55,336 nucleotides of DNA from a virus, in IMG/VR virus record IMGVR_UViG_3300027712_000039, positions 1 through 55,336 of that record, one strand, 5' to 3'. The position numbers and the translations under genes are program-made. Of the stretch, positions 1-55,336 are shown in pieces. Position 1 is the first letter of the stretch, and every line of letters starts with the position of its first letter. The notes below the pieces were generated by a model that was not told the origin of the DNA, made no database searches, and saw only the letters and a program-made list of their open reading frames with translations.

Positions 1-2
1 TT

Positions 3-3000
3 ATATCTGACTCATTTATTGGTGTGTTTGGGTGTAATATTGTTGCATCTTGTCCCAATACATTTTATACAAATAATTTTTGTTCTTGTGGGTCAATCTA
101 TTCAAGTACGTTGTCATCAGGACAAGCGGTTTGTACCGGTACTAATGGGTTATTAACAAATTATACACCTGTAAGTTCCGTTATTATTCAGGGTACGTGT
201 ACAACATCTTCAATTAGATGTGGGGTTGCTAATAACGCGACTGCTGATTTTTCGGCATCGTTGGCTGGTACAGGTAATACCGCATCAGGATTAGCGTCGG
301 TAGTTGTTGGTGGTGCATTAAATAATACCTATAGTACCTATTCTTTTGTGGGTGGTGGTGTTGGTAATAAATCGTCTGGTAATTCTACAAGTGTTGTTGG
401 GGGATTTTTAAATACCGCATGTTGTGCGACATCATTTATTGGAGGTGGACTTCAAAATATTACTAGTGGCTCAACATCTTCAGTTGTTGGAGGATTTAAA
501 AATACTGCAGGTGGTGACTACTCATTTATTGGTGGTGGAGGTTCAAACATTATTACATCAGGTGGTTCTTATAGTTTTATTGGGACAGGTAGAGGTAATA
601 CTGTTAGTGGTAACTACGGTATGGTACTCGGAGGTAGTGGTAATACAGTTACAGGTAGTTTCTCATCGGCAATTGGTTGTGGATTAAATGCTACGGCTAA
701 CTGTACGTTATATACTAATAATATAATAACAGGTACAATATCTGCTACGACATATAATAACCTTCCATCATTTAGTGGGGGAAGTATTACAGGTTTAACT
801 ATTAACGGTAATCTAACGGTTACGGGTAATACGTCATTACAAGCTTTAACGGCGACGACAATATCTGCAACAACTTATTCTAACCTACCAACAGATATTA
901 GAACGACAGGAGGAACTTATTCTAACAATACTTTTACATTTACTAACAATACAGGTGGAACTTATTCAATATTATTCAATACAGTTACAGGTTTAACTAT
1001 TAACGGTAATCTAACGGTTACGGGTAATACGTCATTACAAGCTTTAACGGCAACGACAATATCTGCGACGACATATAACAACTTACCTTCATTTAGTGGG
1101 GGAACTATTACAGGACTTACAATTAACGGTAATTTAACAGTTACAGGTAACACGTCATTAAAAGGTCTAACTGCAACAACAATATCTGCAACAACATATT
1201 CTAATTTACCATTTTCAGGTACTGTTAGAGGTGGTGGTACATCAAATTACATTCCAAAATGGACAGGAACAACCGCATTAGGTAATAGTCAGATACAAGA
1301 TGACGGAACAAATATTGGTGTTAGTGTTGCTCCATCTGCTTCTTATAAAATGTATGTCTATTCATCAGTAAATTCGACCACTTTGAATGTTCAAAATCAA
1401 GCATCAGGGGGTATCGGTATTTCTTCATTAGTTAATGGTGGTGGTGGAGCAACTGGAATAAGCTCTTCTGCTTTCGGTGGTAATGGTTTTAACAATACAG
1501 GTATATTAGGTGTTGCTCAAGATGGGTTATTAGCAATAGGTGTTAAAGGTGCTTTAGACACTTCAGAATTTGGAGGTATAACTACAGGTATTGGAGGTTA
1601 TTTTGATGCTAGAGCAATTGGTGGTTATAGCACCCCATTAAGTGCATATTCAGTTCAATTACTTGACGGGACTGAAGGTGTTAACAAAGTTTTATTATCC
1701 ACGACATCTGATGGTAAAGCCAACTGGTCAAGTACACTAACAGGTTTAACAAATGTTAGGTCAACAACAATATCTGCAACAACATATAACAATCTTCCAT
1801 CATTTAGTGGAGGGACTATTACGGGTTTAACCATCAACGGTAATTTAACTGTAACGGGTAATACTTCATTACAAGCATTAACTGCAACAACAATATCTGC
1901 AACAACTTTATCATCACCATTCACAACAGGTTCGGTTATATTTCAGGGAAGTGGAGGAACTTTATCACAGAATAATTCTAATTTCTTTTGGGACAATACA
2001 AATAATCGTTTAGGTATTTTAACAAGTAGTCCCTCATATGGATTAGATGTTAGTGGAACGGCGAGGGTGCAGAATCATTTTTACCAAAGTTCTGGATTTG
2101 CTTTAATCAGTTTAGGTAATACTCTAAATCTACGTTCAAACATAGCAGGTGGTAGCGGATATATTATAGATGCTCAAAGTTATAATACTTTAAATAGCCC
2201 TAATAATGAGCAAGGATTTGCAAACTTTTTAGGTACGTACGCTCCAACATCAGCAAGTGGAACACCTTCTTTTAACGCTCTAAAAGTAACTCCTACAATA
2301 AACCAAACAGGTGGCTCGAGTGGAGTTACAAGAGGAATTTATGTTAATCCAACGATATCGGCAGCGACAGATTTTAGAGCGATAGAAACAACTATTGGGA
2401 ATGTAATGTTAAACACTGTAAGTGGTAATACACTTATTGGCACAACTGCAAATACAGGAACTTATAAATTAGATGTTCGTGGAGCCACAAGATTATCTGC
2501 AACAACAGGAACAAGTTTAACTGTAATTAGTTCAGGTAATAGTACATCAGCACCTGTGTTTTCAGTACAAGGTTCACAAGGTGAGTTGTTTAGTGTTACA
2601 GATAGTTTAACAGGTTCGTTATTCTCTGTAAGTGACATTTCAGGTCTACCAATATTAGAAGTGTTTTCTGATAGTACAACAATTATTGGTGACTATCAGG
2701 CTCCATCACTTTATACTACAAAACGTGTAACATCAATTACTGCGTCAACAGGTACAACAATTTATTCATTTCCAACAAGTGCATACACGTCTTCATTTGT
2801 TGATTATTATGTTAGTGGGTCTACAGGATTGAGAGCTGGAAATATGATGGCAATATGGAGTGGTAGTACAGTTAACTTTACTGAAACATCAACTAATGAT
2901 ATAGGGGTTACAACTCCAGTGACATTTGGTTATGTGATGTCAGGGTCAAGTGCCGTTTTACGAGCATCCGCATCAACAGGTACTTGGATTGTGGAATCAA

Positions 3001-3017
3001 TATTAAGAGGATTATAA
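3..3017 (+). CDS. Tail fibre with YadA-like repeats, 5' truncated by window edge
   Basis: The frame is open to the left edge: codons from base 3 read ISDSFIG, continuing the repeat pattern, so the real start lies outside and the GTG at 24 is only the first start-like codon. About residues 75-230 carry repeats of the form S-F-I-G-G-G-x-x-N-x-x-S-G alternating with S-V-V-G-G, the left-handed beta-roll signature of YadA/Hia-type trimeric adhesin heads. The middle holds several copies of a cassette (ITGLTINGNLTVTGNTSLQ, then TATTISATTY), one pair 67 bp identical in DNA. A second cassette ending FWDNTNNRLGI follows, then a beta-rich C-terminus. Family knowledge: such proteins form trimeric fibre shafts and tips that bind the host surface. 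The stop is followed after one base by the next fibre gene. Receptor unknown. Confidence 0.85.
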   Translation: MSDSFIGVFGCNIVASCPNTFYTNNFCSCGSIYSSTLSSGQAVCTGTNGLLTNYTPVSSVIIQGTCTTSSIRCGVANNATADFSASLAGTGNTASGLASVVVGGALNNTYSTYSFVGGGVGNKSSGNSTSVVGGFLNTACCATSFIGGGLQNITSGSTSSVVGGFKNTAGGDYSFIGGGGSNIITSGGSYSFIGTGRGNTVSGNYGMVLGGSGNTVTGSFSSAIGCGLNATANCTLYTNNIITGTISATTYNNLPSFSGGSITGLTINGNLTVTGNTSLQALTATTISATTYSNLPTDIRTTGGTYSNNTFTFTNNTGGTYSILFNTVTGLTINGNLTVTGNTSLQALTATTISATTYNNLPSFSGGTITGLTINGNLTVTGNTSLKGLTATTISATTYSNLPFSGTVRGGGTSNYIPKWTGTTALGNSQIQDDGTNIGVSVAPSASYKMYVYSSVNSTTLNVQNQASGGIGISSLVNGGGGATGISSSAFGGNGFNNTGILGVAQDGLLAIGVKGALDTSEFGGITTGIGGYFDARAIGGYSTPLSAYSVQLLDGTEGVNKVLLSTTSDGKANWSSTLTGLTNVRSTTISATTYNNLPSFSGGTITGLTINGNLTVTGNTSLQALTATTISATTLSSPFTTGSVIFQGSGGTLSQNNSNFFWDNTNNRLGILTSSPSYGLDVSGTARVQNHFYQSSGFALISLGNTLNLRSNIAGGSGYIIDAQSYNTLNSPNNEQGFANFLGTYAPTSASGTPSFNALKVTPTINQTGGSSGVTRGIYVNPTISAATDFRAIETTIGNVMLNTVSGNTLIGTTANTGTYKLDVRGATRLSATTGTSLTVISSGNSTSAPVFSVQGSQGELFSVTDSLTGSLFSVSDISGLPILEVFSDSTTIIGDYQAPSLYTTKRVTSITASTGTTIYSFPTSAYTSSFVDYYVSGSTGLRAGNMMAIWSGSTVNFTETSTNDIGVTTPVTFGYVMSGSSAVLRASASTGTWIVESILRGL
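787..853 (+). repeat. 67-bp direct repeat in fibre gene, copy 1
   Basis: This segment is identical over 67 bases to 985-1051 in the same gene. It encodes the ITGLTINGNLTVTGNTSLQ cassette. Diverged copies lie near 1115-1190 and 1820-1900. Confidence 0.9.
985..1051 (+). repeat. 67-bp direct repeat in fibre gene, copy 2
   Basis: Identical to 787-853. Recombination between the two copies would remove or add 198 bp (66 codons) in frame, changing fibre length without breaking the gene. Confidence 0.9.
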
Positions 3018-3018
3018 A

Positions 3019-3723
3019 ATGGCGTTTCAATATTCACCCAAAATAGTTACGGACGGATTAGTGTTGTATTTGGATGCTGCAAATACTAAAAGTTATGTAA
3101 GTGGAAGTACTACTTGGAATGATATCTCACGTGGTGGGAATACAGGAACATTAGTTAATGGGCCTGTTTATAGTGGAACAAGTGCTGGTAGTATTGTACT
3201 TGACGGTACTAATGACTTTATATATGTTCCTTTTATTTTAGATACTTCAACAAATTATACTATTGAGGTTATTGGTAAATCATCCACAATGACTACTGAT
3301 ATTAATAATAGGCAGACATTATGGTGTTTTGCTTCCGGTACTTCCCAGGGGTATCAACTGTTAGATTTTGAAATATGGGGAGATGGATTAACATCATTTA
3401 ATGGTGATAATACAAATTTCGCAACACCATTACTTGCAACCTTGACACCCATAGGTACCACAGACATTAAAGTTTATACATTATCTAAATCAGGTACAAG
3501 TCAATCTTGGTATGTTAATGGAGTTTTTAGAATAAGTGTTACACAAACATACACTGGAACATCACAATATTTTAAAATAGGTACTAGAGGACCAGGTACA
3601 ACAGGTACAGGAACACAATGGAACGGAATTGTATATTCTGCTAAAATATATAATAGAAATTTAACGGCATCAGAAATCCTGCAAAACTATAATGCCACTA
3701 AATCAAGATTTGGTATCGTGTGA
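3019..3723 (+). CDS. LamG/concanavalin A-like tail appendage protein
   Basis: 234 residues. The N-terminal pattern (DGLVLYLDAANTKSY, then W-N-D-I-S, G-T-L-V-N-G-P, L-D-G-T-N-D) and the ending I-L-Q-N-Y-N-A-T-K are typical of the LamG/concanavalin-like jelly-roll domains that recur in Bacteroidota phage appendages. It is paralogous to the 227-residue protein at 4463 and to the first ~200 residues of the protein at 5428. The ATG is one base after the preceding stop, so it is probably co-transcribed with the fibre gene. A carbohydrate-binding role at the tail tip is inferred from the fold only. Confidence 0.75.
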   Translation: MAFQYSPKIVTDGLVLYLDAANTKSYVSGSTTWNDISRGGNTGTLVNGPVYSGTSAGSIVLDGTNDFIYVPFILDTSTNYTIEVIGKSSTMTTDINNRQTLWCFASGTSQGYQLLDFEIWGDGLTSFNGDNTNFATPLLATLTPIGTTDIKVYTLSKSGTSQSWYVNGVFRISVTQTYTGTSQYFKIGTRGPGTTGTGTQWNGIVYSAKIYNRNLTASEILQNYNATKSRFGIV

Positions 3724-3731
3724 TATTTATT
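3724..3731 (+). promoter_or_regulatory. TATTTATT element, candidate phage promoter
   Basis: One mismatch to the recurrent TATTTATA element, three bases before the likely ATG at 3735 of the homing endonuclease gene. Confidence 0.35.
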
Positions 3732-3734
3732 AAT

Positions 3735-4460
3735 ATGTATATCTATTTAATAACAAATAAAATAAATAATAAAAAATATGTCGGTAAATGTGAAGAACGA
3801 CCAGACAAATCAAAATATTATTTTGGTTCTGGGAATCAAATAAAATTGGCAATAAAAAAATACGGAAAAAAAAATTTTACAAAAGAAATACTTGAAGAAA
3901 ATTTAACAAAAGAAAATATATGTGAACGAGAAATTTATTGGATTAAAGAATTAAATACTCATAGTAAAATTGGGTACAATTTAACAGATGGAGGTGATGG
4001 TATTCGTAATCCTTCTGAAGAAATTAGAAAAAAATTAAGTGATTTAGGAAAACAAAGAATAGGGAATCTTAATAATAGGTATGGTTCTAAACTTACTGAG
4101 GAACATAAAGAAATATTACGAAAAGTAAATTTGAATAAAAAACTAAGTCAAGAAACTAAAGAAAAAATTAGCAATAAAAAGAAAGGGTTTAAAATGTCAG
4201 ATGAAACCAAGAAAAAAATGAGTGAAAATAGAATTGGTAAAAAACTACCAGAACATATTAGGATTAATATGTGTAAAAATAAACCAAATAAAATAAAGGT
4301 TGCGAAAATAGATAAAAAAACAAAAATGATTTTATGCGTTTATGAATCTTTAAAAATGGCATCATTAGATAGTGGTGTTAAAATACCAAACATATCAATG
4401 TGTCTAAATAAAAAATTAAAATCAAGTGGTGGTTTTATTTGGGAAAAAGTAATTGATTAA
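3735..4460 (+). CDS. GIY-YIG homing endonuclease with NUMOD3-type repeats
   Basis: 241 residues. The GIY-YIG nuclease module is at the N-terminus: YIYLITN stands in place of GIY and K-Y-V-G-K (about 14-18) in place of YIG, followed by the conserved E in C-E-R-E-x-Y-W-I and the YNLTDGGDG motif. From about residue 95 there are lysine-rich repeats of the form L-S-x-E-x-x-x-K-I-S-x-x-x-x-G that resemble NUMOD3 DNA-binding motifs. A GTG at 3720 is in frame, but the ATG at 3735 starts directly at the nuclease fold and is preferred. The gene is free-standing between two paralogous LamG genes and interrupts neither. Its Lys/Asn-rich codon use is unlike the neighbouring fibre genes, which suggests a mobile insertion. 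Confidence 0.85.
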   Translation: MYIYLITNKINNKKYVGKCEERPDKSKYYFGSGNQIKLAIKKYGKKNFTKEILEENLTKENICEREIYWIKELNTHSKIGYNLTDGGDGIRNPSEEIRKKLSDLGKQRIGNLNNRYGSKLTEEHKEILRKVNLNKKLSQETKEKISNKKKGFKMSDETKKKMSENRIGKKLPEHIRINMCKNKPNKIKVAKIDKKTKMILCVYESLKMASLDSGVKIPNISMCLNKKLKSSGGFIWEKVID

Positions 4461-4462
4461 CA

Positions 4463-5146
4463 ATGGCAGGAAGAATATCATATTACGGAGGAATTGTAAA
4501 AGATGGTTTAATCTTTGATTTAGATGCTGCTAAACGAGATTCTTATCCTGGAAGTGGTACAGTTATTAGAGAGATAACAGGTACTAATGTTATCGGTACT
4601 TTAATAAATGGACCAACCTTTAGTCTAAATAATGGAGGTTCAATTACATTTGATGGTACGGATGATTATGTAATAATAAATCAGAATAATATACAACCTT
4701 CAGCAGAGCTCTCAATAGAGTCGTGGTTTAATTCTTTTGGAAGTAATGGTAGAATACAAGGTATTTTTTACGCCAATTATGGTCTTGGTTTACGGTTATC
4801 AATAACTGGACAAATGCATTCAAGAGTTAATAGCGGAGCAGCATCGTATCAAAACACAACTACCACAACATATTTTAACAATAGATGGAATCACGTTGTT
4901 TTAACAATTAACTCAACGCAAGCGAAATTATATATTAATTCATCATTTTTAGAACAATATTCAATTTCATATAGTGGGAGTAATACTTTTTCCACAAGTA
5001 TTGGAGGTTTTGGAACTGACATTAATGACCCGGCTAATAGAGGGTTTTATGGTAATGTGAGTGTATGTAGGGCGTATAATAAAGTATTAACTGACCAAGA
5101 AGTTCTACAAAACTACAATGCGTTAAAAGGTAGATACGGTTTATAA
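4463..5146 (+). CDS. LamG/concanavalin A-like tail appendage protein
   Basis: 227 residues, paralogous to the product of 3019-3723. Shared signatures are V-K-D-G-L-I-F-D-L-D-A-A near the start, G-T-L-I-N-G-P, F-D-G-T-D-D-Y and the C-terminal QEVLQNYNALKGRYGL. The middle carries W-N-H-V-V-L-T-I-N, a classic LamG core strand. The ATG is two bases after the endonuclease stop. A jelly-roll appendage subunit with glycan-binding potential is the best reading; no catalytic residues are evident. Confidence 0.75.
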   Translation: MAGRISYYGGIVKDGLIFDLDAAKRDSYPGSGTVIREITGTNVIGTLINGPTFSLNNGGSITFDGTDDYVIINQNNIQPSAELSIESWFNSFGSNGRIQGIFYANYGLGLRLSITGQMHSRVNSGAASYQNTTTTTYFNNRWNHVVLTINSTQAKLYINSSFLEQYSISYSGSNTFSTSIGGFGTDINDPANRGFYGNVSVCRAYNKVLTDQEVLQNYNALKGRYGL

Positions 5147-5154
5147 TATTTATA
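5147..5154 (+). promoter_or_regulatory. TATTTATA element, candidate phage promoter
   Basis: Exact TATTTATA, directly after the preceding stop codon and four bases before the ATG at 5159. The identical context TATTTATAACATATG occurs on the minus strand before the gene ending at 17072, so the element is directional. Confidence 0.5.
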
Positions 5155-5158
5155 ACAT

Positions 5159-5431
5159 ATGGAAACACAATTACAAGATTACGGACAAAGACAATTTATG
5201 ATATTTGGTACAAGTGAGTTACCACTTATTGATTTTACACAAGTTTTAGAAACATCAATAGATACCGTTAGAAAGTCGGTTGATGAAACAAAGACATTTG
5301 TTAAATGGGAAGGTGATGTCGTTCCATCAAGTGTGGACTCCTTGACAACAAAGGAAGGCCCGTATACCTATGAAGAAATATTAGATATTTTACAAACTCC
5401 TGAATGGACATCTCCTGACCCGATTATATGA
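5159..5431 (+). CDS. Small conserved-looking protein of the tail locus, function unknown
   Basis: 90 residues, acidic, with no signal peptide or membrane segment. It starts METQLQDYGQRQFMIFG and ends TYEEILDILQTPEWTSPDPI. I do not recognise a family. It follows a TATTTATA element and its stop overlaps the ATG of the next gene (ATGA at 5428), suggesting translational coupling with the large propeller protein. A chaperone or small structural partner of that protein is possible from position alone. Confidence 0.6.
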   Translation: METQLQDYGQRQFMIFGTSELPLIDFTQVLETSIDTVRKSVDETKTFVKWEGDVVPSSVDSLTTKEGPYTYEEILDILQTPEWTSPDPII

Positions 5432-7236
5432 GTACAGTACAGAATATAAGAAATATTACTACAAATGGTTTGTCTCTTTTATTAGACCCAGCTAACCCAA
5501 AATTTTACACACCAACAGGTAGTACAATTTATGACGCAAGTATTTCCTCAAATATTGGTACTTTAGCAAATGGAACATTATATAATTCATCTAACGCTGG
5601 AAATTTCTTTTTTGATGCGACTGATGACTATATTAATCTAACGAACTATTTTAGTGCAACAACTTGGAGTGTAAATTATTTTGGAAAATTTAATATTTCT
5701 AAAAGTAAAGTCACACAACAAATGATACTAAATCGGAATTCAGTTGGTACTTCAGATGGGAGTTTACTTTTAGAATTCACATATTCAGTAACCATTTATC
5801 AAATATTAGTTGATTCAAATTCAAATATTTTTATAGGAGGAAGAATTGTTGAATATAATGGGACTGAAAGACAATTCATTGTAAAAACAAATTCATCAGG
5901 TACGTTATTAACAGAATTTAATTTAGGTTTATCAATTAACCAAACACAAGATGTAACTTGTATGGGGTTTAATTCTTCAGGTGACTTATTATATGCCGGT
6001 TATAATTTAGATAGTCTTGTAAGAGTAAATTCAACAACAGGTGCTCGTCAACAAACAATTGCAACAGTAAATGCAACCATAACACAATCTAAATTTATAA
6101 TAGATAACACAAACGATAAAATTTATATTGGTGGTTGGTTCACGTCTATACAAGGAATATCCGCACAAAGATTAGCTCGTCTTAATTTATCGGCAATGAC
6201 AATTGATACAAGTTTTAATACTACAACAGGTTTTGTTAATACCGAAGATGTTCAAGATATGGTATTACAACCTGATGGTAAACTAATTGTTTTAGGTCAA
6301 TTTACAAGTTATAAAGGAGTTTCCATTAATAGAATTGTCAGACTTAATTCAGACGCGAGTATTGACCCAACTTTTCAAACATCAGGTGCGACATTTGGGT
6401 TTAATGGTAATATCTCAAGAAACTGCACAGTTTTACAATCCGATGGAAAAGTAATTGTTGGAGGAGCATTTACGACATATAGTGGTGTAACAAGCAATAG
6501 AATTATTAGATTAAATTCTGATGGTACAATTGACAATACATTCACAATTGGGTCTGGTTTTAATGCCGCTGTAACTTGTGTTGCGTTACAATCGGACAGA
6601 AAGATTCTGGTTGGTGGAAGTTTTGGCGCATATAGCGGATTATCAAATGCGTATATTGTTAGATTAAATACTAATGGTACTAAAGATTTAACATTTACCG
6701 CATCCACAGTTTCAACTGTCACATCAATTACAGTACAAAATGATGGAAAAATTTTAATTGGTAGTGGTTATATAACACAAGTTAATGGTACAAATGTAAA
6801 CCAAGTTTGTCGATTAAATACCGATGGTTCAATAGACAATACTTTTTCATCTGGAACAGGTATTTTAGGAGCTTATAGACTTAACACTCAAGTACTCTAT
6901 TCAACGGCAGTTTCATCAATATCAACACAATCTTTTTTTTCTTTTACACAACCCTCTAATTGGCGAAAATATGAAAACTACGAGTCAATATTATCTAACA
7001 AATGGTTTAATTTAACGATGACTAAAAACACTGGTAACACTTTTAACCTATTTTGGAATGGTGAATATAAAGAAAGTGCTACCCCATCTCCAGTATTTTC
7101 AACAAACAACATAACAAATAGAATTGGTCCGGCAAATGGTAATGTCGGTGTTATACAATACTATAACAGAGAATTATCAAGTGTGGAAGTTTTAAATAAC
7201 TATCGTTCTTTTAAAGATAGATATCAAATTACGTAG
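5428..7236 (+). CDS. LamG domain plus delta-60 beta-propeller tail protein
   Basis: 602 residues. The N-terminus (NGLSLLLDPANPKFY, G-T-L-A-N-G-T, F-D-A-T-D-D-Y) and the C-terminal ending V-E-V-L-N-N-Y resemble the neighbouring LamG proteins. Between about residues 110 and 480 sits an inserted array of delta-60 type repeats (DUF5122 family): I/V-x-L-x-x-D-G-K-I/L-I/L-V-G-G-x-F, then R-I-V/I-R-L-N-S-D-x-x-I-D-x-T-F, in about six copies. Such repeats build a beta-propeller. The insertion of a propeller inside a LamG domain is visible as the LamG N- and C-terminal signatures flanking the array. Likely an exposed receptor-binding or adhesion protein of the virion; the ligand is unknown. Confidence 0.75.
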   Translation: MSTVQNIRNITTNGLSLLLDPANPKFYTPTGSTIYDASISSNIGTLANGTLYNSSNAGNFFFDATDDYINLTNYFSATTWSVNYFGKFNISKSKVTQQMILNRNSVGTSDGSLLLEFTYSVTIYQILVDSNSNIFIGGRIVEYNGTERQFIVKTNSSGTLLTEFNLGLSINQTQDVTCMGFNSSGDLLYAGYNLDSLVRVNSTTGARQQTIATVNATITQSKFIIDNTNDKIYIGGWFTSIQGISAQRLARLNLSAMTIDTSFNTTTGFVNTEDVQDMVLQPDGKLIVLGQFTSYKGVSINRIVRLNSDASIDPTFQTSGATFGFNGNISRNCTVLQSDGKVIVGGAFTTYSGVTSNRIIRLNSDGTIDNTFTIGSGFNAAVTCVALQSDRKILVGGSFGAYSGLSNAYIVRLNTNGTKDLTFTASTVSTVTSITVQNDGKILIGSGYITQVNGTNVNQVCRLNTDGSIDNTFSSGTGILGAYRLNTQVLYSTAVSSISTQSFFSFTQPSNWRKYENYESILSNKWFNLTMTKNTGNTFNLFWNGEYKESATPSPVFSTNNITNRIGPANGNVGVIQYYNRELSSVEVLNNYRSFKDRYQIT

Positions 7237-7244
7237 TATTTATA
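7237..7244 (+). promoter_or_regulatory. TATTTATA element, candidate phage promoter
   Basis: Exact TATTTATA immediately after the stop at 7236 and 15 bases before the ATG at 7260. Confidence 0.5.
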
Positions 7245-7259
7245 GTAAACATTATTACT

Positions 7260-7511
7260 ATGAATATAGAAATTCAACCAGTTATCGTACCAACAAAAGG
7301 AACAGGTACACAATTTAATTTAGATTCTCTTAAATTCCCGATGTTTCCAACATCAGTTCCATTCCTTTGGCAAGTGTTAACAGATGAAGGTGTTACAGTT
7401 TTGGAAGGTAACCTATATATGGACGAACAAACATACTCAGGATGGTCAAACGATGATAACTATGCAATTGATTGGGCTTTGAATGAGGTAGGATTACAAA
7501 GAGTAGTTTAA
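7260..7511 (+). CDS. Small protein of the tail locus, function unknown
   Basis: 83 residues. It begins MNIEIQPVIVPTKGTGTQFN and ends WALNEVGLQRVV, with several aromatic residues in the second half. No signal peptide, membrane segment or known motif is seen. It stands alone between two TATTTATA elements, so it may be a separate transcription unit. A small virion or fibre-assembly protein is a guess from context only. Confidence 0.6.
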   Translation: MNIEIQPVIVPTKGTGTQFNLDSLKFPMFPTSVPFLWQVLTDEGVTVLEGNLYMDEQTYSGWSNDDNYAIDWALNEVGLQRVV

Positions 7512-7516
7512 TAATG

Positions 7517-7524
7517 TATTTATA
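7517..7524 (+). promoter_or_regulatory. TATTTATA element, candidate phage promoter
   Basis: Exact TATTTATA six bases after the stop at 7511; the S74 fibre gene starts 31 bases downstream at 7556. Confidence 0.5.
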
Positions 7525-7555
7525 TAATAATCTTGGATAGGGAAAAGATTTACTT

Positions 7556-9100
7556 ATGGCAAACGAATTTAATATAAAAAATGGTTTTATAACCAGCGGA
7601 AACTCCAATGTTTACGCAAATCTAAATGTAACAGGTACATTAAGTGCGTCAACAATATCGGCATCAACTATATCATCACCATTTACAACAGGTTCGGTTA
7701 TATTTCAGGGTAGTGGTGGAACATTAACTCAAAGTAACTCACAATTATTTTGGGACAATGTGAATAATAGATTTGGCGTTGGTACGGCTTCGCCAATATC
7801 AGAATTATCTGTTGGAAGTATTAATGGAATAACTTTGCAAAGTGGTGTAATTATGCCAAATCTTCACAGAGATAATACCGATGGTGCTTTTTTAATTAGA
7901 AGTTATAATACAACTACCACTACTTATACAACTAACGTAAAAGTTAGGCCTAATGGTAATTTCTTAATCGGCACAACAACAGACGCAGGTCAAAAATTAC
8001 AAGTTAGTGGTAATACTTTAATTCAAGGTGGATTAACTGCTACGACAATATCCGCAACAACAATATCAGCATCAACAGTATCATCACCATTTACAACAGG
8101 TTCGGTAATATTTCAGGGTAGTGGTGGAACATTATCTGAAAATAACTCACAATTATTTTGGGACAATACGAATGCAAGATTGGGTATTGGTACGGTTTCG
8201 CCTGCTACAACATTACAAATATCAGGAACAACGACAACACAAGCTATTATACCAGTAGCAGATTCAACATACAATTTGGGAACTGCTGCGTTACGATACA
8301 ATACTATTAACCTTCGTGGCTTATCTTCAGCGGGTAACTCGTTAGATATAAACGCAGGTAACATAAATTTAAATGATAGTGTTGGTGCAATTAAAGCACG
8401 TTTGATTGGTGCAACTGGAAATTTCTTAATAGGCACAACAACAGACGCAGGTCAAAAATTACAAGTTAGTGGTAATACTTTAATTCAAGGTGGTCTAACC
8501 GCAACTACTTTTAGTGGAAATAGTAATACTATTTCAGGTACTAAAGGTTCTGTAATAACAGACGGTAGTAGTACTACAGCATTTTTAACTTTTTCAGGTA
8601 GTAATACAATTGGTGGTACAGGATATACTGACTTTATAAGAGTTACCAATACCGCAGCAGGTGCAACCAACCCAAACAAAACTTTTAGAACAAATAACAC
8701 AGGTGCTCTTGAAATTGTAAATAGTACGTATGGTACAATTATACTTTCACTTACAGATGCTGGAGTGTTAAGCACACCAGGTGGAGGAACATCTGATTTA
8801 AGAAGAAAAACAAATATTCAATATATTGACGATGAAATTACCCCACATATTTTAAATTTAAAACCTGTCAAATTTGAATATAAAGATTATAGTGGTACAA
8901 CAAGACACGGTTTTGTCGCTCAAGATGTTTTAGAAACATATCCTGAATTGGTACTTGGTGATGGTGAAAAAGAAAACGGAACATACGGATTAGATTATGA
9001 TGGTATTTTATCTTTAACAGTTAAATCATTACAAGAAACAATATTAAAAGTTGAAAAACTTGAAAAAGAATTAAATGAACTTAAAAATAAAATGGGTTAA
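7556..9100 (+). CDS. Tail fibre with C-terminal Peptidase_S74 intramolecular chaperone
   Basis: 514 residues. The N-terminal two thirds is made of fibre cassettes: SSPFTTGSVIFQGSGGTL plus FWDN-x-N-x-R-x-G occurs twice, and TDAGQKLQVSGNTLIQGGLT twice (62 bp identical in DNA). The C-terminus from about residue 415 has the S74 chaperone signature S-D-L-R-R-K-T-N-I-Q-Y-I, the V-K-F-E-Y-K strand, HGFVAQDV and a final coiled coil (V-E-K-L-E-K-E-L-N-E-L-K-N-K). Family knowledge: the S74 domain trimerises the fibre and then cuts itself off at a Ser/Lys-dependent site; the serine of S-D-L-R-R-K is the expected nucleophile. Its stop overlaps the next gene's ATG by one base. Confidence 0.88.
   Translation: MANEFNIKNGFITSGNSNVYANLNVTGTLSASTISASTISSPFTTGSVIFQGSGGTLTQSNSQLFWDNVNNRFGVGTASPISELSVGSINGITLQSGVIMPNLHRDNTDGAFLIRSYNTTTTTYTTNVKVRPNGNFLIGTTTDAGQKLQVSGNTLIQGGLTATTISATTISASTVSSPFTTGSVIFQGSGGTLSENNSQLFWDNTNARLGIGTVSPATTLQISGTTTTQAIIPVADSTYNLGTAALRYNTINLRGLSSAGNSLDINAGNINLNDSVGAIKARLIGATGNFLIGTTTDAGQKLQVSGNTLIQGGLTATTFSGNSNTISGTKGSVITDGSSTTAFLTFSGSNTIGGTGYTDFIRVTNTAAGATNPNKTFRTNNTGALEIVNSTYGTIILSLTDAGVLSTPGGGTSDLRRKTNIQYIDDEITPHILNLKPVKFEYKDYSGTTRHGFVAQDVLETYPELVLGDGEKENGTYGLDYDGILSLTVKSLQETILKVEKLEKELNELKNKMG
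7970..8031 (+). repeat. 62-bp direct repeat in S74 fibre gene, copy 1
   Basis: Identical over 62 bases to 8432-8493. Part of it (7986-8037) is also present as an exact inverted copy at 38523-38574 in the minus-strand fibre gene. Confidence 0.9.
7986..8037 (+). repeat. 52-bp long-range inverted repeat, left copy
   Basis: Exact reverse complement of 38523-38574. Both copies encode the cassette QKLQVSGNTLIQGGLT, in fibre genes of opposite orientation about 30 kb apart. Confidence 0.9.
8432..8493 (+). repeat. 62-bp direct repeat in S74 fibre gene, copy 2
   Basis: Identical to 7970-8031. Recombination between the copies would change the gene by 462 bp, which is 154 codons, keeping the frame. Confidence 0.9.
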
Positions 9101-9378
9101 TGGCTTATATACAAATATCTAATATTGACGGAACACCACCTTTTCAGTTTTATGTCTGTGATTATGGTGGAAATAATTGTGAATTAGTTCAAACAGAATA
9201 TGACCCAATCTATTGGCCAATAAATGTCTATGTCCCACCAACATTTTATGGAATACAATCATTTATGTTAAAGATTGTTGATTCTAATCTATGTGAAACG
9301 ATGACAATATATAATTGTCCAACACCAACACAAACACCTACTCCAACCCCCACCCCAACTCCTACACCTACACCTTAA
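9100..9378 (+). CDS. Small adhesin-module protein with Thr-Pro tail
   Basis: 92 residues. A compact domain (about 1-72: I-D-G-T-P-P-F-Q-F-Y-V-C-D, G-G-N-N-C, I-V-D-S-N-L-C) is followed by a tail of alternating Thr-Pro from residue 74 to the stop. The domain resembles SprB-type repeats (G-T-P-P-F ... D-S-N-L-C) and is homologous to the 73-residue protein at 16851-17072 on the other strand: both have T-P-F-x-x-Y-x-C, G-G-x-x-C, P-x-N-x-x-V-P and a final V-x-D-S-x-x-C. It starts on the last base of the fibre stop codon. Together with the next gene it forms one copy of a duplicated two-gene adhesin module. Confidence 0.7.
   Translation: MAYIQISNIDGTPPFQFYVCDYGGNNCELVQTEYDPIYWPINVYVPPTFYGIQSFMLKIVDSNLCETMTIYNCPTPTQTPTPTPTPTPTPTP
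9318..9375 (+). repeat. Thr-Pro codon microsatellite
   Basis: Tandem ACN-CCN codons (aca cca act cct and variants) encode the Thr-Pro tail of the 92-residue protein. The repeat unit is six bases, so slippage changes the tail in whole Thr-Pro steps. Confidence 0.75.
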
Positions 9379-9418
9379 TATATTTCGTTTTTAATATTCA
9401 TAAAAATGAAAATCTTGT

Positions 9419-9426
9419 TATTTATA
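9419..9426 (+). promoter_or_regulatory. TATTTATA element, candidate phage promoter
   Basis: Exact TATTTATA four bases before the ATG at 9431, the same spacing as at 5147 and on the minus strand at 17077. Confidence 0.5.
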
Positions 9427-9430
9427 GTTA

Positions 9431-11479
9431 ATGGCTTTAGGATTTAAAAATTGTTGTGATAGTAATGAATATTTCTACCTAACTGGTATTCCTGGTTATG
9501 TATCTGAGTTTGAAATATATTATATTGAAACTCTTGAAGGTGAGATATTTTGTGGAGAGTATGTTGAAATACCCGCATTAAATTATCAACCAACAACATA
9601 CAGTTTAGTTGGAATGACTGGTCAAACAAGTTGTTCAAATTGTATATTATTAAATCCATGTCCTACAGGAATTATTATTGATTTAAATACTCAGTATTCA
9701 ACAACGGCATTAGTTAATGATTGTTCTTTAAAAACGATTTTCCCAATGCAGGTTAGTTGTGTTAAAACTCTACCTTCCCAAACTAATTCATTAGACGGTC
9801 AAGTAGGTTTATATATTATAGGAGGAACACCTCCTTACTCAATTTATACTGGTACAAGTACAACTGCGGTTGGGCAAAGTACTAACGGACAAACATTCCA
9901 AGTTTATAATAATGTTTCTGCTGGAACATATACATCAATTGTTTATGACTTTTATGGTGATTATATACAAACAATTAATTGTGTTTTAAGTGGGGTTCCT
10001 ATTTCAATAATCGCTAATTGTTCTTCGATATCACCGACTTATTATGGTGGTAATAACGGTTCGTTCTATATTACACTCGATGGTGGAACACAACCATTTA
10101 CCTATACATTTAGTGGTATTACAACAACTGGTAATGACTCGTTCAGTAAAGCAGGTTTAACTGCTGGTACATATACTATTGTAGTTACTGATGGTGGTAA
10201 TGGTATTTATCAACAAACACAGACAGTCACTTGTACTGTTAGTAATCCAACACCAATTGTGTTCCCATCTAATTTGTGTATGACATTTGAATTATGTGGT
10301 ACTCAGTTCTTCTTAAACTTTACGAGTGGGTCAACTCAAAATTACCATCCTGTTTATTCATTAGTGAATATTTCAGACATTGGTGTTACAGGTATGACAT
10401 TATCGTATGGTACTAATGGTTGGGTTTCATCAGTTGAAAATCAAGACCCATTCTCAGTTCCTACGGATTGTCAAATTGGTGTTATTTCATTTACTAAGAA
10501 TCCAAATCAATTGGATGACCAACCTTCAGGTATTTGGATTGGTGGTGGAATTGGTAATATTGTTGGAGTTTCATCAAATGTTTTAGAAGGTTCATGTACC
10601 AGCACAACTCAACTATTAACAGTTAGTGTACTTACTCAAAGAGAACCGGCTTGTTCGTCTAATAATAATAACACAGGTTCTGTTACACTTGACGCCAGTT
10701 CATATTACGGAGGTCCTTTCACATATTTTGTTGATGGACAACAATATAATTCACCTGTAATATTTGGATTATCTGTTGGCACACACACAGCTCAAGTAAT
10801 TGACTCAAATGGAATAACTAGCGAAGTGATAAGTTTTGAAATTTTAAATAGCACACCTGTGGAAGTTAATTTTGAACCGCACGTTACTAATCCATTACCT
10901 AATACTTACCCAACAACAACAACACTAACTTATTTATCGAATGTTACTTATCCTTCATTACCACAAGGAGCTCAAATTACTACAAGTTTATCTTTCCTAC
11001 CTGGAATTAATATAAATAAGGTAAATTCAACTTCAAACATTTATACCAATATAACTCTTAATATTATTCAAACTTTACAAGACGGAACACAATTAACAAT
11101 ACCAATGAGTTTTACAACAAATACTAACAGTGGTAGTAACACATCTTCAAATGGTCAATGTCCTTTTTATGAGAATAATAGTTATATTTATTCAAGTGAT
11201 AGTCAGTTAACAATTAATAGTGGAGACCAATTGGATATTGAAATTACATTTGATTGGTCATTTGATTCGACTACACCGTTTTTGACAAGTTGTAATGAAC
11301 AAATTGAGTTATTTGGAGTTGTATTACACAATCATACTCAAATAAGTCAAGGATGTCAGTACTTAGGGTATGGATTTGATGTGAACTATTTATTTAAAGT
11401 TTCATCTTTAGTTATCCAAAGAACTCCGGCAAATCCTGTAAGTGGTGAAATTGTTCAAAATGGATACGGGCCACAATAA
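9431..11479 (+). CDS. SprB-repeat adhesin-like structural protein
   Basis: 682 residues. The first ~80 residues are cysteine-rich (M-A-L, C-C at 8-9, S-C-x-x-C, P-C-P-T-G) and match the N-terminus of the minus-strand protein at 14387-16846. Residues about 105-270 hold two SprB-type repeats (G-G-T-P-P-Y or G-G-T-Q-P-F, then A-G-T-Y-T ... V-x-D), and a third degenerate one lies near 400-470. SprB is the gliding adhesin of Flavobacterium, and such repeats are rarely found outside Bacteroidota and their phages. There is no signal peptide, so a virion surface protein is more likely than a secreted one. It follows a TATTTATA element. Confidence 0.72.
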   Translation: MALGFKNCCDSNEYFYLTGIPGYVSEFEIYYIETLEGEIFCGEYVEIPALNYQPTTYSLVGMTGQTSCSNCILLNPCPTGIIIDLNTQYSTTALVNDCSLKTIFPMQVSCVKTLPSQTNSLDGQVGLYIIGGTPPYSIYTGTSTTAVGQSTNGQTFQVYNNVSAGTYTSIVYDFYGDYIQTINCVLSGVPISIIANCSSISPTYYGGNNGSFYITLDGGTQPFTYTFSGITTTGNDSFSKAGLTAGTYTIVVTDGGNGIYQQTQTVTCTVSNPTPIVFPSNLCMTFELCGTQFFLNFTSGSTQNYHPVYSLVNISDIGVTGMTLSYGTNGWVSSVENQDPFSVPTDCQIGVISFTKNPNQLDDQPSGIWIGGGIGNIVGVSSNVLEGSCTSTTQLLTVSVLTQREPACSSNNNNTGSVTLDASSYYGGPFTYFVDGQQYNSPVIFGLSVGTHTAQVIDSNGITSEVISFEILNSTPVEVNFEPHVTNPLPNTYPTTTTLTYLSNVTYPSLPQGAQITTSLSFLPGININKVNSTSNIYTNITLNIIQTLQDGTQLTIPMSFTTNTNSGSNTSSNGQCPFYENNSYIYSSDSQLTINSGDQLDIEITFDWSFDSTTPFLTSCNEQIELFGVVLHNHTQISQGCQYLGYGFDVNYLFKVSSLVIQRTPANPVSGEIVQNGYGPQ

Positions 11480-11504
11480 AATAAAATTAAGATAATTATT
11501 AGAT

Positions 11505-13691
11505 ATGGGTTATATAATAAAAGAAAATCAAGGATTACTTGTAACAAGATTAACAGACGTTGGGAGAAGAAAAATATCCGAGGGTAATTTTAATGTTGCT
11601 TATTTCCAAATAGGTGATAGTGAAGTTAACTACACCGCATTATCTAATTACGACAACTCTGATTATATGGTTTTGGAACCACCATACAATGCTCAAAACA
11701 ATGTTGGTATTCCTCAATCTACGAGAACCGATATTAAATACCCATTTTATTTACAAGGATTTAATGGTATAACTTATGGTATTCCATTTATGGCATCTGC
11801 GGATGATTCAGTTTATAACACTGCGGCACCTAATGGTTTTTTTGTAACTGCGACTACTGCGTCTACTTGTTTTATGCCATATCATACAAGTGCGTATACA
11901 TATAATTCACAATATGTTGTTAATTTATCTGGTTCATCATTTAATGGTGGAAGTACGATTTTAACTATGAGTTCAAGTCCTTGTTCTGATTCAGCATCAG
12001 GTACCACAATCTCAGCTGGAACTTTTGTTACCATCTATATGAGTGGTGGTTCATCTTGTGGTTGTATTGATTCATGTCATCCAATACTAACGTATAAAGT
12101 TATACAGGTTAATGGGTTAAATATTACTTTAGACAGATTTTTACCTAATTTAAATGCAGTTGGATATACCGGTAACGCTCGTTTATTCTTTTATCCATCA
12201 GGTATGACTGGTTATGATTTACCAACACCGATGAACTATTGGAATGATAGTGTTATTAATTACGAATCAGTTTGTACACCTGAAGATGGTTTAGTTAAAA
12301 TTTGGAATATGAATATTCCTTGGTCGGTTAATCCTGCTGGTTTAACAACACCTTACAGACAATTCAATAGTTTTGGTTCAAAAGATTATATTAGCTCAAA
12401 AGAATATTTTGGTTATATGTCATCAAGTGGTCAAAGTGGTACTTCTAATGTTTATTATTATAACTCATTTAATGAGGAGATTATAGTAACTCCTGAAGAA
12501 CAAAAGGCGGTTGCTATCTGTCACTATACTAATAATACTATTATTAATTTTTATGGTGAAAAGTTTGCGTGTGAAGCTTACGACTCAACAACACCTGGAG
12601 CAACAGGACAAGCAAGAAACTTTAGTATTAATTTACCATGGTTAATGTGGCATAAAAACCCAACAACTTGTTGTAGTGGTGAGACATTTTGGATTGACCC
12701 TGCAGGATTTGATGGTTATGACTTATTAACCCCATATTATTTAAAATCACTTAAGAATTCGGATATGAACTCACCGGGTATGAGATATTATCATTTATAT
12801 GATACTCATCCAAATCTAAAAAATGGATTACCTAACAGAGTTGGTAAAGTATTTCCTGACGATAAGGTTATTATTTTTGATGATGAAGAAATTGTTGCGG
12901 TAATGAATAATATATCAAATAGAAATTATACATTACCAGCACCTAAATTAGGTTTAGTGACACCTGGTTCTTGTGGTGATAATACCACAGATGGTTTATT
13001 AGATAATGACCAACAATGTGCTTGGGTAACTTACGCATTCCAAGGACCATGGCAAGGACTTCACTGTAACTACTATCAAAAAATTATTGGACCAGTAACA
13101 GGTGTTAGTACAACAGAACAAAATGTTATTGTTAGATTTGGTAATGAGTTTGGTTGTATGAAAACAGGAACTACTAATGGTTTTTTCGCTACAGGTTTTA
13201 CAATGTTAGTACAAACAGGTACAACATCACAAACCACTCCTGACCCTACAAAATGGGTTTCAATTAATTTTACTAATTCTTTATCAGGTTATAGTGTTGG
13301 AGGTTATATTAATCCTGTTGGATTAAGTGCAATAACCTATACTATTACCCCTACAATATATAATAATGGAACCTCATATAATTTAGGTTCTCAGATTAAT
13401 ATACCATTAGCAACTGAAACAAGTTATTTAGGATTTGGTGATGAATACTCATTTTACGGTAATGTTAATACTGACATTCAAGCGACAATCTATGAGATGA
13501 GATATATCATTAATCTACCAAATAATCAATTTGTTAATACGACAAACCCAACATGGACTGCCGGTAACACACCTTATATGTCTGAAATAGGTTTATATGA
13601 CATTAATAAAAACTTATTGGTATTAACTAAATTCCAATCACCACAAATAAGACAAGGTGTTCAACAAGCAGTTGTTAAGTTAGATTTCTAA
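11505..13691 (+). CDS. Large phage structural protein, probably baseplate or tail
   Basis: 728 residues, beginning MGYIIKENQGLLVTRLTDVG followed by R-R-K-I-S-E-G-N-F. This kind of N-terminus is seen in virion attachment proteins, but I cannot name the family with certainty. The rest is rich in Gly, Asn, Thr and aromatic residues, with scattered cysteines (C-G-C near 185, C-C near 387) and repeated aromatic-Gly turns suggesting beta-structure. No signal peptide or membrane segment. It closes the plus-strand appendage locus. It could be a large baseplate or tail-fibre adaptor subunit, inferred from size and position. Confidence 0.6.
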   Translation: MGYIIKENQGLLVTRLTDVGRRKISEGNFNVAYFQIGDSEVNYTALSNYDNSDYMVLEPPYNAQNNVGIPQSTRTDIKYPFYLQGFNGITYGIPFMASADDSVYNTAAPNGFFVTATTASTCFMPYHTSAYTYNSQYVVNLSGSSFNGGSTILTMSSSPCSDSASGTTISAGTFVTIYMSGGSSCGCIDSCHPILTYKVIQVNGLNITLDRFLPNLNAVGYTGNARLFFYPSGMTGYDLPTPMNYWNDSVINYESVCTPEDGLVKIWNMNIPWSVNPAGLTTPYRQFNSFGSKDYISSKEYFGYMSSSGQSGTSNVYYYNSFNEEIIVTPEEQKAVAICHYTNNTIINFYGEKFACEAYDSTTPGATGQARNFSINLPWLMWHKNPTTCCSGETFWIDPAGFDGYDLLTPYYLKSLKNSDMNSPGMRYYHLYDTHPNLKNGLPNRVGKVFPDDKVIIFDDEEIVAVMNNISNRNYTLPAPKLGLVTPGSCGDNTTDGLLDNDQQCAWVTYAFQGPWQGLHCNYYQKIIGPVTGVSTTEQNVIVRFGNEFGCMKTGTTNGFFATGFTMLVQTGTTSQTTPDPTKWVSINFTNSLSGYSVGGYINPVGLSAITYTITPTIYNNGTSYNLGSQINIPLATETSYLGFGDEYSFYGNVNTDIQATIYEMRYIINLPNNQFVNTTNPTWTAGNTPYMSEIGLYDINKNLLVLTKFQSPQIRQGVQQAVVKLDF

Positions 13692-13747
13692 ATTATTTAC
13701 TATTAAGTTAATTAATTTAATATTAAATCTAATAACTAACATTAGAT

Positions 13748-14341
13748 ATGGCAAAAAGTATTAAAAATTCCCCTAAGATTTTGGGATTGGATGTTTCAAC
13801 TAAAACAATTGGAGTTGCATTGTTTGATTTATCTTCAAGAGATTTATTGGAGTTAACTCATGTTTCACCGCAACCAAAACCAACACCTGAAACTAAGATT
13901 GAGGAAATGTTATTAAAATCTGCAACATTTAGAAAGAAGTTGGAGGAATACAAAGGAGTAGGTGTTGTTAGATGTGTAATCGAAGAACCATTATTAAACA
14001 GTAATAATGCTTATACTATTGGAACTCTATTAAGATATAACACATTGATTACTAAAGAAGTTTATGATGTGTTGGGTATTGTTCCTGAATATGTTTCAAC
14101 ATATAATTCAAGGAAAGAAGCATGGCCGGAACTAGTTAAGAAAAACGAGAAGGGTAAATATGTTCTATTTGGTGGATACCCAAAAGATTGTGATAAGAAG
14201 ATGATTATATGGGAACTTGTTGCTAAAAGGGAGCCACAGATTAATTGGTTATATACAAGAAACAATACCTTAAAGAAAGAGAATTTTGATATGACAGATG
14301 CTTATACTGTTGTATTAAGTTATCTAAATTCAAAAAACTAA
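13748..14341 (+). CDS. RuvC-like Holliday junction resolvase
   Basis: 197 residues. The RNase H-like fold signature is visible: ILGLDVSTKTIGVALFDL at 11-28 with catalytic Asp15, the acidic V-I-E-E-P at 78-81, and C-terminal D-M-T-D-A at 181-185 supplying the last two carboxylates. These are the positions of the four acidic residues in RuvC-type resolvases. The protein would cut four-way junctions formed during recombination-dependent replication and packaging. It is close to the primase, RecB-like nuclease and gp46/47 genes, which fits. A strong plus-strand terminator follows 23 bases after the stop. Confidence 0.8.
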   Translation: MAKSIKNSPKILGLDVSTKTIGVALFDLSSRDLLELTHVSPQPKPTPETKIEEMLLKSATFRKKLEEYKGVGVVRCVIEEPLLNSNNAYTIGTLLRYNTLITKEVYDVLGIVPEYVSTYNSRKEAWPELVKKNEKGKYVLFGGYPKDCDKKMIIWELVAKREPQINWLYTRNNTLKKENFDMTDAYTVVLSYLNSKN

Positions 14342-14364
14342 TAAGATTTATAAAATTAATTTGA

Positions 14365-14388
14365 GGGACTTTTTTAGTCCCTTTTTTT
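14365..14388 (+). terminator. Intrinsic terminator after resolvase gene
   Basis: Perfect 6-bp stem GGGACT (14365-14370) and AGTCCC (14376-14381) with a five-T loop, followed by seven Ts (14382-14388). It ends plus-strand transcription just before the convergent adhesin gene whose stop is at 14387. Confidence 0.85.
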
Positions 14389-16846
14389 ATTTACATAACT
14401 CGTAAACATTCAGTTGAGAGGTCATATACAATGAATTCTTATTAGTGTCTACTGCCAATCCTGTGATTAATTTTGGTGAAACTGAATTAGTTCTAACAAC
14501 TGTATTTGTAGTTGAGTTAATAACCGATATCGTTTTATCGTTAAAGTTTCCAACATATACATATGTTGAATCAAATGTTAATGTGTACGGTAGGTCACCA
14601 ACAGATATGGTTGAACCTGATGACAATGATATTGTATTATATGTTAATACTTGGTCATTAGCCCCTCTTAACACATATAATGTGTTATTATTGTTATTCA
14701 CATAACATCTTGTCATATTTGTTAGACCTGTTATTGTATTTGTGACAGTATTAGTAAATGTATTAATTACTGAAATTGTATTAGACCCTTGATTAAGTGC
14801 AAACACTCTTCCTGTGTTAACATCATAACTAATAGAACTTGGGTTTGTACCAACACTTATTCTAGACAACAACGTATTAGTTGGAGCGTCAATTATTGTA
14901 ACACTGTTACCGCTATAACTTGTAACATAAATTCTATTATTAATTGAATCAAAAGTTGACTCTCTTGGGTCACTAACAAATGTTCCTCCGATAAATGATG
15001 TATTGTCAGCACAATCAATAGCATAAACTATACCACCTAAGAAACCTGTTGCCACAACATATAAATAATTATTTGTAGTGTCTAGTGTTAAATTAACAGG
15101 AACTGAACCTGCAAATAAAGTAACTGAAGTTATTGCACTATTTGTTAAAGTATCAATAACTCTAACTTTTTGTCCAACCGAATCTGCTACGTATAACAAA
15201 CTATTTATTCCGTTATATACTGGACTATATAGTGTATTAGTAGATGCTGATATTGTTGCAATAATATTAGGACAAGTTTGTGTTGTTGTTGGCGTAATTG
15301 TTGGGGTTGGTGTAGGCGTTGAGGTTGGAACTGAAACGCAAAACTTACAATTAAATAAGTTACCACTTTCAATTGACTGTAATGTATGTGTCGGAGCGTT
15401 TAAAACATCACTATTATAAGTTACACAAACTGACTTGTTATTAATAATTACACTAAATGTTGAACCAGTATTAAATGGTATTTCTTCAGACACTAAGTAC
15501 TTGTTATACCCATCACAATCTAACAATAATTTCGAATATGGACTTGAAAATTTGTTTGAGAATGTTAAAAACTCGCTAATACCTGTTACCGAAACTCCTT
15601 TAACTGCGTTTGTCGGTGTTACAGATGGTGTCGGACTTGGTCCTGGTAAAACATAACTAACACCTGAAAAAATAACTGATTTACCATTACATAGTGGAGT
15701 TGGGGTTGGTGTTGGTGTTGGTGTGTGAGTTGGTGTTATTGTTGGTGTAGGTGTTGGAGTCGCTCCTGAAGTGATATTACAATCAAATACTGCAGTAAAA
15801 TCAAAAACATTACAAGGGTCAGTATTTGTCGGTGTTGGTGTTGGACAATTTGTAAAAAATAATGTTTCGTCTAAATCAGGGCATAAACTAGAACTACCTG
15901 TTGGACCAAATAATATACATGTTCCACCACTTGTTTGTGATAAACACCATCTAGTGTCAGGTTTATTGTAATAAATGTATGAAGGTGTTAATGCGTTAGG
16001 CGAGTAAAATATTGGATAACTATTAAAATATCCGTAATTGTAATATATTCCATTATATGAACTATAACCTGATAAACTAATTGACACACAAAAACTAGTT
16101 TGATTACATTGATATGGTTTACTTGTACTTGGTGTTGGTGTTTGTGTAACACTAACACTTGGTGTTGTTGTTGGGGTTACCGCAAATGTTGGTAGTGGTG
16201 TTTTAGTTACCGTTGGTGTCGGAGTTTTTGTTGGGGTGATTGATGGTGTCGGAGTTTTTGTTGGTGTTACAGTTCTTGTTGGAGTAATTGACGGTGTTAT
16301 AGAAGGTGTTGGTGTTACAGTCCTTGTTGGTGTATGAGTTGGTGTGATACTTGGTGTAGGAGTGTTTGTGGGGGTTTTTGTAACTGTTGGAGTATTAGTC
16401 GGTGTTTTTGTTGGTGTAGGTGTATTAGTTGGTGTTTTTGTTGGTGTAACAGTTTTTGTTGGAGTGTTTGTGGGGGTTTTTGTTGGCGTTTTTGTTGGTG
16501 TTATTGATGGTGTAACAGTTTTTGTTGGAGTATTTGTTGGCGTTTTTGTCGGAGTGGCACTCGGAGCCGGTGTTGAAGTTGGTGTTGGAGTTGGACCTGG
16601 AACACAAGGGTATGCTGATTTACATTGAGTACAACTACTAAATGATAGTGTACTACCACTTTGTAAATTATATACTGTGGTACCCGAAACATAACCTGAA
16701 CTTAAATATTGAGAACATCCAGTGTATTGGTCAGTTATAAGATAATATGTATTACCCGATGAAAAATTATAGGGTGGTTTTGGAGCCTCAACTTGGAAAG
16801 TAGTTCCACTACAACAACCCGAAAATGAATACCAATTTAGTGCCAA
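14387..16846 (-). CDS. Thr-Pro-rich adhesin with YVTN-type beta-propeller
   Basis: 819 residues. Residues 1-88 are a cysteine-rich domain (MAL, C-C at 11-12, C-x-x-C, PCVPG) homologous to the N-terminus of the plus-strand adhesin at 9431. Residues about 88-245 are a long linker of T-K-T-P-T-N-T-P and T-P-S-I-T-P repeats. Two further small cysteine-bearing domains separated by Thr-Pro stretches follow. From about 530 to the end there are seven or so blades of the YVTN propeller family (N-N-x-[17 protein letters not shown]-x-x-P). No signal peptide. The Thr-Pro linker probably forms an extended stalk holding the propeller away from the particle. It lies four bases after its small partner gene. 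Confidence 0.75.
16135..16600 (-). repeat. Thr-Pro-rich tandem coding repeat
   Basis: On the plus strand this appears as repeated GTTGGTGTTTTTGTTGG-like units. In the sense (minus) frame the units encode [10 protein letters not shown] and variants. Units vary by synonymous changes, with all copies in phase, so length can change by recombination or slippage without a frameshift. It is not a CRISPR array: there are no unique spacers. Confidence 0.85.
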
Positions 16847-16850
16847 TTTT

Positions 16851-17072
16851 TTAAATACTTGTTGTTCCTGTTATTATACACCCAACGGAATCAGTGACCC
16901 TTAAATCATATCCATTTAATTCTTGGATAGGAGTTGGGACAGTGAAATTATACGGAAGGTCACCTGTAGTTATTCTATCAATAAAATAACAAGGAGTTCC
17001 ACCAGTCATACATAAATAAATGTCAAATGGTGTTGAACCTGTAATACTACTAACCGTAATTGTTGTTGGCAT
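16851..17072 (-). CDS. Small adhesin-module protein, partner of Thr-Pro-rich adhesin
   Basis: 73 residues, one domain with [17 protein letters not shown], the V-P strand and V-T-D-S-V-G-C. It is homologous to the 92-residue protein at 9100-9378 but lacks the Thr-Pro tail. As on the plus strand, the small gene precedes a large cysteine-rich adhesin gene. A TATTTATA element on the minus strand lies four bases before its ATG. SprB-like fold inferred; role unknown, perhaps a cap or subunit of the adhesin. Confidence 0.7.
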
Positions 17073-17076
17073 ATGT

Positions 17077-17084
17077 TATAAATA
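17077..17084 (-). promoter_or_regulatory. TATTTATA element on minus strand, candidate phage promoter
   Basis: Plus strand reads TATAAATA, so the minus-strand sense is TATTTATA, four bases before the ATG at 17072. The surrounding TATTTATAACATATG is identical to the plus-strand site at 5147. Confidence 0.5.
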
Positions 17085-17146
17085 TAAAAAGCTTTAAAAC
17101 TTTGTGAAGTTTGACAACAATAAGTTTTTATCTTATTATTAAGGTA

Positions 17147-18043
17147 ATGGACGAAGACGAAATTTTACTTGAAATTATTAGGGACTTATTTGGTAAAGAG
17201 AAACATTATTATGCTTCCAAAGGTCAAATTTCAATAAATTGTCCGTATTGTGATGATGGAAAAAACAAGGGGAACCTTGAGATTAATATCAACGAACATG
17301 TTTACAAATGCTGGTCGTGTTCAGACTCAAATGGGACACATGGGGTTTTAGGTAAGTTAATCGATATTTTTGGAACCAAAAACCAAAAGAAAACTTACGA
17401 CATATTCAAACCCGAAGAACATAAGTCAAAACAGGTTGAACTAAAAAAGTTAAAACTTCCCAAAGAGTTTATCTCAATTAAGGATGCTAACCCCCTTCAC
17501 ATTCCACACAGAGAAGTTTTAAAGTATATTAAGACACGTGGTATTACTGATGAGATGATTGAAAAGTTTAATATTGGGTTTGCTACCGATGGTGACTACG
17601 GAGGGAGGATTATTATACCTTCATATGGTATGGACAATGAGATTAACTACTTCATATCAAGGGCGTGGTTTAAAACGAAGAATAAGTATAAAAATCCTGA
17701 ATACCCAAAAGAAACAATTATATTCAACGAGAAGTTGATTGATTGGGAAAAACCAATTTACTTATGTGAGGGTGTGATTGACGGATTCTTTACACCCAAC
17801 CCAGTTGTTCTACTTGGAAAGATATTACACGATTTATTATTTGAAACAATATACACCAAAGCTAAGTCAGATGTTATCATATGTTTGGATGCTGATGCTT
17901 GGAAAGACGCTCAAAAACTTTACAACCAACTAAATGGTGGGAAGTTAAGAGGGAGAGTTAAGATTCTAAAACTACCAAAAGATTCTGATATCGCAGATTT
18001 GAAAGGTATGATAGATGATTATTATTATGAAATGAGTTATTAA
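17147..18043 (+). CDS. DnaG-type DNA primase (zinc finger plus TOPRIM)
   Basis: 298 residues from the ATG at 17147; a TTG at 17111 is in frame but adds a hydrophobic stretch not expected in the family. The N-terminal zinc-binding domain has C32-P-Y-C35 and C55-W-S-C58. After a linker comes the RNA-polymerase-like core (R-G-I-T-D-E-M-I-E-K-F-N-I-G-F) and the TOPRIM motifs L-C-E-G-V-I-D-G and C-L-D-A-D-A-W, giving the catalytic Glu and Asp-x-Asp. It lacks a DnaB-interacting C-terminal domain, as is common in phage primases. It makes RNA primers for lagging-strand synthesis. It is followed after three bases by a RecB-like nuclease. Confidence 0.88.
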   Translation: MDEDEILLEIIRDLFGKEKHYYASKGQISINCPYCDDGKNKGNLEININEHVYKCWSCSDSNGTHGVLGKLIDIFGTKNQKKTYDIFKPEEHKSKQVELKKLKLPKEFISIKDANPLHIPHREVLKYIKTRGITDEMIEKFNIGFATDGDYGGRIIIPSYGMDNEINYFISRAWFKTKNKYKNPEYPKETIIFNEKLIDWEKPIYLCEGVIDGFFTPNPVVLLGKILHDLLFETIYTKAKSDVIICLDADAWKDAQKLYNQLNGGKLRGRVKILKLPKDSDIADLKGMIDDYYYEMSY

Positions 18044-18046
18044 GAT

Positions 18047-18901
18047 ATGGATTTATATAAAATAAGAGAAGAAATTATAGAAATAATTTCACAAAAACAA
18101 AAAGAACTTCAGTTAACTTTTGAAGAAGAAAGTCATAAGTATACGATGGCTGATAAAGATGGTGACTTACGAAGTGATTGGCCGTCAGTATCTAAAATAT
18201 TAAAATTGTTTTACCCTGAGTTCCCAACTGACGAAGCGGCTCAAAAGAAATCTAAAGGTGACCCAGTTCTTAAACAACAATTGATTGAAGAATGGGCTGC
18301 TGCGGGAGATTACTCCACGAATATGGGTAGTAGAGTCCATTACATTTTAGAACAGGCTTCACATAAAATGTTTGGAATTGATAAAGAAATTAGAAAACCT
18401 GAATTTGAATGTGATATCACCCAAATACTGAAAGGTGATAGTATGGTTACTGCTGGTAAAAAGTTTCTTAAATTAATGGAAGGGAGAGAAACAGTTTTGT
18501 TGGATACTGAAATTGTTTTGGGTTCTAATGAATTGGGATATGTGGGGCAACCCGATAAGGTGTGGTTGGTGATAAATAAGAAGAAAGATGGTTTTGGTAT
18601 TTTAGTTACTGACTATAAAACAAACAAACCTAAAAACTTTGAAAGTAATAACTTTACAAAACCTATGTATAAACCATTCCAAAACCTACCAAATACCGCT
18701 CTTGGACACTATTATGTTCAACTACCTTTATACGGTAAGTTAATCCTAAAAATGTTGGAAGGAACAAAGTATGAAAACATGAAATTATATGGATGTATTG
18801 TCGTATTATTACAAGAGGATTCAGAGTTCAAAGAGTTCAGAGTACCACAAGATGTGATAGATACTGTGATGACTATGAATGTAAAGGACTATCTGAATTG
18901 A
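18047..18901 (+). CDS. RecB/Cas4-like PD-(D/E)XK nuclease
   Basis: 284 residues. The RecB-family order of motifs is visible: G-S-R-V-H98-Y-I-L-E, then G-Q-P-D170-K, then T-D189-Y-K191-T-N-K, then Y-V-Q-L-P-L-Y about 30 residues later. These supply the metal-binding Asp, Asp and catalytic Lys plus the QxxxY helix. No cysteine cluster is seen, so it lacks the iron-sulfur centre of true Cas4 proteins. Probable role: DNA end processing or exonuclease in recombination-dependent replication, given the neighbours primase, gp47 and gp46. Confidence 0.8.
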   Translation: MDLYKIREEIIEIISQKQKELQLTFEEESHKYTMADKDGDLRSDWPSVSKILKLFYPEFPTDEAAQKKSKGDPVLKQQLIEEWAAAGDYSTNMGSRVHYILEQASHKMFGIDKEIRKPEFECDITQILKGDSMVTAGKKFLKLMEGRETVLLDTEIVLGSNELGYVGQPDKVWLVINKKKDGFGILVTDYKTNKPKNFESNNFTKPMYKPFQNLPNTALGHYYVQLPLYGKLILKMLEGTKYENMKLYGCIVVLLQEDSEFKEFRVPQDVIDTVMTMNVKDYLN

Positions 18902-18932
18902 CAACAAACAAAAAAAATACTATATTTAAACT

Positions 18933-19130
18933 ATGATAAAACTAACATTTAACACAACAGAAAAAACAGTACACGTTGATTTAGGTCAACTTCATTTTGA
19001 GGATTACTTAAACGTATCAACAGTACAAATTAGAGAAGGTTACTACGAGGTAATGATTAAGTCTGATGAAAAATCTAAACCAGTACTTAGAGTACCGATT
19101 AGTAATACAATAATGTTTATAGAAGAATAA
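18933..19130 (+). CDS. Small protein upstream of gp47, function unknown
   Basis: 65 residues. It begins MIKLTFNTTEKTVHVDLGQL and ends with V-L-R-V-P-I-S-N-T-I-M-F-I-E-E, an all-beta-looking pattern of alternating hydrophobic residues. There is no known motif. A TATATTTA stretch ten bases before the ATG is one mismatch from the host TAnnTTTG element. It is probably in the recombination operon, with the zinc-ribbon gene one base downstream. Confidence 0.6.
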   Translation: MIKLTFNTTEKTVHVDLGQLHFEDYLNVSTVQIREGYYEVMIKSDEKSKPVLRVPISNTIMFIEE

Positions 19131-19131
19131 T

Positions 19132-19365
19132 ATGCAATTAGAAAAACCGAAAATTAATTTAAGAGACATGGACTTTATTGTCTGTGACAAATGTGAACAT
19201 AACGAGTTCAAAGAAATTACGTATCTAAAACGTGTACCAAAGTTATTAACTGGCTCACCTGATGATACCGTTGTCCCTTTCCCAACATACGCTTGTTTGG
19301 CTTGTGGACATGTGAATGAAGAATTAAACCCATTTCATACTGAATCTCCGAAATTAGAACTATGA
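19132..19365 (+). CDS. Small zinc-ribbon protein
   Basis: 77 residues with two knuckles, V-C-D-K-C (about 22-25) and A-C-L-A-C-G-H (about 60-65), spaced like a rubredoxin or zinc-ribbon fold binding one zinc. Its stop overlaps the gp47 start (ATGA at 19362), so the two are probably translated together. A DNA- or protein-binding accessory of the recombination complex is possible; no specific family is recognised. Confidence 0.65.
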   Translation: MQLEKPKINLRDMDFIVCDKCEHNEFKEITYLKRVPKLLTGSPDDTVVPFPTYACLACGHVNEELNPFHTESPKLEL

Positions 19366-20006
19366 TTAAAAAGTTAGTTCATTTTTCTGACTTACATATT
19401 AGGTTGTTTAAAGACCACGACTTGTATCGTAGGATTTTAACGGACATGTTAAATCAATTTAGAGAAATTCAACCCGATAGAATTGTATTTACAGGGGATT
19501 TAGTTCACTCTAAAAACCAAATGACACCTGAACTTGTTGAGTTCATTGCTTGGGTATTGACGGAGTGTTCAAAGATTGCTAAAACGGTATTAATACCAGG
19601 TAATCACGACTTCTTGGAAAGGAATTTGGAACGATTGGATGCATTAACGCCTGTTGTTGACTCATTAAATAATAACAATATTATTTATTATAAGAACAGA
19701 GGTGTGTATCAGGATGAGAATATTGATTGGTGTGTGTATTCACTTATGGACCATAACATCCCACCTACGATTGAAAAGTCTGACAGAGTTAAGATTGGAT
19801 TATTTCACGGCGCAATACAAGGATTAAAAACTGATTTAGGATTTAGTTTTGGGGAAGAGTCCTTCGACTCAAAAAAATTTGATGGATTAGAGATAGTATT
19901 ATGTGGTGACATCCATCTTAGGCAAACATTATACACTGAGTCAGTAATTGAAGTAGATGATGAAAAGGTTGACGAGTATCTTAAAAAAGGGTGGGATATA
20001 GTATAA
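19362..20006 (+). CDS. gp47/SbcD-like nuclease, N-terminal part of a split gene
   Basis: 214 residues. The calcineurin-like phosphoesterase motifs are intact: D10-L-H12, G45-D46-L-V-H49, G80-N81-H82-D83, then L-F-H-G and L-C-G-D-I-H. These bind the two Mn ions of Mre11/SbcD/T4 gp47. The protein ends at KKGWDIV, before the G-S-x-I-Q-Q-N-x-G-E capping segment that always follows in the family. That missing part is encoded separately at 20962-21186, after an intervening homing endonuclease gene. The gene is therefore split. With gp46 the complex resects double-strand ends; whether the two halves assemble into an active enzyme is inference. Confidence 0.85.
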   Translation: MIKKLVHFSDLHIRLFKDHDLYRRILTDMLNQFREIQPDRIVFTGDLVHSKNQMTPELVEFIAWVLTECSKIAKTVLIPGNHDFLERNLERLDALTPVVDSLNNNNIIYYKNRGVYQDENIDWCVYSLMDHNIPPTIEKSDRVKIGLFHGAIQGLKTDLGFSFGEESFDSKKFDGLEIVLCGDIHLRQTLYTESVIEVDDEKVDEYLKKGWDIV

Positions 20007-20059
20007 CCTCTAAACTTTTGTTGTATTGTATATATTTACTATTATAATACTACAAAAAT

Positions 20060-20980
20060 ATGGAGAAACAATGTCAGGTATGTGAAAAAAAATACATATC
20101 AAAAAGAAAGACTCAAAAATACTGTTCTGTTGACTGCCAATACGAATCGTATAGAAAACCTAAAATTGAAAAAGTAATAACGACATGTAATTTTTGTAAT
20201 AATGAATTTTACATATTACCTAATAAATTATTGAATGGTAAAGGAAAGTATTGTTGTAGAAAATGTAAAGACAATCATCAGAAAATTATTTATTCTGGAA
20301 CTAATAATCATTCATATGGTAAAAAACATAGTGAAGAGCGGAAAAAAAATATGTCAATTAGAGTTAAAAAATTATGGGAATCTGATGAGTATCGTAATAA
20401 AATAAAAAATGGATTTATCAAATTTGTTAAGACTAATGGATATTATCCTGGAACTGACGAAGAGTCAAATAAGAAAAGAAAAAAAACTATGGTTGAAAGA
20501 TATGGGGTATTACATAATTGGAATGGTAAATACGGAAAAAGAAAATGTGACAAAACGACTTTGATTAACTATGGTAAGTCTTCGGCTCAAATGTTGGTAG
20601 ATTATACCCATACTTATGGAAAAAAAACAGATATTGAGCAAATTTTTGAAAAAATATTGGAAGAATTAAAAATACCGTTCCAAACTAAGTTTAGAATTTA
20701 TGACAATAATAAGGTTAATTTTTGGTTTAAGGAATATGATTTTTTAATTTTAAATACTGATATATTAATTGAAGTGGATGGGGATTATTGGCATGGTAAT
20801 GAAGACGTATTTGAAGACTTATCTGAATTTCAAAAAACGATAAGAAAGAATGATGAAATTAAAGAAACTTTTGCAAATTTACAAGGATATAATATTGTAA
20901 GATTTTGGGAAAAAGATATTAAAAAAAATAAAGATGAAGTTAAAAATAAGATGAAAAAAATATGGGAAAAGTTAAATTAA
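20060..20980 (+). CDS. Homing endonuclease with zinc fingers and Vsr-like nuclease domain
   Basis: 306 residues. Two Cys4 knuckle pairs at the N-terminus (C-Q-V-C ... C-S-V-D-C and C-N-F-C ... C-C-R-K-C) are followed by a NUMOD3-like basic segment (N-N-H-S-Y-G-K-K-H-S-E-E-R) and another lysine-rich linker. The C-terminal third is a Vsr/EDxHD-type PD-(D/E)XK fold: an early helix D-I-E-Q-I-F, then I-L-I-E-V-D-G-D-Y-W-H-G-N, then K-N-D-E-I-K and Y-N-I-V-R-F-W-E. It sits exactly between the two halves of the gp47 gene and its 3' end overlaps the C-terminal half. The Lys/Asn-rich codon use differs from the flanking gene and matches the GIY-YIG gene at 3735, a sign of transfer. Confidence 0.82.
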   Translation: MEKQCQVCEKKYISKRKTQKYCSVDCQYESYRKPKIEKVITTCNFCNNEFYILPNKLLNGKGKYCCRKCKDNHQKIIYSGTNNHSYGKKHSEERKKNMSIRVKKLWESDEYRNKIKNGFIKFVKTNGYYPGTDEESNKKRKKTMVERYGVLHNWNGKYGKRKCDKTTLINYGKSSAQMLVDYTHTYGKKTDIEQIFEKILEELKIPFQTKFRIYDNNKVNFWFKEYDFLILNTDILIEVDGDYWHGNEDVFEDLSEFQKTIRKNDEIKETFANLQGYNIVRFWEKDIKKNKDEVKNKMKKIWEKLN

Positions 20981-21186
20981 AGAAAAAAATACAACTAATA
21001 CAAGTTGGGTCAACCATACAACAAAATTATGGTGAAAATCTTAAAAAACACGGATATGGAATTTATGATGTGGAAAAGGATGAGTATACGACAGTGGATT
21101 TATTCAACCCAAAACCTTTCATATCATTTAGAATAAACTCATACGAAGATATTGAAAATGGAACAGAAAAATTCGTTAACTATTGA
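20962..21186 (+). CDS. gp47/SbcD-like nuclease, C-terminal part of a split gene
   Basis: 74 residues. The segment I-Q-V-G-S-T-I-Q-Q-N-Y-G-E, then H-G-Y-G-I-Y-D-V and the V-D-L-F-N-P-K-P-F strand, is the part of SbcD/gp47 that normally follows the GDIH motif. It has its own ATG at 20962, 18 bases before the end of the endonuclease gene in another frame. Joining ...GATATAGT (to 20004) to TTAAATTAAAG (from 20975) restores an uninterrupted frame D-I-V-K-L-K-K-K-I, so the original gene can be reconstructed by sight. It lacks catalytic residues and can only function together with the N-terminal part. Confidence 0.8.
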   Translation: MGKVKLKKKIQLIQVGSTIQQNYGENLKKHGYGIYDVEKDEYTTVDLFNPKPFISFRINSYEDIENGTEKFVNY

Positions 21187-21610
21187 GTTAACCAAACAAG
21201 ACGTTGAAGACTTTAATTCATTCTGTACGATTAATGAAATAACCGACCCTAATGGTTTTGTTAAACTATGTTTTAGAAAGGGTTATTATATTGAGAAATA
21301 TGGGTTATTAAATCAGGGTAATCTTCCTGACATAATTGAAAGAGAATTTGAGAAGGAAGTTATTATTGAAGATAACTTAAAGATTGAAGAACTACAAAAT
21401 GAAATTTACATTCTTAAAGGTAAATTGGAAGATAAAAAGGAAGTAGAATGTGGTAAATTACAGGAAACTCTTTTTGAACTAAACAGACAATTAAGTGATA
21501 AAAATAACACAATAAAAGAATTAACAAGAAAGGTGAATGAGCTTGAAGATATGACAAAAACTTCTTATGCTTTCTACCTGAAGAATTCAAACTTAACAAA
21601 TAGAATATGA
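21158..21610 (+). CDS. Coiled-coil protein between gp47 and gp46, function unknown
   Basis: 150 residues from the ATG at 21158; a TTG at 21152 is also in frame. The first half has T-I-E-L-T-K-Q-D-V-E-D-F-N-S-F and F-V-K-L-C-F-R-K-G-Y-Y-I-E-K-Y-G, which looks like a small helical domain. From about residue 75 heptads of charged and hydrophobic residues (E-E-L-Q-N-E-I-Y-I-L-K, L-N-R-Q-L-S-D-K) form a coiled coil. It overlaps the end of the gp47 C-terminal gene in another frame and its stop overlaps the next ATG. Family unknown. Confidence 0.65.
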   Translation: MEQKNSLTIELTKQDVEDFNSFCTINEITDPNGFVKLCFRKGYYIEKYGLLNQGNLPDIIEREFEKEVIIEDNLKIEELQNEIYILKGKLEDKKEVECGKLQETLFELNRQLSDKNNTIKELTRKVNELEDMTKTSYAFYLKNSNLTNRI

Positions 21611-21957
21611 CACAGTTAGTATTATTTATGATTTTAGCCTACGGGTTTTCAACAATTATGGTTTATGGGACCATCTTTAAAGGAATGAGAAATTTCATCA
21701 AAGCATATGGAAACTCGGACTTAATTTTTTCAAACACATTCAATTTCATCTCAGGTATTTTATCCTGTATGATGTGTTGTTCCACTTGGGTCGGATTTTT
21801 CTTGGGGACAGTTCTATTCTCACCCACATATCAGTTTTTTGGAACAAGTCCATATATCTCATGGTTCTTTGATGGGTTATTTGCGTCAGGAGCAGTATGG
21901 GCAATCAACGCTTTCATCGAATGGTTTGAAGTAAACCGACCAGCTAAAATAGATTAA
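21607..21957 (+). CDS. Small three-span membrane protein
   Basis: 116 residues with hydrophobic stretches at about 3-25, 43-70 and 82-104, separated by short polar loops, and a C-C pair in the middle span (S-C-M-M-C-C-S-T-W). The start overlaps the previous stop (ATGA). It is an inner-membrane protein in the recombination operon. No family is recognised; superinfection exclusion is one possibility for such phage proteins, but nothing here proves it. Confidence 0.7.
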   Translation: MTQLVLFMILAYGFSTIMVYGTIFKGMRNFIKAYGNSDLIFSNTFNFISGILSCMMCCSTWVGFFLGTVLFSPTYQFFGTSPYISWFFDGLFASGAVWAINAFIEWFEVNRPAKID

Positions 21958-21976
21958 TTTAAAAACCAAATAATAT

Positions 21977-22159
21977 ATGCCAACGTCAAGATTAAGACCA
22001 AACCACAAGCAGAAGGTTGCTGCGTGGAAATTAAGAAACATCCATGCTGAAAGACGCTATCAAAGAACAATGTCAGATTTGTTTGAAAAGATGAGACAAA
22101 CCGCTTCTGAAAAAACAGAAGGTGAAACATCAAATGAACCTGTTCAGCCCGCAAATTAA
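21977..22159 (+). CDS. Small basic protein before gp46
   Basis: 60 residues, with a strongly basic first half (L-R-P-N-H-K-Q-K-V-A-A-W-K-L-R-N) and an acidic, Thr-rich tail. It is 19 bases after the membrane-protein stop. A nucleic-acid-binding role is suggested by charge only. The 3' end may overlap gp46 if that gene starts upstream of 22176. Confidence 0.5.
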   Translation: MPTSRLRPNHKQKVAAWKLRNIHAERRYQRTMSDLFEKMRQTASEKTEGETSNEPVQPAN

Positions 22160-22175
22160 TTTCACAAAAGTTAGA

Positions 22176-24503
22176 ATGATAAAAGATTTAGATTTTTCAA
22201 AACTTGAAAATCCTTACGTACAAGTAGTATGGGAAGATACACCCGAAAACTTTACACAAGAAAAGTTAAAAAGTGTGAAAGCGTACTTTCAAAAAAAGTA
22301 TTCTACTACAAGCGTAAATGTTATTACCAAGTTAAAGAAAACAGAAGAAGTACAAGACAATGTTGATGTGACTATCAACATTATGGACGAAAACTATCAA
22401 CATGATTTGATTAAGTCCATCCTTCAATCTAAATCCCAAGAAAACCTTTACGAAGATATACTGAAGATTGACTCGTCGGTAAACAATAAGATGATTGCCG
22501 AACAAGATGAGATTGCTTCATTTAAGAAGTGGTATATCAAGAAGATTGAGTTTTCTAACTTTCTATCTTATGGTGAAAACCAACATATAAACTTCGAAAA
22601 GTTGGGTGGGATTACTGTGATTGAATCAGACCCACCTAACTTTGGAGGTAAAACTGTGTTGTCAGTGGACTTGTTAATGTTCTTGTTTTTTAATACAACA
22701 ACAAAGACAAACAAAGCTGAGGAGATATTCAACAGATATTCTGACAAAGATAAAGTATCTGTTAGAGGAGAGATTATTATTGATGGTGAGGATTACATTA
22801 TTGTTCGTGAACTTGAACGTAAGAAATCTAAATCAGGTGAATGGAATGTTAAGACAGAGTTAGACTTCTTTAAGAAGTTTCCAGATGGTTCATTGGTTAA
22901 ATTTACAGGTGAACAACGACGTGAAACTGAAAAGTTTATTAAGACATCAATTGGAAGTTATGATGACTTCTTGATGACGATATTGACTACTGGTACTAAC
23001 CTTGAGGATTTGTTGGACGCAAAACCAACGGCTCGTGGACAAGTTTTATCGAGATTTTTAGGATTAGATTTCCTTAAAAGAAAAGAAGAAACTGGTAAAG
23101 AAATATATTCAGAGTTCTCCAAGTCAATGATTTCAAACATTTACAATACTGAAACATTGAAGAACGAGAACGAAGAACTATTGGTTAAAAACCAAGAGTT
23201 TGATAAGAATATTATTGAAAGTGAAGTTAAGATTGAAGATGTTAAAGGTAGGATTGTTAAAGGACAAGAATATCGTGATAACCTTTTGAAATCAAAGGTT
23301 ATTGTTGATAGAGAAATTTCATTACTTAATCCTGAAAACACAAAAAAAGAAGTTGAAACTTTTGAATATCAAATCAAACAAAATGTTCAGTTAAGAGATA
23401 GTGTTAAGATTGTTGAACCTTCGGAGTTTTATTATGAGAATGAACACGATAAAGTTAAGGAGGAATACCAAAAAACTTACAAACAAAAGGTTGAGTTAGA
23501 TACCAACATATCATCCATTCAAAAGTTAAAGAGTTCAGTAAGTGGTGGTATCAAGTGTGAACATTGTGGTATTGAACTTATGAACGCAACAATTACACAA
23601 TCAAGAATCGCTGAACTTGACGGACTTATCGGGCAAAAAACCAAGATTGAGGGTTTAATACAAGAATTATCGAACAAAGAACAAGGTTTTGTTAAACTTA
23701 AAAAAGACTTTGATGAGTACGAAAGAAACAAACTTGTCTATGAAAAATACCAAGCTACAATTGAAAACTTTGAGTTAAAGAAAGAAAGTTTGTTAGATAA
23801 GTTAAAAAGATATGATGATGTACAAGATGTTATCAAATCTAACGAACAAATTGAAAGTCAAATCATTAAGGCCAACTTACGATTAGAAGATTTAAAACGA
23901 GAGGAACAACTTGTCCAACAGGAAGTAACCAATTCAAGATTTAAGATAACTAATAACCTTGAAAAGATTAATTCTAATAACAACTTAATTATTAAAATTT
24001 CTGAGGAACAACAAAAGGAAGTTAAGTATAAAGTTTATTTGGAGTTGTTTGGTAAGAACGGTATCTCAAAAAGAATTATGAAGAACATGATGCCTTTGAT
24101 TAACTCAGAACTTCAACGACTATTACAGGACTCATGTTATTTTAGATTGGAAATCCGTATTAGTGAAAAGAATGAGGTAGAATTTTGGATGATAGACAAT
24201 AATACTCAAATTGAAAAGTTAATGACTTCAGGTTCGGGATATGAAAAGACAATTGCTTCACTGGCACTAAGAGCGGTGATGGCTAAAGTATGTTCCTTAC
24301 CTAAACCAAACATTACTGTATTTGATGAAGTATTTGGTAAAATATCTAACGACAACTTGGAAATGGTCTATGAGTTCTTTATTAAGATTAAAGAATATTT
24401 TGAAAATATACTTGTTATTACTCACAACCCTATGATTTCAAACTGGGCCGATAACATCATCAAGATTACAAAAACTGACAATATTTCCAAAGTTTCACAT
24501 TAA
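22176..24503 (+). CDS. gp46/SbcC-like recombination ATPase
   Basis: 775 residues from the ATG at 22176; in-frame starts at 22122 (GTG) and 22134 (ATG) overlap the previous gene. After an unusual ~110-residue N-terminal extension comes the SMC/Rad50 head: F-S-N-F-L-S-Y-G-E-N, then a non-standard P-loop P-P-N-F-G157-G-K-T160. Two long coiled-coil arms flank a zinc hook C461-E-H-C464. The C-terminal head has the signature S-G-S-G-Y-E-K-T, Walker B I-T-V-F-D-E-V-F-G and the switch His in V-I-T-H-N-P. With gp47 it forms the Mre11-Rad50-type complex that resects DNA ends for recombination-dependent replication. Confidence 0.88.
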   Translation: MIKDLDFSKLENPYVQVVWEDTPENFTQEKLKSVKAYFQKKYSTTSVNVITKLKKTEEVQDNVDVTINIMDENYQHDLIKSILQSKSQENLYEDILKIDSSVNNKMIAEQDEIASFKKWYIKKIEFSNFLSYGENQHINFEKLGGITVIESDPPNFGGKTVLSVDLLMFLFFNTTTKTNKAEEIFNRYSDKDKVSVRGEIIIDGEDYIIVRELERKKSKSGEWNVKTELDFFKKFPDGSLVKFTGEQRRETEKFIKTSIGSYDDFLMTILTTGTNLEDLLDAKPTARGQVLSRFLGLDFLKRKEETGKEIYSEFSKSMISNIYNTETLKNENEELLVKNQEFDKNIIESEVKIEDVKGRIVKGQEYRDNLLKSKVIVDREISLLNPENTKKEVETFEYQIKQNVQLRDSVKIVEPSEFYYENEHDKVKEEYQKTYKQKVELDTNISSIQKLKSSVSGGIKCEHCGIELMNATITQSRIAELDGLIGQKTKIEGLIQELSNKEQGFVKLKKDFDEYERNKLVYEKYQATIENFELKKESLLDKLKRYDDVQDVIKSNEQIESQIIKANLRLEDLKREEQLVQQEVTNSRFKITNNLEKINSNNNLIIKISEEQQKEVKYKVYLELFGKNGISKRIMKNMMPLINSELQRLLQDSCYFRLEIRISEKNEVEFWMIDNNTQIEKLMTSGSGYEKTIASLALRAVMAKVCSLPKPNITVFDEVFGKISNDNLEMVYEFFIKIKEYFENILVITHNPMISNWADNIIKITKTDNISKVSH

Positions 24504-24504
24504 G

Positions 24505-24535
24505 TTTGGTGAATTAAAACTTTATACTATATTTG
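24505..24535 (+). promoter_or_regulatory. Bacteroidota-type promoter of the restriction-modification operon
   Basis: TTTG at 24505-24508 (-33 box), 19 bases, then TATATTTG at 24528-24535 (TAnnTTTG, -7 box). The ATG is at 24540, so the mRNA is probably leaderless or nearly so. This matches the consensus read by the Bacteroidota housekeeping sigma factor. Confidence 0.75.
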
Positions 24536-24539
24536 TAAC

Positions 24540-25229
24540 ATGAAACAATCAACAGGTCTTAGAAATCGATTAACGTATAATATTAAAAATACTAAATCCA
24601 AAAAACAAGATAGTCACATTAAAAATGTTACTGAAGAAGTCTTACAAAAAGTAAATGAAATATATCATAATTATCAGTTTGGTATTGATGGTAGAATAAT
24701 GTTACGTGACCTTGAAAAAATAGTTAATGGTAGTAATTTATCAACATCTAAAATAACATCTATCAAACCGGATGGAGGTTTTTTATGGATAAAAATAAAT
24801 GGTAAAAAACGATACATATTAATTCCTGAACAAAAACACCAGGGAACTAATGACCTAAGACTACTTGAAGGTAAACCTGTACAAGCGAAGGGGAATGCTG
24901 TAGAACGACTTGGAAAAAATTTAATTGGTTGTGAAACATTATTCCTCGATGAAGATATTTTTCCTTTTGTTGTTTTTCTACAAGGATGTGATTTTTGTGA
25001 TGATGAGAGTACTATTGGAGATAGAGTGAGAACTATTTTTAGATTCTTGCCTTCAAATACCATAAACCTTTTTTATAAAGGTAGAAGAGCTGGTTCATAT
25101 TTTATGAGAGGACACTCAATGAAAGAGATGCCTGGGACATCTGATTGGACAAATGAGGAAATGTTTGAAATTATGTTTACAATTGCAATAACTTCTATAG
25201 AATATTATTTAGAAAAGTATGGAAAATGA
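24540..25229 (+). CDS. EcoRI-family type II restriction endonuclease
   Basis: 229 residues, close in motif order to EcoRI (277 residues). The active site is intact: S-I-K-P-D78-G-G matches EcoRI Asp91, and P-E97-Q-K99-H-Q-G matches Glu111 and Lys113 with the H-Q-G after them. The recognition segment G-N119-A-V-E-R123 matches EcoRI Asn141 to Arg145, which contact the inner AATT bases. Also shared are F-P-F-V-V-F-L-Q-G with FPYVLFLEG, and E-E-M-F-E-I-M-F-T-I with KIMFEIMFDI. The protein is shorter, with a reduced N-terminus and loops. It has a host-type promoter of its own and overlaps the methyltransferase gene by 11 bases. A site containing AATT is likely; GAATTC is the simplest guess. Confidence 0.85.
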   Translation: MKQSTGLRNRLTYNIKNTKSKKQDSHIKNVTEEVLQKVNEIYHNYQFGIDGRIMLRDLEKIVNGSNLSTSKITSIKPDGGFLWIKINGKKRYILIPEQKHQGTNDLRLLEGKPVQAKGNAVERLGKNLIGCETLFLDEDIFPFVVFLQGCDFCDDESTIGDRVRTIFRFLPSNTINLFYKGRRAGSYFMRGHSMKEMPGTSDWTNEEMFEIMFTIAITSIEYYLEKYGK

Positions 25230-26322
25230 AAAGTATTTAACTGAACAACTTATAACTTATATTGGTAATAAACGTGCGTTATTAGGGTTTATTGGTGAAT
25301 CTATAAATGATATTAAGCGTGAACTTGATTTAGATAAATTAATTACTTTTGATGGATTTGCGGGTTCTGGGGTTGTTTCAAGATATTTGAAACAACACTC
25401 ATCAATGGTCTATTCAAATGATTTAGAAAAATATTCGGCGACAGTAACTAAATCATATCTTACTAATAAATCGGAGATTGATTTAAATCTTTTAAGTGAA
25501 ATTTATAAAGAAATTGATAAATTAAAAAAAACCACTCAATTTGGACTTGGGATAATCGAAGAACTTTATAGTCCAAAGAATACTTACGATGTTAAGGCTG
25601 GTGAAAGGTGTTTCTATACAAATGAGAATGCTAAAATTATTGATAATATTCGTAGAATTATAGATACTGATTTAGTACCTGAAAAATATAAAGAAATTGT
25701 ATTATCAAACTTATTACATAAATCATCGGTACATACAAACACTTCAGGAGTATTTAAAGGATTTTATAAGTCAAAAAATAGTGGTATTGGTAAATTTGGA
25801 GGTGATGGTGAGAACGCCTTGCAAAGAATCATGGGTGAAATAACATTAGAAGAGAACATTTTTAGTGAATATGAATGTGATTATCTTGTGTTAAATGAGG
25901 ACGTTAATACCGCTGTTGAAAAAATAGGTCGTGTTAATATTGCGTATTTTGACCCACCATATAATCAACATCCATATAGTTCAAACTACCATTTATTAAA
26001 CACTATACATGATTATGTGAGACCTGAAAAAATATCTAATGTATCAGGAATTCGACAAGATTGGAATAAATCGGATTATAACTATAAACAAAGTGCTGAA
26101 AAAAGTTTAGAAACTTTAATATCTAAAACTAACTCAGATTTTATATTATTATCATATAATAATGAAGGTATAATTACATCTGATAAAATATTTGAAATAT
26201 TGTCGGATTATGGTGTTGTCGAATTAAAAAAACGAGAATATAATACATTTAGAGGTAGTAGAAACTTAAAAGACAGGGAAAATAAAGTAGATGAGTTACT
26301 TTATATATTAAAGAAAAATTAA
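25219..26322 (+). CDS. D12-class adenine-N6 DNA methyltransferase of the restriction system
   Basis: 367 residues. T-Y-I-G-N-K-R-A-L-L-G-F-I at 13-25 is the N-terminal D12 motif and F-D-G-F-A-G-S-G at 44-51 binds S-adenosylmethionine. F-D245-P-P-Y248-N-Q-H-P-Y-S-S-N-Y-H-L-L is the catalytic motif and matches type II methyltransferases of the DPPYNxRQY-NYH kind. The ATG lies inside the last codons of the endonuclease gene, so translation of the two is coupled. Its job is to methylate the site cut by the upstream enzyme. M.EcoRI itself is of another methyltransferase class as far as I recall, so this would be a mixed pairing. A GAATTC site lies within the gene at 26048-26053. Confidence 0.85.
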   Translation: MENEKYLTEQLITYIGNKRALLGFIGESINDIKRELDLDKLITFDGFAGSGVVSRYLKQHSSMVYSNDLEKYSATVTKSYLTNKSEIDLNLLSEIYKEIDKLKKTTQFGLGIIEELYSPKNTYDVKAGERCFYTNENAKIIDNIRRIIDTDLVPEKYKEIVLSNLLHKSSVHTNTSGVFKGFYKSKNSGIGKFGGDGENALQRIMGEITLEENIFSEYECDYLVLNEDVNTAVEKIGRVNIAYFDPPYNQHPYSSNYHLLNTIHDYVRPEKISNVSGIRQDWNKSDYNYKQSAEKSLETLISKTNSDFILLSYNNEGIITSDKIFEILSDYGVVELKKREYNTFRGSRNLKDRENKVDELLYILKKN

Positions 26323-26330
26323 TTTTGTAT

Positions 26331-26338
26331 TATCTTTG
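26331..26338 (+). promoter_or_regulatory. TAnnTTTG -7 element
   Basis: TATCTTTG eight bases before the ATG at 26346. No clear -33 TTTG at the proper distance, so a weaker promoter. Confidence 0.45.
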
Positions 26339-26345
26339 TAAAACT

Positions 26346-26900
26346 ATGATTATGAATTATATATTATTTGCATTCGGGGAATATAAAGAAAACCCACAAG
26401 CCTTAAATCTTTTAACTGAAACGGTATCACAGATATCAAAAGGTGAAATAAAATTCCAACATGGAGACAGTGGTGTCATAATAACATTTGGCACGAAGTT
26501 GGATTGGGAAGATATAGACGACTATATGAAGAAAAATATTGTTAAATTAACGGCAATGTATTTTGTTTTTCCTCTTGAATCTGACATGATATATTCTATG
26601 GACGAAGATATAGAAAAACATTTGTTTGAAAACACTGACATTTTGACAGAAAATGAAGAATTAAATCAGACTCGATACGTAAGTGATAATACAGGAGTAC
26701 CTGAATTTTTAGGAGGTATTCATATTCATAAGTCTCGTTCTTTTGATGATTTCTTTAAAATTTTTAATGAAGAAGTTATTCAAGATGTACCAGTTATGAC
26801 GCTTAATGATTTATTGGACAAGATAAAAGAAAAAGGTATTGATAGTTTATCAGAAATTCAATTAAAACAATTAGAAATTTACTCAAAACAAATAATATGA
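26346..26900 (+). CDS. Unknown protein upstream of sigma factor
   Basis: 184 residues from the ATG at 26346; an upstream TTG at 26325 lies in the promoter-like stretch. No known motif. The N-terminus (M-N-Y-I-L-F-A-F-G-E-Y, then V-I-I-T-F-G-T-K-L-D-W) looks like a small alpha/beta domain, followed by acidic and helical segments. Its stop overlaps the sigma factor start (ATGATGG at 26897), suggesting co-translation. An anti-sigma or sigma-linked function is possible from position but not shown. Confidence 0.6.
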   Translation: MIMNYILFAFGEYKENPQALNLLTETVSQISKGEIKFQHGDSGVIITFGTKLDWEDIDDYMKKNIVKLTAMYFVFPLESDMIYSMDEDIEKHLFENTDILTENEELNQTRYVSDNTGVPEFLGGIHIHKSRSFDDFFKIFNEEVIQDVPVMTLNDLLDKIKEKGIDSLSEIQLKQLEIYSKQII

Positions 26901-27697
26901 TGGAAAAAAACCAAGTTATCCCGATTAATCAAGACGAAGTACAAATCTACCTTAAAGAACTTAGACGTATTAAGGTAATGACTCCTGAGAGAGAAAGAGA
27001 ACTGTCGGCTAAGATGCAAACCCCCGAGACACCTGATAGTGAAAGGGCCAGTATATGTAAAGAATTGTTAGAGGGTAATTTACGATTTGTTATCACTGTT
27101 GCTAAACAGTATCAGGGGCAAGGTGTTGATTTCAGTGATTTAGTTGCTGAAGGAAATATCGGACTTATGAAGGCGATTAATAGTTTTGATTGGACGAAGA
27201 ACCTTCGTTTTATATCATATGCGGTGTGGTGGATTAGACAATCCATTCTACAGTCTTTAAATGAACACTCAAGAACAATCCGTATCCCTGTTAACGTTAT
27301 CCAAGACCTATATAAAGAGAAGAAACGTACAGACAAGACAGGTGAAAGAATTGACGACAGATTTGCTAATCTTCCATCAACGATTAATCTACAAACTCAG
27401 ATTAATGAAGATGGTGACACGTTGATTGATTTGATTGTTAACAAGGATAGTGATATGCCTGATGAGGCATTTAATAATGGCGACCAACTTAAAGACGGAT
27501 TGTTTAATATTATGAATATACTAGATGAACGTGAAAGACAGATTATTGAAGACTATTATGGTATCTCAGGTACACCAAGAACACTTGAAGATATTGGTTC
27601 AGATTTCAGTTTAACTAAGGAAAGAGTAAGACAAATTAAAGAAAAAGCGTTACGAAAATTACGTAATGAGAGTGTTACTTTGTTTGATTATATGTAA
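26897..27697 (+). CDS. Phage-encoded sigma-70 factor (RpoD-like)
   Basis: 266 residues. Region 1.2 remnant (D-E-V-Q-I-Y-L-K-E-L) is followed by region 2 at about 50-115: N-L-R-F-V-I-T-V-A-K-Q-Y, D-L-V-A-E-G-N-I-G-L-M-K-A-I, then R-F-I-S-Y-A-V-W-W-I-R-Q-S-I, the -10 reading and melting helix. A region 3 segment R-T-I-R-I-P-V-N-V and region 4 with T-L-E-D-I-G ... K-E-R-V-R-Q-I-K-E-K-A-L-R-K-L-R close it. The length and motifs fit a primary-type sigma without the acidic region 1.1. It would redirect the host RNA polymerase; candidate targets are the TATTTATA elements. Start overlaps the preceding stop. Confidence 0.9.
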   Translation: MMEKNQVIPINQDEVQIYLKELRRIKVMTPERERELSAKMQTPETPDSERASICKELLEGNLRFVITVAKQYQGQGVDFSDLVAEGNIGLMKAINSFDWTKNLRFISYAVWWIRQSILQSLNEHSRTIRIPVNVIQDLYKEKKRTDKTGERIDDRFANLPSTINLQTQINEDGDTLIDLIVNKDSDMPDEAFNNGDQLKDGLFNIMNILDERERQIIEDYYGISGTPRTLEDIGSDFSLTKERVRQIKEKALRKLRNESVTLFDYM

Positions 27698-27702
27698 TCA
27701 AC

Positions 27703-27710
27703 TATTTATT
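27703..27710 (+). promoter_or_regulatory. TATTTATT element
   Basis: One mismatch to TATTTATA, shortly after the sigma factor stop and 36 bases before the ATG at 27747. Confidence 0.3.
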
Positions 27711-27746
27711 GTTATAAATTTAATTTTAAATTATATAAAAAACATT

Positions 27747-28025
27747 ATGGAAAAATTACAGAAATACTTTATTCCCACGATTTTGGTAATCGTATTATTA
27801 TCCTTCTTTAAAGGATGTGGGACCTCAACCCAAGTTAAAACGACTGAAAAACAGGTTGAGTTATTAACAAAAAAAGTTGACTCTTTAAGTACTATCGTAG
27901 TATCTCAAGATAAACTAATTACTATTATTAAAGAAACTCCAAGTTGGAAAACTTTAGAAATTGAAGAATTGTCGGATAAGAACCATATGCCCATAAACCA
28001 TTACAAGAATGAGTTGGGACAATGA
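27747..28025 (+). CDS. Small membrane-anchored coiled-coil protein
   Basis: 92 residues from the ATG at 27747; an in-frame start at 27666 lies within the sigma factor gene and is rejected. An N-terminal hydrophobic segment (about 8-20, I-P-T-I-L-V-I-V-L-L-S-F-F) ends in K-G-C-G, a poor lipobox, and is followed by a short coiled coil (E-K-Q-V-E-L-L-T-K-K-V-D-S-L). The shape resembles small phage lysis or inner-membrane proteins. Its stop overlaps the next ATG. Confidence 0.6.
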   Translation: MEKLQKYFIPTILVIVLLSFFKGCGTSTQVKTTEKQVELLTKKVDSLSTIVVSQDKLITIIKETPSWKTLEIEELSDKNHMPINHYKNELGQ

Positions 28026-28894
28026 AAAATTGGTTTAGTAGAAATTTAACAAACATAATTTCTTTAGCCTTTGTTATTCCAATATTACTCGTAGCGTTTG
28101 TGTCAATATCACACGTTACGAGTTTTTATGGTTTATCTAATCCTTTTACTTGGGCTATATACCTTTCAGTAGGTATTGAAATTGCTGCATTATCTGCCTT
28201 AGCCGCAGTATCAGTTAACATGGGTCGTTTTGTTTACTTCCCATTTATCATCGTAACATTTATTCAAATGTTGGGAAACATATTTTTTTCATTTACATAT
28301 ATTGATGAAACGTCACAGACATTCCAAGATTGGATATCAATGGTTGGTGGGTTGTTTGAGAATATGGGGATTGAAATAACTGATTTAAACAGTCATAAGA
28401 CAGTTTTAGCTTTCTTAACTGGAGGATTACTTCCGGTTATATCTCTAACATTTGCTCACATGTTGGTAAAGTTCACTGAGAAGAATAAAGAAGTTGAGGT
28501 TGAAACTATTCCGGTAAGGGAAGAAATTAAAATAGTTTTTGACGAAACAAAAAAAACTGAAGAACCAAAAAAATGGGAACCAAGTGAAGAACAGTTGAGT
28601 CAGTTGGAAGAAATATTAAAAAATAACTATCCTGTTAAATCAGAGGTTGAACAAAAACCGTATCAACCATCAGAGGAGGATTTACGTAAGATTGAGGAAG
28701 TATTAAATGGTTATAGTAATATTGTTAATGAAAATATTGATAATAATGATGTAATAGAAGAACCTGTTGAAGAACATATTATTGAAGTTAAAGAAGACGA
28801 GATACAACCTGAAGAGGTTGAAAAAAAAAATGATATACAATTCGAGACAGATGAAAATTACAAGGTTCTAAACTATTTAAAAAGGGATGCTTAA
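28022..28894 (+). CDS. Four-span membrane protein with long acidic cytoplasmic tail
   Basis: 290 residues. Hydrophobic spans at about 12-33, 41-66, 70-92 and 127-150, then a highly charged Glu/Lys-rich tail from about 155 with two short repeats of P-S-E-E-x-L/D. The start overlaps the previous stop and its end overlaps the amidase start. In this position it may help lysis (holin-like) or anchor replication, but it is larger than a typical holin. Function unknown. Confidence 0.65.
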   Translation: MKNWFSRNLTNIISLAFVIPILLVAFVSISHVTSFYGLSNPFTWAIYLSVGIEIAALSALAAVSVNMGRFVYFPFIIVTFIQMLGNIFFSFTYIDETSQTFQDWISMVGGLFENMGIEITDLNSHKTVLAFLTGGLLPVISLTFAHMLVKFTEKNKEVEVETIPVREEIKIVFDETKKTEEPKKWEPSEEQLSQLEEILKNNYPVKSEVEQKPYQPSEEDLRKIEEVLNGYSNIVNENIDNNDVIEEPVEEHIIEVKEDEIQPEEVEKKNDIQFETDENYKVLNYLKRDA

Positions 28895-29486
28895 TATTAA
28901 AAAATATGGTAAATTTCCTAAGTTTGAAAAAAACAAAAACAAAAAACAAATAATTCTTTGTCATAGTTTTAGACCCCAAAACGAGTATTTAAGTTCATTA
29001 AAAAATCGAAATAATGGTAATTTTGATAGAATACCAAACTATTTTATAAATAAAAAGGGGGATATTATAAGTCTAATCCCTGACGATTCATATTCAAATA
29101 TTTTTACTGATAACGACATAAATAAAAATTCTATTGTCGTTTGTTTAGAGAATTTAGGATGGTTAAAAAAAACTCCGTTAGGGATGTCGTATTCTAATTG
29201 GATTGGGGATATTTATAGTAAAGATATTTTTGAAAAAAAATGGAGAGATAAGATTTGTTGGGAACCATACCCAATAGAACAGATTGATTCTCTTGTTGGA
29301 TTATCAAAAAAACTTTTGAGTAAATTTTCAATAGATAATAGATTTATTGGACATAACACAAAAGTTGAGGGTGTGAAATTATTTAATGGGATTGTTTGTC
29401 GAAGTAATTTCAACAACCGATTCACAGATTTAAGCCCATCTTTTAATTATGAATATTTTAAAAACAACATAGAAAATGAAGGATAA
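28887..29486 (+). CDS. N-acetylmuramoyl-L-alanine amidase (endolysin)
   Basis: 199 residues of Amidase_2 type. I-I-L-C-H26-S gives the first zinc histidine, followed by the strand-turn P-N-Y-F-I-N-K-K-G-D-I, I-V-V-C-L-E-N-L-G, and F-I-G-H156-N with a cysteine at 171 as likely third ligand, as in T7 lysozyme (His, His, Cys). It cuts the amide between MurNAc and the stem peptide to lyse the cell. No signal peptide, so export would need a holin. It is placed between membrane genes and the spanin-like pair, fitting a lysis cluster. Confidence 0.78.
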   Translation: MLNIKKYGKFPKFEKNKNKKQIILCHSFRPQNEYLSSLKNRNNGNFDRIPNYFINKKGDIISLIPDDSYSNIFTDNDINKNSIVVCLENLGWLKKTPLGMSYSNWIGDIYSKDIFEKKWRDKICWEPYPIEQIDSLVGLSKKLLSKFSIDNRFIGHNTKVEGVKLFNGIVCRSNFNNRFTDLSPSFNYEYFKNNIENEG

Positions 29487-30084
29487 TCAAGACATTAAAA
29501 ACCAAATTAAGATAATTAGAGATTTAATTAATAGTAAAAATCCTAACATATCTGAACACATTACTGAAATAAAAAAAACTTATTTAGTTGAACAATCTGA
29601 AAAATCTGAAGTCGACACTATAGCCACGAAGTATAATGTACCAAAAGCGGTTGAAGATGAGATTGACGATACTGACGGTAAACGAGATGAAATAGAACAA
29701 GGGTATAGAATATCAGGTGGTCTTATGGTGATTCATGGTGAAGATAGAAAAGACGTTGAGTTAACAACTGACGATAAGAAAGCGTTTCAGGAAACGATGG
29801 ATGAATTTGTTGCAGAAGTTTCGGACTTGGTTAATTTCAAACAATTAAACGTTTATAAAAACAATATTGATTGGAGTGGTAAAATAGTCGATTTTGACGT
29901 TGATTTTTATTTCACAATTGGGGAAAGTAATGGACTTTATATATCAGGTGATATGGTTAAGGTTGATGAAAACTTTTTAAATGCTATTAATAAACTTCAG
30001 ACTTACTACGAAAAGTTCAAATCTAAATGGGCTAGAATCTTAGCAAGTAGAAAGAAAACAAAACCTGATACAAATGAACAATAA
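29476..30084 (+). CDS. Unknown protein in lysis region
   Basis: 202 residues. Starts inside the last codons of the amidase gene (ATG at 29476) and ends inside the next gene's start. The first half is acidic and helical (N-I-S-E-H-I-T-E-I-K-K-T-Y), the second half has a compact domain with D-W-S-G-K-I-V-D-F-D-V-D-F-Y-F-T-I-G-E-S. No membrane segment or known motif. It may be structural; tight overlaps on both sides indicate operon co-translation. Confidence 0.65.
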   Translation: MKDNQDIKNQIKIIRDLINSKNPNISEHITEIKKTYLVEQSEKSEVDTIATKYNVPKAVEDEIDDTDGKRDEIEQGYRISGGLMVIHGEDRKDVELTTDDKKAFQETMDEFVAEVSDLVNFKQLNVYKNNIDWSGKIVDFDVDFYFTIGESNGLYISGDMVKVDENFLNAINKLQTYYEKFKSKWARILASRKKTKPDTNEQ

Positions 30085-30418
30085 AAATAATATAATTGGA
30101 ATTTTATTTTTAATTATTATTGGTTTGTTTATATACAATATTATTACAACAACCCAAATTAAAACTGATGTTGAAAAATATCAAACATCAATTGATAGTA
30201 TCCAAACAAAGATTGATTCGGTATCAATTATTAATAAAGAATTAGATAATCAACTAGCTGAGCTTGATACAAATATTACAGAAATTACTCAAGAAATTCA
30301 ATTTGTTGATAACAATATAAACATTATAAAAAATAACACAAATGAAAAAGTTGATGCTGTTGACCATTATGATAATGATGAGCTTAACCAGTTTTTCACA
30401 AATAGATACGGGAATTAA
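30074..30418 (+). CDS. Inner-membrane spanin-like protein
   Basis: 114 residues. A single N-terminal transmembrane segment (about 7-24, I-I-G-I-L-F-L-I-I-I-G-L-F-I-Y) is followed by a periplasmic coiled coil (V-E-K-Y-Q-T-S-I-D-S-I-Q-T-K-I and further heptads). This N-in membrane anchor plus coiled coil is the layout of i-spanins (Rz). The next gene starts inside its last 77 bases in another frame, as Rz1 genes do within Rz. The second protein is not a clear lipoprotein, so the spanin call remains tentative. Confidence 0.6.
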   Translation: MNNKNNIIGILFLIIIGLFIYNIITTTQIKTDVEKYQTSIDSIQTKIDSVSIINKELDNQLAELDTNITEITQEIQFVDNNINIIKNNTNEKVDAVDHYDNDELNQFFTNRYGN

Positions 30419-30764
30419 AGATACAACTAAAGTTGTTATTAGTTCACAAGTTGCTAGAAAAATTGTTAAAGATTTAATTAGGTTGGATGGTTGTATTGAA
30501 GAAAACCAACAATTATATTCTAAAATTTCTTTATTGGAGAATAGAGAAGATGAGAAAGATAAAAAGATTGAAATTTTTGAAGAAAAAGACAAAAATAATC
30601 AAATTATTATTGGAGAGAAAGACAAACAAATTGGTTTATATGTTGACATGACTAATGATTTAAAAGACGAGATTAAAACCAATAATGATAAAACTAAATG
30701 GTGGAAAGTCGGAACCTATGCGGGTGGAGGATTGACACTTTTATTATTAATACTCGCGTTTTAA
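30342..30764 (+). CDS. Secreted coiled-coil protein overlapping the spanin-like gene
   Basis: 140 residues. A clear signal peptide (MKKLMLLTIMIMMSLTSFSQ, likely cut before or at the Gln) precedes a long coiled coil (S-L-L-E-N-R-E-D-E-K-D-K-K-I and onward) and a C-terminal hydrophobic segment (about 122-139, G-G-G-L-T-L-L-L-L-I-L). The first 77 bases overlap the preceding gene in another frame. It could be an outer partner of the i-spanin-like protein, anchored by its C-terminus instead of a lipid. No lipobox cysteine is present. Confidence 0.65.
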   Translation: MKKLMLLTIMIMMSLTSFSQIDTGIKDTTKVVISSQVARKIVKDLIRLDGCIEENQQLYSKISLLENREDEKDKKIEIFEEKDKNNQIIIGEKDKQIGLYVDMTNDLKDEIKTNNDKTKWWKVGTYAGGGLTLLLLILAF

Positions 30765-30765
30765 A

Positions 30766-31008
30766 ATGGCATTTAATCAGACGGAAAAAAACGAAATAGA
30801 AAAAATTGTTAAAAAAGAAATGAAAGAATTTCTTGAGTCAAACACTTTAAAACAATTTGAAACTAAACTTATTGATATTATATCATCTGAGGTTAAGAAG
30901 GGTAGTATAAATAAAGATATAAAATTAATTGTGACTAAGTCATTACAAGATTTTTATGAGTATTTATTTACAACTAGAAACATTTGGGGTGATAGATTAA
31001 AACGATAA
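30766..31008 (+). CDS. Small helical protein, function unknown
   Basis: 80 residues, mostly charged helix (E-K-N-E-I-E-K-I-V-K-K-E-M-K-E-F) with a conserved-looking ending F-T-T-R-N-I-W-G-D-R-L-K-R. No membrane segment. Start is one base after the preceding stop, and the next gene follows after three bases. Family not recognised. Confidence 0.6.
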   Translation: MAFNQTEKNEIEKIVKKEMKEFLESNTLKQFETKLIDIISSEVKKGSINKDIKLIVTKSLQDFYEYLFTTRNIWGDRLKR

Positions 31009-31011
31009 AAC

Positions 31012-31572
31012 ATGGACATAGGACAAGAGTTAATGAAAAAAATAAGAAGTCAGTATGGACAACTTGGTCAGTCAGGTGCAAGTGCCGCTGATGATTTGAA
31101 CAAGTATTCAAAAGCATTGGAAACTAAAGAAGCGACTGGGTCAGGTTCAGCAGGTTCATTTTCAGGACCTTTATTTGGTGAAACAAAAGAGGATGAAGAA
31201 TATTGTGATACTTGTGATAAAGTTAAATCTAAATGTAAGTGTAATGACACTAAAAAAGTTGAAGCAACTGAGGCGACTGGAGCATCTTCTTCAGGACAAT
31301 ATTCAGGTCCTTCATTTTTAGCTAAATCACAGAGTAAGAAAAATTGGAGAGGAAAATCTAAAACACAAATCCCTGGTGGTAAATTTGTTGAAGTTAAAAA
31401 GAAATGTTTAACATTCCCTTATTGTAACCAAGGAGACATTAATGCTTTAAAACTCTCTGAGACTGGTGTATTTGAAAATATTGTTGATAAATTATCTAAG
31501 GAATATAATTTAAGTAAAACAACAATTACTAAAATGATTAATGAAGAAATACTAAAAAATCGAAAAAAATAA
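31012..31572 (+). CDS. Protein with duplicated EATG-SGP motif and HTH-like end
   Basis: 186 residues. The motif E-A-T-G-x-x-S-x-G-x-[FY]-S-G-P-x-F occurs twice, at residues 40-55 and 87-102, each preceded by a Lys or Thr and joined by a Cys-rich link (Y-C-D-T-C-D-K-V-K-S-K-C-K-C). The C-terminal ~30 residues (D-K-L-S-K-E-Y-N-L-S-K-T-T-I-T-K-M-I) look like a helix-turn-helix. I do not recognise a named family. Possibly a virion-associated or DNA-binding protein; the gene is followed by a TATTTATT element. Confidence 0.6.
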   Translation: MDIGQELMKKIRSQYGQLGQSGASAADDLNKYSKALETKEATGSGSAGSFSGPLFGETKEDEEYCDTCDKVKSKCKCNDTKKVEATEATGASSSGQYSGPSFLAKSQSKKNWRGKSKTQIPGGKFVEVKKKCLTFPYCNQGDINALKLSETGVFENIVDKLSKEYNLSKTTITKMINEEILKNRKK

Positions 31573-31573
31573 G

Positions 31574-31581
31574 TATTTATT
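31574..31581 (+). promoter_or_regulatory. TATTTATT element
   Basis: One mismatch to TATTTATA, one base after the stop at 31572 and 13 bases before the ATG at 31595. Confidence 0.4.
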
Positions 31582-31594
31582 ATAAAAAACTAAA

Positions 31595-32980
31595 ATGGAC
31601 CAAAACCAAAGATTATTCAGTAAAATTTTAAATGAAAGTTTAAATGAAAAGGCTGAAGAAATTACAAAAAAAATTAAGGAAAAGGTTGAAACAATGGAAG
31701 ACGTAGATAAGTACGACTTAGAAGTTGGTACTGACTATGGTTTTGATGATGAGGATGAGGATTATACCTTTATAAGAAGAGGTAAACATTCGTCACACGG
31801 ACCGTTTCATTTTAAAAGAAATAAAAAAGGTGGTGAAGTCGCCTTTGGAGAAAAAAAAATAGCAAACATGAAAAAAAGAATTAAAGAAGATGATAACGCA
31901 GGTCTTGAAGATATGGCGTTGGCAGTTGGAGCGGAACAAAAAGAAGGTAACGCTTTTACTAAAAAATTAAAAGATACACCAAAAGGTGGCAAATTTAAAT
32001 TAGGTAACAAAACTTATACAGATAACTCTGAACTTGATGAAGATTTAGGTGGTATGGGTATGGGTATGGGACATGATGATTTTGAAGATATCAATCTATC
32101 AGATGATGAAAACCCAAGAGTACAAGCTATTAAGAAAAAATATATGAGAAATTATCCTGAAGAGGTTGACCAAGAAGTTGATTTTATTTCAGGTGATGAA
32201 GAACCAGTTAATTATAGAATTAAGATGGGTGATGGTGATTTTCTTGATTTGGCGGAATCTGAATTAGTTGACATGATTGAGGAACTTGTTAATGAAGAAA
32301 AAGTAAAAGATAATCTGAAAAAGACGGGTAAATCTAAAGGAATGACCGAATACGATAGAATTTCAAAAAAAGAAAAGAAAGAAAATTCAGACGCTAATCA
32401 AGATTCTTTTAAAAAGATGGCTGACTACGTTAAGGCGGGTTCTAAAGGTAAGTTTGAATCTAATCCTGTAATGTTCCCACAAGGTAATGGAGAGTTAAGT
32501 AAAATGGAAAAACATGCGTATATTCCATCAGAATATGTTGATGAATATGTTGACGCATTTGCATATCCTGGACAAACTAATCTTGTTTATAATGAAATTA
32601 AACCAAACGATGAGTGGATTGAAATGAATATTAAGGGTAGTTCTAAAACAGGAAATGCTCAAGTTGACAAAGAAGGGAATGCGTTAGGTAATGTTGTTCC
32701 GACTAAAACGGGTGACAAATTTTATAAAAATTATAAGGATAATTTATATGGGGCTGAACAATTAAAGGCATCATATAAAAGACAAACACAACCTGTAGAT
32801 ATTGCAGGTAATGATACTCAGAAAGGTGGACTAAAGTCAAAAGGTAAAATTTCTTCACTTAGTAAGGCTGATAAAATATTAACTAAACTTGGTGAATCTA
32901 CAGAAAATGAGTCAACTAAATTATTGAATGAAGAAATGGAAACCATGAAAAAACTTATTGGATACGGATATAAGCAATAA
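31595..32980 (+). CDS. Acidic virion-internal-protein candidate
   Basis: 461 residues, very rich in Asp, Glu and Lys, no membrane segment. The N-terminus MDQNQRLFSKILNESLNE contains an L-N-E that resembles the T4 prohead protease site [IL]-x-E after a short amphipathic helix. The C-terminal end has a second such site (L-L-N-E before E-M-E-T-M-K-K-L-I-G-Y). Charged, low-complexity composition and terminal cleavage-like sites are typical of prohead core or internal proteins. Scaffold or core function is inferred. Confidence 0.6.
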   Translation: MDQNQRLFSKILNESLNEKAEEITKKIKEKVETMEDVDKYDLEVGTDYGFDDEDEDYTFIRRGKHSSHGPFHFKRNKKGGEVAFGEKKIANMKKRIKEDDNAGLEDMALAVGAEQKEGNAFTKKLKDTPKGGKFKLGNKTYTDNSELDEDLGGMGMGMGHDDFEDINLSDDENPRVQAIKKKYMRNYPEEVDQEVDFISGDEEPVNYRIKMGDGDFLDLAESELVDMIEELVNEEKVKDNLKKTGKSKGMTEYDRISKKEKKENSDANQDSFKKMADYVKAGSKGKFESNPVMFPQGNGELSKMEKHAYIPSEYVDEYVDAFAYPGQTNLVYNEIKPNDEWIEMNIKGSSKTGNAQVDKEGNALGNVVPTKTGDKFYKNYKDNLYGAEQLKASYKRQTQPVDIAGNDTQKGGLKSKGKISSLSKADKILTKLGESTENESTKLLNEEMETMKKLIGYGYKQ

Positions 32981-33009
32981 TTAGTTACTTTAAAATAATT
33001 TAATTTATA

Positions 33010-33040
33010 ATTCTCTATAGAAATATGGAGAATTTTTTTT
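33010..33040 (+). terminator. Terminator-like hairpin overlapping a start codon
   Basis: ATTCTC (33010-33015) can pair with GAGAAT (33028-33033), followed by seven Ts (33034-33040). The ATG at 33025 lies in the loop, adjoining the second stem arm, so the U-run is also the first codons of the next gene. The stem is short and AT-rich, so it may be weak or act as a control of the next gene. Confidence 0.4.
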
Positions 33041-33492
33041 TATATATATCTAAACCCGTTGACGGTGAAGAATTTGATTTTTGGGTTGACTCAAATAATA
33101 TATGTTATTTGAAAATGGAGTTATTCCAAGATTTTGTAATTTCCTTAGTTAATTTGGTTTATAGTACATATCTTGGTCATGAGACCACTATTGAGACAAA
33201 TATTAAAATAACTGAAGAAGATGATTTAAAACACTTTAATTGGTGTTGGGAAAAAACTATTAAAAATTTTAATAAGGAAGGTGTGTATTTTGAATTAGAT
33301 GGGGAACATAAGACTTTTATAAAAAGTTTTTTGGATGAAACTTTTTACTCTCAAAAAGTCGCTGAGGTTAGAATGTCTTTAGTTAAGTTTTTCTCTGAAG
33401 TTTTTAATATGGATACTATTTTTACTAAATCGGATTTAGATTTGTTAACTACTTTGTATAAATCGTTAGAAAAAAACGTAAAAGTAAATTGA
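33025..33492 (+). CDS. Unknown protein
   Basis: 155 residues, mixed alpha/beta composition, aromatic-rich N-terminus (M-E-N-F-F-L-Y-I-S-K-P) and a helical C-terminus. No recognised motif and no membrane segment. Its first codons overlap a terminator-like hairpin, which might limit its transcription. Function unknown. Confidence 0.6.
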   Translation: MENFFLYISKPVDGEEFDFWVDSNNICYLKMELFQDFVISLVNLVYSTYLGHETTIETNIKITEEDDLKHFNWCWEKTIKNFNKEGVYFELDGEHKTFIKSFLDETFYSQKVAEVRMSLVKFFSEVFNMDTIFTKSDLDLLTTLYKSLEKNVKVN

Positions 33493-33552
33493 CAATAATT
33501 TAAAAACCTTTATTCTTGATATTATAATAAACAATTTTTAATTTTTAATTAA

Positions 33553-33729
33553 ATGGAGACTGTAGAAAAAATCAAAGAATTAACTGAATTGCTTTCAGTT
33601 GATGCTGGCAAATTCTATAACGGTAATAAAAGTGCTGGAACTCGAGCTAGAAAAAGTGCTCAAGAGTTAAAGGCGTTATTACAACAATTTAGAGGAGAAA
33701 TTTTAGAAGGTAAAAAAAAGGATGCTTAA
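33553..33729 (+). CDS. Hc1-like histone H1 family protein
   Basis: 58 residues: M-E-T-V-E-K-I-K-E-L, then D-A-G-K-F-Y-N-G-N-K-S-A-G-T-R-A-R-K, then Q-E-L-K-A-L-L-Q-Q-F-R. The G-N-K-x-A-G-T-R-A-R-K motif with flanking helices is the signature of the short Hc1/histone H1-like proteins that are widespread in Bacteroidota genomes. They bind and compact DNA without sequence specificity. The start ATG is at 33553 and the stop TAA at 33727, with the next gene's ATG inside the last codons (33722). On a phage it may condense the genome or the host nucleoid. Confidence 0.8.
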   Translation: METVEKIKELTELLSVDAGKFYNGNKSAGTRARKSAQELKALLQQFRGEILEGKKKDA

Positions 33730-33913
33730 TATAACGTCAATATTTTTATTTCTCTTTGTTCTTAGCATTTTAAATGTGTTTAGAATTTCATTTATTTTTT
33801 TAAGGGCCCTACTACAAACTTCACCTGAAAGGTTAAAGTTAAGTGGTAGGGACCTCTTAATTTTCTATTTAACTTTAAGTTATATTATAACCTACACTAT
33901 TGATTTATCATGA
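33722..33913 (+). CDS. Small two-span membrane protein
   Basis: 63 residues with hydrophobic segments at about 4-29 and 43-61, separated by a charged loop (T-S-P-E-R-L-K-L-S-G-R-D). Starts inside the last codons of the Hc1-like gene and its stop overlaps the next start (ATGA), which supports a real, coupled gene. Role unknown. Confidence 0.65.
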   Translation: MLNITSIFLFLFVLSILNVFRISFIFLRALLQTSPERLKLSGRDLLIFYLTLSYIITYTIDLS

Positions 33914-34353
33914 GCATATATAAAGAATTAACACCGATTATAGATTATTTAACACAAATTAGAAAACTTGAAAACTACTTAGTGTTTGATGTGGCTTTCC
34001 CCATGACTTGGAAAATTTTAAAAAAACACATAATTGAGGATAAGTTTGTTAATAATGGTACTTCAAATGAGTTATTGAATTTATCATTTGTTAGCGAGTA
34101 TGACGAAAAAAATATTAATATTATTCAGGATAATATTTTGAATATTATTAATTATAATTTAGAGAGAGAGGAGAAGGAAAGATTATTAGAAATGAAGATT
34201 AATGAATTAAAAACTATTTTTGATAAAGAGTCATTAGATAACCTTAAAAATTTTAAATTTGATATTAACAAAAAAATAAGTTTAAACGATGTTAAATCCA
34301 GACCAAGCACAGAAGTTATTGAACTCCCTAGTATCATCGCAGAAGAAGGATAA
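33910..34353 (+). CDS. Unknown protein
   Basis: 147 residues, mainly helical, with a charged segment around 85-125 (N-L-E-R-E-E-K-E-R-L-L-E). No recognised motif. Both ends overlap neighbours (ATGA at 33910; the next ATG at 34289 is in another frame), a pattern of dense co-translated small genes. Confidence 0.6.
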   Translation: MSIYKELTPIIDYLTQIRKLENYLVFDVAFPMTWKILKKHIIEDKFVNNGTSNELLNLSFVSEYDEKNINIIQDNILNIINYNLEREEKERLLEMKINELKTIFDKESLDNLKNFKFDINKKISLNDVKSRPSTEVIELPSIIAEEG

Positions 34354-34480
34354 GGATGATTTAGAACGACAAAAAAAACAAATGGCTGAATTGTTCAAAC
34401 AATTTAAAAAAGAAGATTTGTTTAAACCAAAAGAAAAATTAACATTATGGCAGAGAATACGAAAAGTGATGAATTTCTAA
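34289..34480 (+). CDS. Small charged helical protein
   Basis: 63 residues, coiled-coil-like (D-D-L-E-R-Q-K-K-Q-M-A-E-L-F-K-Q-F) with a basic end (L-W-Q-R-I-R-K-V-M). It overlaps both the previous gene (65 bases) and the next one (34 bases) in other frames. The ATG start and helix-rich composition support it, but it is short and function is unknown. Confidence 0.5.
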   Translation: MLNPDQAQKLLNSLVSSQKKDKDDLERQKKQMAELFKQFKKEDLFKPKEKLTLWQRIRKVMNF

Positions 34481-34671
34481 GTAAATTAGCCATTATTGCT
34501 GATGCTTCACAAACTTTATTAAAAGGTAAAGTTACAATTATATTTGAGTTACCTTTAGAGGAATTTGAAACAACGTTATCTACATTTAATACTGGTAAAG
34601 ACAACGAGGCCGAACAATTTAAAGTGGATATTTCAGGGACGGACTTTATTTTTATCTTGGATAAGTTGTAA
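34447..34671 (+). CDS. Small unknown protein
   Basis: 74 residues. A helical first half (F-L-S-K-L-A-I-I-A-D-A-S-Q-T-L-L) leads to beta-like segments (V-T-I-I-F-E-L-P-L-E-E-F and F-K-V-D-I-S-G-T-D-F-I-F-I-L). No known motif. Its 3' end overlaps the convergent minus-strand gene by 20 bases. Confidence 0.55.
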   Translation: MAENTKSDEFLSKLAIIADASQTLLKGKVTIIFELPLEEFETTLSTFNTGKDNEAEQFKVDISGTDFIFILDKL

Positions 34672-35281
34672 AACTTGTATACAAGAATTTTTTATTAAAA
34701 CCTTTCTCAATTAGTAAGTTATATAGGTATTTTCTCTGTGACTGAGAGACATCTCTAACTATCATTAATTTTGATTTAACTTCCAATGTTTCTAGAGTTG
34801 TTAAAAATCTTTCACAATCTTCTTCATTCTTTAAACTAAATAATGAAAAATCGTCGTCATTTTGTAAAACAAATTTATTTTTAATTTGTGAGATAAGATA
34901 CAATTTATCTTTTATATAATTCTTAATAAAGTAGTCGACACTAATCTTAGTATCATTTTTTACATCAAAAAGACTTTCTTCTAACCTATACACGTTAATT
35001 TTTTGTATATAGTTGTTATCGTCAATCTTAGGGTCGATTGATTTATTCCTACCAAATTCATCTAAATAATGAATATTGTTATCAACATATTTGTCAGATA
35101 CGATACCAAGGAAAAACTGACACTCATAACCATTTTCAAATTTCTTATCAAAGATAATTTCATTTGACTTTGATATTAAATTTTTATAATATTCATTTGC
35201 AAGATTTTCTCTAACAAAGGATTTAAGTTTCTTTTTTTTCTTGTTATTTTTAAATAAAATAATATGGTATTTTGAATCCAT
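34652..35281 (-). CDS. Unknown protein
   Basis: 209 residues, strongly charged, lysine-rich N-terminus (F-K-N-N-K-K-K-K-K-L-K) and alpha/beta composition after it. The C-terminal part has V-K-S-K-L-M-I-V-R-D-V-S-Q-S-Q-R-K-Y-L-Y-N. No named family recognised. It is a lone minus-strand gene between plus-strand genes and divergent from dnaJ. Confidence 0.6.
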   Translation of the reverse strand: MDSKYHIILFKNNKKKKKLKSFVRENLANEYYKNLISKSNEIIFDKKFENGYECQFFLGIVSDKYVDNNIHYLDEFGRNKSIDPKIDDNNYIQKINVYRLEESLFDVKNDTKISVDYFIKNYIKDKLYLISQIKNKFVLQNDDDFSLFSLKNEEDCERFLTTLETLEVKSKLMIVRDVSQSQRKYLYNLLIEKGFNKKFLYTSFTTYPR

Positions 35282-35318
35282 AGAGTAATGATAATAAATT
35301 TATAAAAAATTAAAATAG

Positions 35319-36239
35319 TTGGAAAACTTTTACGAAATACTAGGTGTTGATAGGTCAGCGACACAAGATGAAATAAAGAAGGTGTATCGAAAATTGGCAG
35401 TTGAACATCATCCTGATAAAGGTGGTAACGAAGAAACGTTTAAGAAAATATCTCAAGCGTATGACACTTTAGGTGATGAAGAAAAAAGAAGACAATATGA
35501 TTTAGGTGGAAGTAATCCATTTGGTGGTTTTGACTCAGACCCATTTAGTATGTTTAACGATTTGTTTAACAACATGGGTGGTCCAAAACAGAGGAGAGCA
35601 CCTGATAAGATAGTTGATTTAAACATAGGTACAATAGATTCTTTTTTAGGTAACACTATGGACGTTCAATTTAGTCGAAAAGTTAATTGTAACACCTGTA
35701 ATGGACAAGGAGGTGATAGAATCACTTGTAACACGTGTAATGGTTCAGGTAGAATCACTCAACGAGTTGGTAACTCATTCTTTTCAAATATTTTACAGAC
35801 AACATGTAATTCATGTCAGGGTAAAGGATACAGTTTAAAGAACGTATGTTTTTCTTGTGTGGGTGAAGGTAAAAATAACAAATTTGAAACTATTAATATC
35901 AATTTACCTCATGGTATATCTGATGGTCAATTAATTAAGGCATCGTCTATGGGGGATTATCATAATGGTTTGTTTGGTGACTTAATTTTAAAGGTTAAAA
36001 TAACACCTCAAGATGGATTTGAGAAGTTAAATAATGATTTGGTATATAACTACCAGATGTCATTGGATGATTTTAATAAAGAAATGATTGATGTACCACA
36101 TCCATCGGGTACTTTAAATATCAAATTACCTGAGGAGATAGATACAACAAAACCCTTACGTGTTAAGGGTAAGGGTTTTACTAATGAAGGTATTGGTGAC
36201 CTATATGTTAAGATGTATGTTAAACACAAGAGGGGTTAG
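35319..36239 (+). CDS. dnaJ: DnaJ-type co-chaperone, TTG start
   Basis: 306 residues. The J domain (about 1-62) has YEILGV, the H31-P32-D33 motif and Y-R-K-L-A. A Gly/Phe-rich stretch follows (about 64-90), then four C-x-x-C-x-G-x-G zinc repeats starting at residue 124 ([32 protein letters not shown]) and the substrate-binding beta-domain. The frame has a TAG three bases before the TTG at 35319 and the J domain begins right there, so TTG is the start. At 306 residues it is shorter than a typical DnaJ (about 375), ending near the second beta-domain. It would recruit host DnaK for virion or replication complex folding. Confidence 0.9.
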
Positions 36240-36622
36240 TCATCTATCTTTGTAAGATACATCCAAGCGTAATCATTGTATTCTATTGCTATGTATATAT
36301 ACCCTTGAGTTTCTGATGGTCCCATATGGAAGTTACAGTTACCACCTTGTAAATCAACCATTCTATAAGTGATGTATGAATCTTCATCATGTAGTTTACC
36401 AACTACACGATATATTTGTGTTTGTTGACTAAAGATTGTTACTTTGTCGTCTTCTAATTTAATTAGAATGTCTACAGTTGTCGGGGAACCGTTCCATACA
36501 ATTTCTTGATTGGTGTCTCTATAACCTGTATAGAGTTCAGTGGCTCTTGCGAAGCCTATTTCTTGTGAAAATGATAATAGTGATGATACTACTAAAACGA
36601 GTGATAAGATAAATTTTTTCAT
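36236..36622 (-). CDS. Secreted small protein, function unknown
   Basis: 128 residues with a clear signal peptide ([20 protein letters not shown]). The mature part is mostly beta: [16 protein letters not shown], then [14 protein letters not shown]. It would reach the periplasm of the infected cell. A TATCTTTA stretch upstream resembles the -7 box. The start is 42 bases after the preceding minus-strand gene's stop. No recognised domain. Its 3' end overlaps dnaJ by four bases. Confidence 0.7.
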
Positions 36623-36664
36623 TGTGTTGTTTAATTTTTTGTAAAGATAATCAAAAATATCTTA

Positions 36665-36883
36665 TTAAGAATAAATTTGATTGATAAAATCTTGAATTGA
36701 TGATGTTATTTGACCATCAAGGGTAAATTCGCCATTTTGAAAGAAATATAAACTATTTTCTAGTTCAATATCGCAGCTGTCATTACCATTTATATTATAT
36801 CCATTTGGTAACATATCAAATGTGAAATAATGGTCTTCATTATTAAAATGTAATCCGTTTGGTGTTTTATTAATTTCCAACAT
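36665..36883 (-). CDS. Small unknown protein
   Basis: 72 residues, acidic, beta-rich pattern (H-F-N-N-E-D-H-Y-F-T-F-D, N-S-L-Y-F-F-Q-N-G-E-F-T-L-D-G). No motif. It lies three bases after the large fibre gene's stop on the same strand in transcription order, so is likely co-transcribed with the fibres. A fibre-assembly helper is possible from position only. Confidence 0.55.
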   Translation of the reverse strand: MLEINKTPNGLHFNNEDHYFTFDMLPNGYNINGNDSCDIELENSLYFFQNGEFTLDGQITSSIQDFINQIYS

Positions 36884-36886
36884 ATT

Positions 36887-39800
36887 TTATATTTTATTTA
36901 TTGAGTAGTATGAAATATTAGTGGTGTCTGAAGCACTTGATTGGTTTATATTAAACATAATGTATTGGTCAACAGTCCAGTTAATACTTAAAGAAGATAC
37001 TGCACTTGTACTTGTTGTTGAGTCATCAGTAACATTAGTTATTGATGTGTTAAAAACTTCACTATTTGCGCCTTTTATTGAAACTACTCTTAATAATTCT
37101 CCAAATACTATTGTTGCGCCGGCATTAAATACCCCTATTGTTTGTGACCCTGTTAAATTTAAAGTTGTGTTAGTGCTTATCCTATAGTTCATAGTTCCAT
37201 TTGTTGCATTTTTTCTAACTCTGACTTTGAATACAACGGTGTCACCTGTAGTGTATGTATTTGCGGGTATTATGATAGATTTTAATATTGTGAACGCTCC
37301 TGTAGTTGTGTTTCCTGTGCTATCAATACTGTCTGAAAATCTTGTTACTACGTTACCTTGATATGTTGTTGCAGATATTGAACCGGATATTATGTTATTT
37401 GTGTAAAGTGTACGAGCGGCAGTTGCATTTAATCCGCAACCAATTGCCGCTGAATATAAACCCGAAACGGTATTACCACAACCGGCTAATACTCCACCAT
37501 ATTTACCACTAACTGTATTACGTTTTCCACCACCTACATATGAGTAATATGATGAAACAGTATTACAATATCCTCCACTGATTGTTGAGTAATAACCACT
37601 TATTGTGTTACAAGCTCCACCACCAATAAATGATAAACCACAAGATATAGTGTTTCTGGAACCACCACCTATGGTTGCACGAACTCCCAATGAATTGTTA
37701 ATACTTCCACCACCTACGAATGATTGTAACCCTCCTGCTCTATTATTTAGACCACCCCCAATGAATGACGTTGTTCCACTCGTAATATTTCCGTTACCTC
37801 CACCTATGAATGATTGACTAGCACACGATGTGTTATTTAACCCTCCAGATACTGTTGAATATGTTCCTAATGAGGTATTACCACACCCACCAACCACACT
37901 TGAGTAGCTACCACTTGATGTATTTCCACTACCGCTACCTACAAATGCGTATGAGGCTTTAGATTGGTTACGTATCCCACCTACAATGGATGAGTACCCA
38001 CCACTTGAGGTAACAGTGTTTAGACGACCACCACCAACAAATGAACAACTAGCACACGAACTGTTACTAACACCTCCAACTACAGTTGAGTAACACGCAC
38101 TTGCTGTGTTAACATTTCCACCCCCAACAAATGAAATTCCACCACTTGCTATGTTAGCAGTTCCTCCCCCAACAAATGATAATTGACCACTTGCAGTGTT
38201 ACTAGTTCCCCCACCAATCACAGTACAAGTGTTGCTTGCACTATTATTTTTTCCACCACCAATAAAAGAATAAACTCCTGAATTGGTATTACTTAAACCT
38301 CCGGTTATTGTTAATAATGTTGCCGTTGTTGCTGATATTGTATTAGAACATACACCATTTGTAAAGTTTGTTGCTCCGTTAACAGTTCCACCTGTGAAAC
38401 TTCCACCTGTTGAGTTTATTGTATAGTTACCACTACCATTATTTGTAATTGTTATATTAGTTCCTTGAGTTAATCCGCTAACAGGTAAGTTATTGTATGT
38501 TGTTGCGGATATTGTAGTTGCGGTTAATCCACCTTGAATTAAAGTATTACCACTAACTTGTAATTTTTGACCTGAATCGGTTGTTTTACCAATTATTGTA
38601 TTACCACTTGTTCCATTTAAAATGACATTACCTACGGTAGTTTCAATAGCTCTAAAGTCAAATGCTGAAGTTATTGTCGGATTAACGTAAATACCTCTAC
38701 TTACACCACTTGCCCCACCTGTTTGGTTAATGGTTGGATTTATTTGTATTACATTGTATATTCCACCACCACTTGTTGGATTAAATCCTCTTGAAATTCC
38801 TACTAATGTTCTATTTGAAGTAGTATTTGCGGCATCTCCTGATGCGTTACTTAAAATTATATCAATTCCAACATCAGTAGTGCTTAAAGCACTTCTGATA
38901 TTTATAGTTTCCCTTCCTGCCGTTCCTGAAGGAAATACTCCTGCAAGTGTTGAAGTAGTTCCTACATAAACACCAGTCGTACTTCTAATATCACTTACGA
39001 AGCGAGCCGTTCCATTAACGTCAAGTTTATATCCGGCATCAGTTGTTGTTCCTATTAAGGTATTACCACTCGTCCCATTTAAAATGACATTACCTGAAGA
39101 ATTTGGTGATACTATATTTTGCCAGTTTACACCATTATATAAACTCAAGTAATTATCCGTTGTTTGGTATACGGTTAAACCTGTTGCCGGAGATGAAATT
39201 GCATCTCGTTGTGTGGATGTCATGCGAGGAGGAAGAAAACCTTGAGTAGTAGAATTGATATTAAGCAAAGCAGAAGCATCAAGCGTTGGCAATCCACCTC
39301 TACCCATTGCAAATCCTGCTGCTGTTATTCTAAAGTTATTTCCGTTAAAATTACCTTGCGTTTGAAAGTTAGTATCAGCCGCTGCATTTGAATAAATAGC
39401 TAACGAAAATGCACTTGCCGTTTGATTGTTTATTTGAATTGCACTTCCAAAAGTTGAATTTTGAAATAAAGCCGTTCCACTTGTTCGAGTAGTTCCACTC
39501 ACATCGAGCTTGTACCCTGCGTCTGTTGTTGTGTTGATTAAGACGTTGCCCCTTAATGCAGTAAGAGTAATACCGCTATTACCCAAAACAACGCTATTTG
39601 AACCCAAGCCAATAGCATTGTAACCTATTACTATTTGATTTGTTTGAGAATCTGCAAGTGCTTTAGTATTAGCACCTATAAAAACACTTTGATTTGTTGT
39701 TGTTATCTCAGTTGTTCCGTCTGCTATGTAATAGCCTGCATCTCTACCAAATGCTGAGTTGTTAGAGCCTGATGTCATTCCATAAAGTGCGGTAGTTCCA

Positions 39801-40417
39801 AATACAGAATTACTACTTCCTGTGCTAAAACGCAAAGCTAAATAACCATACGCAGAATTTGCAGCGCCTGTTGTATTACTTGAACCTAATGCTAAGTAAC
39901 CTACTGCTGTATTTGCTGTACCTGTTGTGTTGTTATTTAATGCCGTGTCCCCAACAGCTGTGTTTGTTGCAATATTGCCACCACCACGACCTACTCTCAC
40001 ACTATTGATTCTTGCATCTCCACTAACAACATCTACTCTAAAAAGAGGCGAAACCGTACCAATACCCAACCTATTATTAACATTGTCCCAAAATAGATTT
40101 GAATTGTTTTGACTCAATGTTCCACCACTCCCCTGAAATATTACCGAACCTGTTGTAAATGGTGATGATAAAGTTGTCGCAGATATTGTTGTTGCAGTTA
40201 AAGCCTGTAATGACGTATTTCCTGTAACAGTTAAATTACCATTAACAGTTAATCCTGTGATACTTCCCCCACTAAATGAAGGTAAATTATTATAAGTGGT
40301 TGCAGAAATGGAATACATTTGAAATGTACCACCACTGGTTAATGTTGCCCAAGTTGTATTATTTGTGGTAAAGTTTAAAGTATTACCTGAACTATAATAT
40401 ATTCCGTTTTCTGCCAT
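36887..40417 (-). CDS. Large tail fibre with two YadA-like head regions
   Basis: 1176 residues. The N-terminus (MAENGIYYSSGNTLNFTTNN) and the SATTYNNLPSFSGGSITGL cassette are followed by an F-W-D-N cassette. A first head-like region lies at about 140-300 with N-T-A-V-G-x-x-A-L repeats (39,500-40,000). The middle has the Bacteroidota fibre segment S-T-T-Q-G-F-L-P-P-R-M-T. A second head region at about 715-1020 has S-F-V-G-G-G and S-V-V-G-G repeats like those in the fibre at the left edge (37,440-38,290). A beta-rich end follows. It shares a perfect 52-bp cassette with the plus-strand S74 fibre. Function: trimeric adhesin fibre, host range determinant. No S74 domain visible. Confidence 0.85.
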   Translation of the reverse strand: MAENGIYYSSGNTLNFTTNNTTWATLTSGGTFQMYSISATTYNNLPSFSGGSITGLTVNGNLTVTGNTSLQALTATTISATTLSSPFTTGSVIFQGSGGTLSQNNSNLFWDNVNNRLGIGTVSPLFRVDVVSGDARINSVRVGRGGGNIATNTAVGDTALNNNTTGTANTAVGYLALGSSNTTGAANSAYGYLALRFSTGSSNSVFGTTALYGMTSGSNNSAFGRDAGYYIADGTTEITTTNQSVFIGANTKALADSQTNQIVIGYNAIGLGSNSVVLGNSGITLTALRGNVLINTTTDAGYKLDVSGTTRTSGTALFQNSTFGSAIQINNQTASAFSLAIYSNAAADTNFQTQGNFNGNNFRITAAGFAMGRGGLPTLDASALLNINSTTQGFLPPRMTSTQRDAISSPATGLTVYQTTDNYLSLYNGVNWQNIVSPNSSGNVILNGTSGNTLIGTTTDAGYKLDVNGTARFVSDIRSTTGVYVGTTSTLAGVFPSGTAGRETINIRSALSTTDVGIDIILSNASGDAANTTSNRTLVGISRGFNPTSGGGIYNVIQINPTINQTGGASGVSRGIYVNPTITSAFDFRAIETTVGNVILNGTSGNTIIGKTTDSGQKLQVSGNTLIQGGLTATTISATTYNNLPVSGLTQGTNITITNNGSGNYTINSTGGSFTGGTVNGATNFTNGVCSNTISATTATLLTITGGLSNTNSGVYSFIGGGKNNSASNTCTVIGGGTSNTASGQLSFVGGGTANIASGGISFVGGGNVNTASACYSTVVGGVSNSSCASCSFVGGGRLNTVTSSGGYSSIVGGIRNQSKASYAFVGSGSGNTSSGSYSSVVGGCGNTSLGTYSTVSGGLNNTSCASQSFIGGGNGNITSGTTSFIGGGLNNRAGGLQSFVGGGSINNSLGVRATIGGGSRNTISCGLSFIGGGACNTISGYYSTISGGYCNTVSSYYSYVGGGKRNTVSGKYGGVLAGCGNTVSGLYSAAIGCGLNATAARTLYTNNIISGSISATTYQGNVVTRFSDSIDSTGNTTTGAFTILKSIIIPANTYTTGDTVVFKVRVRKNATNGTMNYRISTNTTLNLTGSQTIGVFNAGATIVFGELLRVVSIKGANSEVFNTSITNVTDDSTTSTSAVSSLSINWTVDQYIMFNINQSSASDTTNISYYSINKI
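38523..38574 (-). repeat. 52-bp long-range inverted repeat, right copy
   Basis: Exact reverse complement of 7986-8037. Both copies are within fibre genes of opposite orientation, about 30 kb apart, so homologous recombination would invert the whole interval between them. Confidence 0.9.
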
Positions 40418-40420
40418 ATT

Positions 40421-43342
40421 TTATATTATTTGAACCCAGCCTGTAGATTTATACATAAATAGCCCTTCAGGGAAATCTGTACAATAAACCATTAAACTTG
40501 GTTGAGGAGATACAATTGATGTTCTTTGGGTATTTGTCATTCTTGGAAATAAAACACCTTGAGTTGTACTTGCCATTTGTAGTAATGCACAAGATATATC
40601 ACTCTCTGAACCTATTGTTGTTTTTGTTGTTGCAGATATTGTTGTTGCGGTTAATCCTTGTAATGAAGTATTTCCCGTTACTGTTAGTCCTCCATTAATA
40701 GTTAAACCTGTAACTGTATTGAATAAAACTGAATATGTTCCACCGGTGTTATTGGTAAATGTAAAAGTATTGTTAGAATAAGTTCCTCCTGTCGTTCTAA
40801 TATCTGTTGGTAGGTTAGAATAAGTTGTTGCAGATATTGTTGTAGCGGTAACACCACTTTGGAATACCGTACCACCCGTTACAGTTCCCCCACTTAATGG
40901 TAGGTATTTTCCTGTAACATTATCCGGTAAATTTTGATATGTTGTTGCGGATATTGTAGTTGCGGTTAATCCCGATAATAAAGTATTACCTGTAACATTT
41001 AATGTATTTGCGGTTAATCCGTTTGTAAAATTAGTTGACCCACTTACAGTTCCTCCCGTAAACCCATTACTTAATGAACCATCACCCATAACATATTGTA
41101 ACGATGTTCCACCTTGTGTTATGAATTTATCAGCATTTATAAATTGGAAATAATCGATTGAGTTAGTATTAGTTCCTGTAAGAGATGAATTTGCTTTATC
41201 GTAAACAGTATTAAATATTGAATAGATACCTGCTACACTAATTGGGGCTACGTTATTACCCGCTTGAACAAGTACTTGACTATTAGCCAAAGTTAAATTT
41301 GTTAAAGCACCTGTAATAGTTATAGCATTTCCTCCTAAAGCTGTAACAATACAATCAACTATTGCTAAATTACCTGCACTAGCTGAAGGTGTAACAACAC
41401 TATTACATCCTTTTATAATAACCTGTGCTGATGCGTTACTAACTGATACACCAACATTTTTATTACCATTAATAATAGTAGTTCCACTACCTGAAATTTG
41501 AATACCTGAAATACATTGCATTTCTGTATTAATAATTTCTACATAACCACTAGATGATTTGGTTACATTAGTATCTACACTACAGTTACTTATATAAGCT
41601 TGAGCTGTTCCACTAATGACAAGATTAGACATCTTTAAACCTGAAATACGAGAACCTGAACCTAATGAACCAATAGTCAAAGTCCCATATAATAAAGTAT
41701 TAGCCCCTGTTAACTCAGATGATGCAATTGTAGTATTACCACTTGCTACAGTAATGTTTTCATTATAACCGCCTGGATGAACAATAATTGTTTTACGAGA
41801 CCCCGTCAATAAAGTTAATGCCTGAGTAATAGAAGCAACAGGATTAAGTAAAGTACCATTACCTGTAGTGTCATTACCATCTATTTGGCTAACGTGTATC
41901 TCATATTGAAAATTTGACGAAACATTATAATACGTTGTTGCAGATATTGTAGTTGCCGTTAAAGATTGTAATGAAGTATTTCCCGTTACTGTTAGTCCTC
42001 CATTAACAGTTAAACCTGTGACGGTATTAAATAATACAGAATATGTTCCACCAGTGTTATTAGTGAATGTAAAATTGTTATTAGAATAAGTTGCTCCAGT
42101 TGTACGAATATCTGTCGGTAAATTCTGATAAGTTGTTGCCGATATTGTAGTTGCAGTTAATCCTTGTAGTGAAGTATTTCCTGTTACGGTTAAGTTGCCA
42201 TTAATAGTTCCACCACTTTTATCAAATTTATTACTTATATCGGTTTGAATTGTTTGAATTATTGAACATCCGATTAATGTACCACAAGTCAAAGCCGAAT
42301 TGTCTGAAAATGGTGTTATTCCATAAGAATAATGTTGGGTACCTTCAGTGACTAAAGTTATTGAATGTGATTGATTACTAGTATTCGTCGCTCTTACTTT
42401 TACAACAATTCTGTCAGTTGTATTTATTGATGAACCCGAATAATATCCGTCCGTTAATTGCATTGATGGATTTGGGGAATTTGTAGTTACTGGAGCCGGG
42501 TCAGTTGTAACAAGTAGAGTTTCGGTTCCCCCTGTGGTTCTTAAATAAACCTCACAGAATATATTAAAAGATGCGTTACTATTTTGTTTGAAAGAATGAA
42601 GATAAAAGCTCCAATATCCTGCAGGTATTAGAGATGCGTTTGGATATCCAGTTGGTGTTTGAAATGACGCAATTGTTCTAGTGACTCCATTACTAATTGT
42701 AACAGCCGTTGTTTGTTGTGAGTTTGTTGTTCCACTTGGACTAAATTCTTGATATGGTGGTTGTGAGTTTGATAAATTTAAATAATATATTTGTCCTCCA
42801 GGTCCTCCTATTGGAAGTCCAGTAACCGTAAAAGTTCCTCCTGTATTATTTAAAAAGGTAATTTCTCCGTTTGTATAAGTTCCTCCCGTTACATAAACAT
42901 CGGTTGGTAAATTCTGATAAGTTGTTGCAGAAATTGTGTTAGCCGTTAACCCACTTTGGAATATTGTTCCACCTGTTACAGTCCCTCCACTTAATGGGAG
43001 ATAATCTCCTGAAGTTGAACCTGTAAACACAATAGTTACCGCACCTGTTGAAGAATTTGCAGATAAACCATTACCTACTGTAATACTTGTAACACCTGAT
43101 GACGGAGAGGCTCCCGATATAGGACCCCAATAAGCATAACCTGTCCCATCTGTTAATAATGCATAACCAGGTTGTTCGGTTCCATTTGAATATGTAAAAC
43201 CACCATTAATCGTAAGTCCCGATGAGAATATTGGATTAACAGGAATAGTTCCACCTATTCTATAAACAACACCTGTTGATATGTCAGATTGTAATACGTA
43301 ATTATAAGAATCCTTAATTAATTGGTCTTTAATATCGGCCAT
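40421..43342 (-). CDS. Tail fibre with parallel beta-helix segment
   Basis: 973 residues. N-terminus MADIKDQLIKDSYNYVLQSD, probably the particle-attachment end. Cassettes GLTINGGLTVTGNTSLQ and TATTISATTY recur at least four times. About residues 475-715 form a pectate-lyase-like right-handed beta-helix: the start signature G-N-D-T-T-G-N-G-T-L-L-N-P-V-A-S-I-T-Q-A-L leads into regular short strands (I-S-N-C-S-V, I-I-N-T-E-M, V-D-C-I-V). The end LLQMASTTQGVLFPRMTNTQ is typical of Bacteroidota fibres. No clear catalytic site, so adhesion rather than depolymerase is assumed. It ends three bases before the next fibre's start. Confidence 0.82.
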   Translation of the reverse strand: MADIKDQLIKDSYNYVLQSDISTGVVYRIGGTIPVNPIFSSGLTINGGFTYSNGTEQPGYALLTDGTGYAYWGPISGASPSSGVTSITVGNGLSANSSTGAVTIVFTGSTSGDYLPLSGGTVTGGTIFQSGLTANTISATTYQNLPTDVYVTGGTYTNGEITFLNNTGGTFTVTGLPIGGPGGQIYYLNLSNSQPPYQEFSPSGTTNSQQTTAVTISNGVTRTIASFQTPTGYPNASLIPAGYWSFYLHSFKQNSNASFNIFCEVYLRTTGGTETLLVTTDPAPVTTNSPNPSMQLTDGYYSGSSINTTDRIVVKVRATNTSNQSHSITLVTEGTQHYSYGITPFSDNSALTCGTLIGCSIIQTIQTDISNKFDKSGGTINGNLTVTGNTSLQGLTATTISATTYQNLPTDIRTTGATYSNNNFTFTNNTGGTYSVLFNTVTGLTVNGGLTVTGNTSLQSLTATTISATTYYNVSSNFQYEIHVSQIDGNDTTGNGTLLNPVASITQALTLLTGSRKTIIVHPGGYNENITVASGNTTIASSELTGANTLLYGTLTIGSLGSGSRISGLKMSNLVISGTAQAYISNCSVDTNVTKSSSGYVEIINTEMQCISGIQISGSGTTIINGNKNVGVSVSNASAQVIIKGCNSVVTPSASAGNLAIVDCIVTALGGNAITITGALTNLTLANSQVLVQAGNNVAPISVAGIYSIFNTVYDKANSSLTGTNTNSIDYFQFINADKFITQGGTSLQYVMGDGSLSNGFTGGTVSGSTNFTNGLTANTLNVTGNTLLSGLTATTISATTYQNLPDNVTGKYLPLSGGTVTGGTVFQSGVTATTISATTYSNLPTDIRTTGGTYSNNTFTFTNNTGGTYSVLFNTVTGLTINGGLTVTGNTSLQGLTATTISATTKTTIGSESDISCALLQMASTTQGVLFPRMTNTQRTSIVSPQPSLMVYCTDFPEGLFMYKSTGWVQII

Positions 43343-43366
43343 GCTTTAATTTTACATTTTTTTGGT

Positions 43367-43374
43367 TATTTATA
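43367..43374 (+). promoter_or_regulatory. TATTTATA element, plus-strand copy of a divergent pair
   Basis: Exact TATTTATA six bases before the ATG at 43381. The overlapping sequence also reads TATTTATA on the minus strand (43371-43378), serving the divergent fibre gene. Confidence 0.5.
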
Positions 43375-43378
43375 AATA
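43371..43378 (-). promoter_or_regulatory. TATTTATA element, minus-strand copy of a divergent pair
   Basis: Plus strand TATAAATA. In minus sense TATTTATA, 28 bases before the start of the fibre gene at 43342. Confidence 0.45.
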
Positions 43379-43380
43379 GT

Positions 43381-43713
43381 ATGGCAACTATTTGTTACGC
43401 TTGGGAAGATGCTCCTTACGCATGGATTGACACCCCGTTTACTTGGGCGGAAGGTTGCGTCATTGAAAAAATTATTGCAGGTGGAGGCTCAATCCCATCT
43501 TATAAGATAAGAGAGAGGTTAAATGCATTACCCGAAGATGAAAAAGAAGTATTAATAAATCTCTTTATAAGATTAGAAGTTGATGAAATTGAGTTTGAAA
43601 GACGAGTTAATAAAAACAAGAACACCAAGGTAAAAATTAAATTAAGTGATGTTGAAATGTCATTAAAAGAACAAAGATTTATTAAAGTCAATGTTAAAAT
43701 TAATGAACAATGA
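43381..43713 (+). CDS. Small unknown protein, structural candidate
   Basis: 110 residues. An unusual aromatic N-terminus (A-W-E-D-A-P-Y-A-W-I-D-T-P-F-T-W-A-E) is followed by a charged helical domain with basic end. The aromatic start with repeats of W/F-x-[ED]-x-P-x suggests an interaction peptide. Behind a divergent TATTTATA element, so probably late. Its stop overlaps the next start frame. No named family. Confidence 0.6.
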   Translation: MATICYAWEDAPYAWIDTPFTWAEGCVIEKIIAGGGSIPSYKIRERLNALPEDEKEVLINLFIRLEVDEIEFERRVNKNKNTKVKIKLSDVEMSLKEQRFIKVNVKINEQ

Positions 43714-43715
43714 TA

Positions 43716-43723
43716 TATTTATG
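43716..43723 (+). promoter_or_regulatory. TATTTATG element
   Basis: One mismatch to TATTTATA, four bases before the ATG at 43728. Confidence 0.35.
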
Positions 43724-43727
43724 TGAT

Positions 43728-44258
43728 ATGGCTTATAATCTTTATACCGACAAACCTAACAAATTCAATTGTAATATTGAAATAGAAGGAACATCACTAG
43801 CAAAATCTAAAGTTAGATTGGTAGTTGAAACAGACGAGATGTCTTATATGTTTAACGGATTTATTGAAAACACAGGACTATGTGAAGTTAATATTCCAAA
43901 AACAAAAAACTTCTTACCTGAAGGAACAAAAGGTAATATGAGATTAGAAGTTATTGCTGATGATGTATATTTTGAACCATGGTCATCTGACTTTAATGTA
44001 AAAACAAACAAAAAGGTTAATGTGGTTGTTACTGAACAAGTTGAAGACAAACCAAAACTTTCAGTTCAAGTATTCGAACAAAAAGAAGAACCCGTTAAAC
44101 CTAAAATAGTTGAAACTCGTACTATTAAAGAAGAAGTTATTGTTGCAAAACCGAAAATCGAAGAAAAAAAGATTGTAACTCCAAAACCAGTTAAGAAACA
44201 ATCAAACAGTGCTCAATTCACCAAAGAAGAGTTCATGAGAATGTTAATGAGAAAGTAA
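43728..44258 (+). CDS. Virion-structural candidate with Lys/Pro-rich tail
   Basis: 176 residues from the ATG at 43728; another ATG at 43710 is in frame but overlaps the previous stop. The first ~100 residues form a beta-domain (F-N-C-N-I-E-I-E-G-T-S-L-A-K-S-K-V-R-L-V-V-E, G-N-M-R-L-E-V-I-A-D-D-V-Y-F-E-P-W). A proline/lysine/glutamate-rich linker and a basic helix end in F-T-K-E-E-F-M-R-M-L-M-R-K. Layout and motif resemble prohead core proteins of T4-like phages, but I cannot name one. Late by its promoter element. Confidence 0.6.
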   Translation: MAYNLYTDKPNKFNCNIEIEGTSLAKSKVRLVVETDEMSYMFNGFIENTGLCEVNIPKTKNFLPEGTKGNMRLEVIADDVYFEPWSSDFNVKTNKKVNVVVTEQVEDKPKLSVQVFEQKEEPVKPKIVETRTIKEEVIVAKPKIEEKKIVTPKPVKKQSNSAQFTKEEFMRMLMRK

Positions 44259-44405
44259 CTCAATAATATCTCTTACAAATTCAACAAAACCATAGACAGT
44301 AAATCCAAAAACTAATACTCCCACAATAACCTGAGGAACAATACTCTGTTTCATCTTATCACATTTAGTACATTTTTTTTCTTCTACTTTAATTTCTTTT
44401 TCCAT
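44244..44405 (-). CDS. Small membrane protein with CxxC motif
   Basis: 53 residues. N-terminal charged part with C12-T-K-C15, then a single membrane span (about 22-42, I-V-P-Q-V-I-V-G-V-L-V-F-G-F-T-V-Y). The ATG is at 44405 and the stop at 44244-44246, 15 bases into the end of the convergent plus-strand gene. Short, but the regular topology and the charged ends argue for a true gene. Role unknown. Confidence 0.55.
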   Translation of the reverse strand: MEKEIKVEEKKCTKCDKMKQSIVPQVIVGVLVFGFTVYGFVEFVRDIIELLSH

Positions 44406-44426
44406 AAGATAATTTTAGAATAATTT

Positions 44427-44978
44427 TTAATCTAAGTAAACAATTGGAATACTTTCTAAAATAGATTCCATGAAAACTTTTGGTGACTCAGGACCTTTGA
44501 ATTTTTTTAACATCTTACCATCTTTAGAAAACGCTGATGTAAAGATAAAGTAAGTCTCACCAATCTCACGAGCAAGACCTATTTCCATATAATCAAAATC
44601 TTCTTCTCTTGGGTTATCTGAATATTTTTTAACAAATATTATTTTTTGTTCAGGAATAAACTTATCATTAGAAGGCGGACCATACAACCCATAAAAATGT
44701 TGTTTAATCTTTTCGTAGTTATCATCAAAAAAATCGACAATCATATCGTTTGGAATACCAACTCTAACTACATAGTCAGGGTTTTTAATATGTCTATCCT
44801 TATCCTCTAAATAAAAGTCAGCAATCTTATCAAAACTGAATTTTCCGTATCGGTCTTCCCATTGGTGATATGATGCAAATAACCTAACCCTTTTATCTTC
44901 AATAACATCTGCAAACAAAAGAATGGGTCTTCTCCCACTCTCTATTAATATCTGTTTGATAGTATTTAAAAGTTTCAT
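44427..44978 (-). CDS. Unknown protein with capsid-targeting-like N-terminus
   Basis: 183 residues from the ATG at 44978; an upstream ATG at 45014 would place the start within the terminator of the small RNA and is rejected. The N-terminus MKLLNTIKQILIE-SGR is a short helix ending in L-I-E, similar to the prohead protease site [IL]-x-E and to the starts of the 46221 and 47590 proteins. The rest is alpha/beta with I-I-F-V-K-K-Y-S-D and E-I-G-E-T-Y-F-I-F-T. Function unknown; candidate internal protein. TATTTATC lies four bases before the ATG. Confidence 0.6.
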   Translation of the reverse strand: MKLLNTIKQILIESGRRPILLFADVIEDKRVRLFASYHQWEDRYGKFSFDKIADFYLEDKDRHIKNPDYVVRVGIPNDMIVDFFDDNYEKIKQHFYGLYGPPSNDKFIPEQKIIFVKKYSDNPREEDFDYMEIGLAREIGETYFIFTSAFSKDGKMLKKFKGPESPKVFMESILESIPIVYLD

Positions 44979-44982
44979 ATAA

Positions 44983-44990
44983 GATAAATA
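44983..44990 (-). promoter_or_regulatory. TATTTATC element on minus strand
   Basis: Minus-strand sense TATTTATC, one mismatch to TATTTATA, directly after the terminator of the small RNA and four bases before the ATG at 44978. A terminator followed by this element also occurs at 54993-55027. Confidence 0.4.
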
Positions 44991-44993
44991 TAG

Positions 44994-45029
44994 AAAAAAA
45001 CGAAAGGGAACCATTACTGATTCCCTTTC
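44994..45029 (-). terminator. Intrinsic terminator of the small RNA
   Basis: Minus-strand 9-bp stem GAAAGGGAA / TTCCCTTTC (45029-45021 with 45010-45002), ten-base loop, then C and seven Ts. Confidence 0.75.
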
Positions 45030-45120
45030 TTTGACCTGGGGGTCGGGTTTGTGAACCTGTGTCTACTTACGCTAAACACCCAACGGTAAGTTTTTTTGTG
45101 GAGAGCTTACTTCCTTAATT
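44994..45120 (-). ncRNA. Candidate structured small RNA of about 125 nt
   Basis: No good coding frame covers this interval. Reading the minus strand there is a -7 box TATATTTG (45134 to 45127), then four hairpins in a row: ACTTAC/GTAAGT (45091-45086 with 45070-45065), GGTT/AACC (45057-45046), GACC/GGTC (45044-45033), and a 9-bp GAAAGGGAA/TTCCCTTTC (45029-45002) followed by seven Ts (45000-44994), a textbook intrinsic terminator. A second GTAAG at 45110-45106 can compete for the CTTAC arm, giving two alternative first hairpins. It may act in trans, or as an attenuator or riboswitch leader for the gene at 44978. No known RNA family is recognised. Confidence 0.6.
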
Positions 45121-45126
45121 CTTTTA

Positions 45127-45154
45127 CAAATATATATCTAAAAATCCCAACAAA
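45127..45154 (-). promoter_or_regulatory. Host-type promoter for the small RNA
   Basis: Minus-strand TATATTTG at 45134-45127 is a perfect TAnnTTTG. A TTTG lies upstream at 45154-45151 with 16 bases between, shorter than the usual 19-20, so the -33 box is uncertain. An alternative T-tract (45158-45155) gives 20. Confidence 0.5.
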
Positions 45155-45181
45155 AAAATATATTTTACACTTTTTTTGACA

Positions 45182-45189
45182 TATCTTTG
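45182..45189 (+). promoter_or_regulatory. TAnnTTTG -7 element
   Basis: TATCTTTG four bases before the ATG at 45194. No good -33 TTTG at 19-20 bases upstream. Confidence 0.4.
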
Positions 45190-45193
45190 TCCT

Positions 45194-45331
45194 ATGAAAC
45201 AGGAAATACTACCACTAAACTTACGACACGTCGCTCAAATTGTGAGACGAAATATGATTACAAAAGTTGTACCATGTGGTAAGGAGTATTCGCGTAAAAG
45301 ATTTAAGAAGGTTGATATCTACCAAGATTAG
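45194..45331 (+). CDS. Short basic protein, 45 residues
   Basis: ATG at 45194, stop TAG at 45329. M-K-Q-E-I-L-P-L-N-L-R-H-V-A, then V-R-R-N-M-I-T-K-V-V-P-C-G-K and S-R-K-R-F-K-K-V. Strongly basic with one Cys. A TATCTTTG box directly upstream and a 23-base gap to the methylase gene support a real gene. Function unknown; a nucleic-acid-binding peptide is possible. Confidence 0.5.
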   Translation: MKQEILPLNLRHVAQIVRRNMITKVVPCGKEYSRKRFKKVDIYQD

Positions 45332-45354
45332 AATTATATTTAGATAAAAAAGTT

Positions 45355-46197
45355 ATGCTAAGTTATATTGGAGGTAAAAGTAAAATCGCACCAAACCTAA
45401 TTATACCTAATATCCCAAAGGATATTGAAATTTTTATTGAGGTATTTGGTGGAATGTTTTGGACTTTTTTTAAAATGGATTTGAAACAATATCCTAATTT
45501 GAAAAGAGTTGTTTATAACGACTTTAATCCTTTGAACTATAATTTGTTTATGTGTCTTCAGGACCCTAAAACTTTGTTATCTGCGATTAATAACATTCCA
45601 TGTCAACAACAAGGAGTAGAGGTAACACCACCAGTTTATAAAGAACAATTTAATGAGTTCCAAAAGGAAATTTTCTCTCATGGTTTAACAATTAACTATC
45701 CTGATTATGGTGTTGCTGCGAAGTATGCTTATGTTCTAACTCAAGTATTCAGTGGTTCAAAACCTGAGACATCAAGTTTTATTGATTTGAAGGGTAAGTA
45801 TAAGTCAAAATATCTTACCTTTAGAGATAAATTATCTAAACCTGAGTGGGTGGAACATTTCAATAGAATATCGGAGTTTAGATTGGGAGATTTTGAAGAT
45901 GTGATTAAAGAGTTTGATAGTCCTACAACATATTTTTATGTAGACCCACCATATTGGAAGACTGAAAACTATTACTCAAACCACGATTTTGATAGGGAAG
46001 ACCACGAAAGATTGGCAGATTGTTTGAAAGGTATTAAAGGTAAGTTTAGTTTATCTTACTACGATTTTCAGTTGTTGAATGAGTGGTTCCCAAAGGAGGA
46101 ATACAAATGGGAGAAGAAAGAATTTGCTAAAGCGGCGGCGGCGAAAAAAGGAAAAACCCAAAATATGGGGGAAGAATTATTAATTATGAATTATTGA
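45355..46197 (+). CDS. Orphan Dam-like adenine-N6 DNA methyltransferase
   Basis: 280 residues of D12 class. S-Y-I-G-G-K-S-K-I-A-P (3-13) and E-V-F-G-G-M-F bind S-adenosylmethionine, V-Y-N-D-F-N-P-L-N is motif II-like, and Y-V-D197-P-P-Y200 is the catalytic motif. No restriction gene is next to it, so it is an orphan. Usual role: protection against host restriction or marking of DNA. Its sequence differs clearly from the methyltransferase at 25219. The stop overlaps an in-frame upstream start of the next gene, which really begins at 46221. Confidence 0.85.
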   Translation: MLSYIGGKSKIAPNLIIPNIPKDIEIFIEVFGGMFWTFFKMDLKQYPNLKRVVYNDFNPLNYNLFMCLQDPKTLLSAINNIPCQQQGVEVTPPVYKEQFNEFQKEIFSHGLTINYPDYGVAAKYAYVLTQVFSGSKPETSSFIDLKGKYKSKYLTFRDKLSKPEWVEHFNRISEFRLGDFEDVIKEFDSPTTYFYVDPPYWKTENYYSNHDFDREDHERLADCLKGIKGKFSLSYYDFQLLNEWFPKEEYKWEKKEFAKAAAAKKGKTQNMGEELLIMNY

Positions 46198-46199
46198 TA

Positions 46200-46207
46200 T
46201 ATTTATA
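46200..46207 (+). promoter_or_regulatory. TATTTATA element, candidate phage promoter
   Basis: Exact TATTTATA just after the methylase stop and 13 bases before the ATG at 46221. Confidence 0.5.
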
Positions 46208-46220
46208 TATAAAATTAGAA

Positions 46221-47573
46221 ATGAAATTTACTAATATTTTAACAAACATTATTTTAGAAGATTCAAGATTTAACCTTTTATACGATAAATTAGTAGATAA
46301 AGGTGGAAGAAAACCTGAACCAGGTAAAATCCCTTTTGATACATTAAAGACAATTATCTTTGCTGACCCTACAACAAGAGCTCCGCAGAGCTTACTTCAA
46401 AATATTGAAGCCTTAACGCCTGAACAAATGGAAATTGTTAAGGTTGGTAAGTACACTAATTGGATACTAAAGAACTTTTTAAAACCATCATTTAATGATG
46501 AAATGGGAGATATTGAAGTTGGTTCTCCTGAATATAAGCAAGCAGTTAAAAGATACCGTAATTTATACCTTGAAGATTTGTACAAGGTTACTGATGACTT
46601 AAAGAAGTTTGAAAGATTCAAAGGTCAATTAGAAGCTGACAAAAGAGATATTAATAAATTGACTGTTGATACATTATTTGATGCGGTTAAGGACTTTAAG
46701 TTAGAAAAAACAAAAGGAACAAAACAGGAAAAAGAAGATGCTAAATCAACTTACCAATATCCTGGCTCAACGATTGCATTTAAAGGACCAAACTGGACTG
46801 TAGTTAAGATTGAAGACCAAAGTGAACTTGGTAAAAATGCTGCGTGTTTCTTTGGTGGATATCACGAACCTGATATGGGTGAAACAAGATGGTGTACATC
46901 ATCACCTGGTTTATCTTACTTCAATACTTATATTAAACAAGGGCCATTATATGTAATTCTACCTAATGAAAGTTCTGATTTGGGTAAAAAATCTGGTCTA
47001 CCTGTCGAAAGATATCAGTGGCACTTCCAGTCTAATCAGTTTATGGATAGACACGATAGAAATGTGAATATCGTTGAAATGTTACAAGGTAAGTTGGCCG
47101 AACTTAAAGAATTCTTTAAACCTGAATTCGCTAAAGGATTGGCTAAAGAGAATGGTAAGAGAGTTGATATTGTTTATCCTGAATCTTCGGCTGGTAAGTT
47201 CGTTGGATTATACGGATTTAAAGAATTGTTTGATAACCTACCTGATGACTTGGAACAATTAATCATCCAAACTTCAAAGAATACTAAAGAAACAATTGCT
47301 CTTGATGTTCCTGAAAGCGTTGGAAGATTTGATAAATTACAAATACTTTTATTAGGTGGTATGGTTAAATCTGTCCCTGACACCATTTGTAATTTAAATA
47401 GTTTACTTTTACTTGCTTTACCAAACAACCCTCAATTAACAAGTATTCCTGTTTGTATTAAAGATTTACCTATGTTAGGTTTCTTGAATGTATATCAAAG
47501 TAATGTTAAAATTCCTAAAGAACTTGAGGGCATTTTAGAACCGGAAGGTGATGGTTGTTATTATGTAGTTTAA
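46221..47573 (+). CDS. Leucine-rich-repeat protein, tandem copy 1
   Basis: 450 residues from the ATG at 46221. N-terminus MKFTNILTNIILE-DSRF, a short helix ending in I-L-E, fits a capsid-targeting sequence with an [IL]-x-E prohead protease site. A central domain of about 200 residues has conserved W-C-T-S-S-P-G-L-x-Y-F, I-K-Q-G-P-L-Y-V-I-L-P-N and E-R-Y-Q-W-H-F-Q-S-N-Q. The C-terminal ~120 residues are leucine-rich repeats of the L-x-x-L-x-x-L-x-L-x-x-x-x-x-x-x-I-P kind (F-D-K-L-Q-I-L-L-L-G-G, I-C-N-L-N-S-L-L-L-L-A-L-P). It is paralogous along its whole length to the next gene. Internal virion protein or injected effector is inferred; target unknown. Confidence 0.68.
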   Translation: MKFTNILTNIILEDSRFNLLYDKLVDKGGRKPEPGKIPFDTLKTIIFADPTTRAPQSLLQNIEALTPEQMEIVKVGKYTNWILKNFLKPSFNDEMGDIEVGSPEYKQAVKRYRNLYLEDLYKVTDDLKKFERFKGQLEADKRDINKLTVDTLFDAVKDFKLEKTKGTKQEKEDAKSTYQYPGSTIAFKGPNWTVVKIEDQSELGKNAACFFGGYHEPDMGETRWCTSSPGLSYFNTYIKQGPLYVILPNESSDLGKKSGLPVERYQWHFQSNQFMDRHDRNVNIVEMLQGKLAELKEFFKPEFAKGLAKENGKRVDIVYPESSAGKFVGLYGFKELFDNLPDDLEQLIIQTSKNTKETIALDVPESVGRFDKLQILLLGGMVKSVPDTICNLNSLLLLALPNNPQLTSIPVCIKDLPMLGFLNVYQSNVKIPKELEGILEPEGDGCYYVV

Positions 47574-47589
47574 TATAAAAAAAATAGTT

Positions 47590-48939
47590 ATGAAATTTAC
47601 AAATATCTTAAAAAAAATTATCTTAGAAGATTCAAGATTTAACCTTCTTTATGATAAACTAGTTAATAAAAATGAAAAAAAACCTGAACCAGGTAAAATC
47701 CCTTTTGAAACATTAAAGGCGGTTATTTTTGCTGACCCTACAACAAGAGCTCCGCAGAGCTTACTTCAAAATATTGAAGCCTTAACGCCTGAACAAATGG
47801 AAATTGTTAAGGTTGGTAAGTACACTCAGTGGTTATTGAAAAATTTCTTAAAACCGTCATTCAGTAATGAAATTGAAGTTGGTACTCCTGAGTACAAAAA
47901 ATCTGTTAAGGAATATCAAGATAGATTTCTTGAAGATTTATATAAAGTTACAGACGACTTAAAGAAGTTTGAAAGATTTAAAGGTCAGTTACCTCAAGAA
48001 AGTAGAGATATTGCTAAATTAACTCCTGATTTATTATTTGGTTTAGTTAAGGACTTTAAATTAGAAAAAACTAAAGGAACTAAACAAGAAAAAGAAGAAG
48101 CTAAGTCATCATATCAATACCCTGGGTCAACTGTTGAATTTAAAGGACCAAACTGGACTGTTGTTAAAATAGAAGATACTAGTGAATTAGGTAAGAATGC
48201 TGCTTGTTTCTTTGGTGGTTATCACGAACATGATAAAGGTGAATCAAGATGGTGTACGTCTTCCCCTGGATTAAATTATTTTGACTCACACATTAAACAA
48301 GGGCCTTTATATGTTATTTTACCTAACAATGCTGACAAGGTTGGTCAAAAAACAGGATTACCTCAAGAAAGATATCAGTGGCATTTCCAATCTAATCAAT
48401 ATATGGATAGAGATGATAGACCTGTTAATATTATTGATATGTTAAACGGAAAATTAACAGAACTTAAAGAATTTTTTAAACCTGTATTTGCTAAGGGTTT
48501 AACTATGAGAAATGAAAAAAAGCTTGTAATGGAGAATGATAACTCGTCAGCCGCTGGTAAGTTCATTCAATTATACGGATATAAAGAATTATTTGATAAC
48601 TTACCCGACGACATGACGCAGATAATAATTAATAATAAGAAAAATGACGTTGCTTTTGATGTTCCTGAAAGTATTGGAAGATTTGATGAGTTAAGAACAC
48701 TTTTATTAGGTGGTATGGTTAAATCAGTTCCTGATAGTATTTGTAATTTGAAAAATTTACTTATGTTGTCTTTTCCAAACAACCCTCAATTAACAAGTAT
48801 TCCTGTTTGTATTAAAGATTTACCTATGTTAGGTTTCTTAAATTTAAATGGTAGTAACGTTAAAATCCCTAAAGAACTTGAGGACATTTTAGAAGAGGAC
48901 CCGGATGACAAAGGAAAAGGTTTTTATTTTGTAGTTTAA
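47590..48939 (+). CDS. Leucine-rich-repeat protein, tandem copy 2
   Basis: 449 residues, full-length paralogue of the preceding protein, with the same N-terminus (MKFTNILKKIILE-DSRF), W-C-T-S-S-P-G-L-N-Y-F, Q-G-P-L-Y-V-I-L-P-N, R-Y-Q-W-H-F-Q-S-N-Q and C-terminal leucine-rich repeats. Differences cluster in the segments at about 90-160 and 300-345 and in the acidic end. Long DNA stretches are nearly identical (for example 46370-46450 and 47744-47824), pointing to a fairly recent duplication or gene conversion. Sixteen bases separate the genes. Confidence 0.68.
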   Translation: MKFTNILKKIILEDSRFNLLYDKLVNKNEKKPEPGKIPFETLKAVIFADPTTRAPQSLLQNIEALTPEQMEIVKVGKYTQWLLKNFLKPSFSNEIEVGTPEYKKSVKEYQDRFLEDLYKVTDDLKKFERFKGQLPQESRDIAKLTPDLLFGLVKDFKLEKTKGTKQEKEEAKSSYQYPGSTVEFKGPNWTVVKIEDTSELGKNAACFFGGYHEHDKGESRWCTSSPGLNYFDSHIKQGPLYVILPNNADKVGQKTGLPQERYQWHFQSNQYMDRDDRPVNIIDMLNGKLTELKEFFKPVFAKGLTMRNEKKLVMENDNSSAAGKFIQLYGYKELFDNLPDDMTQIIINNKKNDVAFDVPESIGRFDELRTLLLGGMVKSVPDSICNLKNLLMLSFPNNPQLTSIPVCIKDLPMLGFLNLNGSNVKIPKELEDILEEDPDDKGKGFYFVV

Positions 48940-48958
48940 TAAATTATTTATATTTTTG
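48928..48958 (+). promoter_or_regulatory. Bacteroidota-type promoter overlapping a TATTTATA element
   Basis: TTTG at 48928-48931, 19 bases, TATTTTTG at 48951-48958 (TAnnTTTG). A TATTTATA element at 48945-48952 overlaps it. The gene starts at 48978, so the mRNA leader would be about 15-20 bases. Confidence 0.6.
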
Positions 48959-48977
48959 TTTCCTAATCTTATTGACT

Positions 48978-49268
48978 ATGAAAAATGTGGATGTGGAAAT
49001 TTACTTAAATCAGTTAATAGGGTTTTTTGAAAAGAACCCCAACGATTTGATTGACCTAATTGGGGTACTTAAGAAAAATACTTTTTACGAAAGAGTTAAA
49101 GAAAAAGTTTACGAAAATCTTGATAATGGTTTGGAACTTATCCTTACTCAGCAACAACTTATTGATATTGTTGTTGGTATGTACGATGAGACAAACAAAA
49201 CTGTCAAACCGTTAGAAATAAAAACACCTGTTATCAAAACAAATTACGGAATTATTTGGCTTAACTAA
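48978..49268 (+). CDS. Small unknown protein
   Basis: 96 residues from the ATG at 48978 (an in-frame TTG lies six bases upstream). Helical first half (I-Y-L-N-Q-L-I-G-F-F-E-K-N-P-N-D-L-I-D-L-I-G-V-L) with a short beta-like end. No recognised motif. It has its own host-type promoter and precedes the DUF932-like gene promoter. Confidence 0.6.
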   Translation: MKNVDVEIYLNQLIGFFEKNPNDLIDLIGVLKKNTFYERVKEKVYENLDNGLELILTQQQLIDIVVGMYDETNKTVKPLEIKTPVIKTNYGIIWLN

Positions 49269-49286
49269 AAAACTGTTGTATATTTG
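49255..49286 (+). promoter_or_regulatory. Bacteroidota-type promoter of the DUF932/redox block
   Basis: TTTG at 49255-49258, 20 bases, TATATTTG at 49279-49286. The ATG follows at 49309. Both boxes match the consensus. Confidence 0.75.
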
Positions 49287-49308
49287 TAGTCATAAATAAA
49301 CAAACACT

Positions 49309-50055
49309 ATGAACCTACAAGATTTAAAAACAACAGTCCCAGCACTTTTCCAAACAGAAAAACTTTCAAAATTGTCTGACCGTTACACCATGGTTCCTAC
49401 CATTGATGTGGTAGACAAATTCATCCAAAACGGATGGCAAGTGAGCGGAGCAAAACAAGTGGGTAAGGGCTCATTTGGTAAACACCAAGTCCGTCTTCGT
49501 AACGCAGAACTTCCACAAGTAGGTGACTCGTTATTAGAGGCGGTAATCACCAATTCACACAACGGAACTTCAACTCTCCAAGTAGGCGCTGGTTTATTCC
49601 GACTTGTATGTAGCAATGGTTTAACTGTCCCTGTATCAACCTTCGGTGACATGAAACAAACTCACTTGAACTTGAGTATGAGTGATGTTGAATTGATTAC
49701 AGAACAATTCGTAATCAACACACCTAAAATCCAAAAGTCAGTAACCCGTATGATGGAAGTTACTATGGATACTGAAAGAAAGATTGACTTCGTATCTAAG
49801 GCGGTTGGTATCCGTTGGAAGAACACCGAGGATATTTCAACTCTAACTTTGGAGACAATCATTGACCCACTTCGTGATGGCGATAGTGATGACAACCTTT
49901 GGACCACCTTCAACGTAGTACAAGAGAAGTTAATCCGTGGAGGGTTTATCAAACAACAAGGACGTAACACTCGTTCAGTAAAGGGTATCCAATCCTTAAA
50001 CATGGATAACATGATTAACACAAAACTTTGGGAACTAGCTGAAACATTTTGTTAA
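49309..50055 (+). CDS. DUF932-family phage protein
   Basis: 248 residues. The recognisable core is E-A-V-I-T-N-S-H-N-G-T-S-T-L-Q-V-G-A-G-L-F-R-L-V-C-S-N-G-L-T-V, split here for length, at about 80-110. It is the S-H-D-G ... R-x-V-C-x-N-x-L pattern of DUF932 (phage/plasmid-like proteins). GC and codon use are a little higher than in the neighbours, as for a highly expressed early gene. Strong host-type promoter upstream. The molecular function of the family is unknown. The stop TAA and the next ATG share one base (TAATG at 50053-50057). Confidence 0.8.
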   Translation: MNLQDLKTTVPALFQTEKLSKLSDRYTMVPTIDVVDKFIQNGWQVSGAKQVGKGSFGKHQVRLRNAELPQVGDSLLEAVITNSHNGTSTLQVGAGLFRLVCSNGLTVPVSTFGDMKQTHLNLSMSDVELITEQFVINTPKIQKSVTRMMEVTMDTERKIDFVSKAVGIRWKNTEDISTLTLETIIDPLRDGDSDDNLWTTFNVVQEKLIRGGFIKQQGRNTRSVKGIQSLNMDNMINTKLWELAETFC

Positions 50056-51743
50056 TGGACAACCTATTCAAACTTATCAACGAAAAACATTATGTCGGCC
50101 ACTATCTCCCCTACAATTCGGTGGGGGAGATTGCTGATAGCATTCTTGTGGAACCATTTGGTTTGAAAGATAAATATCACGTAAGAGAGTCCTTTGATGG
50201 TAAACACCATGTTTTTACTTTTGATAAATCAGTTAATAACGATAAAGAGGAGTTTGAAAAAAACTATGGTAATCCTCTTTGTGATGTAACTGTGCAAAGA
50301 AGTACTTTTGTTGTTGAGGAGAATGAAGATAAGATTTGTTTAAAAGTATTCTATTGTGGGAAACACAGAAAGGCTGGGGAAGTATTTTTTCGTAAAAGTA
50401 CCAAACTAAACTACATTACGTTTAATAAGAAAACCAATATTTTTACGGTTGGTAAAAACACTGAATACCATAAGAAAAGAGGTAAGGGTAAGGGTAGTGT
50501 TATTAGACGAAACTCATTTCCGATATCGTTAACTACAGATGGTTATCATTCATTTATGAATGGGTTAGACGACTCTAAAACATATAATTTGGAAATTACC
50601 GAAGGTATTAATGTATTTTTATCTAAAATCGGGGCTGAAAAAATTATAAACTACGTTAGTTTACCAATGTCTTTATTTGGATGTTTGTTGGACAAACAAG
50701 GTGTTAAGAAACCTGATAATTGGAGAGGGTATTACAATGTATATCCAAAACCAACTAAAAAGGACTATAAAAAATACGGATTTAAGATGGTTGATGCTTA
50801 TATGAAATTAAACGATGTAAGTTCAGAGAAAATTAAAAAAGTATTACATAAAGTCCAAAATCCTTGTTTCAAAAGTATTAAAATGTTGATGGATGTCTTT
50901 GGGAGAGATTTTATTTTACAAAGACCTGAAGAAGAATTGTGTATTATTTTTAATACTAAAATTGACGAATCACCATTTCAACCTGTAAGACATTACTTTG
51001 AAAATTTCGGTAAAAGGGATATGAGTAATTGTTATCAGATTTACTTATTATCTAAAACAGACCATAATTTATCTACTCATACTTTTTATGACCACGTAAG
51101 ATTTTTTGATATCATTTCAAAAAACGAGCCGGTTAAATGGATGTCTAAAACTTTGAAGGAATTTAATGCTGAACATACTATTTGGTCATACAAAGTTGAC
51201 TTCTATACTACAGGAAGATACTCAAGACAATACTCCAGTGAATTTGTGGAACGAGTATCAAAACCAATCATAACAAGTGATAAAATTACATTTAACCCTA
51301 TTGTATTACAAAGTAGTGAAGAATATGTTGATGAGTCAGTACACCAGTCTAATTGTGTAAGAACTTATCAAAATAGACCTTCATCATTAATTATATCACT
51401 TCGTAAAGAAGATGGGGAGAGAGCGTCAATTGAATACAGACCATCAATTGGTAAGTTTGGTATGAATGATAACCAACCAGTTATATTCAAACGAGTTCAG
51501 ACACTTGGAAGATTTAATGGTCAATTAGATGACACTTGGGATGATGCAATTTTTATATTAGATGTTAGATTAAAAAGTATTACTAAAGAAGTGTGGGGTA
51601 ATCCTCTTGCTGAGTTTGTTACTGGTGGTGGAAGAAAAGAGTATAACTTTGTTTTTGATAAAGACGGACAACTTAACTGGGAACATTTAACAAATTCAAT
51701 TGACATCGGGGACGATTTACCTTACATTGACTTTGAATGGTAA
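50055..51743 (+). CDS. PcfJ-like protein
   Basis: 562 residues from the ATG at 50055. The C-terminal third has V-H-Q-S-N-C-V-R-T-Y, then S-L-I-I-S-L-R-K-E-D-G-E-R-A-S-I-E-Y and later Q-T-L-G-R-F-N-G-Q, the H-x-x-C-V-x-x-Y ... I-x-S-x-R ... T-I-E-Y ... Q-x-x-G-x-x-N order seen in PcfJ-like proteins of plasmids and phages. The N-terminal half is large, basic and unassigned. PcfJ itself is named from a conjugative plasmid but its biochemical role is not settled. Co-transcribed with the DUF932-like gene, as these two families often are. Confidence 0.65.
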   Translation: MDNLFKLINEKHYVGHYLPYNSVGEIADSILVEPFGLKDKYHVRESFDGKHHVFTFDKSVNNDKEEFEKNYGNPLCDVTVQRSTFVVEENEDKICLKVFYCGKHRKAGEVFFRKSTKLNYITFNKKTNIFTVGKNTEYHKKRGKGKGSVIRRNSFPISLTTDGYHSFMNGLDDSKTYNLEITEGINVFLSKIGAEKIINYVSLPMSLFGCLLDKQGVKKPDNWRGYYNVYPKPTKKDYKKYGFKMVDAYMKLNDVSSEKIKKVLHKVQNPCFKSIKMLMDVFGRDFILQRPEEELCIIFNTKIDESPFQPVRHYFENFGKRDMSNCYQIYLLSKTDHNLSTHTFYDHVRFFDIISKNEPVKWMSKTLKEFNAEHTIWSYKVDFYTTGRYSRQYSSEFVERVSKPIITSDKITFNPIVLQSSEEYVDESVHQSNCVRTYQNRPSSLIISLRKEDGERASIEYRPSIGKFGMNDNQPVIFKRVQTLGRFNGQLDDTWDDAIFILDVRLKSITKEVWGNPLAEFVTGGGRKEYNFVFDKDGQLNWEHLTNSIDIGDDLPYIDFEW

Positions 51744-52078
51744 ACGAAAAAAAGATATTTTTATTTGAGGATAGATTGTTGGATAAAGAAGGTCTTTTAT
51801 CAATTCTTCAGTTATCTGATGGACACAATCTTTCACCTAATGATTTTTTGAAAAGAGATAACATAGAAAAAGTTTTTATCAACTCAATCATGTATAGTGA
51901 TGGGGAGGTTTACTCCGACTTAATATGTAAACTAACCAACGGTAGTTTCATTTATCTATCAAAAGAAGACGGTGTTGAGTACAAAGTAAAATTATATTAT
52001 AATGCTGACAAGTTGAGTGAGGTTAAGTTCTTTTTAGCTCAACTTTTGAAACAAAAAAAGGAAAGTAAAAATATTTAA
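51737..52078 (+). CDS. Unknown protein
   Basis: 113 residues. Acidic first part (F-L-F-E-D-R-L-L-D-K-E-G-L-L-S-I-L-Q) and lysine-rich end. The start overlaps the preceding stop (ATGGTAA). No known motif. Sits before the thioredoxin gene in the same block. Confidence 0.6.
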   Translation: MVNEKKIFLFEDRLLDKEGLLSILQLSDGHNLSPNDFLKRDNIEKVFINSIMYSDGEVYSDLICKLTNGSFIYLSKEDGVEYKVKLYYNADKLSEVKFFLAQLLKQKKESKNI

Positions 52079-52082
52079 AAGT

Positions 52083-52388
52083 ATGGAACAATTAACAAGT
52101 AGTCAGATACAAGAAAAGATTAACAACGGGGAAGATTTTATATTAAAGATGTTTACCAGATGGTGTGGTCCCTGCCGCCAATTAACTGAAGAACTAAAGA
52201 AAATCACAACTGATGTGTCAATCTATGAGTTTGATGTTGAGAGTGATGTCAATTTCTCAAAGAGTTTGGGTGTTAGAAATGTACCAGTTTTAAAATTCTA
52301 TAAAGAAGGCGTTGATACTCATACAATGGTTGGTTTAAAACCTGCTCAAACAGTATCATCACTAATCCTTGAACACATTAATAACTAA
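52083..52388 (+). CDS. Thioredoxin
   Basis: 101 residues, thioredoxin fold with the active site W27-C28-G-P-C31 and the cis-proline segment V-R-N-V-P-V-L-K-F-Y. Typical length for a small phage thioredoxin. Cytoplasmic disulfide reductant, probably for ribonucleotide reductase or as a processivity partner; neither partner is seen here. It ends on the first base of the glutaredoxin ATG. Confidence 0.92.
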   Translation: MEQLTSSQIQEKINNGEDFILKMFTRWCGPCRQLTEELKKITTDVSIYEFDVESDVNFSKSLGVRNVPVLKFYKEGVDTHTMVGLKPAQTVSSLILEHINN

Positions 52389-52660
52389 TGGCAAATTTAT
52401 TGGTTACATACACAATGAAAGGATGTCATTGGTGTACAGAGTTCAAAAAACAACTTAAAGAAAACAAGATTAAGTTTAAGGAACGAGACATTGAAAAATA
52501 CGAAGAGGAATATAACCTTTTTGTTGAAGTGACGGGTAATGATTTTGTTCCGGCATTTATGATTGTTGATACTGAAACAGAAGACGCTAAGTTATTTGCT
52601 CCTGACAGAGATTTCCAAGATATCAACGAAGCGGTTGGAATTATCAAAAATATTCTGTAG
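52388..52660 (+). CDS. Glutaredoxin
   Basis: 90 residues with the active site C13-H-W-C16, V-T-Y-T-M-K before it and the D-F-V-P-A-F-M-I cis-proline region. Start overlaps the thioredoxin stop by one base, so the two redox genes are coupled. Reduces disulfides with glutathione-type thiols or supplies electrons for deoxyribonucleotide synthesis. Confidence 0.88.
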   Translation: MANLLVTYTMKGCHWCTEFKKQLKENKIKFKERDIEKYEEEYNLFVEVTGNDFVPAFMIVDTETEDAKLFAPDRDFQDINEAVGIIKNIL

Positions 52661-52665
52661 TTTTG
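52635..52665 (+). promoter_or_regulatory. Bacteroidota-type promoter
   Basis: TTG at 52635-52637, 20 bases, TAGTTTTG at 52658-52665 (TAnnTTTG). The ATG of the next gene is at 52670, four bases later. Confidence 0.6.
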
Positions 52666-52669
52666 TTCC

Positions 52670-53197
52670 ATGAAGGAACTAACATTTAAAAAGAAAGGGA
52701 TAGTTCATACCCCTTTGACATTTTGGCAAGTTGATTCAACATCAAAGATTGCTATCTACCAAGGTGGTAGAGGTGCTCGTCCTGATTTGGATTTCATAGT
52801 TAAACATAAGGAAGAAGGTAAGAGATTACGAACACCGTCACATACCCATTGGATTGTTGATTTAATTGCGAAGAAACAATGTGCTCCGAATGTTATTAAA
52901 GGGTTTATTGATGACCTGATAAAAATCTATGATGAAACCGAACCATTTAATTGTGAGACATCAAGAGATACCTACCAGTTAAAGTATGTTAATAAACTCA
53001 CATCAAAGTATCTTGACTTACAAGGATGTGGTTATTATTCTGTTGAAGTTTTAATTTCTTTTGTTGAGTTGTTTTCCAAGTGTGAAAAACAAACACCAGG
53101 AGCGTTCATGTTTAGAAACCTATTGGTGATGGTTAAGGGATATATTGACGGTGATAGGGACTTCTACCAAATCGTAGGTTACTCTAAACGTGTTTAA
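52670..53197 (+). CDS. Unknown protein
   Basis: 175 residues. Pattern I-A-I-Y-Q-G-G-R-G-A-R-P-D-L-D-F-I-V and R-T-P-S-H-T-H-W-I-V-D-L-I in the first half, helical second half. The glycine/arginine stretch and the H-T-H might be part of a nucleotide-binding or nuclease site, but no family is recognised. Promoter TAGTTTTG just upstream gives an almost leaderless mRNA. The last four bases overlap the convergent gene. Confidence 0.6.
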   Translation: MKELTFKKKGIVHTPLTFWQVDSTSKIAIYQGGRGARPDLDFIVKHKEEGKRLRTPSHTHWIVDLIAKKQCAPNVIKGFIDDLIKIYDETEPFNCETSRDTYQLKYVNKLTSKYLDLQGCGYYSVEVLISFVELFSKCEKQTPGAFMFRNLLVMVKGYIDGDRDFYQIVGYSKRV

Positions 53198-53820
53198 ATA
53201 ACGTTCAGGAACAATTTAGACGGTAGTTGGTAGTCATCTGATACCTTACCCTCAAAGTTGTCGTTTAATATCGACAGGAGAAGTTCTGAGCTATAGTAAC
53301 TATCTGATTTTACTTTGGTGAACTTCAGGTTACCTTCATTACTTTCAAATTCCAATTTAATGTTTCTGAACTTAAAGTACGGTTGTGATTTCTCCGAGAT
53401 TTTATAAAGGTAAGAATAAAGATTACCTAAATAGTTTTTAGAATATCCGTGAGGGAATGTTGATTGTATTGTTATTGATGATAGATTGTTTGTTGTGAAA
53501 GTTTCAGGATATTCAAAGATGAATTTGGTATCTTCAAAGTTTGTGTCTTTGGTGTCGTAATCTATGATGTCTAACGTTTTAAGATTAAGTCCTGTTAGGT
53601 CTGAATAGTTATCTTTGTGTTCTTCTATGAACTTATCTGTAAGGTTGTTAAGGACAAGTACGTTTGGGTTCTTGGTATAACCTTTGATGATGAATAAACT
53701 ATTACAATCAACGACGGATAGTTTAGTTTTGTAAATGTTATTTTCACTTACTTCTTGACACAAGAAATTTGCAAACTTATTAACAAATTCTTGATTTAAA
53801 ATACAACTCTCTTTTTCCAT
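53194..53820 (-). CDS. Unknown protein
   Basis: 208 residues from the ATG at 53820 (an in-frame TTG lies six bases upstream). Starts MEKESCILNQEFVNKFANFL; beta-rich middle (N-V-L-V-L-N-N-L-T-D-K, K-F-I-F-E-Y-P-E-T-F). No recognised motif. It overlaps the convergent gene by four bases. Confidence 0.6.
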   Translation of the reverse strand: MEKESCILNQEFVNKFANFLCQEVSENNIYKTKLSVVDCNSLFIIKGYTKNPNVLVLNNLTDKFIEEHKDNYSDLTGLNLKTLDIIDYDTKDTNFEDTKFIFEYPETFTTNNLSSITIQSTFPHGYSKNYLGNLYSYLYKISEKSQPYFKFRNIKLEFESNEGNLKFTKVKSDSYYSSELLLSILNDNFEGKVSDDYQLPSKLFLNVI

Positions 53821-53876
53821 GTTCAATTTTAAAACTAAAATTTTAAAGGTTAAAGTGTAAACTATTTTTTATCTTA

Positions 53877-54989
53877 TTAGAAATAACTATTAAACTCAAT
53901 ATTAAGACATTTTTGAACGTCGCCGAAATCGGGGTAGTCAGGAACTCTACCTGAACTCAACCAATTTAAATCACCATTTTCAAATAAACTTTTAAGTAGG
54001 TTGATATAACCTCCGTAATAATTTAAATTTTCATATGGGTTATTTACGTTACTTTCAAACCAAAGTTTAATATTATAATGTGCAGTTTTTGTAACTTCAT
54101 ATCTTACGCCATATCTTTCTGTTGATGTACTTTTATTGTAATCGTATTTTTTGTATTTATAATCTTCAGCTTTTTTATTATCAATAACCTCACCGACTAA
54201 TTGTTCAATAATTGAGTCATACAATTCGTTAACGTAAACCGACCCATAACAATATGAGTATAGTGAATATAATTCACTTGTGATATCTAATCCTGAGTTC
54301 ATTATGAAGTATTCAACACAACTTTCATCTTGTAAAAGTTTAGTGATTATCTCTTCATTTAATTTTAAATTTGATTCATCACCTTGTTCTTTTGCTAAAT
54401 TTTCTATTAATTCAGGAGTTTTATAACTGATAGATAAAGTACCAATTTTAAGTAACTCTTCTTTGATATACTCTCTAATTTGTTCTTGATATTTTGGTTC
54501 TAGTTCTTCATAAACATCTTTGAACTCATCACTTGTTACATCATCATAAAAATTACCTTCATAATCTCCATTTAATATTTCGGCAATTCTATCTTCACTA
54601 ATATCGTTTCTACCACTACTGAAGAATTGTGCCAGTTCACCGGAATCTTGTAAATCAACATAATATTTCCCATCAATTTCAGTTATATCTGAAAATTCCA
54701 TTTCCATCATTTTATAGATGTAATTTGGGTCTTTTTGTATTAATTGATAAATTATTTTATTTTGATAATCCGACCAGTCATTATTAAAAGGGTCAATGTA
54801 ATGTGATAAATCATTTTTAACTATTAAGTTAAAAAATTTATCAAAACCACCCATGGCGTTTTCAATATCCTCTTCAGTAACATCTCCGTTTTGGAATAGA
54901 GTAATAAGTTTTACTAACTTATTTTGAAGATTTGTTAGTACGGGTTTTTCCTCTTCTTCGTTTAATTTTTTAAAAATTTTAAATTCCAT
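53877..54989 (-). CDS. Acidic protein with capsid-targeting-like N-terminus
   Basis: 370 residues, very acidic, helical. The N-terminus MEFKIFKKLNE-EEEK has an amphipathic start ending L-N-E, comparable to the [IL]-x-E processing site of T4 prohead proteins and to the starts of the 46221, 47590 and 44978 products. No membrane segment or known domain. TATTTATA lies three bases before the ATG and a terminator just upstream isolates the gene. Virion-internal protein is a hypothesis. Confidence 0.6.
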   Translation of the reverse strand: MEFKIFKKLNEEEEKPVLTNLQNKLVKLITLFQNGDVTEEDIENAMGGFDKFFNLIVKNDLSHYIDPFNNDWSDYQNKIIYQLIQKDPNYIYKMMEMEFSDITEIDGKYYVDLQDSGELAQFFSSGRNDISEDRIAEILNGDYEGNFYDDVTSDEFKDVYEELEPKYQEQIREYIKEELLKIGTLSISYKTPELIENLAKEQGDESNLKLNEEIITKLLQDESCVEYFIMNSGLDITSELYSLYSYCYGSVYVNELYDSIIEQLVGEVIDNKKAEDYKYKKYDYNKSTSTERYGVRYEVTKTAHYNIKLWFESNVNNPYENLNYYGGYINLLKSLFENGDLNWLSSGRVPDYPDFGDVQKCLNIEFNSYF

Positions 54990-54992
54990 AAT

Positions 54993-55000
54993 TATAAATA
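54993..55000 (-). promoter_or_regulatory. TATTTATA element on minus strand
   Basis: Plus strand TATAAATA; minus sense TATTTATA three bases before the ATG at 54989, immediately after the terminator at 55002-55027. Confidence 0.5.
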
Positions 55001-55001
55001 T

Positions 55002-55027
55002 AAAAAAAGGGGAAAAATTCCCCTTTT
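55002..55027 (-). terminator. Intrinsic terminator after the small Cys-Gly genes
   Basis: Ten-bp stem AAAAGGGGAA (55005-55014) with TTCCCCTTTT (55018-55027), AAA loop, and on the minus strand a run of seven Ts (55008-55002). Confidence 0.8.
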
Positions 55028-55051
55028 AGTTTTCTTATGTTGCGGGAAAGA

Positions 55052-55093
55052 TTATTTTCCACATCCGCAACCACCACCGTTGTTGTTTTTCAT
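55052..55093 (-). CDS. Candidate 13-residue Cys-Gly microprotein
   Basis: ATG at 55093, stop TAA at 55052-55054. MKNNNGGGCGCGK: a Gly-rich peptide with C-G-C. It shares the C-G-C motif with the next gene upstream and lies between it and a good terminator. Too short to be sure; kept because of the shared motif. Confidence 0.35.
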   Translation of the reverse strand: MKNNNGGGCGCGK

Positions 55094-55117
55094 CGTTTTT
55101 AATTTATTAGAGGTTTA

Positions 55118-55243
55118 TTACTTTTTCTTGTTTTTGTTGTAGTACTTATCAATAGTACTCTGAACTGCGTTTTTAATACTCTCAGTTCTTAACTTTTTCA
55201 CCTGCTCAGGTGAAGCACTTTGTTTTTTACATCCACATCCCAT
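55118..55243 (-). CDS. Small Cys-Gly N-terminal protein
   Basis: 41 residues: M-G-C-G-C-K-K-Q, then a basic helix (P-E-Q-V-K-K-L-R-T-E-S-I-K-N-A-V-Q-S-T-I-D) and a lysine-rich end. The two close cysteines after Gly suggest metal binding or lipid/disulfide attachment. A TATTTATA element on the minus strand lies 16 bases upstream (55260-55267). Stop at 55118-55120. Function unknown. Confidence 0.55.
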   Translation of the reverse strand: MGCGCKKQSASPEQVKKLRTESIKNAVQSTIDKYYNKNKKK

Positions 55244-55259
55244 ATTGTTGGTATTTTAT

Positions 55260-55267
55260 TATAAATA
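55260..55267 (-). promoter_or_regulatory. TATTTATA element on minus strand
   Basis: Plus strand TATAAATA; minus sense TATTTATA 16 bases before the ATG at 55243. Confidence 0.45.
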
Positions 55268-55310
55268 TTTACCACATGTGATTTAATAGTAAATAATATA
55301 GTTATTTTAA

Positions 55311-55336
55311 TATTTATTAATATAATTTTTATCATG
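55311..55336 (+). other. Likely start region of a plus-strand gene cut by the right edge
   Basis: TATTTATT at 55311-55318 is followed by an ATG at 55334-55336, the last bases of the window. The layout matches the other element-plus-start sites, so a gene may begin here. The stretch 55268-55310 is AT-rich with no feature I can support. Confidence 0.3.

What the first reader, a model, noticed from the sequence alone, without database searches (positions are those of the whole stretch)
24505..26322. A phage-borne EcoRI-family restriction-modification operon
The 229-residue protein keeps the EcoRI active site (PDG, then E-x-K-H-Q-G) and the recognition segment G-N-A-x-E-R, yet is shorter than EcoRI. 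It is translationally coupled (11-base overlap) to a D12-class DPPY adenine methyltransferase, which I believe is a different class from M.EcoRI. The pair has a near-consensus Bacteroidota promoter placed so that the mRNA is almost leaderless, so it could be expressed at once by host polymerase. Complete type II systems are unusual on lytic-type phages. It may exclude competing phages, degrade unmodified host DNA, or act as a selfish element next to the gp46 gene.
Basis: partly seen in the sequence, partly recalled or inferred. Interest (0 to 1): 0.85.

Follow-up and report, generated by a model that had tools for sequence, protein, structure and literature searches.

The report
Phage EcoRI-like restriction-modification cassette in swap site
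A large bacterial virus carries a shortened relative of the EcoRI DNA-cutting enzyme together with its protecting methylase, inserted at one spot in the genome where related viruses carry other, mostly restriction-modification-like methylase cassettes, or nothing at all.

Summary
Window 24540-25229 encodes a 229-aa EcoRI-family nuclease (Pfam EcoRI 3e-18; the predicted fold matches only EcoRI). All catalytic and GNAxER residues are present. Its gene overlaps a D12-class adenine methyltransferase by 11 nt. The promoter is TTTG-N19-TATATTTG; by F. johnsoniae numbering the transcript would start on the A of the ATG.

New here: the pair is a ~1.8-kb insertion between gp46 and a DUF6576/sigma-factor gene pair. 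About a dozen contigs with 97-98% identical gp46 have an empty site. The insertion reuses the -33 half of a conserved phage promoter and brings its own -7. In 10 of 46 dereplicated relatives the same interval holds other methylase cassettes of about nine kinds (enrichment P about 1e-6 to 1e-12). The phages contain no GATC (0 versus ~120-135 expected), and nine cassettes at the site in GATC-free phages also lack it, so they have probably long circulated among phages.

The enzyme pair itself is a phage clade of a bacterial EcoRI-like/D12 family, so the system is known in kind. The exchangeable site is the interesting part. Likely role: attack on unmodified DNA, first of all rival phages, possibly also the host chromosome. 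Activity, specificity and host are untested.

The parts
24505..24535 (+). Bacteroidota-type promoter: -33 TTTG (24505-24508), 19-nt spacer, -7 TATATTTG (24528-24535); predicted TSS 24540
   Evidence: conserved -33/-7 pair in 17 of 19 relatives at this junction; numbering from PMC6847099
24540..25229 (+). EcoRI-family type II restriction endonuclease, 229 aa; catalytic D78/E97/K99; recognition segment G118-N119-A120-V-E122-R123
25219..26322 (+). D12-class (N6-adenine) DNA methyltransferase, 367 aa, DPPY motif; start codon inside the RE gene
25219..25229 (+). 11-nt R/M coding overlap; the M start codon overlaps the R stop in the same way in L001, L080, L082, L086 and L088
24520..26324 (+). Inserted segment (about 1.8 kb), absent from near-identical relatives
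   Evidence: junction alignment against L010
26331..26338 (+). -7 element (TATCTTTG) of the displaced native promoter of the downstream gene; no TTTG/TTG -33 partner remains upstream
22122..24503 (+). gp46/SbcC-like recombination nuclease subunit, left border of the variable site
   Evidence: phrog_77 E=3.5e-39; 97-98% aa identity to empty-site relatives
26325..26900 (+). DUF6576-like gene (weak match just below the cut-off; ATG probably at 26346), right border of the variable site; followed by phage sigma factor 26897-27697

Best explanation
The pair is an intact type II R-M cassette carried by a large T4-like phage (close relatives have 240-kb contigs) of probably a Bacteroidota host. It sits in an exchangeable cargo site between gp46 and the DUF6576/sigma-factor genes. 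Proposed working: virion DNA arrives already adenine-methylated from the previous cell. Host RNA polymerase reads the leaderless promoter at once. The EcoRI-like homodimer then cuts DNA that lacks the mark: co-infecting phages, including sister phages with an empty or different cassette, and to an unknown extent the host chromosome. The methyltransferase, translated by coupling from the same mRNA, marks progeny DNA. Because an unmarked sister is cut and a marked one is not, cassettes of different specificity replace one another at this site by recombination in the conserved flanking genes. Shown: genes, family and predicted fold, conserved residues, gene overlap, promoter conservation, insertion, alternative cassettes, purifying selection in relatives. 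Inferred: activity, specificity (probably an AATT core, from GNAxER), timing, target.
For: Family and fold. Invariant catalytic and recognition residues. Purifying selection on RE and MTase in related phages (dN/dS 0.16-0.20 and 0.07-0.17). All-phage R-to-M clade with support 95/99 and a conserved overlap. Empty sites in relatives with 97-98% gp46 identity. Alternative methylase or R-M cassettes in 10 of 46 dereplicated records: REase_II-type partner with N6_N4 or D12 methylase (L011, L037 by similarity, L012), IIG-like (L039), Eco57I-type (L036, L059), unknown partner plus methylase (L038, L050, L063, L072) (enrichment). Promoter -33 half-site reused with identical 19-nt spacing. Precedents: marseillevirus REase is transcribed before its MTase and can degrade DNA of other viruses lacking the system (PMC7253447); chlorovirus R-M attacks host DNA (PMC7019647).
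Against: No activity data. RE model confidence is moderate (pLDDT 74; first 22 residues below 50). The recognition site is not known. 699 AATT sites in the window would make the phage depend wholly on its own methylation if the target is AATT. Several partner proteins in the alternative cassettes match no nuclease family, so they are called REases only by position. The window's own RE and MTase are a single sequence with no close copy, so selection could be measured only in relatives. In chloroviruses the restriction enzymes were not responsible for exclusion (PMC7019647).
Confidence: 0.62

Rival explanations
1. The main target is the host chromosome: the RE fragments host DNA early, shutting off host transcription and feeding nucleotides to the phage, as proposed for chloroviruses.
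For: Leaderless promoter of host type. Chlorovirus precedent (PMC7019647). EcoRI-like enzymes without a neighbouring MTase exist in other viral contigs (L171-L183), as expected if cutting non-self DNA is the point.
Against: Close relatives live without the cassette or with unrelated ones. Rapid turnover of cassette types is not expected if host degradation is the point. T4-like phages usually have other nucleases for this (general knowledge, not tested here).
Confidence: 0.3
2. The cassette is a selfish element that spreads by cutting cassette-less genomes in mixed infections and being copied in during repair; benefit to the phage is incidental.
For: Exact intergenic insertion and many alternative cassettes at one site beside recombination gene gp46. 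A NUMOD3-containing HNH-type homing-endonuclease gene absent from relatives sits 1.1 kb before gp46.
Against: No target-site specificity of the homing type is expected from an EcoRI-like enzyme. Fourfold-site divergence from G003 shows no tract limited to the cassette flanks.
Confidence: 0.15
3. The methyltransferase is the useful part (protection against host restriction) and the RE is a passenger or already dead.
For: Solitary MTases are common in phages (PMC4176335) and about a dozen viral relatives of this MTase have no EcoRI-like neighbour. The phage has a second, conserved D12 MTase.
Against: All catalytic residues are intact and RE genes of related phages are under purifying selection. 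The coupled R-M unit is conserved across six phage sequences.
Confidence: 0.1

Closest known systems
EcoRI / RsrI restriction-modification (type IIP, GAATTC)
   Same: Same nuclease family and fold, PD-(E)xK site, GNAxER recognition segment; R gene before M gene in EcoRI.
   Different: 229 instead of 277 aa; D12 methylase (PF02086) instead of EcoRI_methylase (PF13651); genes overlap; no second consensus promoter for M inside R, whereas EcoRI has separate M promoters and antisense control (PMC12707154).
Bacterial short EcoRI-like / D12 pairs, e.g. Paracoccus marcusii plasmid pCP157_17
   Same: Same two protein families side by side; RE 39% identical over its full length.
   Different: Bacterial loci with a neighbouring MTase of the two types searched are M-to-R (all but 3) or convergent (3), none R-to-M; the window's clade is R-to-M and all-phage.
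EcoRI-like R-M of other viral contigs (marine T4-like and a psbA-bearing cyanophage-like contig)
   Same: EcoRI-like RE, R-to-M order, overlapping or fused genes.
   Different: Methylase of another type (NPPF, weakly N6_Mtase-like), far apart in the RE tree.
Marseillevirus and chlorovirus R-M systems
   Same: Complete type II R-M in a lytic virus; in marseilleviruses REase expressed before MTase and acting on viruses lacking the mark (PMC7253447); in chloroviruses attack on host DNA (PMC7019647).
   Different: Eukaryotic hosts; chlorovirus enzymes are packaged in the virion; no exchangeable genomic site was compared here.

Membership tests
EcoRI family of type II restriction endonucleases | Sequence-profile match over the curated cut-off | tested here: met
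   PF02963 66.3 bits, cut-off 22; PDB EcoRI E=5e-15
EcoRI family of type II restriction endonucleases | PD-(D/E)xK catalytic residues (EcoRI D91, E111, K113) | tested here: met
   D78, E97, K99; invariant in 8 homologues
EcoRI family of type II restriction endonucleases | GNAxER recognition segment (EcoRI 140-145) | tested here: met
   G118-N119-A120-V-E122-R123
EcoRI family of type II restriction endonucleases | EcoRI fold | tested here: met
   Only EcoRI entries match significantly (E 1e-11 to 1e-13, TM 0.63-0.70); model pLDDT 74
EcoRI family of type II restriction endonucleases | Cleavage at GAATTC or another AATT-core palindrome as a homodimer | not testable with these tools
   needs purified enzyme
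EcoRI R-M system proper | EcoRI-type methylase partner (PF13651) | tested here: not met
   partner is MethyltransfD12; no alignment to M.EcoRI
D12-class adenine methyltransferase | PF02086 match, FxGxG-type motif followed by DPPY | tested here: met
   66.8 bits, cut-off 22; DGFAGSG and DPPYNQHP
Type II R-M system | RE and MTase of the same specificity encoded together | tested here: inconclusive
   encoded together and overlapping; shared specificity not testable here
Homing endonuclease element | Homing endonuclease family and insertion at its own target | tested here: not met
   RE is EcoRI-type with an adjoining methylase; no homing family match

The most novel reading that the evidence does not exclude
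A clade of large phages keeps a dedicated interchangeable restriction-modification port beside its recombination gene gp46, behind a conserved host-type promoter, and swaps cassettes of different specificity as weapons in phage-phage competition: a viral counterpart of bacterial defence-island turnover.
Probability: 0.45. Interest if true: 0.78.

Novelty: new variant of a known kind. Interest (0 to 1): 0.6.

Why it matters
[quoted passage not shown] PMC4176335). Here one phage clade carries methylase cassettes, many of R-M type, at one site, with natural empty, EcoRI-type and other-type versions in near-identical genomes. That makes a clean natural experiment: nearly the same phage with and without an R-M system. 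It would let one test directly whether phage R-M serves exclusion of rivals, host DNA destruction or selfish spread, and it offers a set of uncharacterised small restriction enzymes.

Tried and rejected
1) Idea that R-to-M order marks phage-borne systems. The first scan looked absolute (bacterial loci M-to-R or, in three, convergent, none R-to-M; viruses R-to-M, fused or, in one, convergent). But classical EcoRI plasmids are R-to-M, three viral contigs are M-to-R (L202, L208, L210), and independent pairs on the tree give no significance. Kept only as a clade character.

2) Avoidance of AATT or GAATTC as a hint of specificity: AATT ratio 0.87 in the window, but in homologous regions 418/439 against 429/443 and 434/451 in relatives without the cassette. 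No signal.

3) Recent gene-conversion tract around the cassette: fourfold-site divergence is a mosaic, low near the cassette but equally low elsewhere.

4) MunI or other EcoRI relatives in the PDB by profile: only EcoRI found.

5) INPHARED phages (RE no match, MTase only under 33% identity), PHROGs (RE none), bacterial genomes with the single RE sequence (none). The alignment query found 46 bacterial relatives.

6) Genome-wide enrichment of the promoter motif: none; only conservation at the junction supports it.

Full report
What is there. The window is an IMG/VR virus record of 55,336 bases, a fragment of a large T4-like phage: gp46/SbcC-like subunit, primase, tail fibre and phage sigma factor are present. 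Its close relatives are contigs up to 240-242 kb. ORF 24540-25229 encodes 229 residues that match Pfam EcoRI (3e-18), PADLOC REase_II (2e-22) and EcoRI in the PDB (5e-15). The model (pLDDT 74) matches only EcoRI structures significantly (TM 0.63-0.70). The catalytic D78, E97, K99 and the G118-N119-A120-x-E122-R123 segment are present, and most are invariant in eight viral homologues. ORF 25219-26322 is a D12-class methyltransferase with the DPPY motif, unrelated to M.EcoRI, which is PF13651. The 11-nt overlap is real, and the M start codon overlaps the R stop in the same way in five related phage loci.

Promoter. TTTG-N19-TATATTTG lies at 24505-24535. The consensus is not enriched over the window. 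At the junction between gp46 and the next gene, however, 17 of 19 relatives have the same TTTG-N17..21-TAnnTTTG, against 0.9% of background stretches. In F. johnsoniae the G of the -7 element is at -5 (PMC6847099), which places the start at 24540, the A of the ATG. In relatives this promoter lies before the downstream gene. In the window the insertion keeps the phage's -33 half and supplies a new -7 at identical spacing. The old -7 (26331-26338) is left without a -33. The cassette has thus taken over a phage promoter; its function is inferred.

Insertion and alternative cassettes. In a dozen contigs with 97-98% identical gp46 the next gene follows gp46 directly. The window differs from them by an insertion of about 1.8 kb, roughly 24520-26324. 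At the same place L011 has a REase_II-type protein plus an N6_N4 methylase, and L012 a D12 methylase plus a REase_II-type protein. More distant relatives have a IIG-like enzyme (L039), Eco57I-type methylases (L036, L059) and methylases beside small proteins of unknown family (L038, L050, L063, L072); L037 has the L011 type. By position of D12, N6_N4 and Eco57I methylases in 46 dereplicated records (4.85 Mb), two conserved methylases lie far downstream (one of D12 and one of N6_N4 type, about +12 to +54 kb) and a separate cluster of nine lies at +2.4 to +4.9 kb; L039 makes ten. The interval totals about 96 kb. Ten there against 0.4 expected (accessory methylases only, by my own classification) or 1.6 expected (all methylases) gives P about 5e-12 or 4e-6. 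Relatedness among records makes these P values optimistic. Other occupants of the interval are metabolic or unknown genes, so the site is not exclusive to R-M.

Age of the association. The window has no GATC (shuffles expect about 120) and neither do 60 kb of G003 and 59 kb of G007. Most relatives at the locus also have none. The window's cassette and nine alternative cassettes in GATC-free phages also contain none, where composition would give about 47 in sum. This suggests that they have long circulated among such phages; it is an inference, since sites could also be purged quickly.

Relatives and evolution. The RE belongs to a supported clade of six phage sequences, all R-to-M (95/99). It lies within a wider family of short EcoRI-like enzymes with D12 partners found across many bacterial phyla (46 loci) and on a Paracoccus plasmid. 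Other viral contigs pair EcoRI-like enzymes with a different methylase type, sometimes fused, including one beside psbA. The R-to-M order is a clade character, not a proven phage rule. In sister phages L001, L086 and L088 the pair sits on the other side of gp46. RE and MTase genes of related phages are under purifying selection.

Mechanism. The best-supported reading is a working weapon against unmarked DNA. The R-first, leaderless arrangement is tolerable for a phage because virion DNA would come already methylated; this is inference. Marseilleviruses transcribe the REase first, and their enzyme can degrade viruses lacking the mark (PMC7253447). Chloroviruses use theirs on host DNA, and there the enzymes were not responsible for exclusion (PMC7019647). 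Presence, absence and type of cassette vary among near-identical phages, which favours competition between phages as the main selective force, but sequence cannot exclude host degradation or selfish spread.

Novelty. The enzyme family, the D12 partner and virus-borne R-M are each known. The combination in this phage clade and the exchangeable site beside gp46 are, as far as the searches here reach, not described: no phage match in INPHARED, and rarity of phage R-M in PMC4176335. The library holds only open papers, so prior description cannot be excluded.

Noticed in passing
window 1-55336; L191-L196; most of L007-L078: Complete absence of GATC (0, about 120-135 expected) in the window and in 119 kb of two close relatives, although the phages carry a conserved D12 methylase; strong pressure from a GATC-cutting enzyme of host or phage.
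   Followed up: partly
window 20060-20980: HNH-type homing endonuclease gene (NUMOD3) absent from close relatives, whose alignment breaks at 19916/21005.
   Followed up: partly
window 36887-43342 (minus strand): Two large genes (1176 and 973 aa) without family matches, absent from the homologous stretches of G003 and G007.
   Followed up: no
window 45355-46197: Second D12 methyltransferase (280 aa), conserved in relatives; no nuclease partner was recognised.
   Followed up: no
L171-L183: EcoRI-like nucleases in viral contigs with no methylase of the types searched beside them, in L178 next to a thyX-like gene; possible solitary restriction enzymes.
   Followed up: no
L160 656-2099; L167-L170, L184: EcoRI-like R-M pair directly after a psbA-like gene in a cyanophage-like contig; single-chain RE-MTase fusions in other viral contigs.
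   Followed up: no
L079/L197: Relative of the window's MTase (61%) without an EcoRI-like partner, next to a putative 235-aa zinc-ribbon endonuclease-like gene.
   Followed up: no
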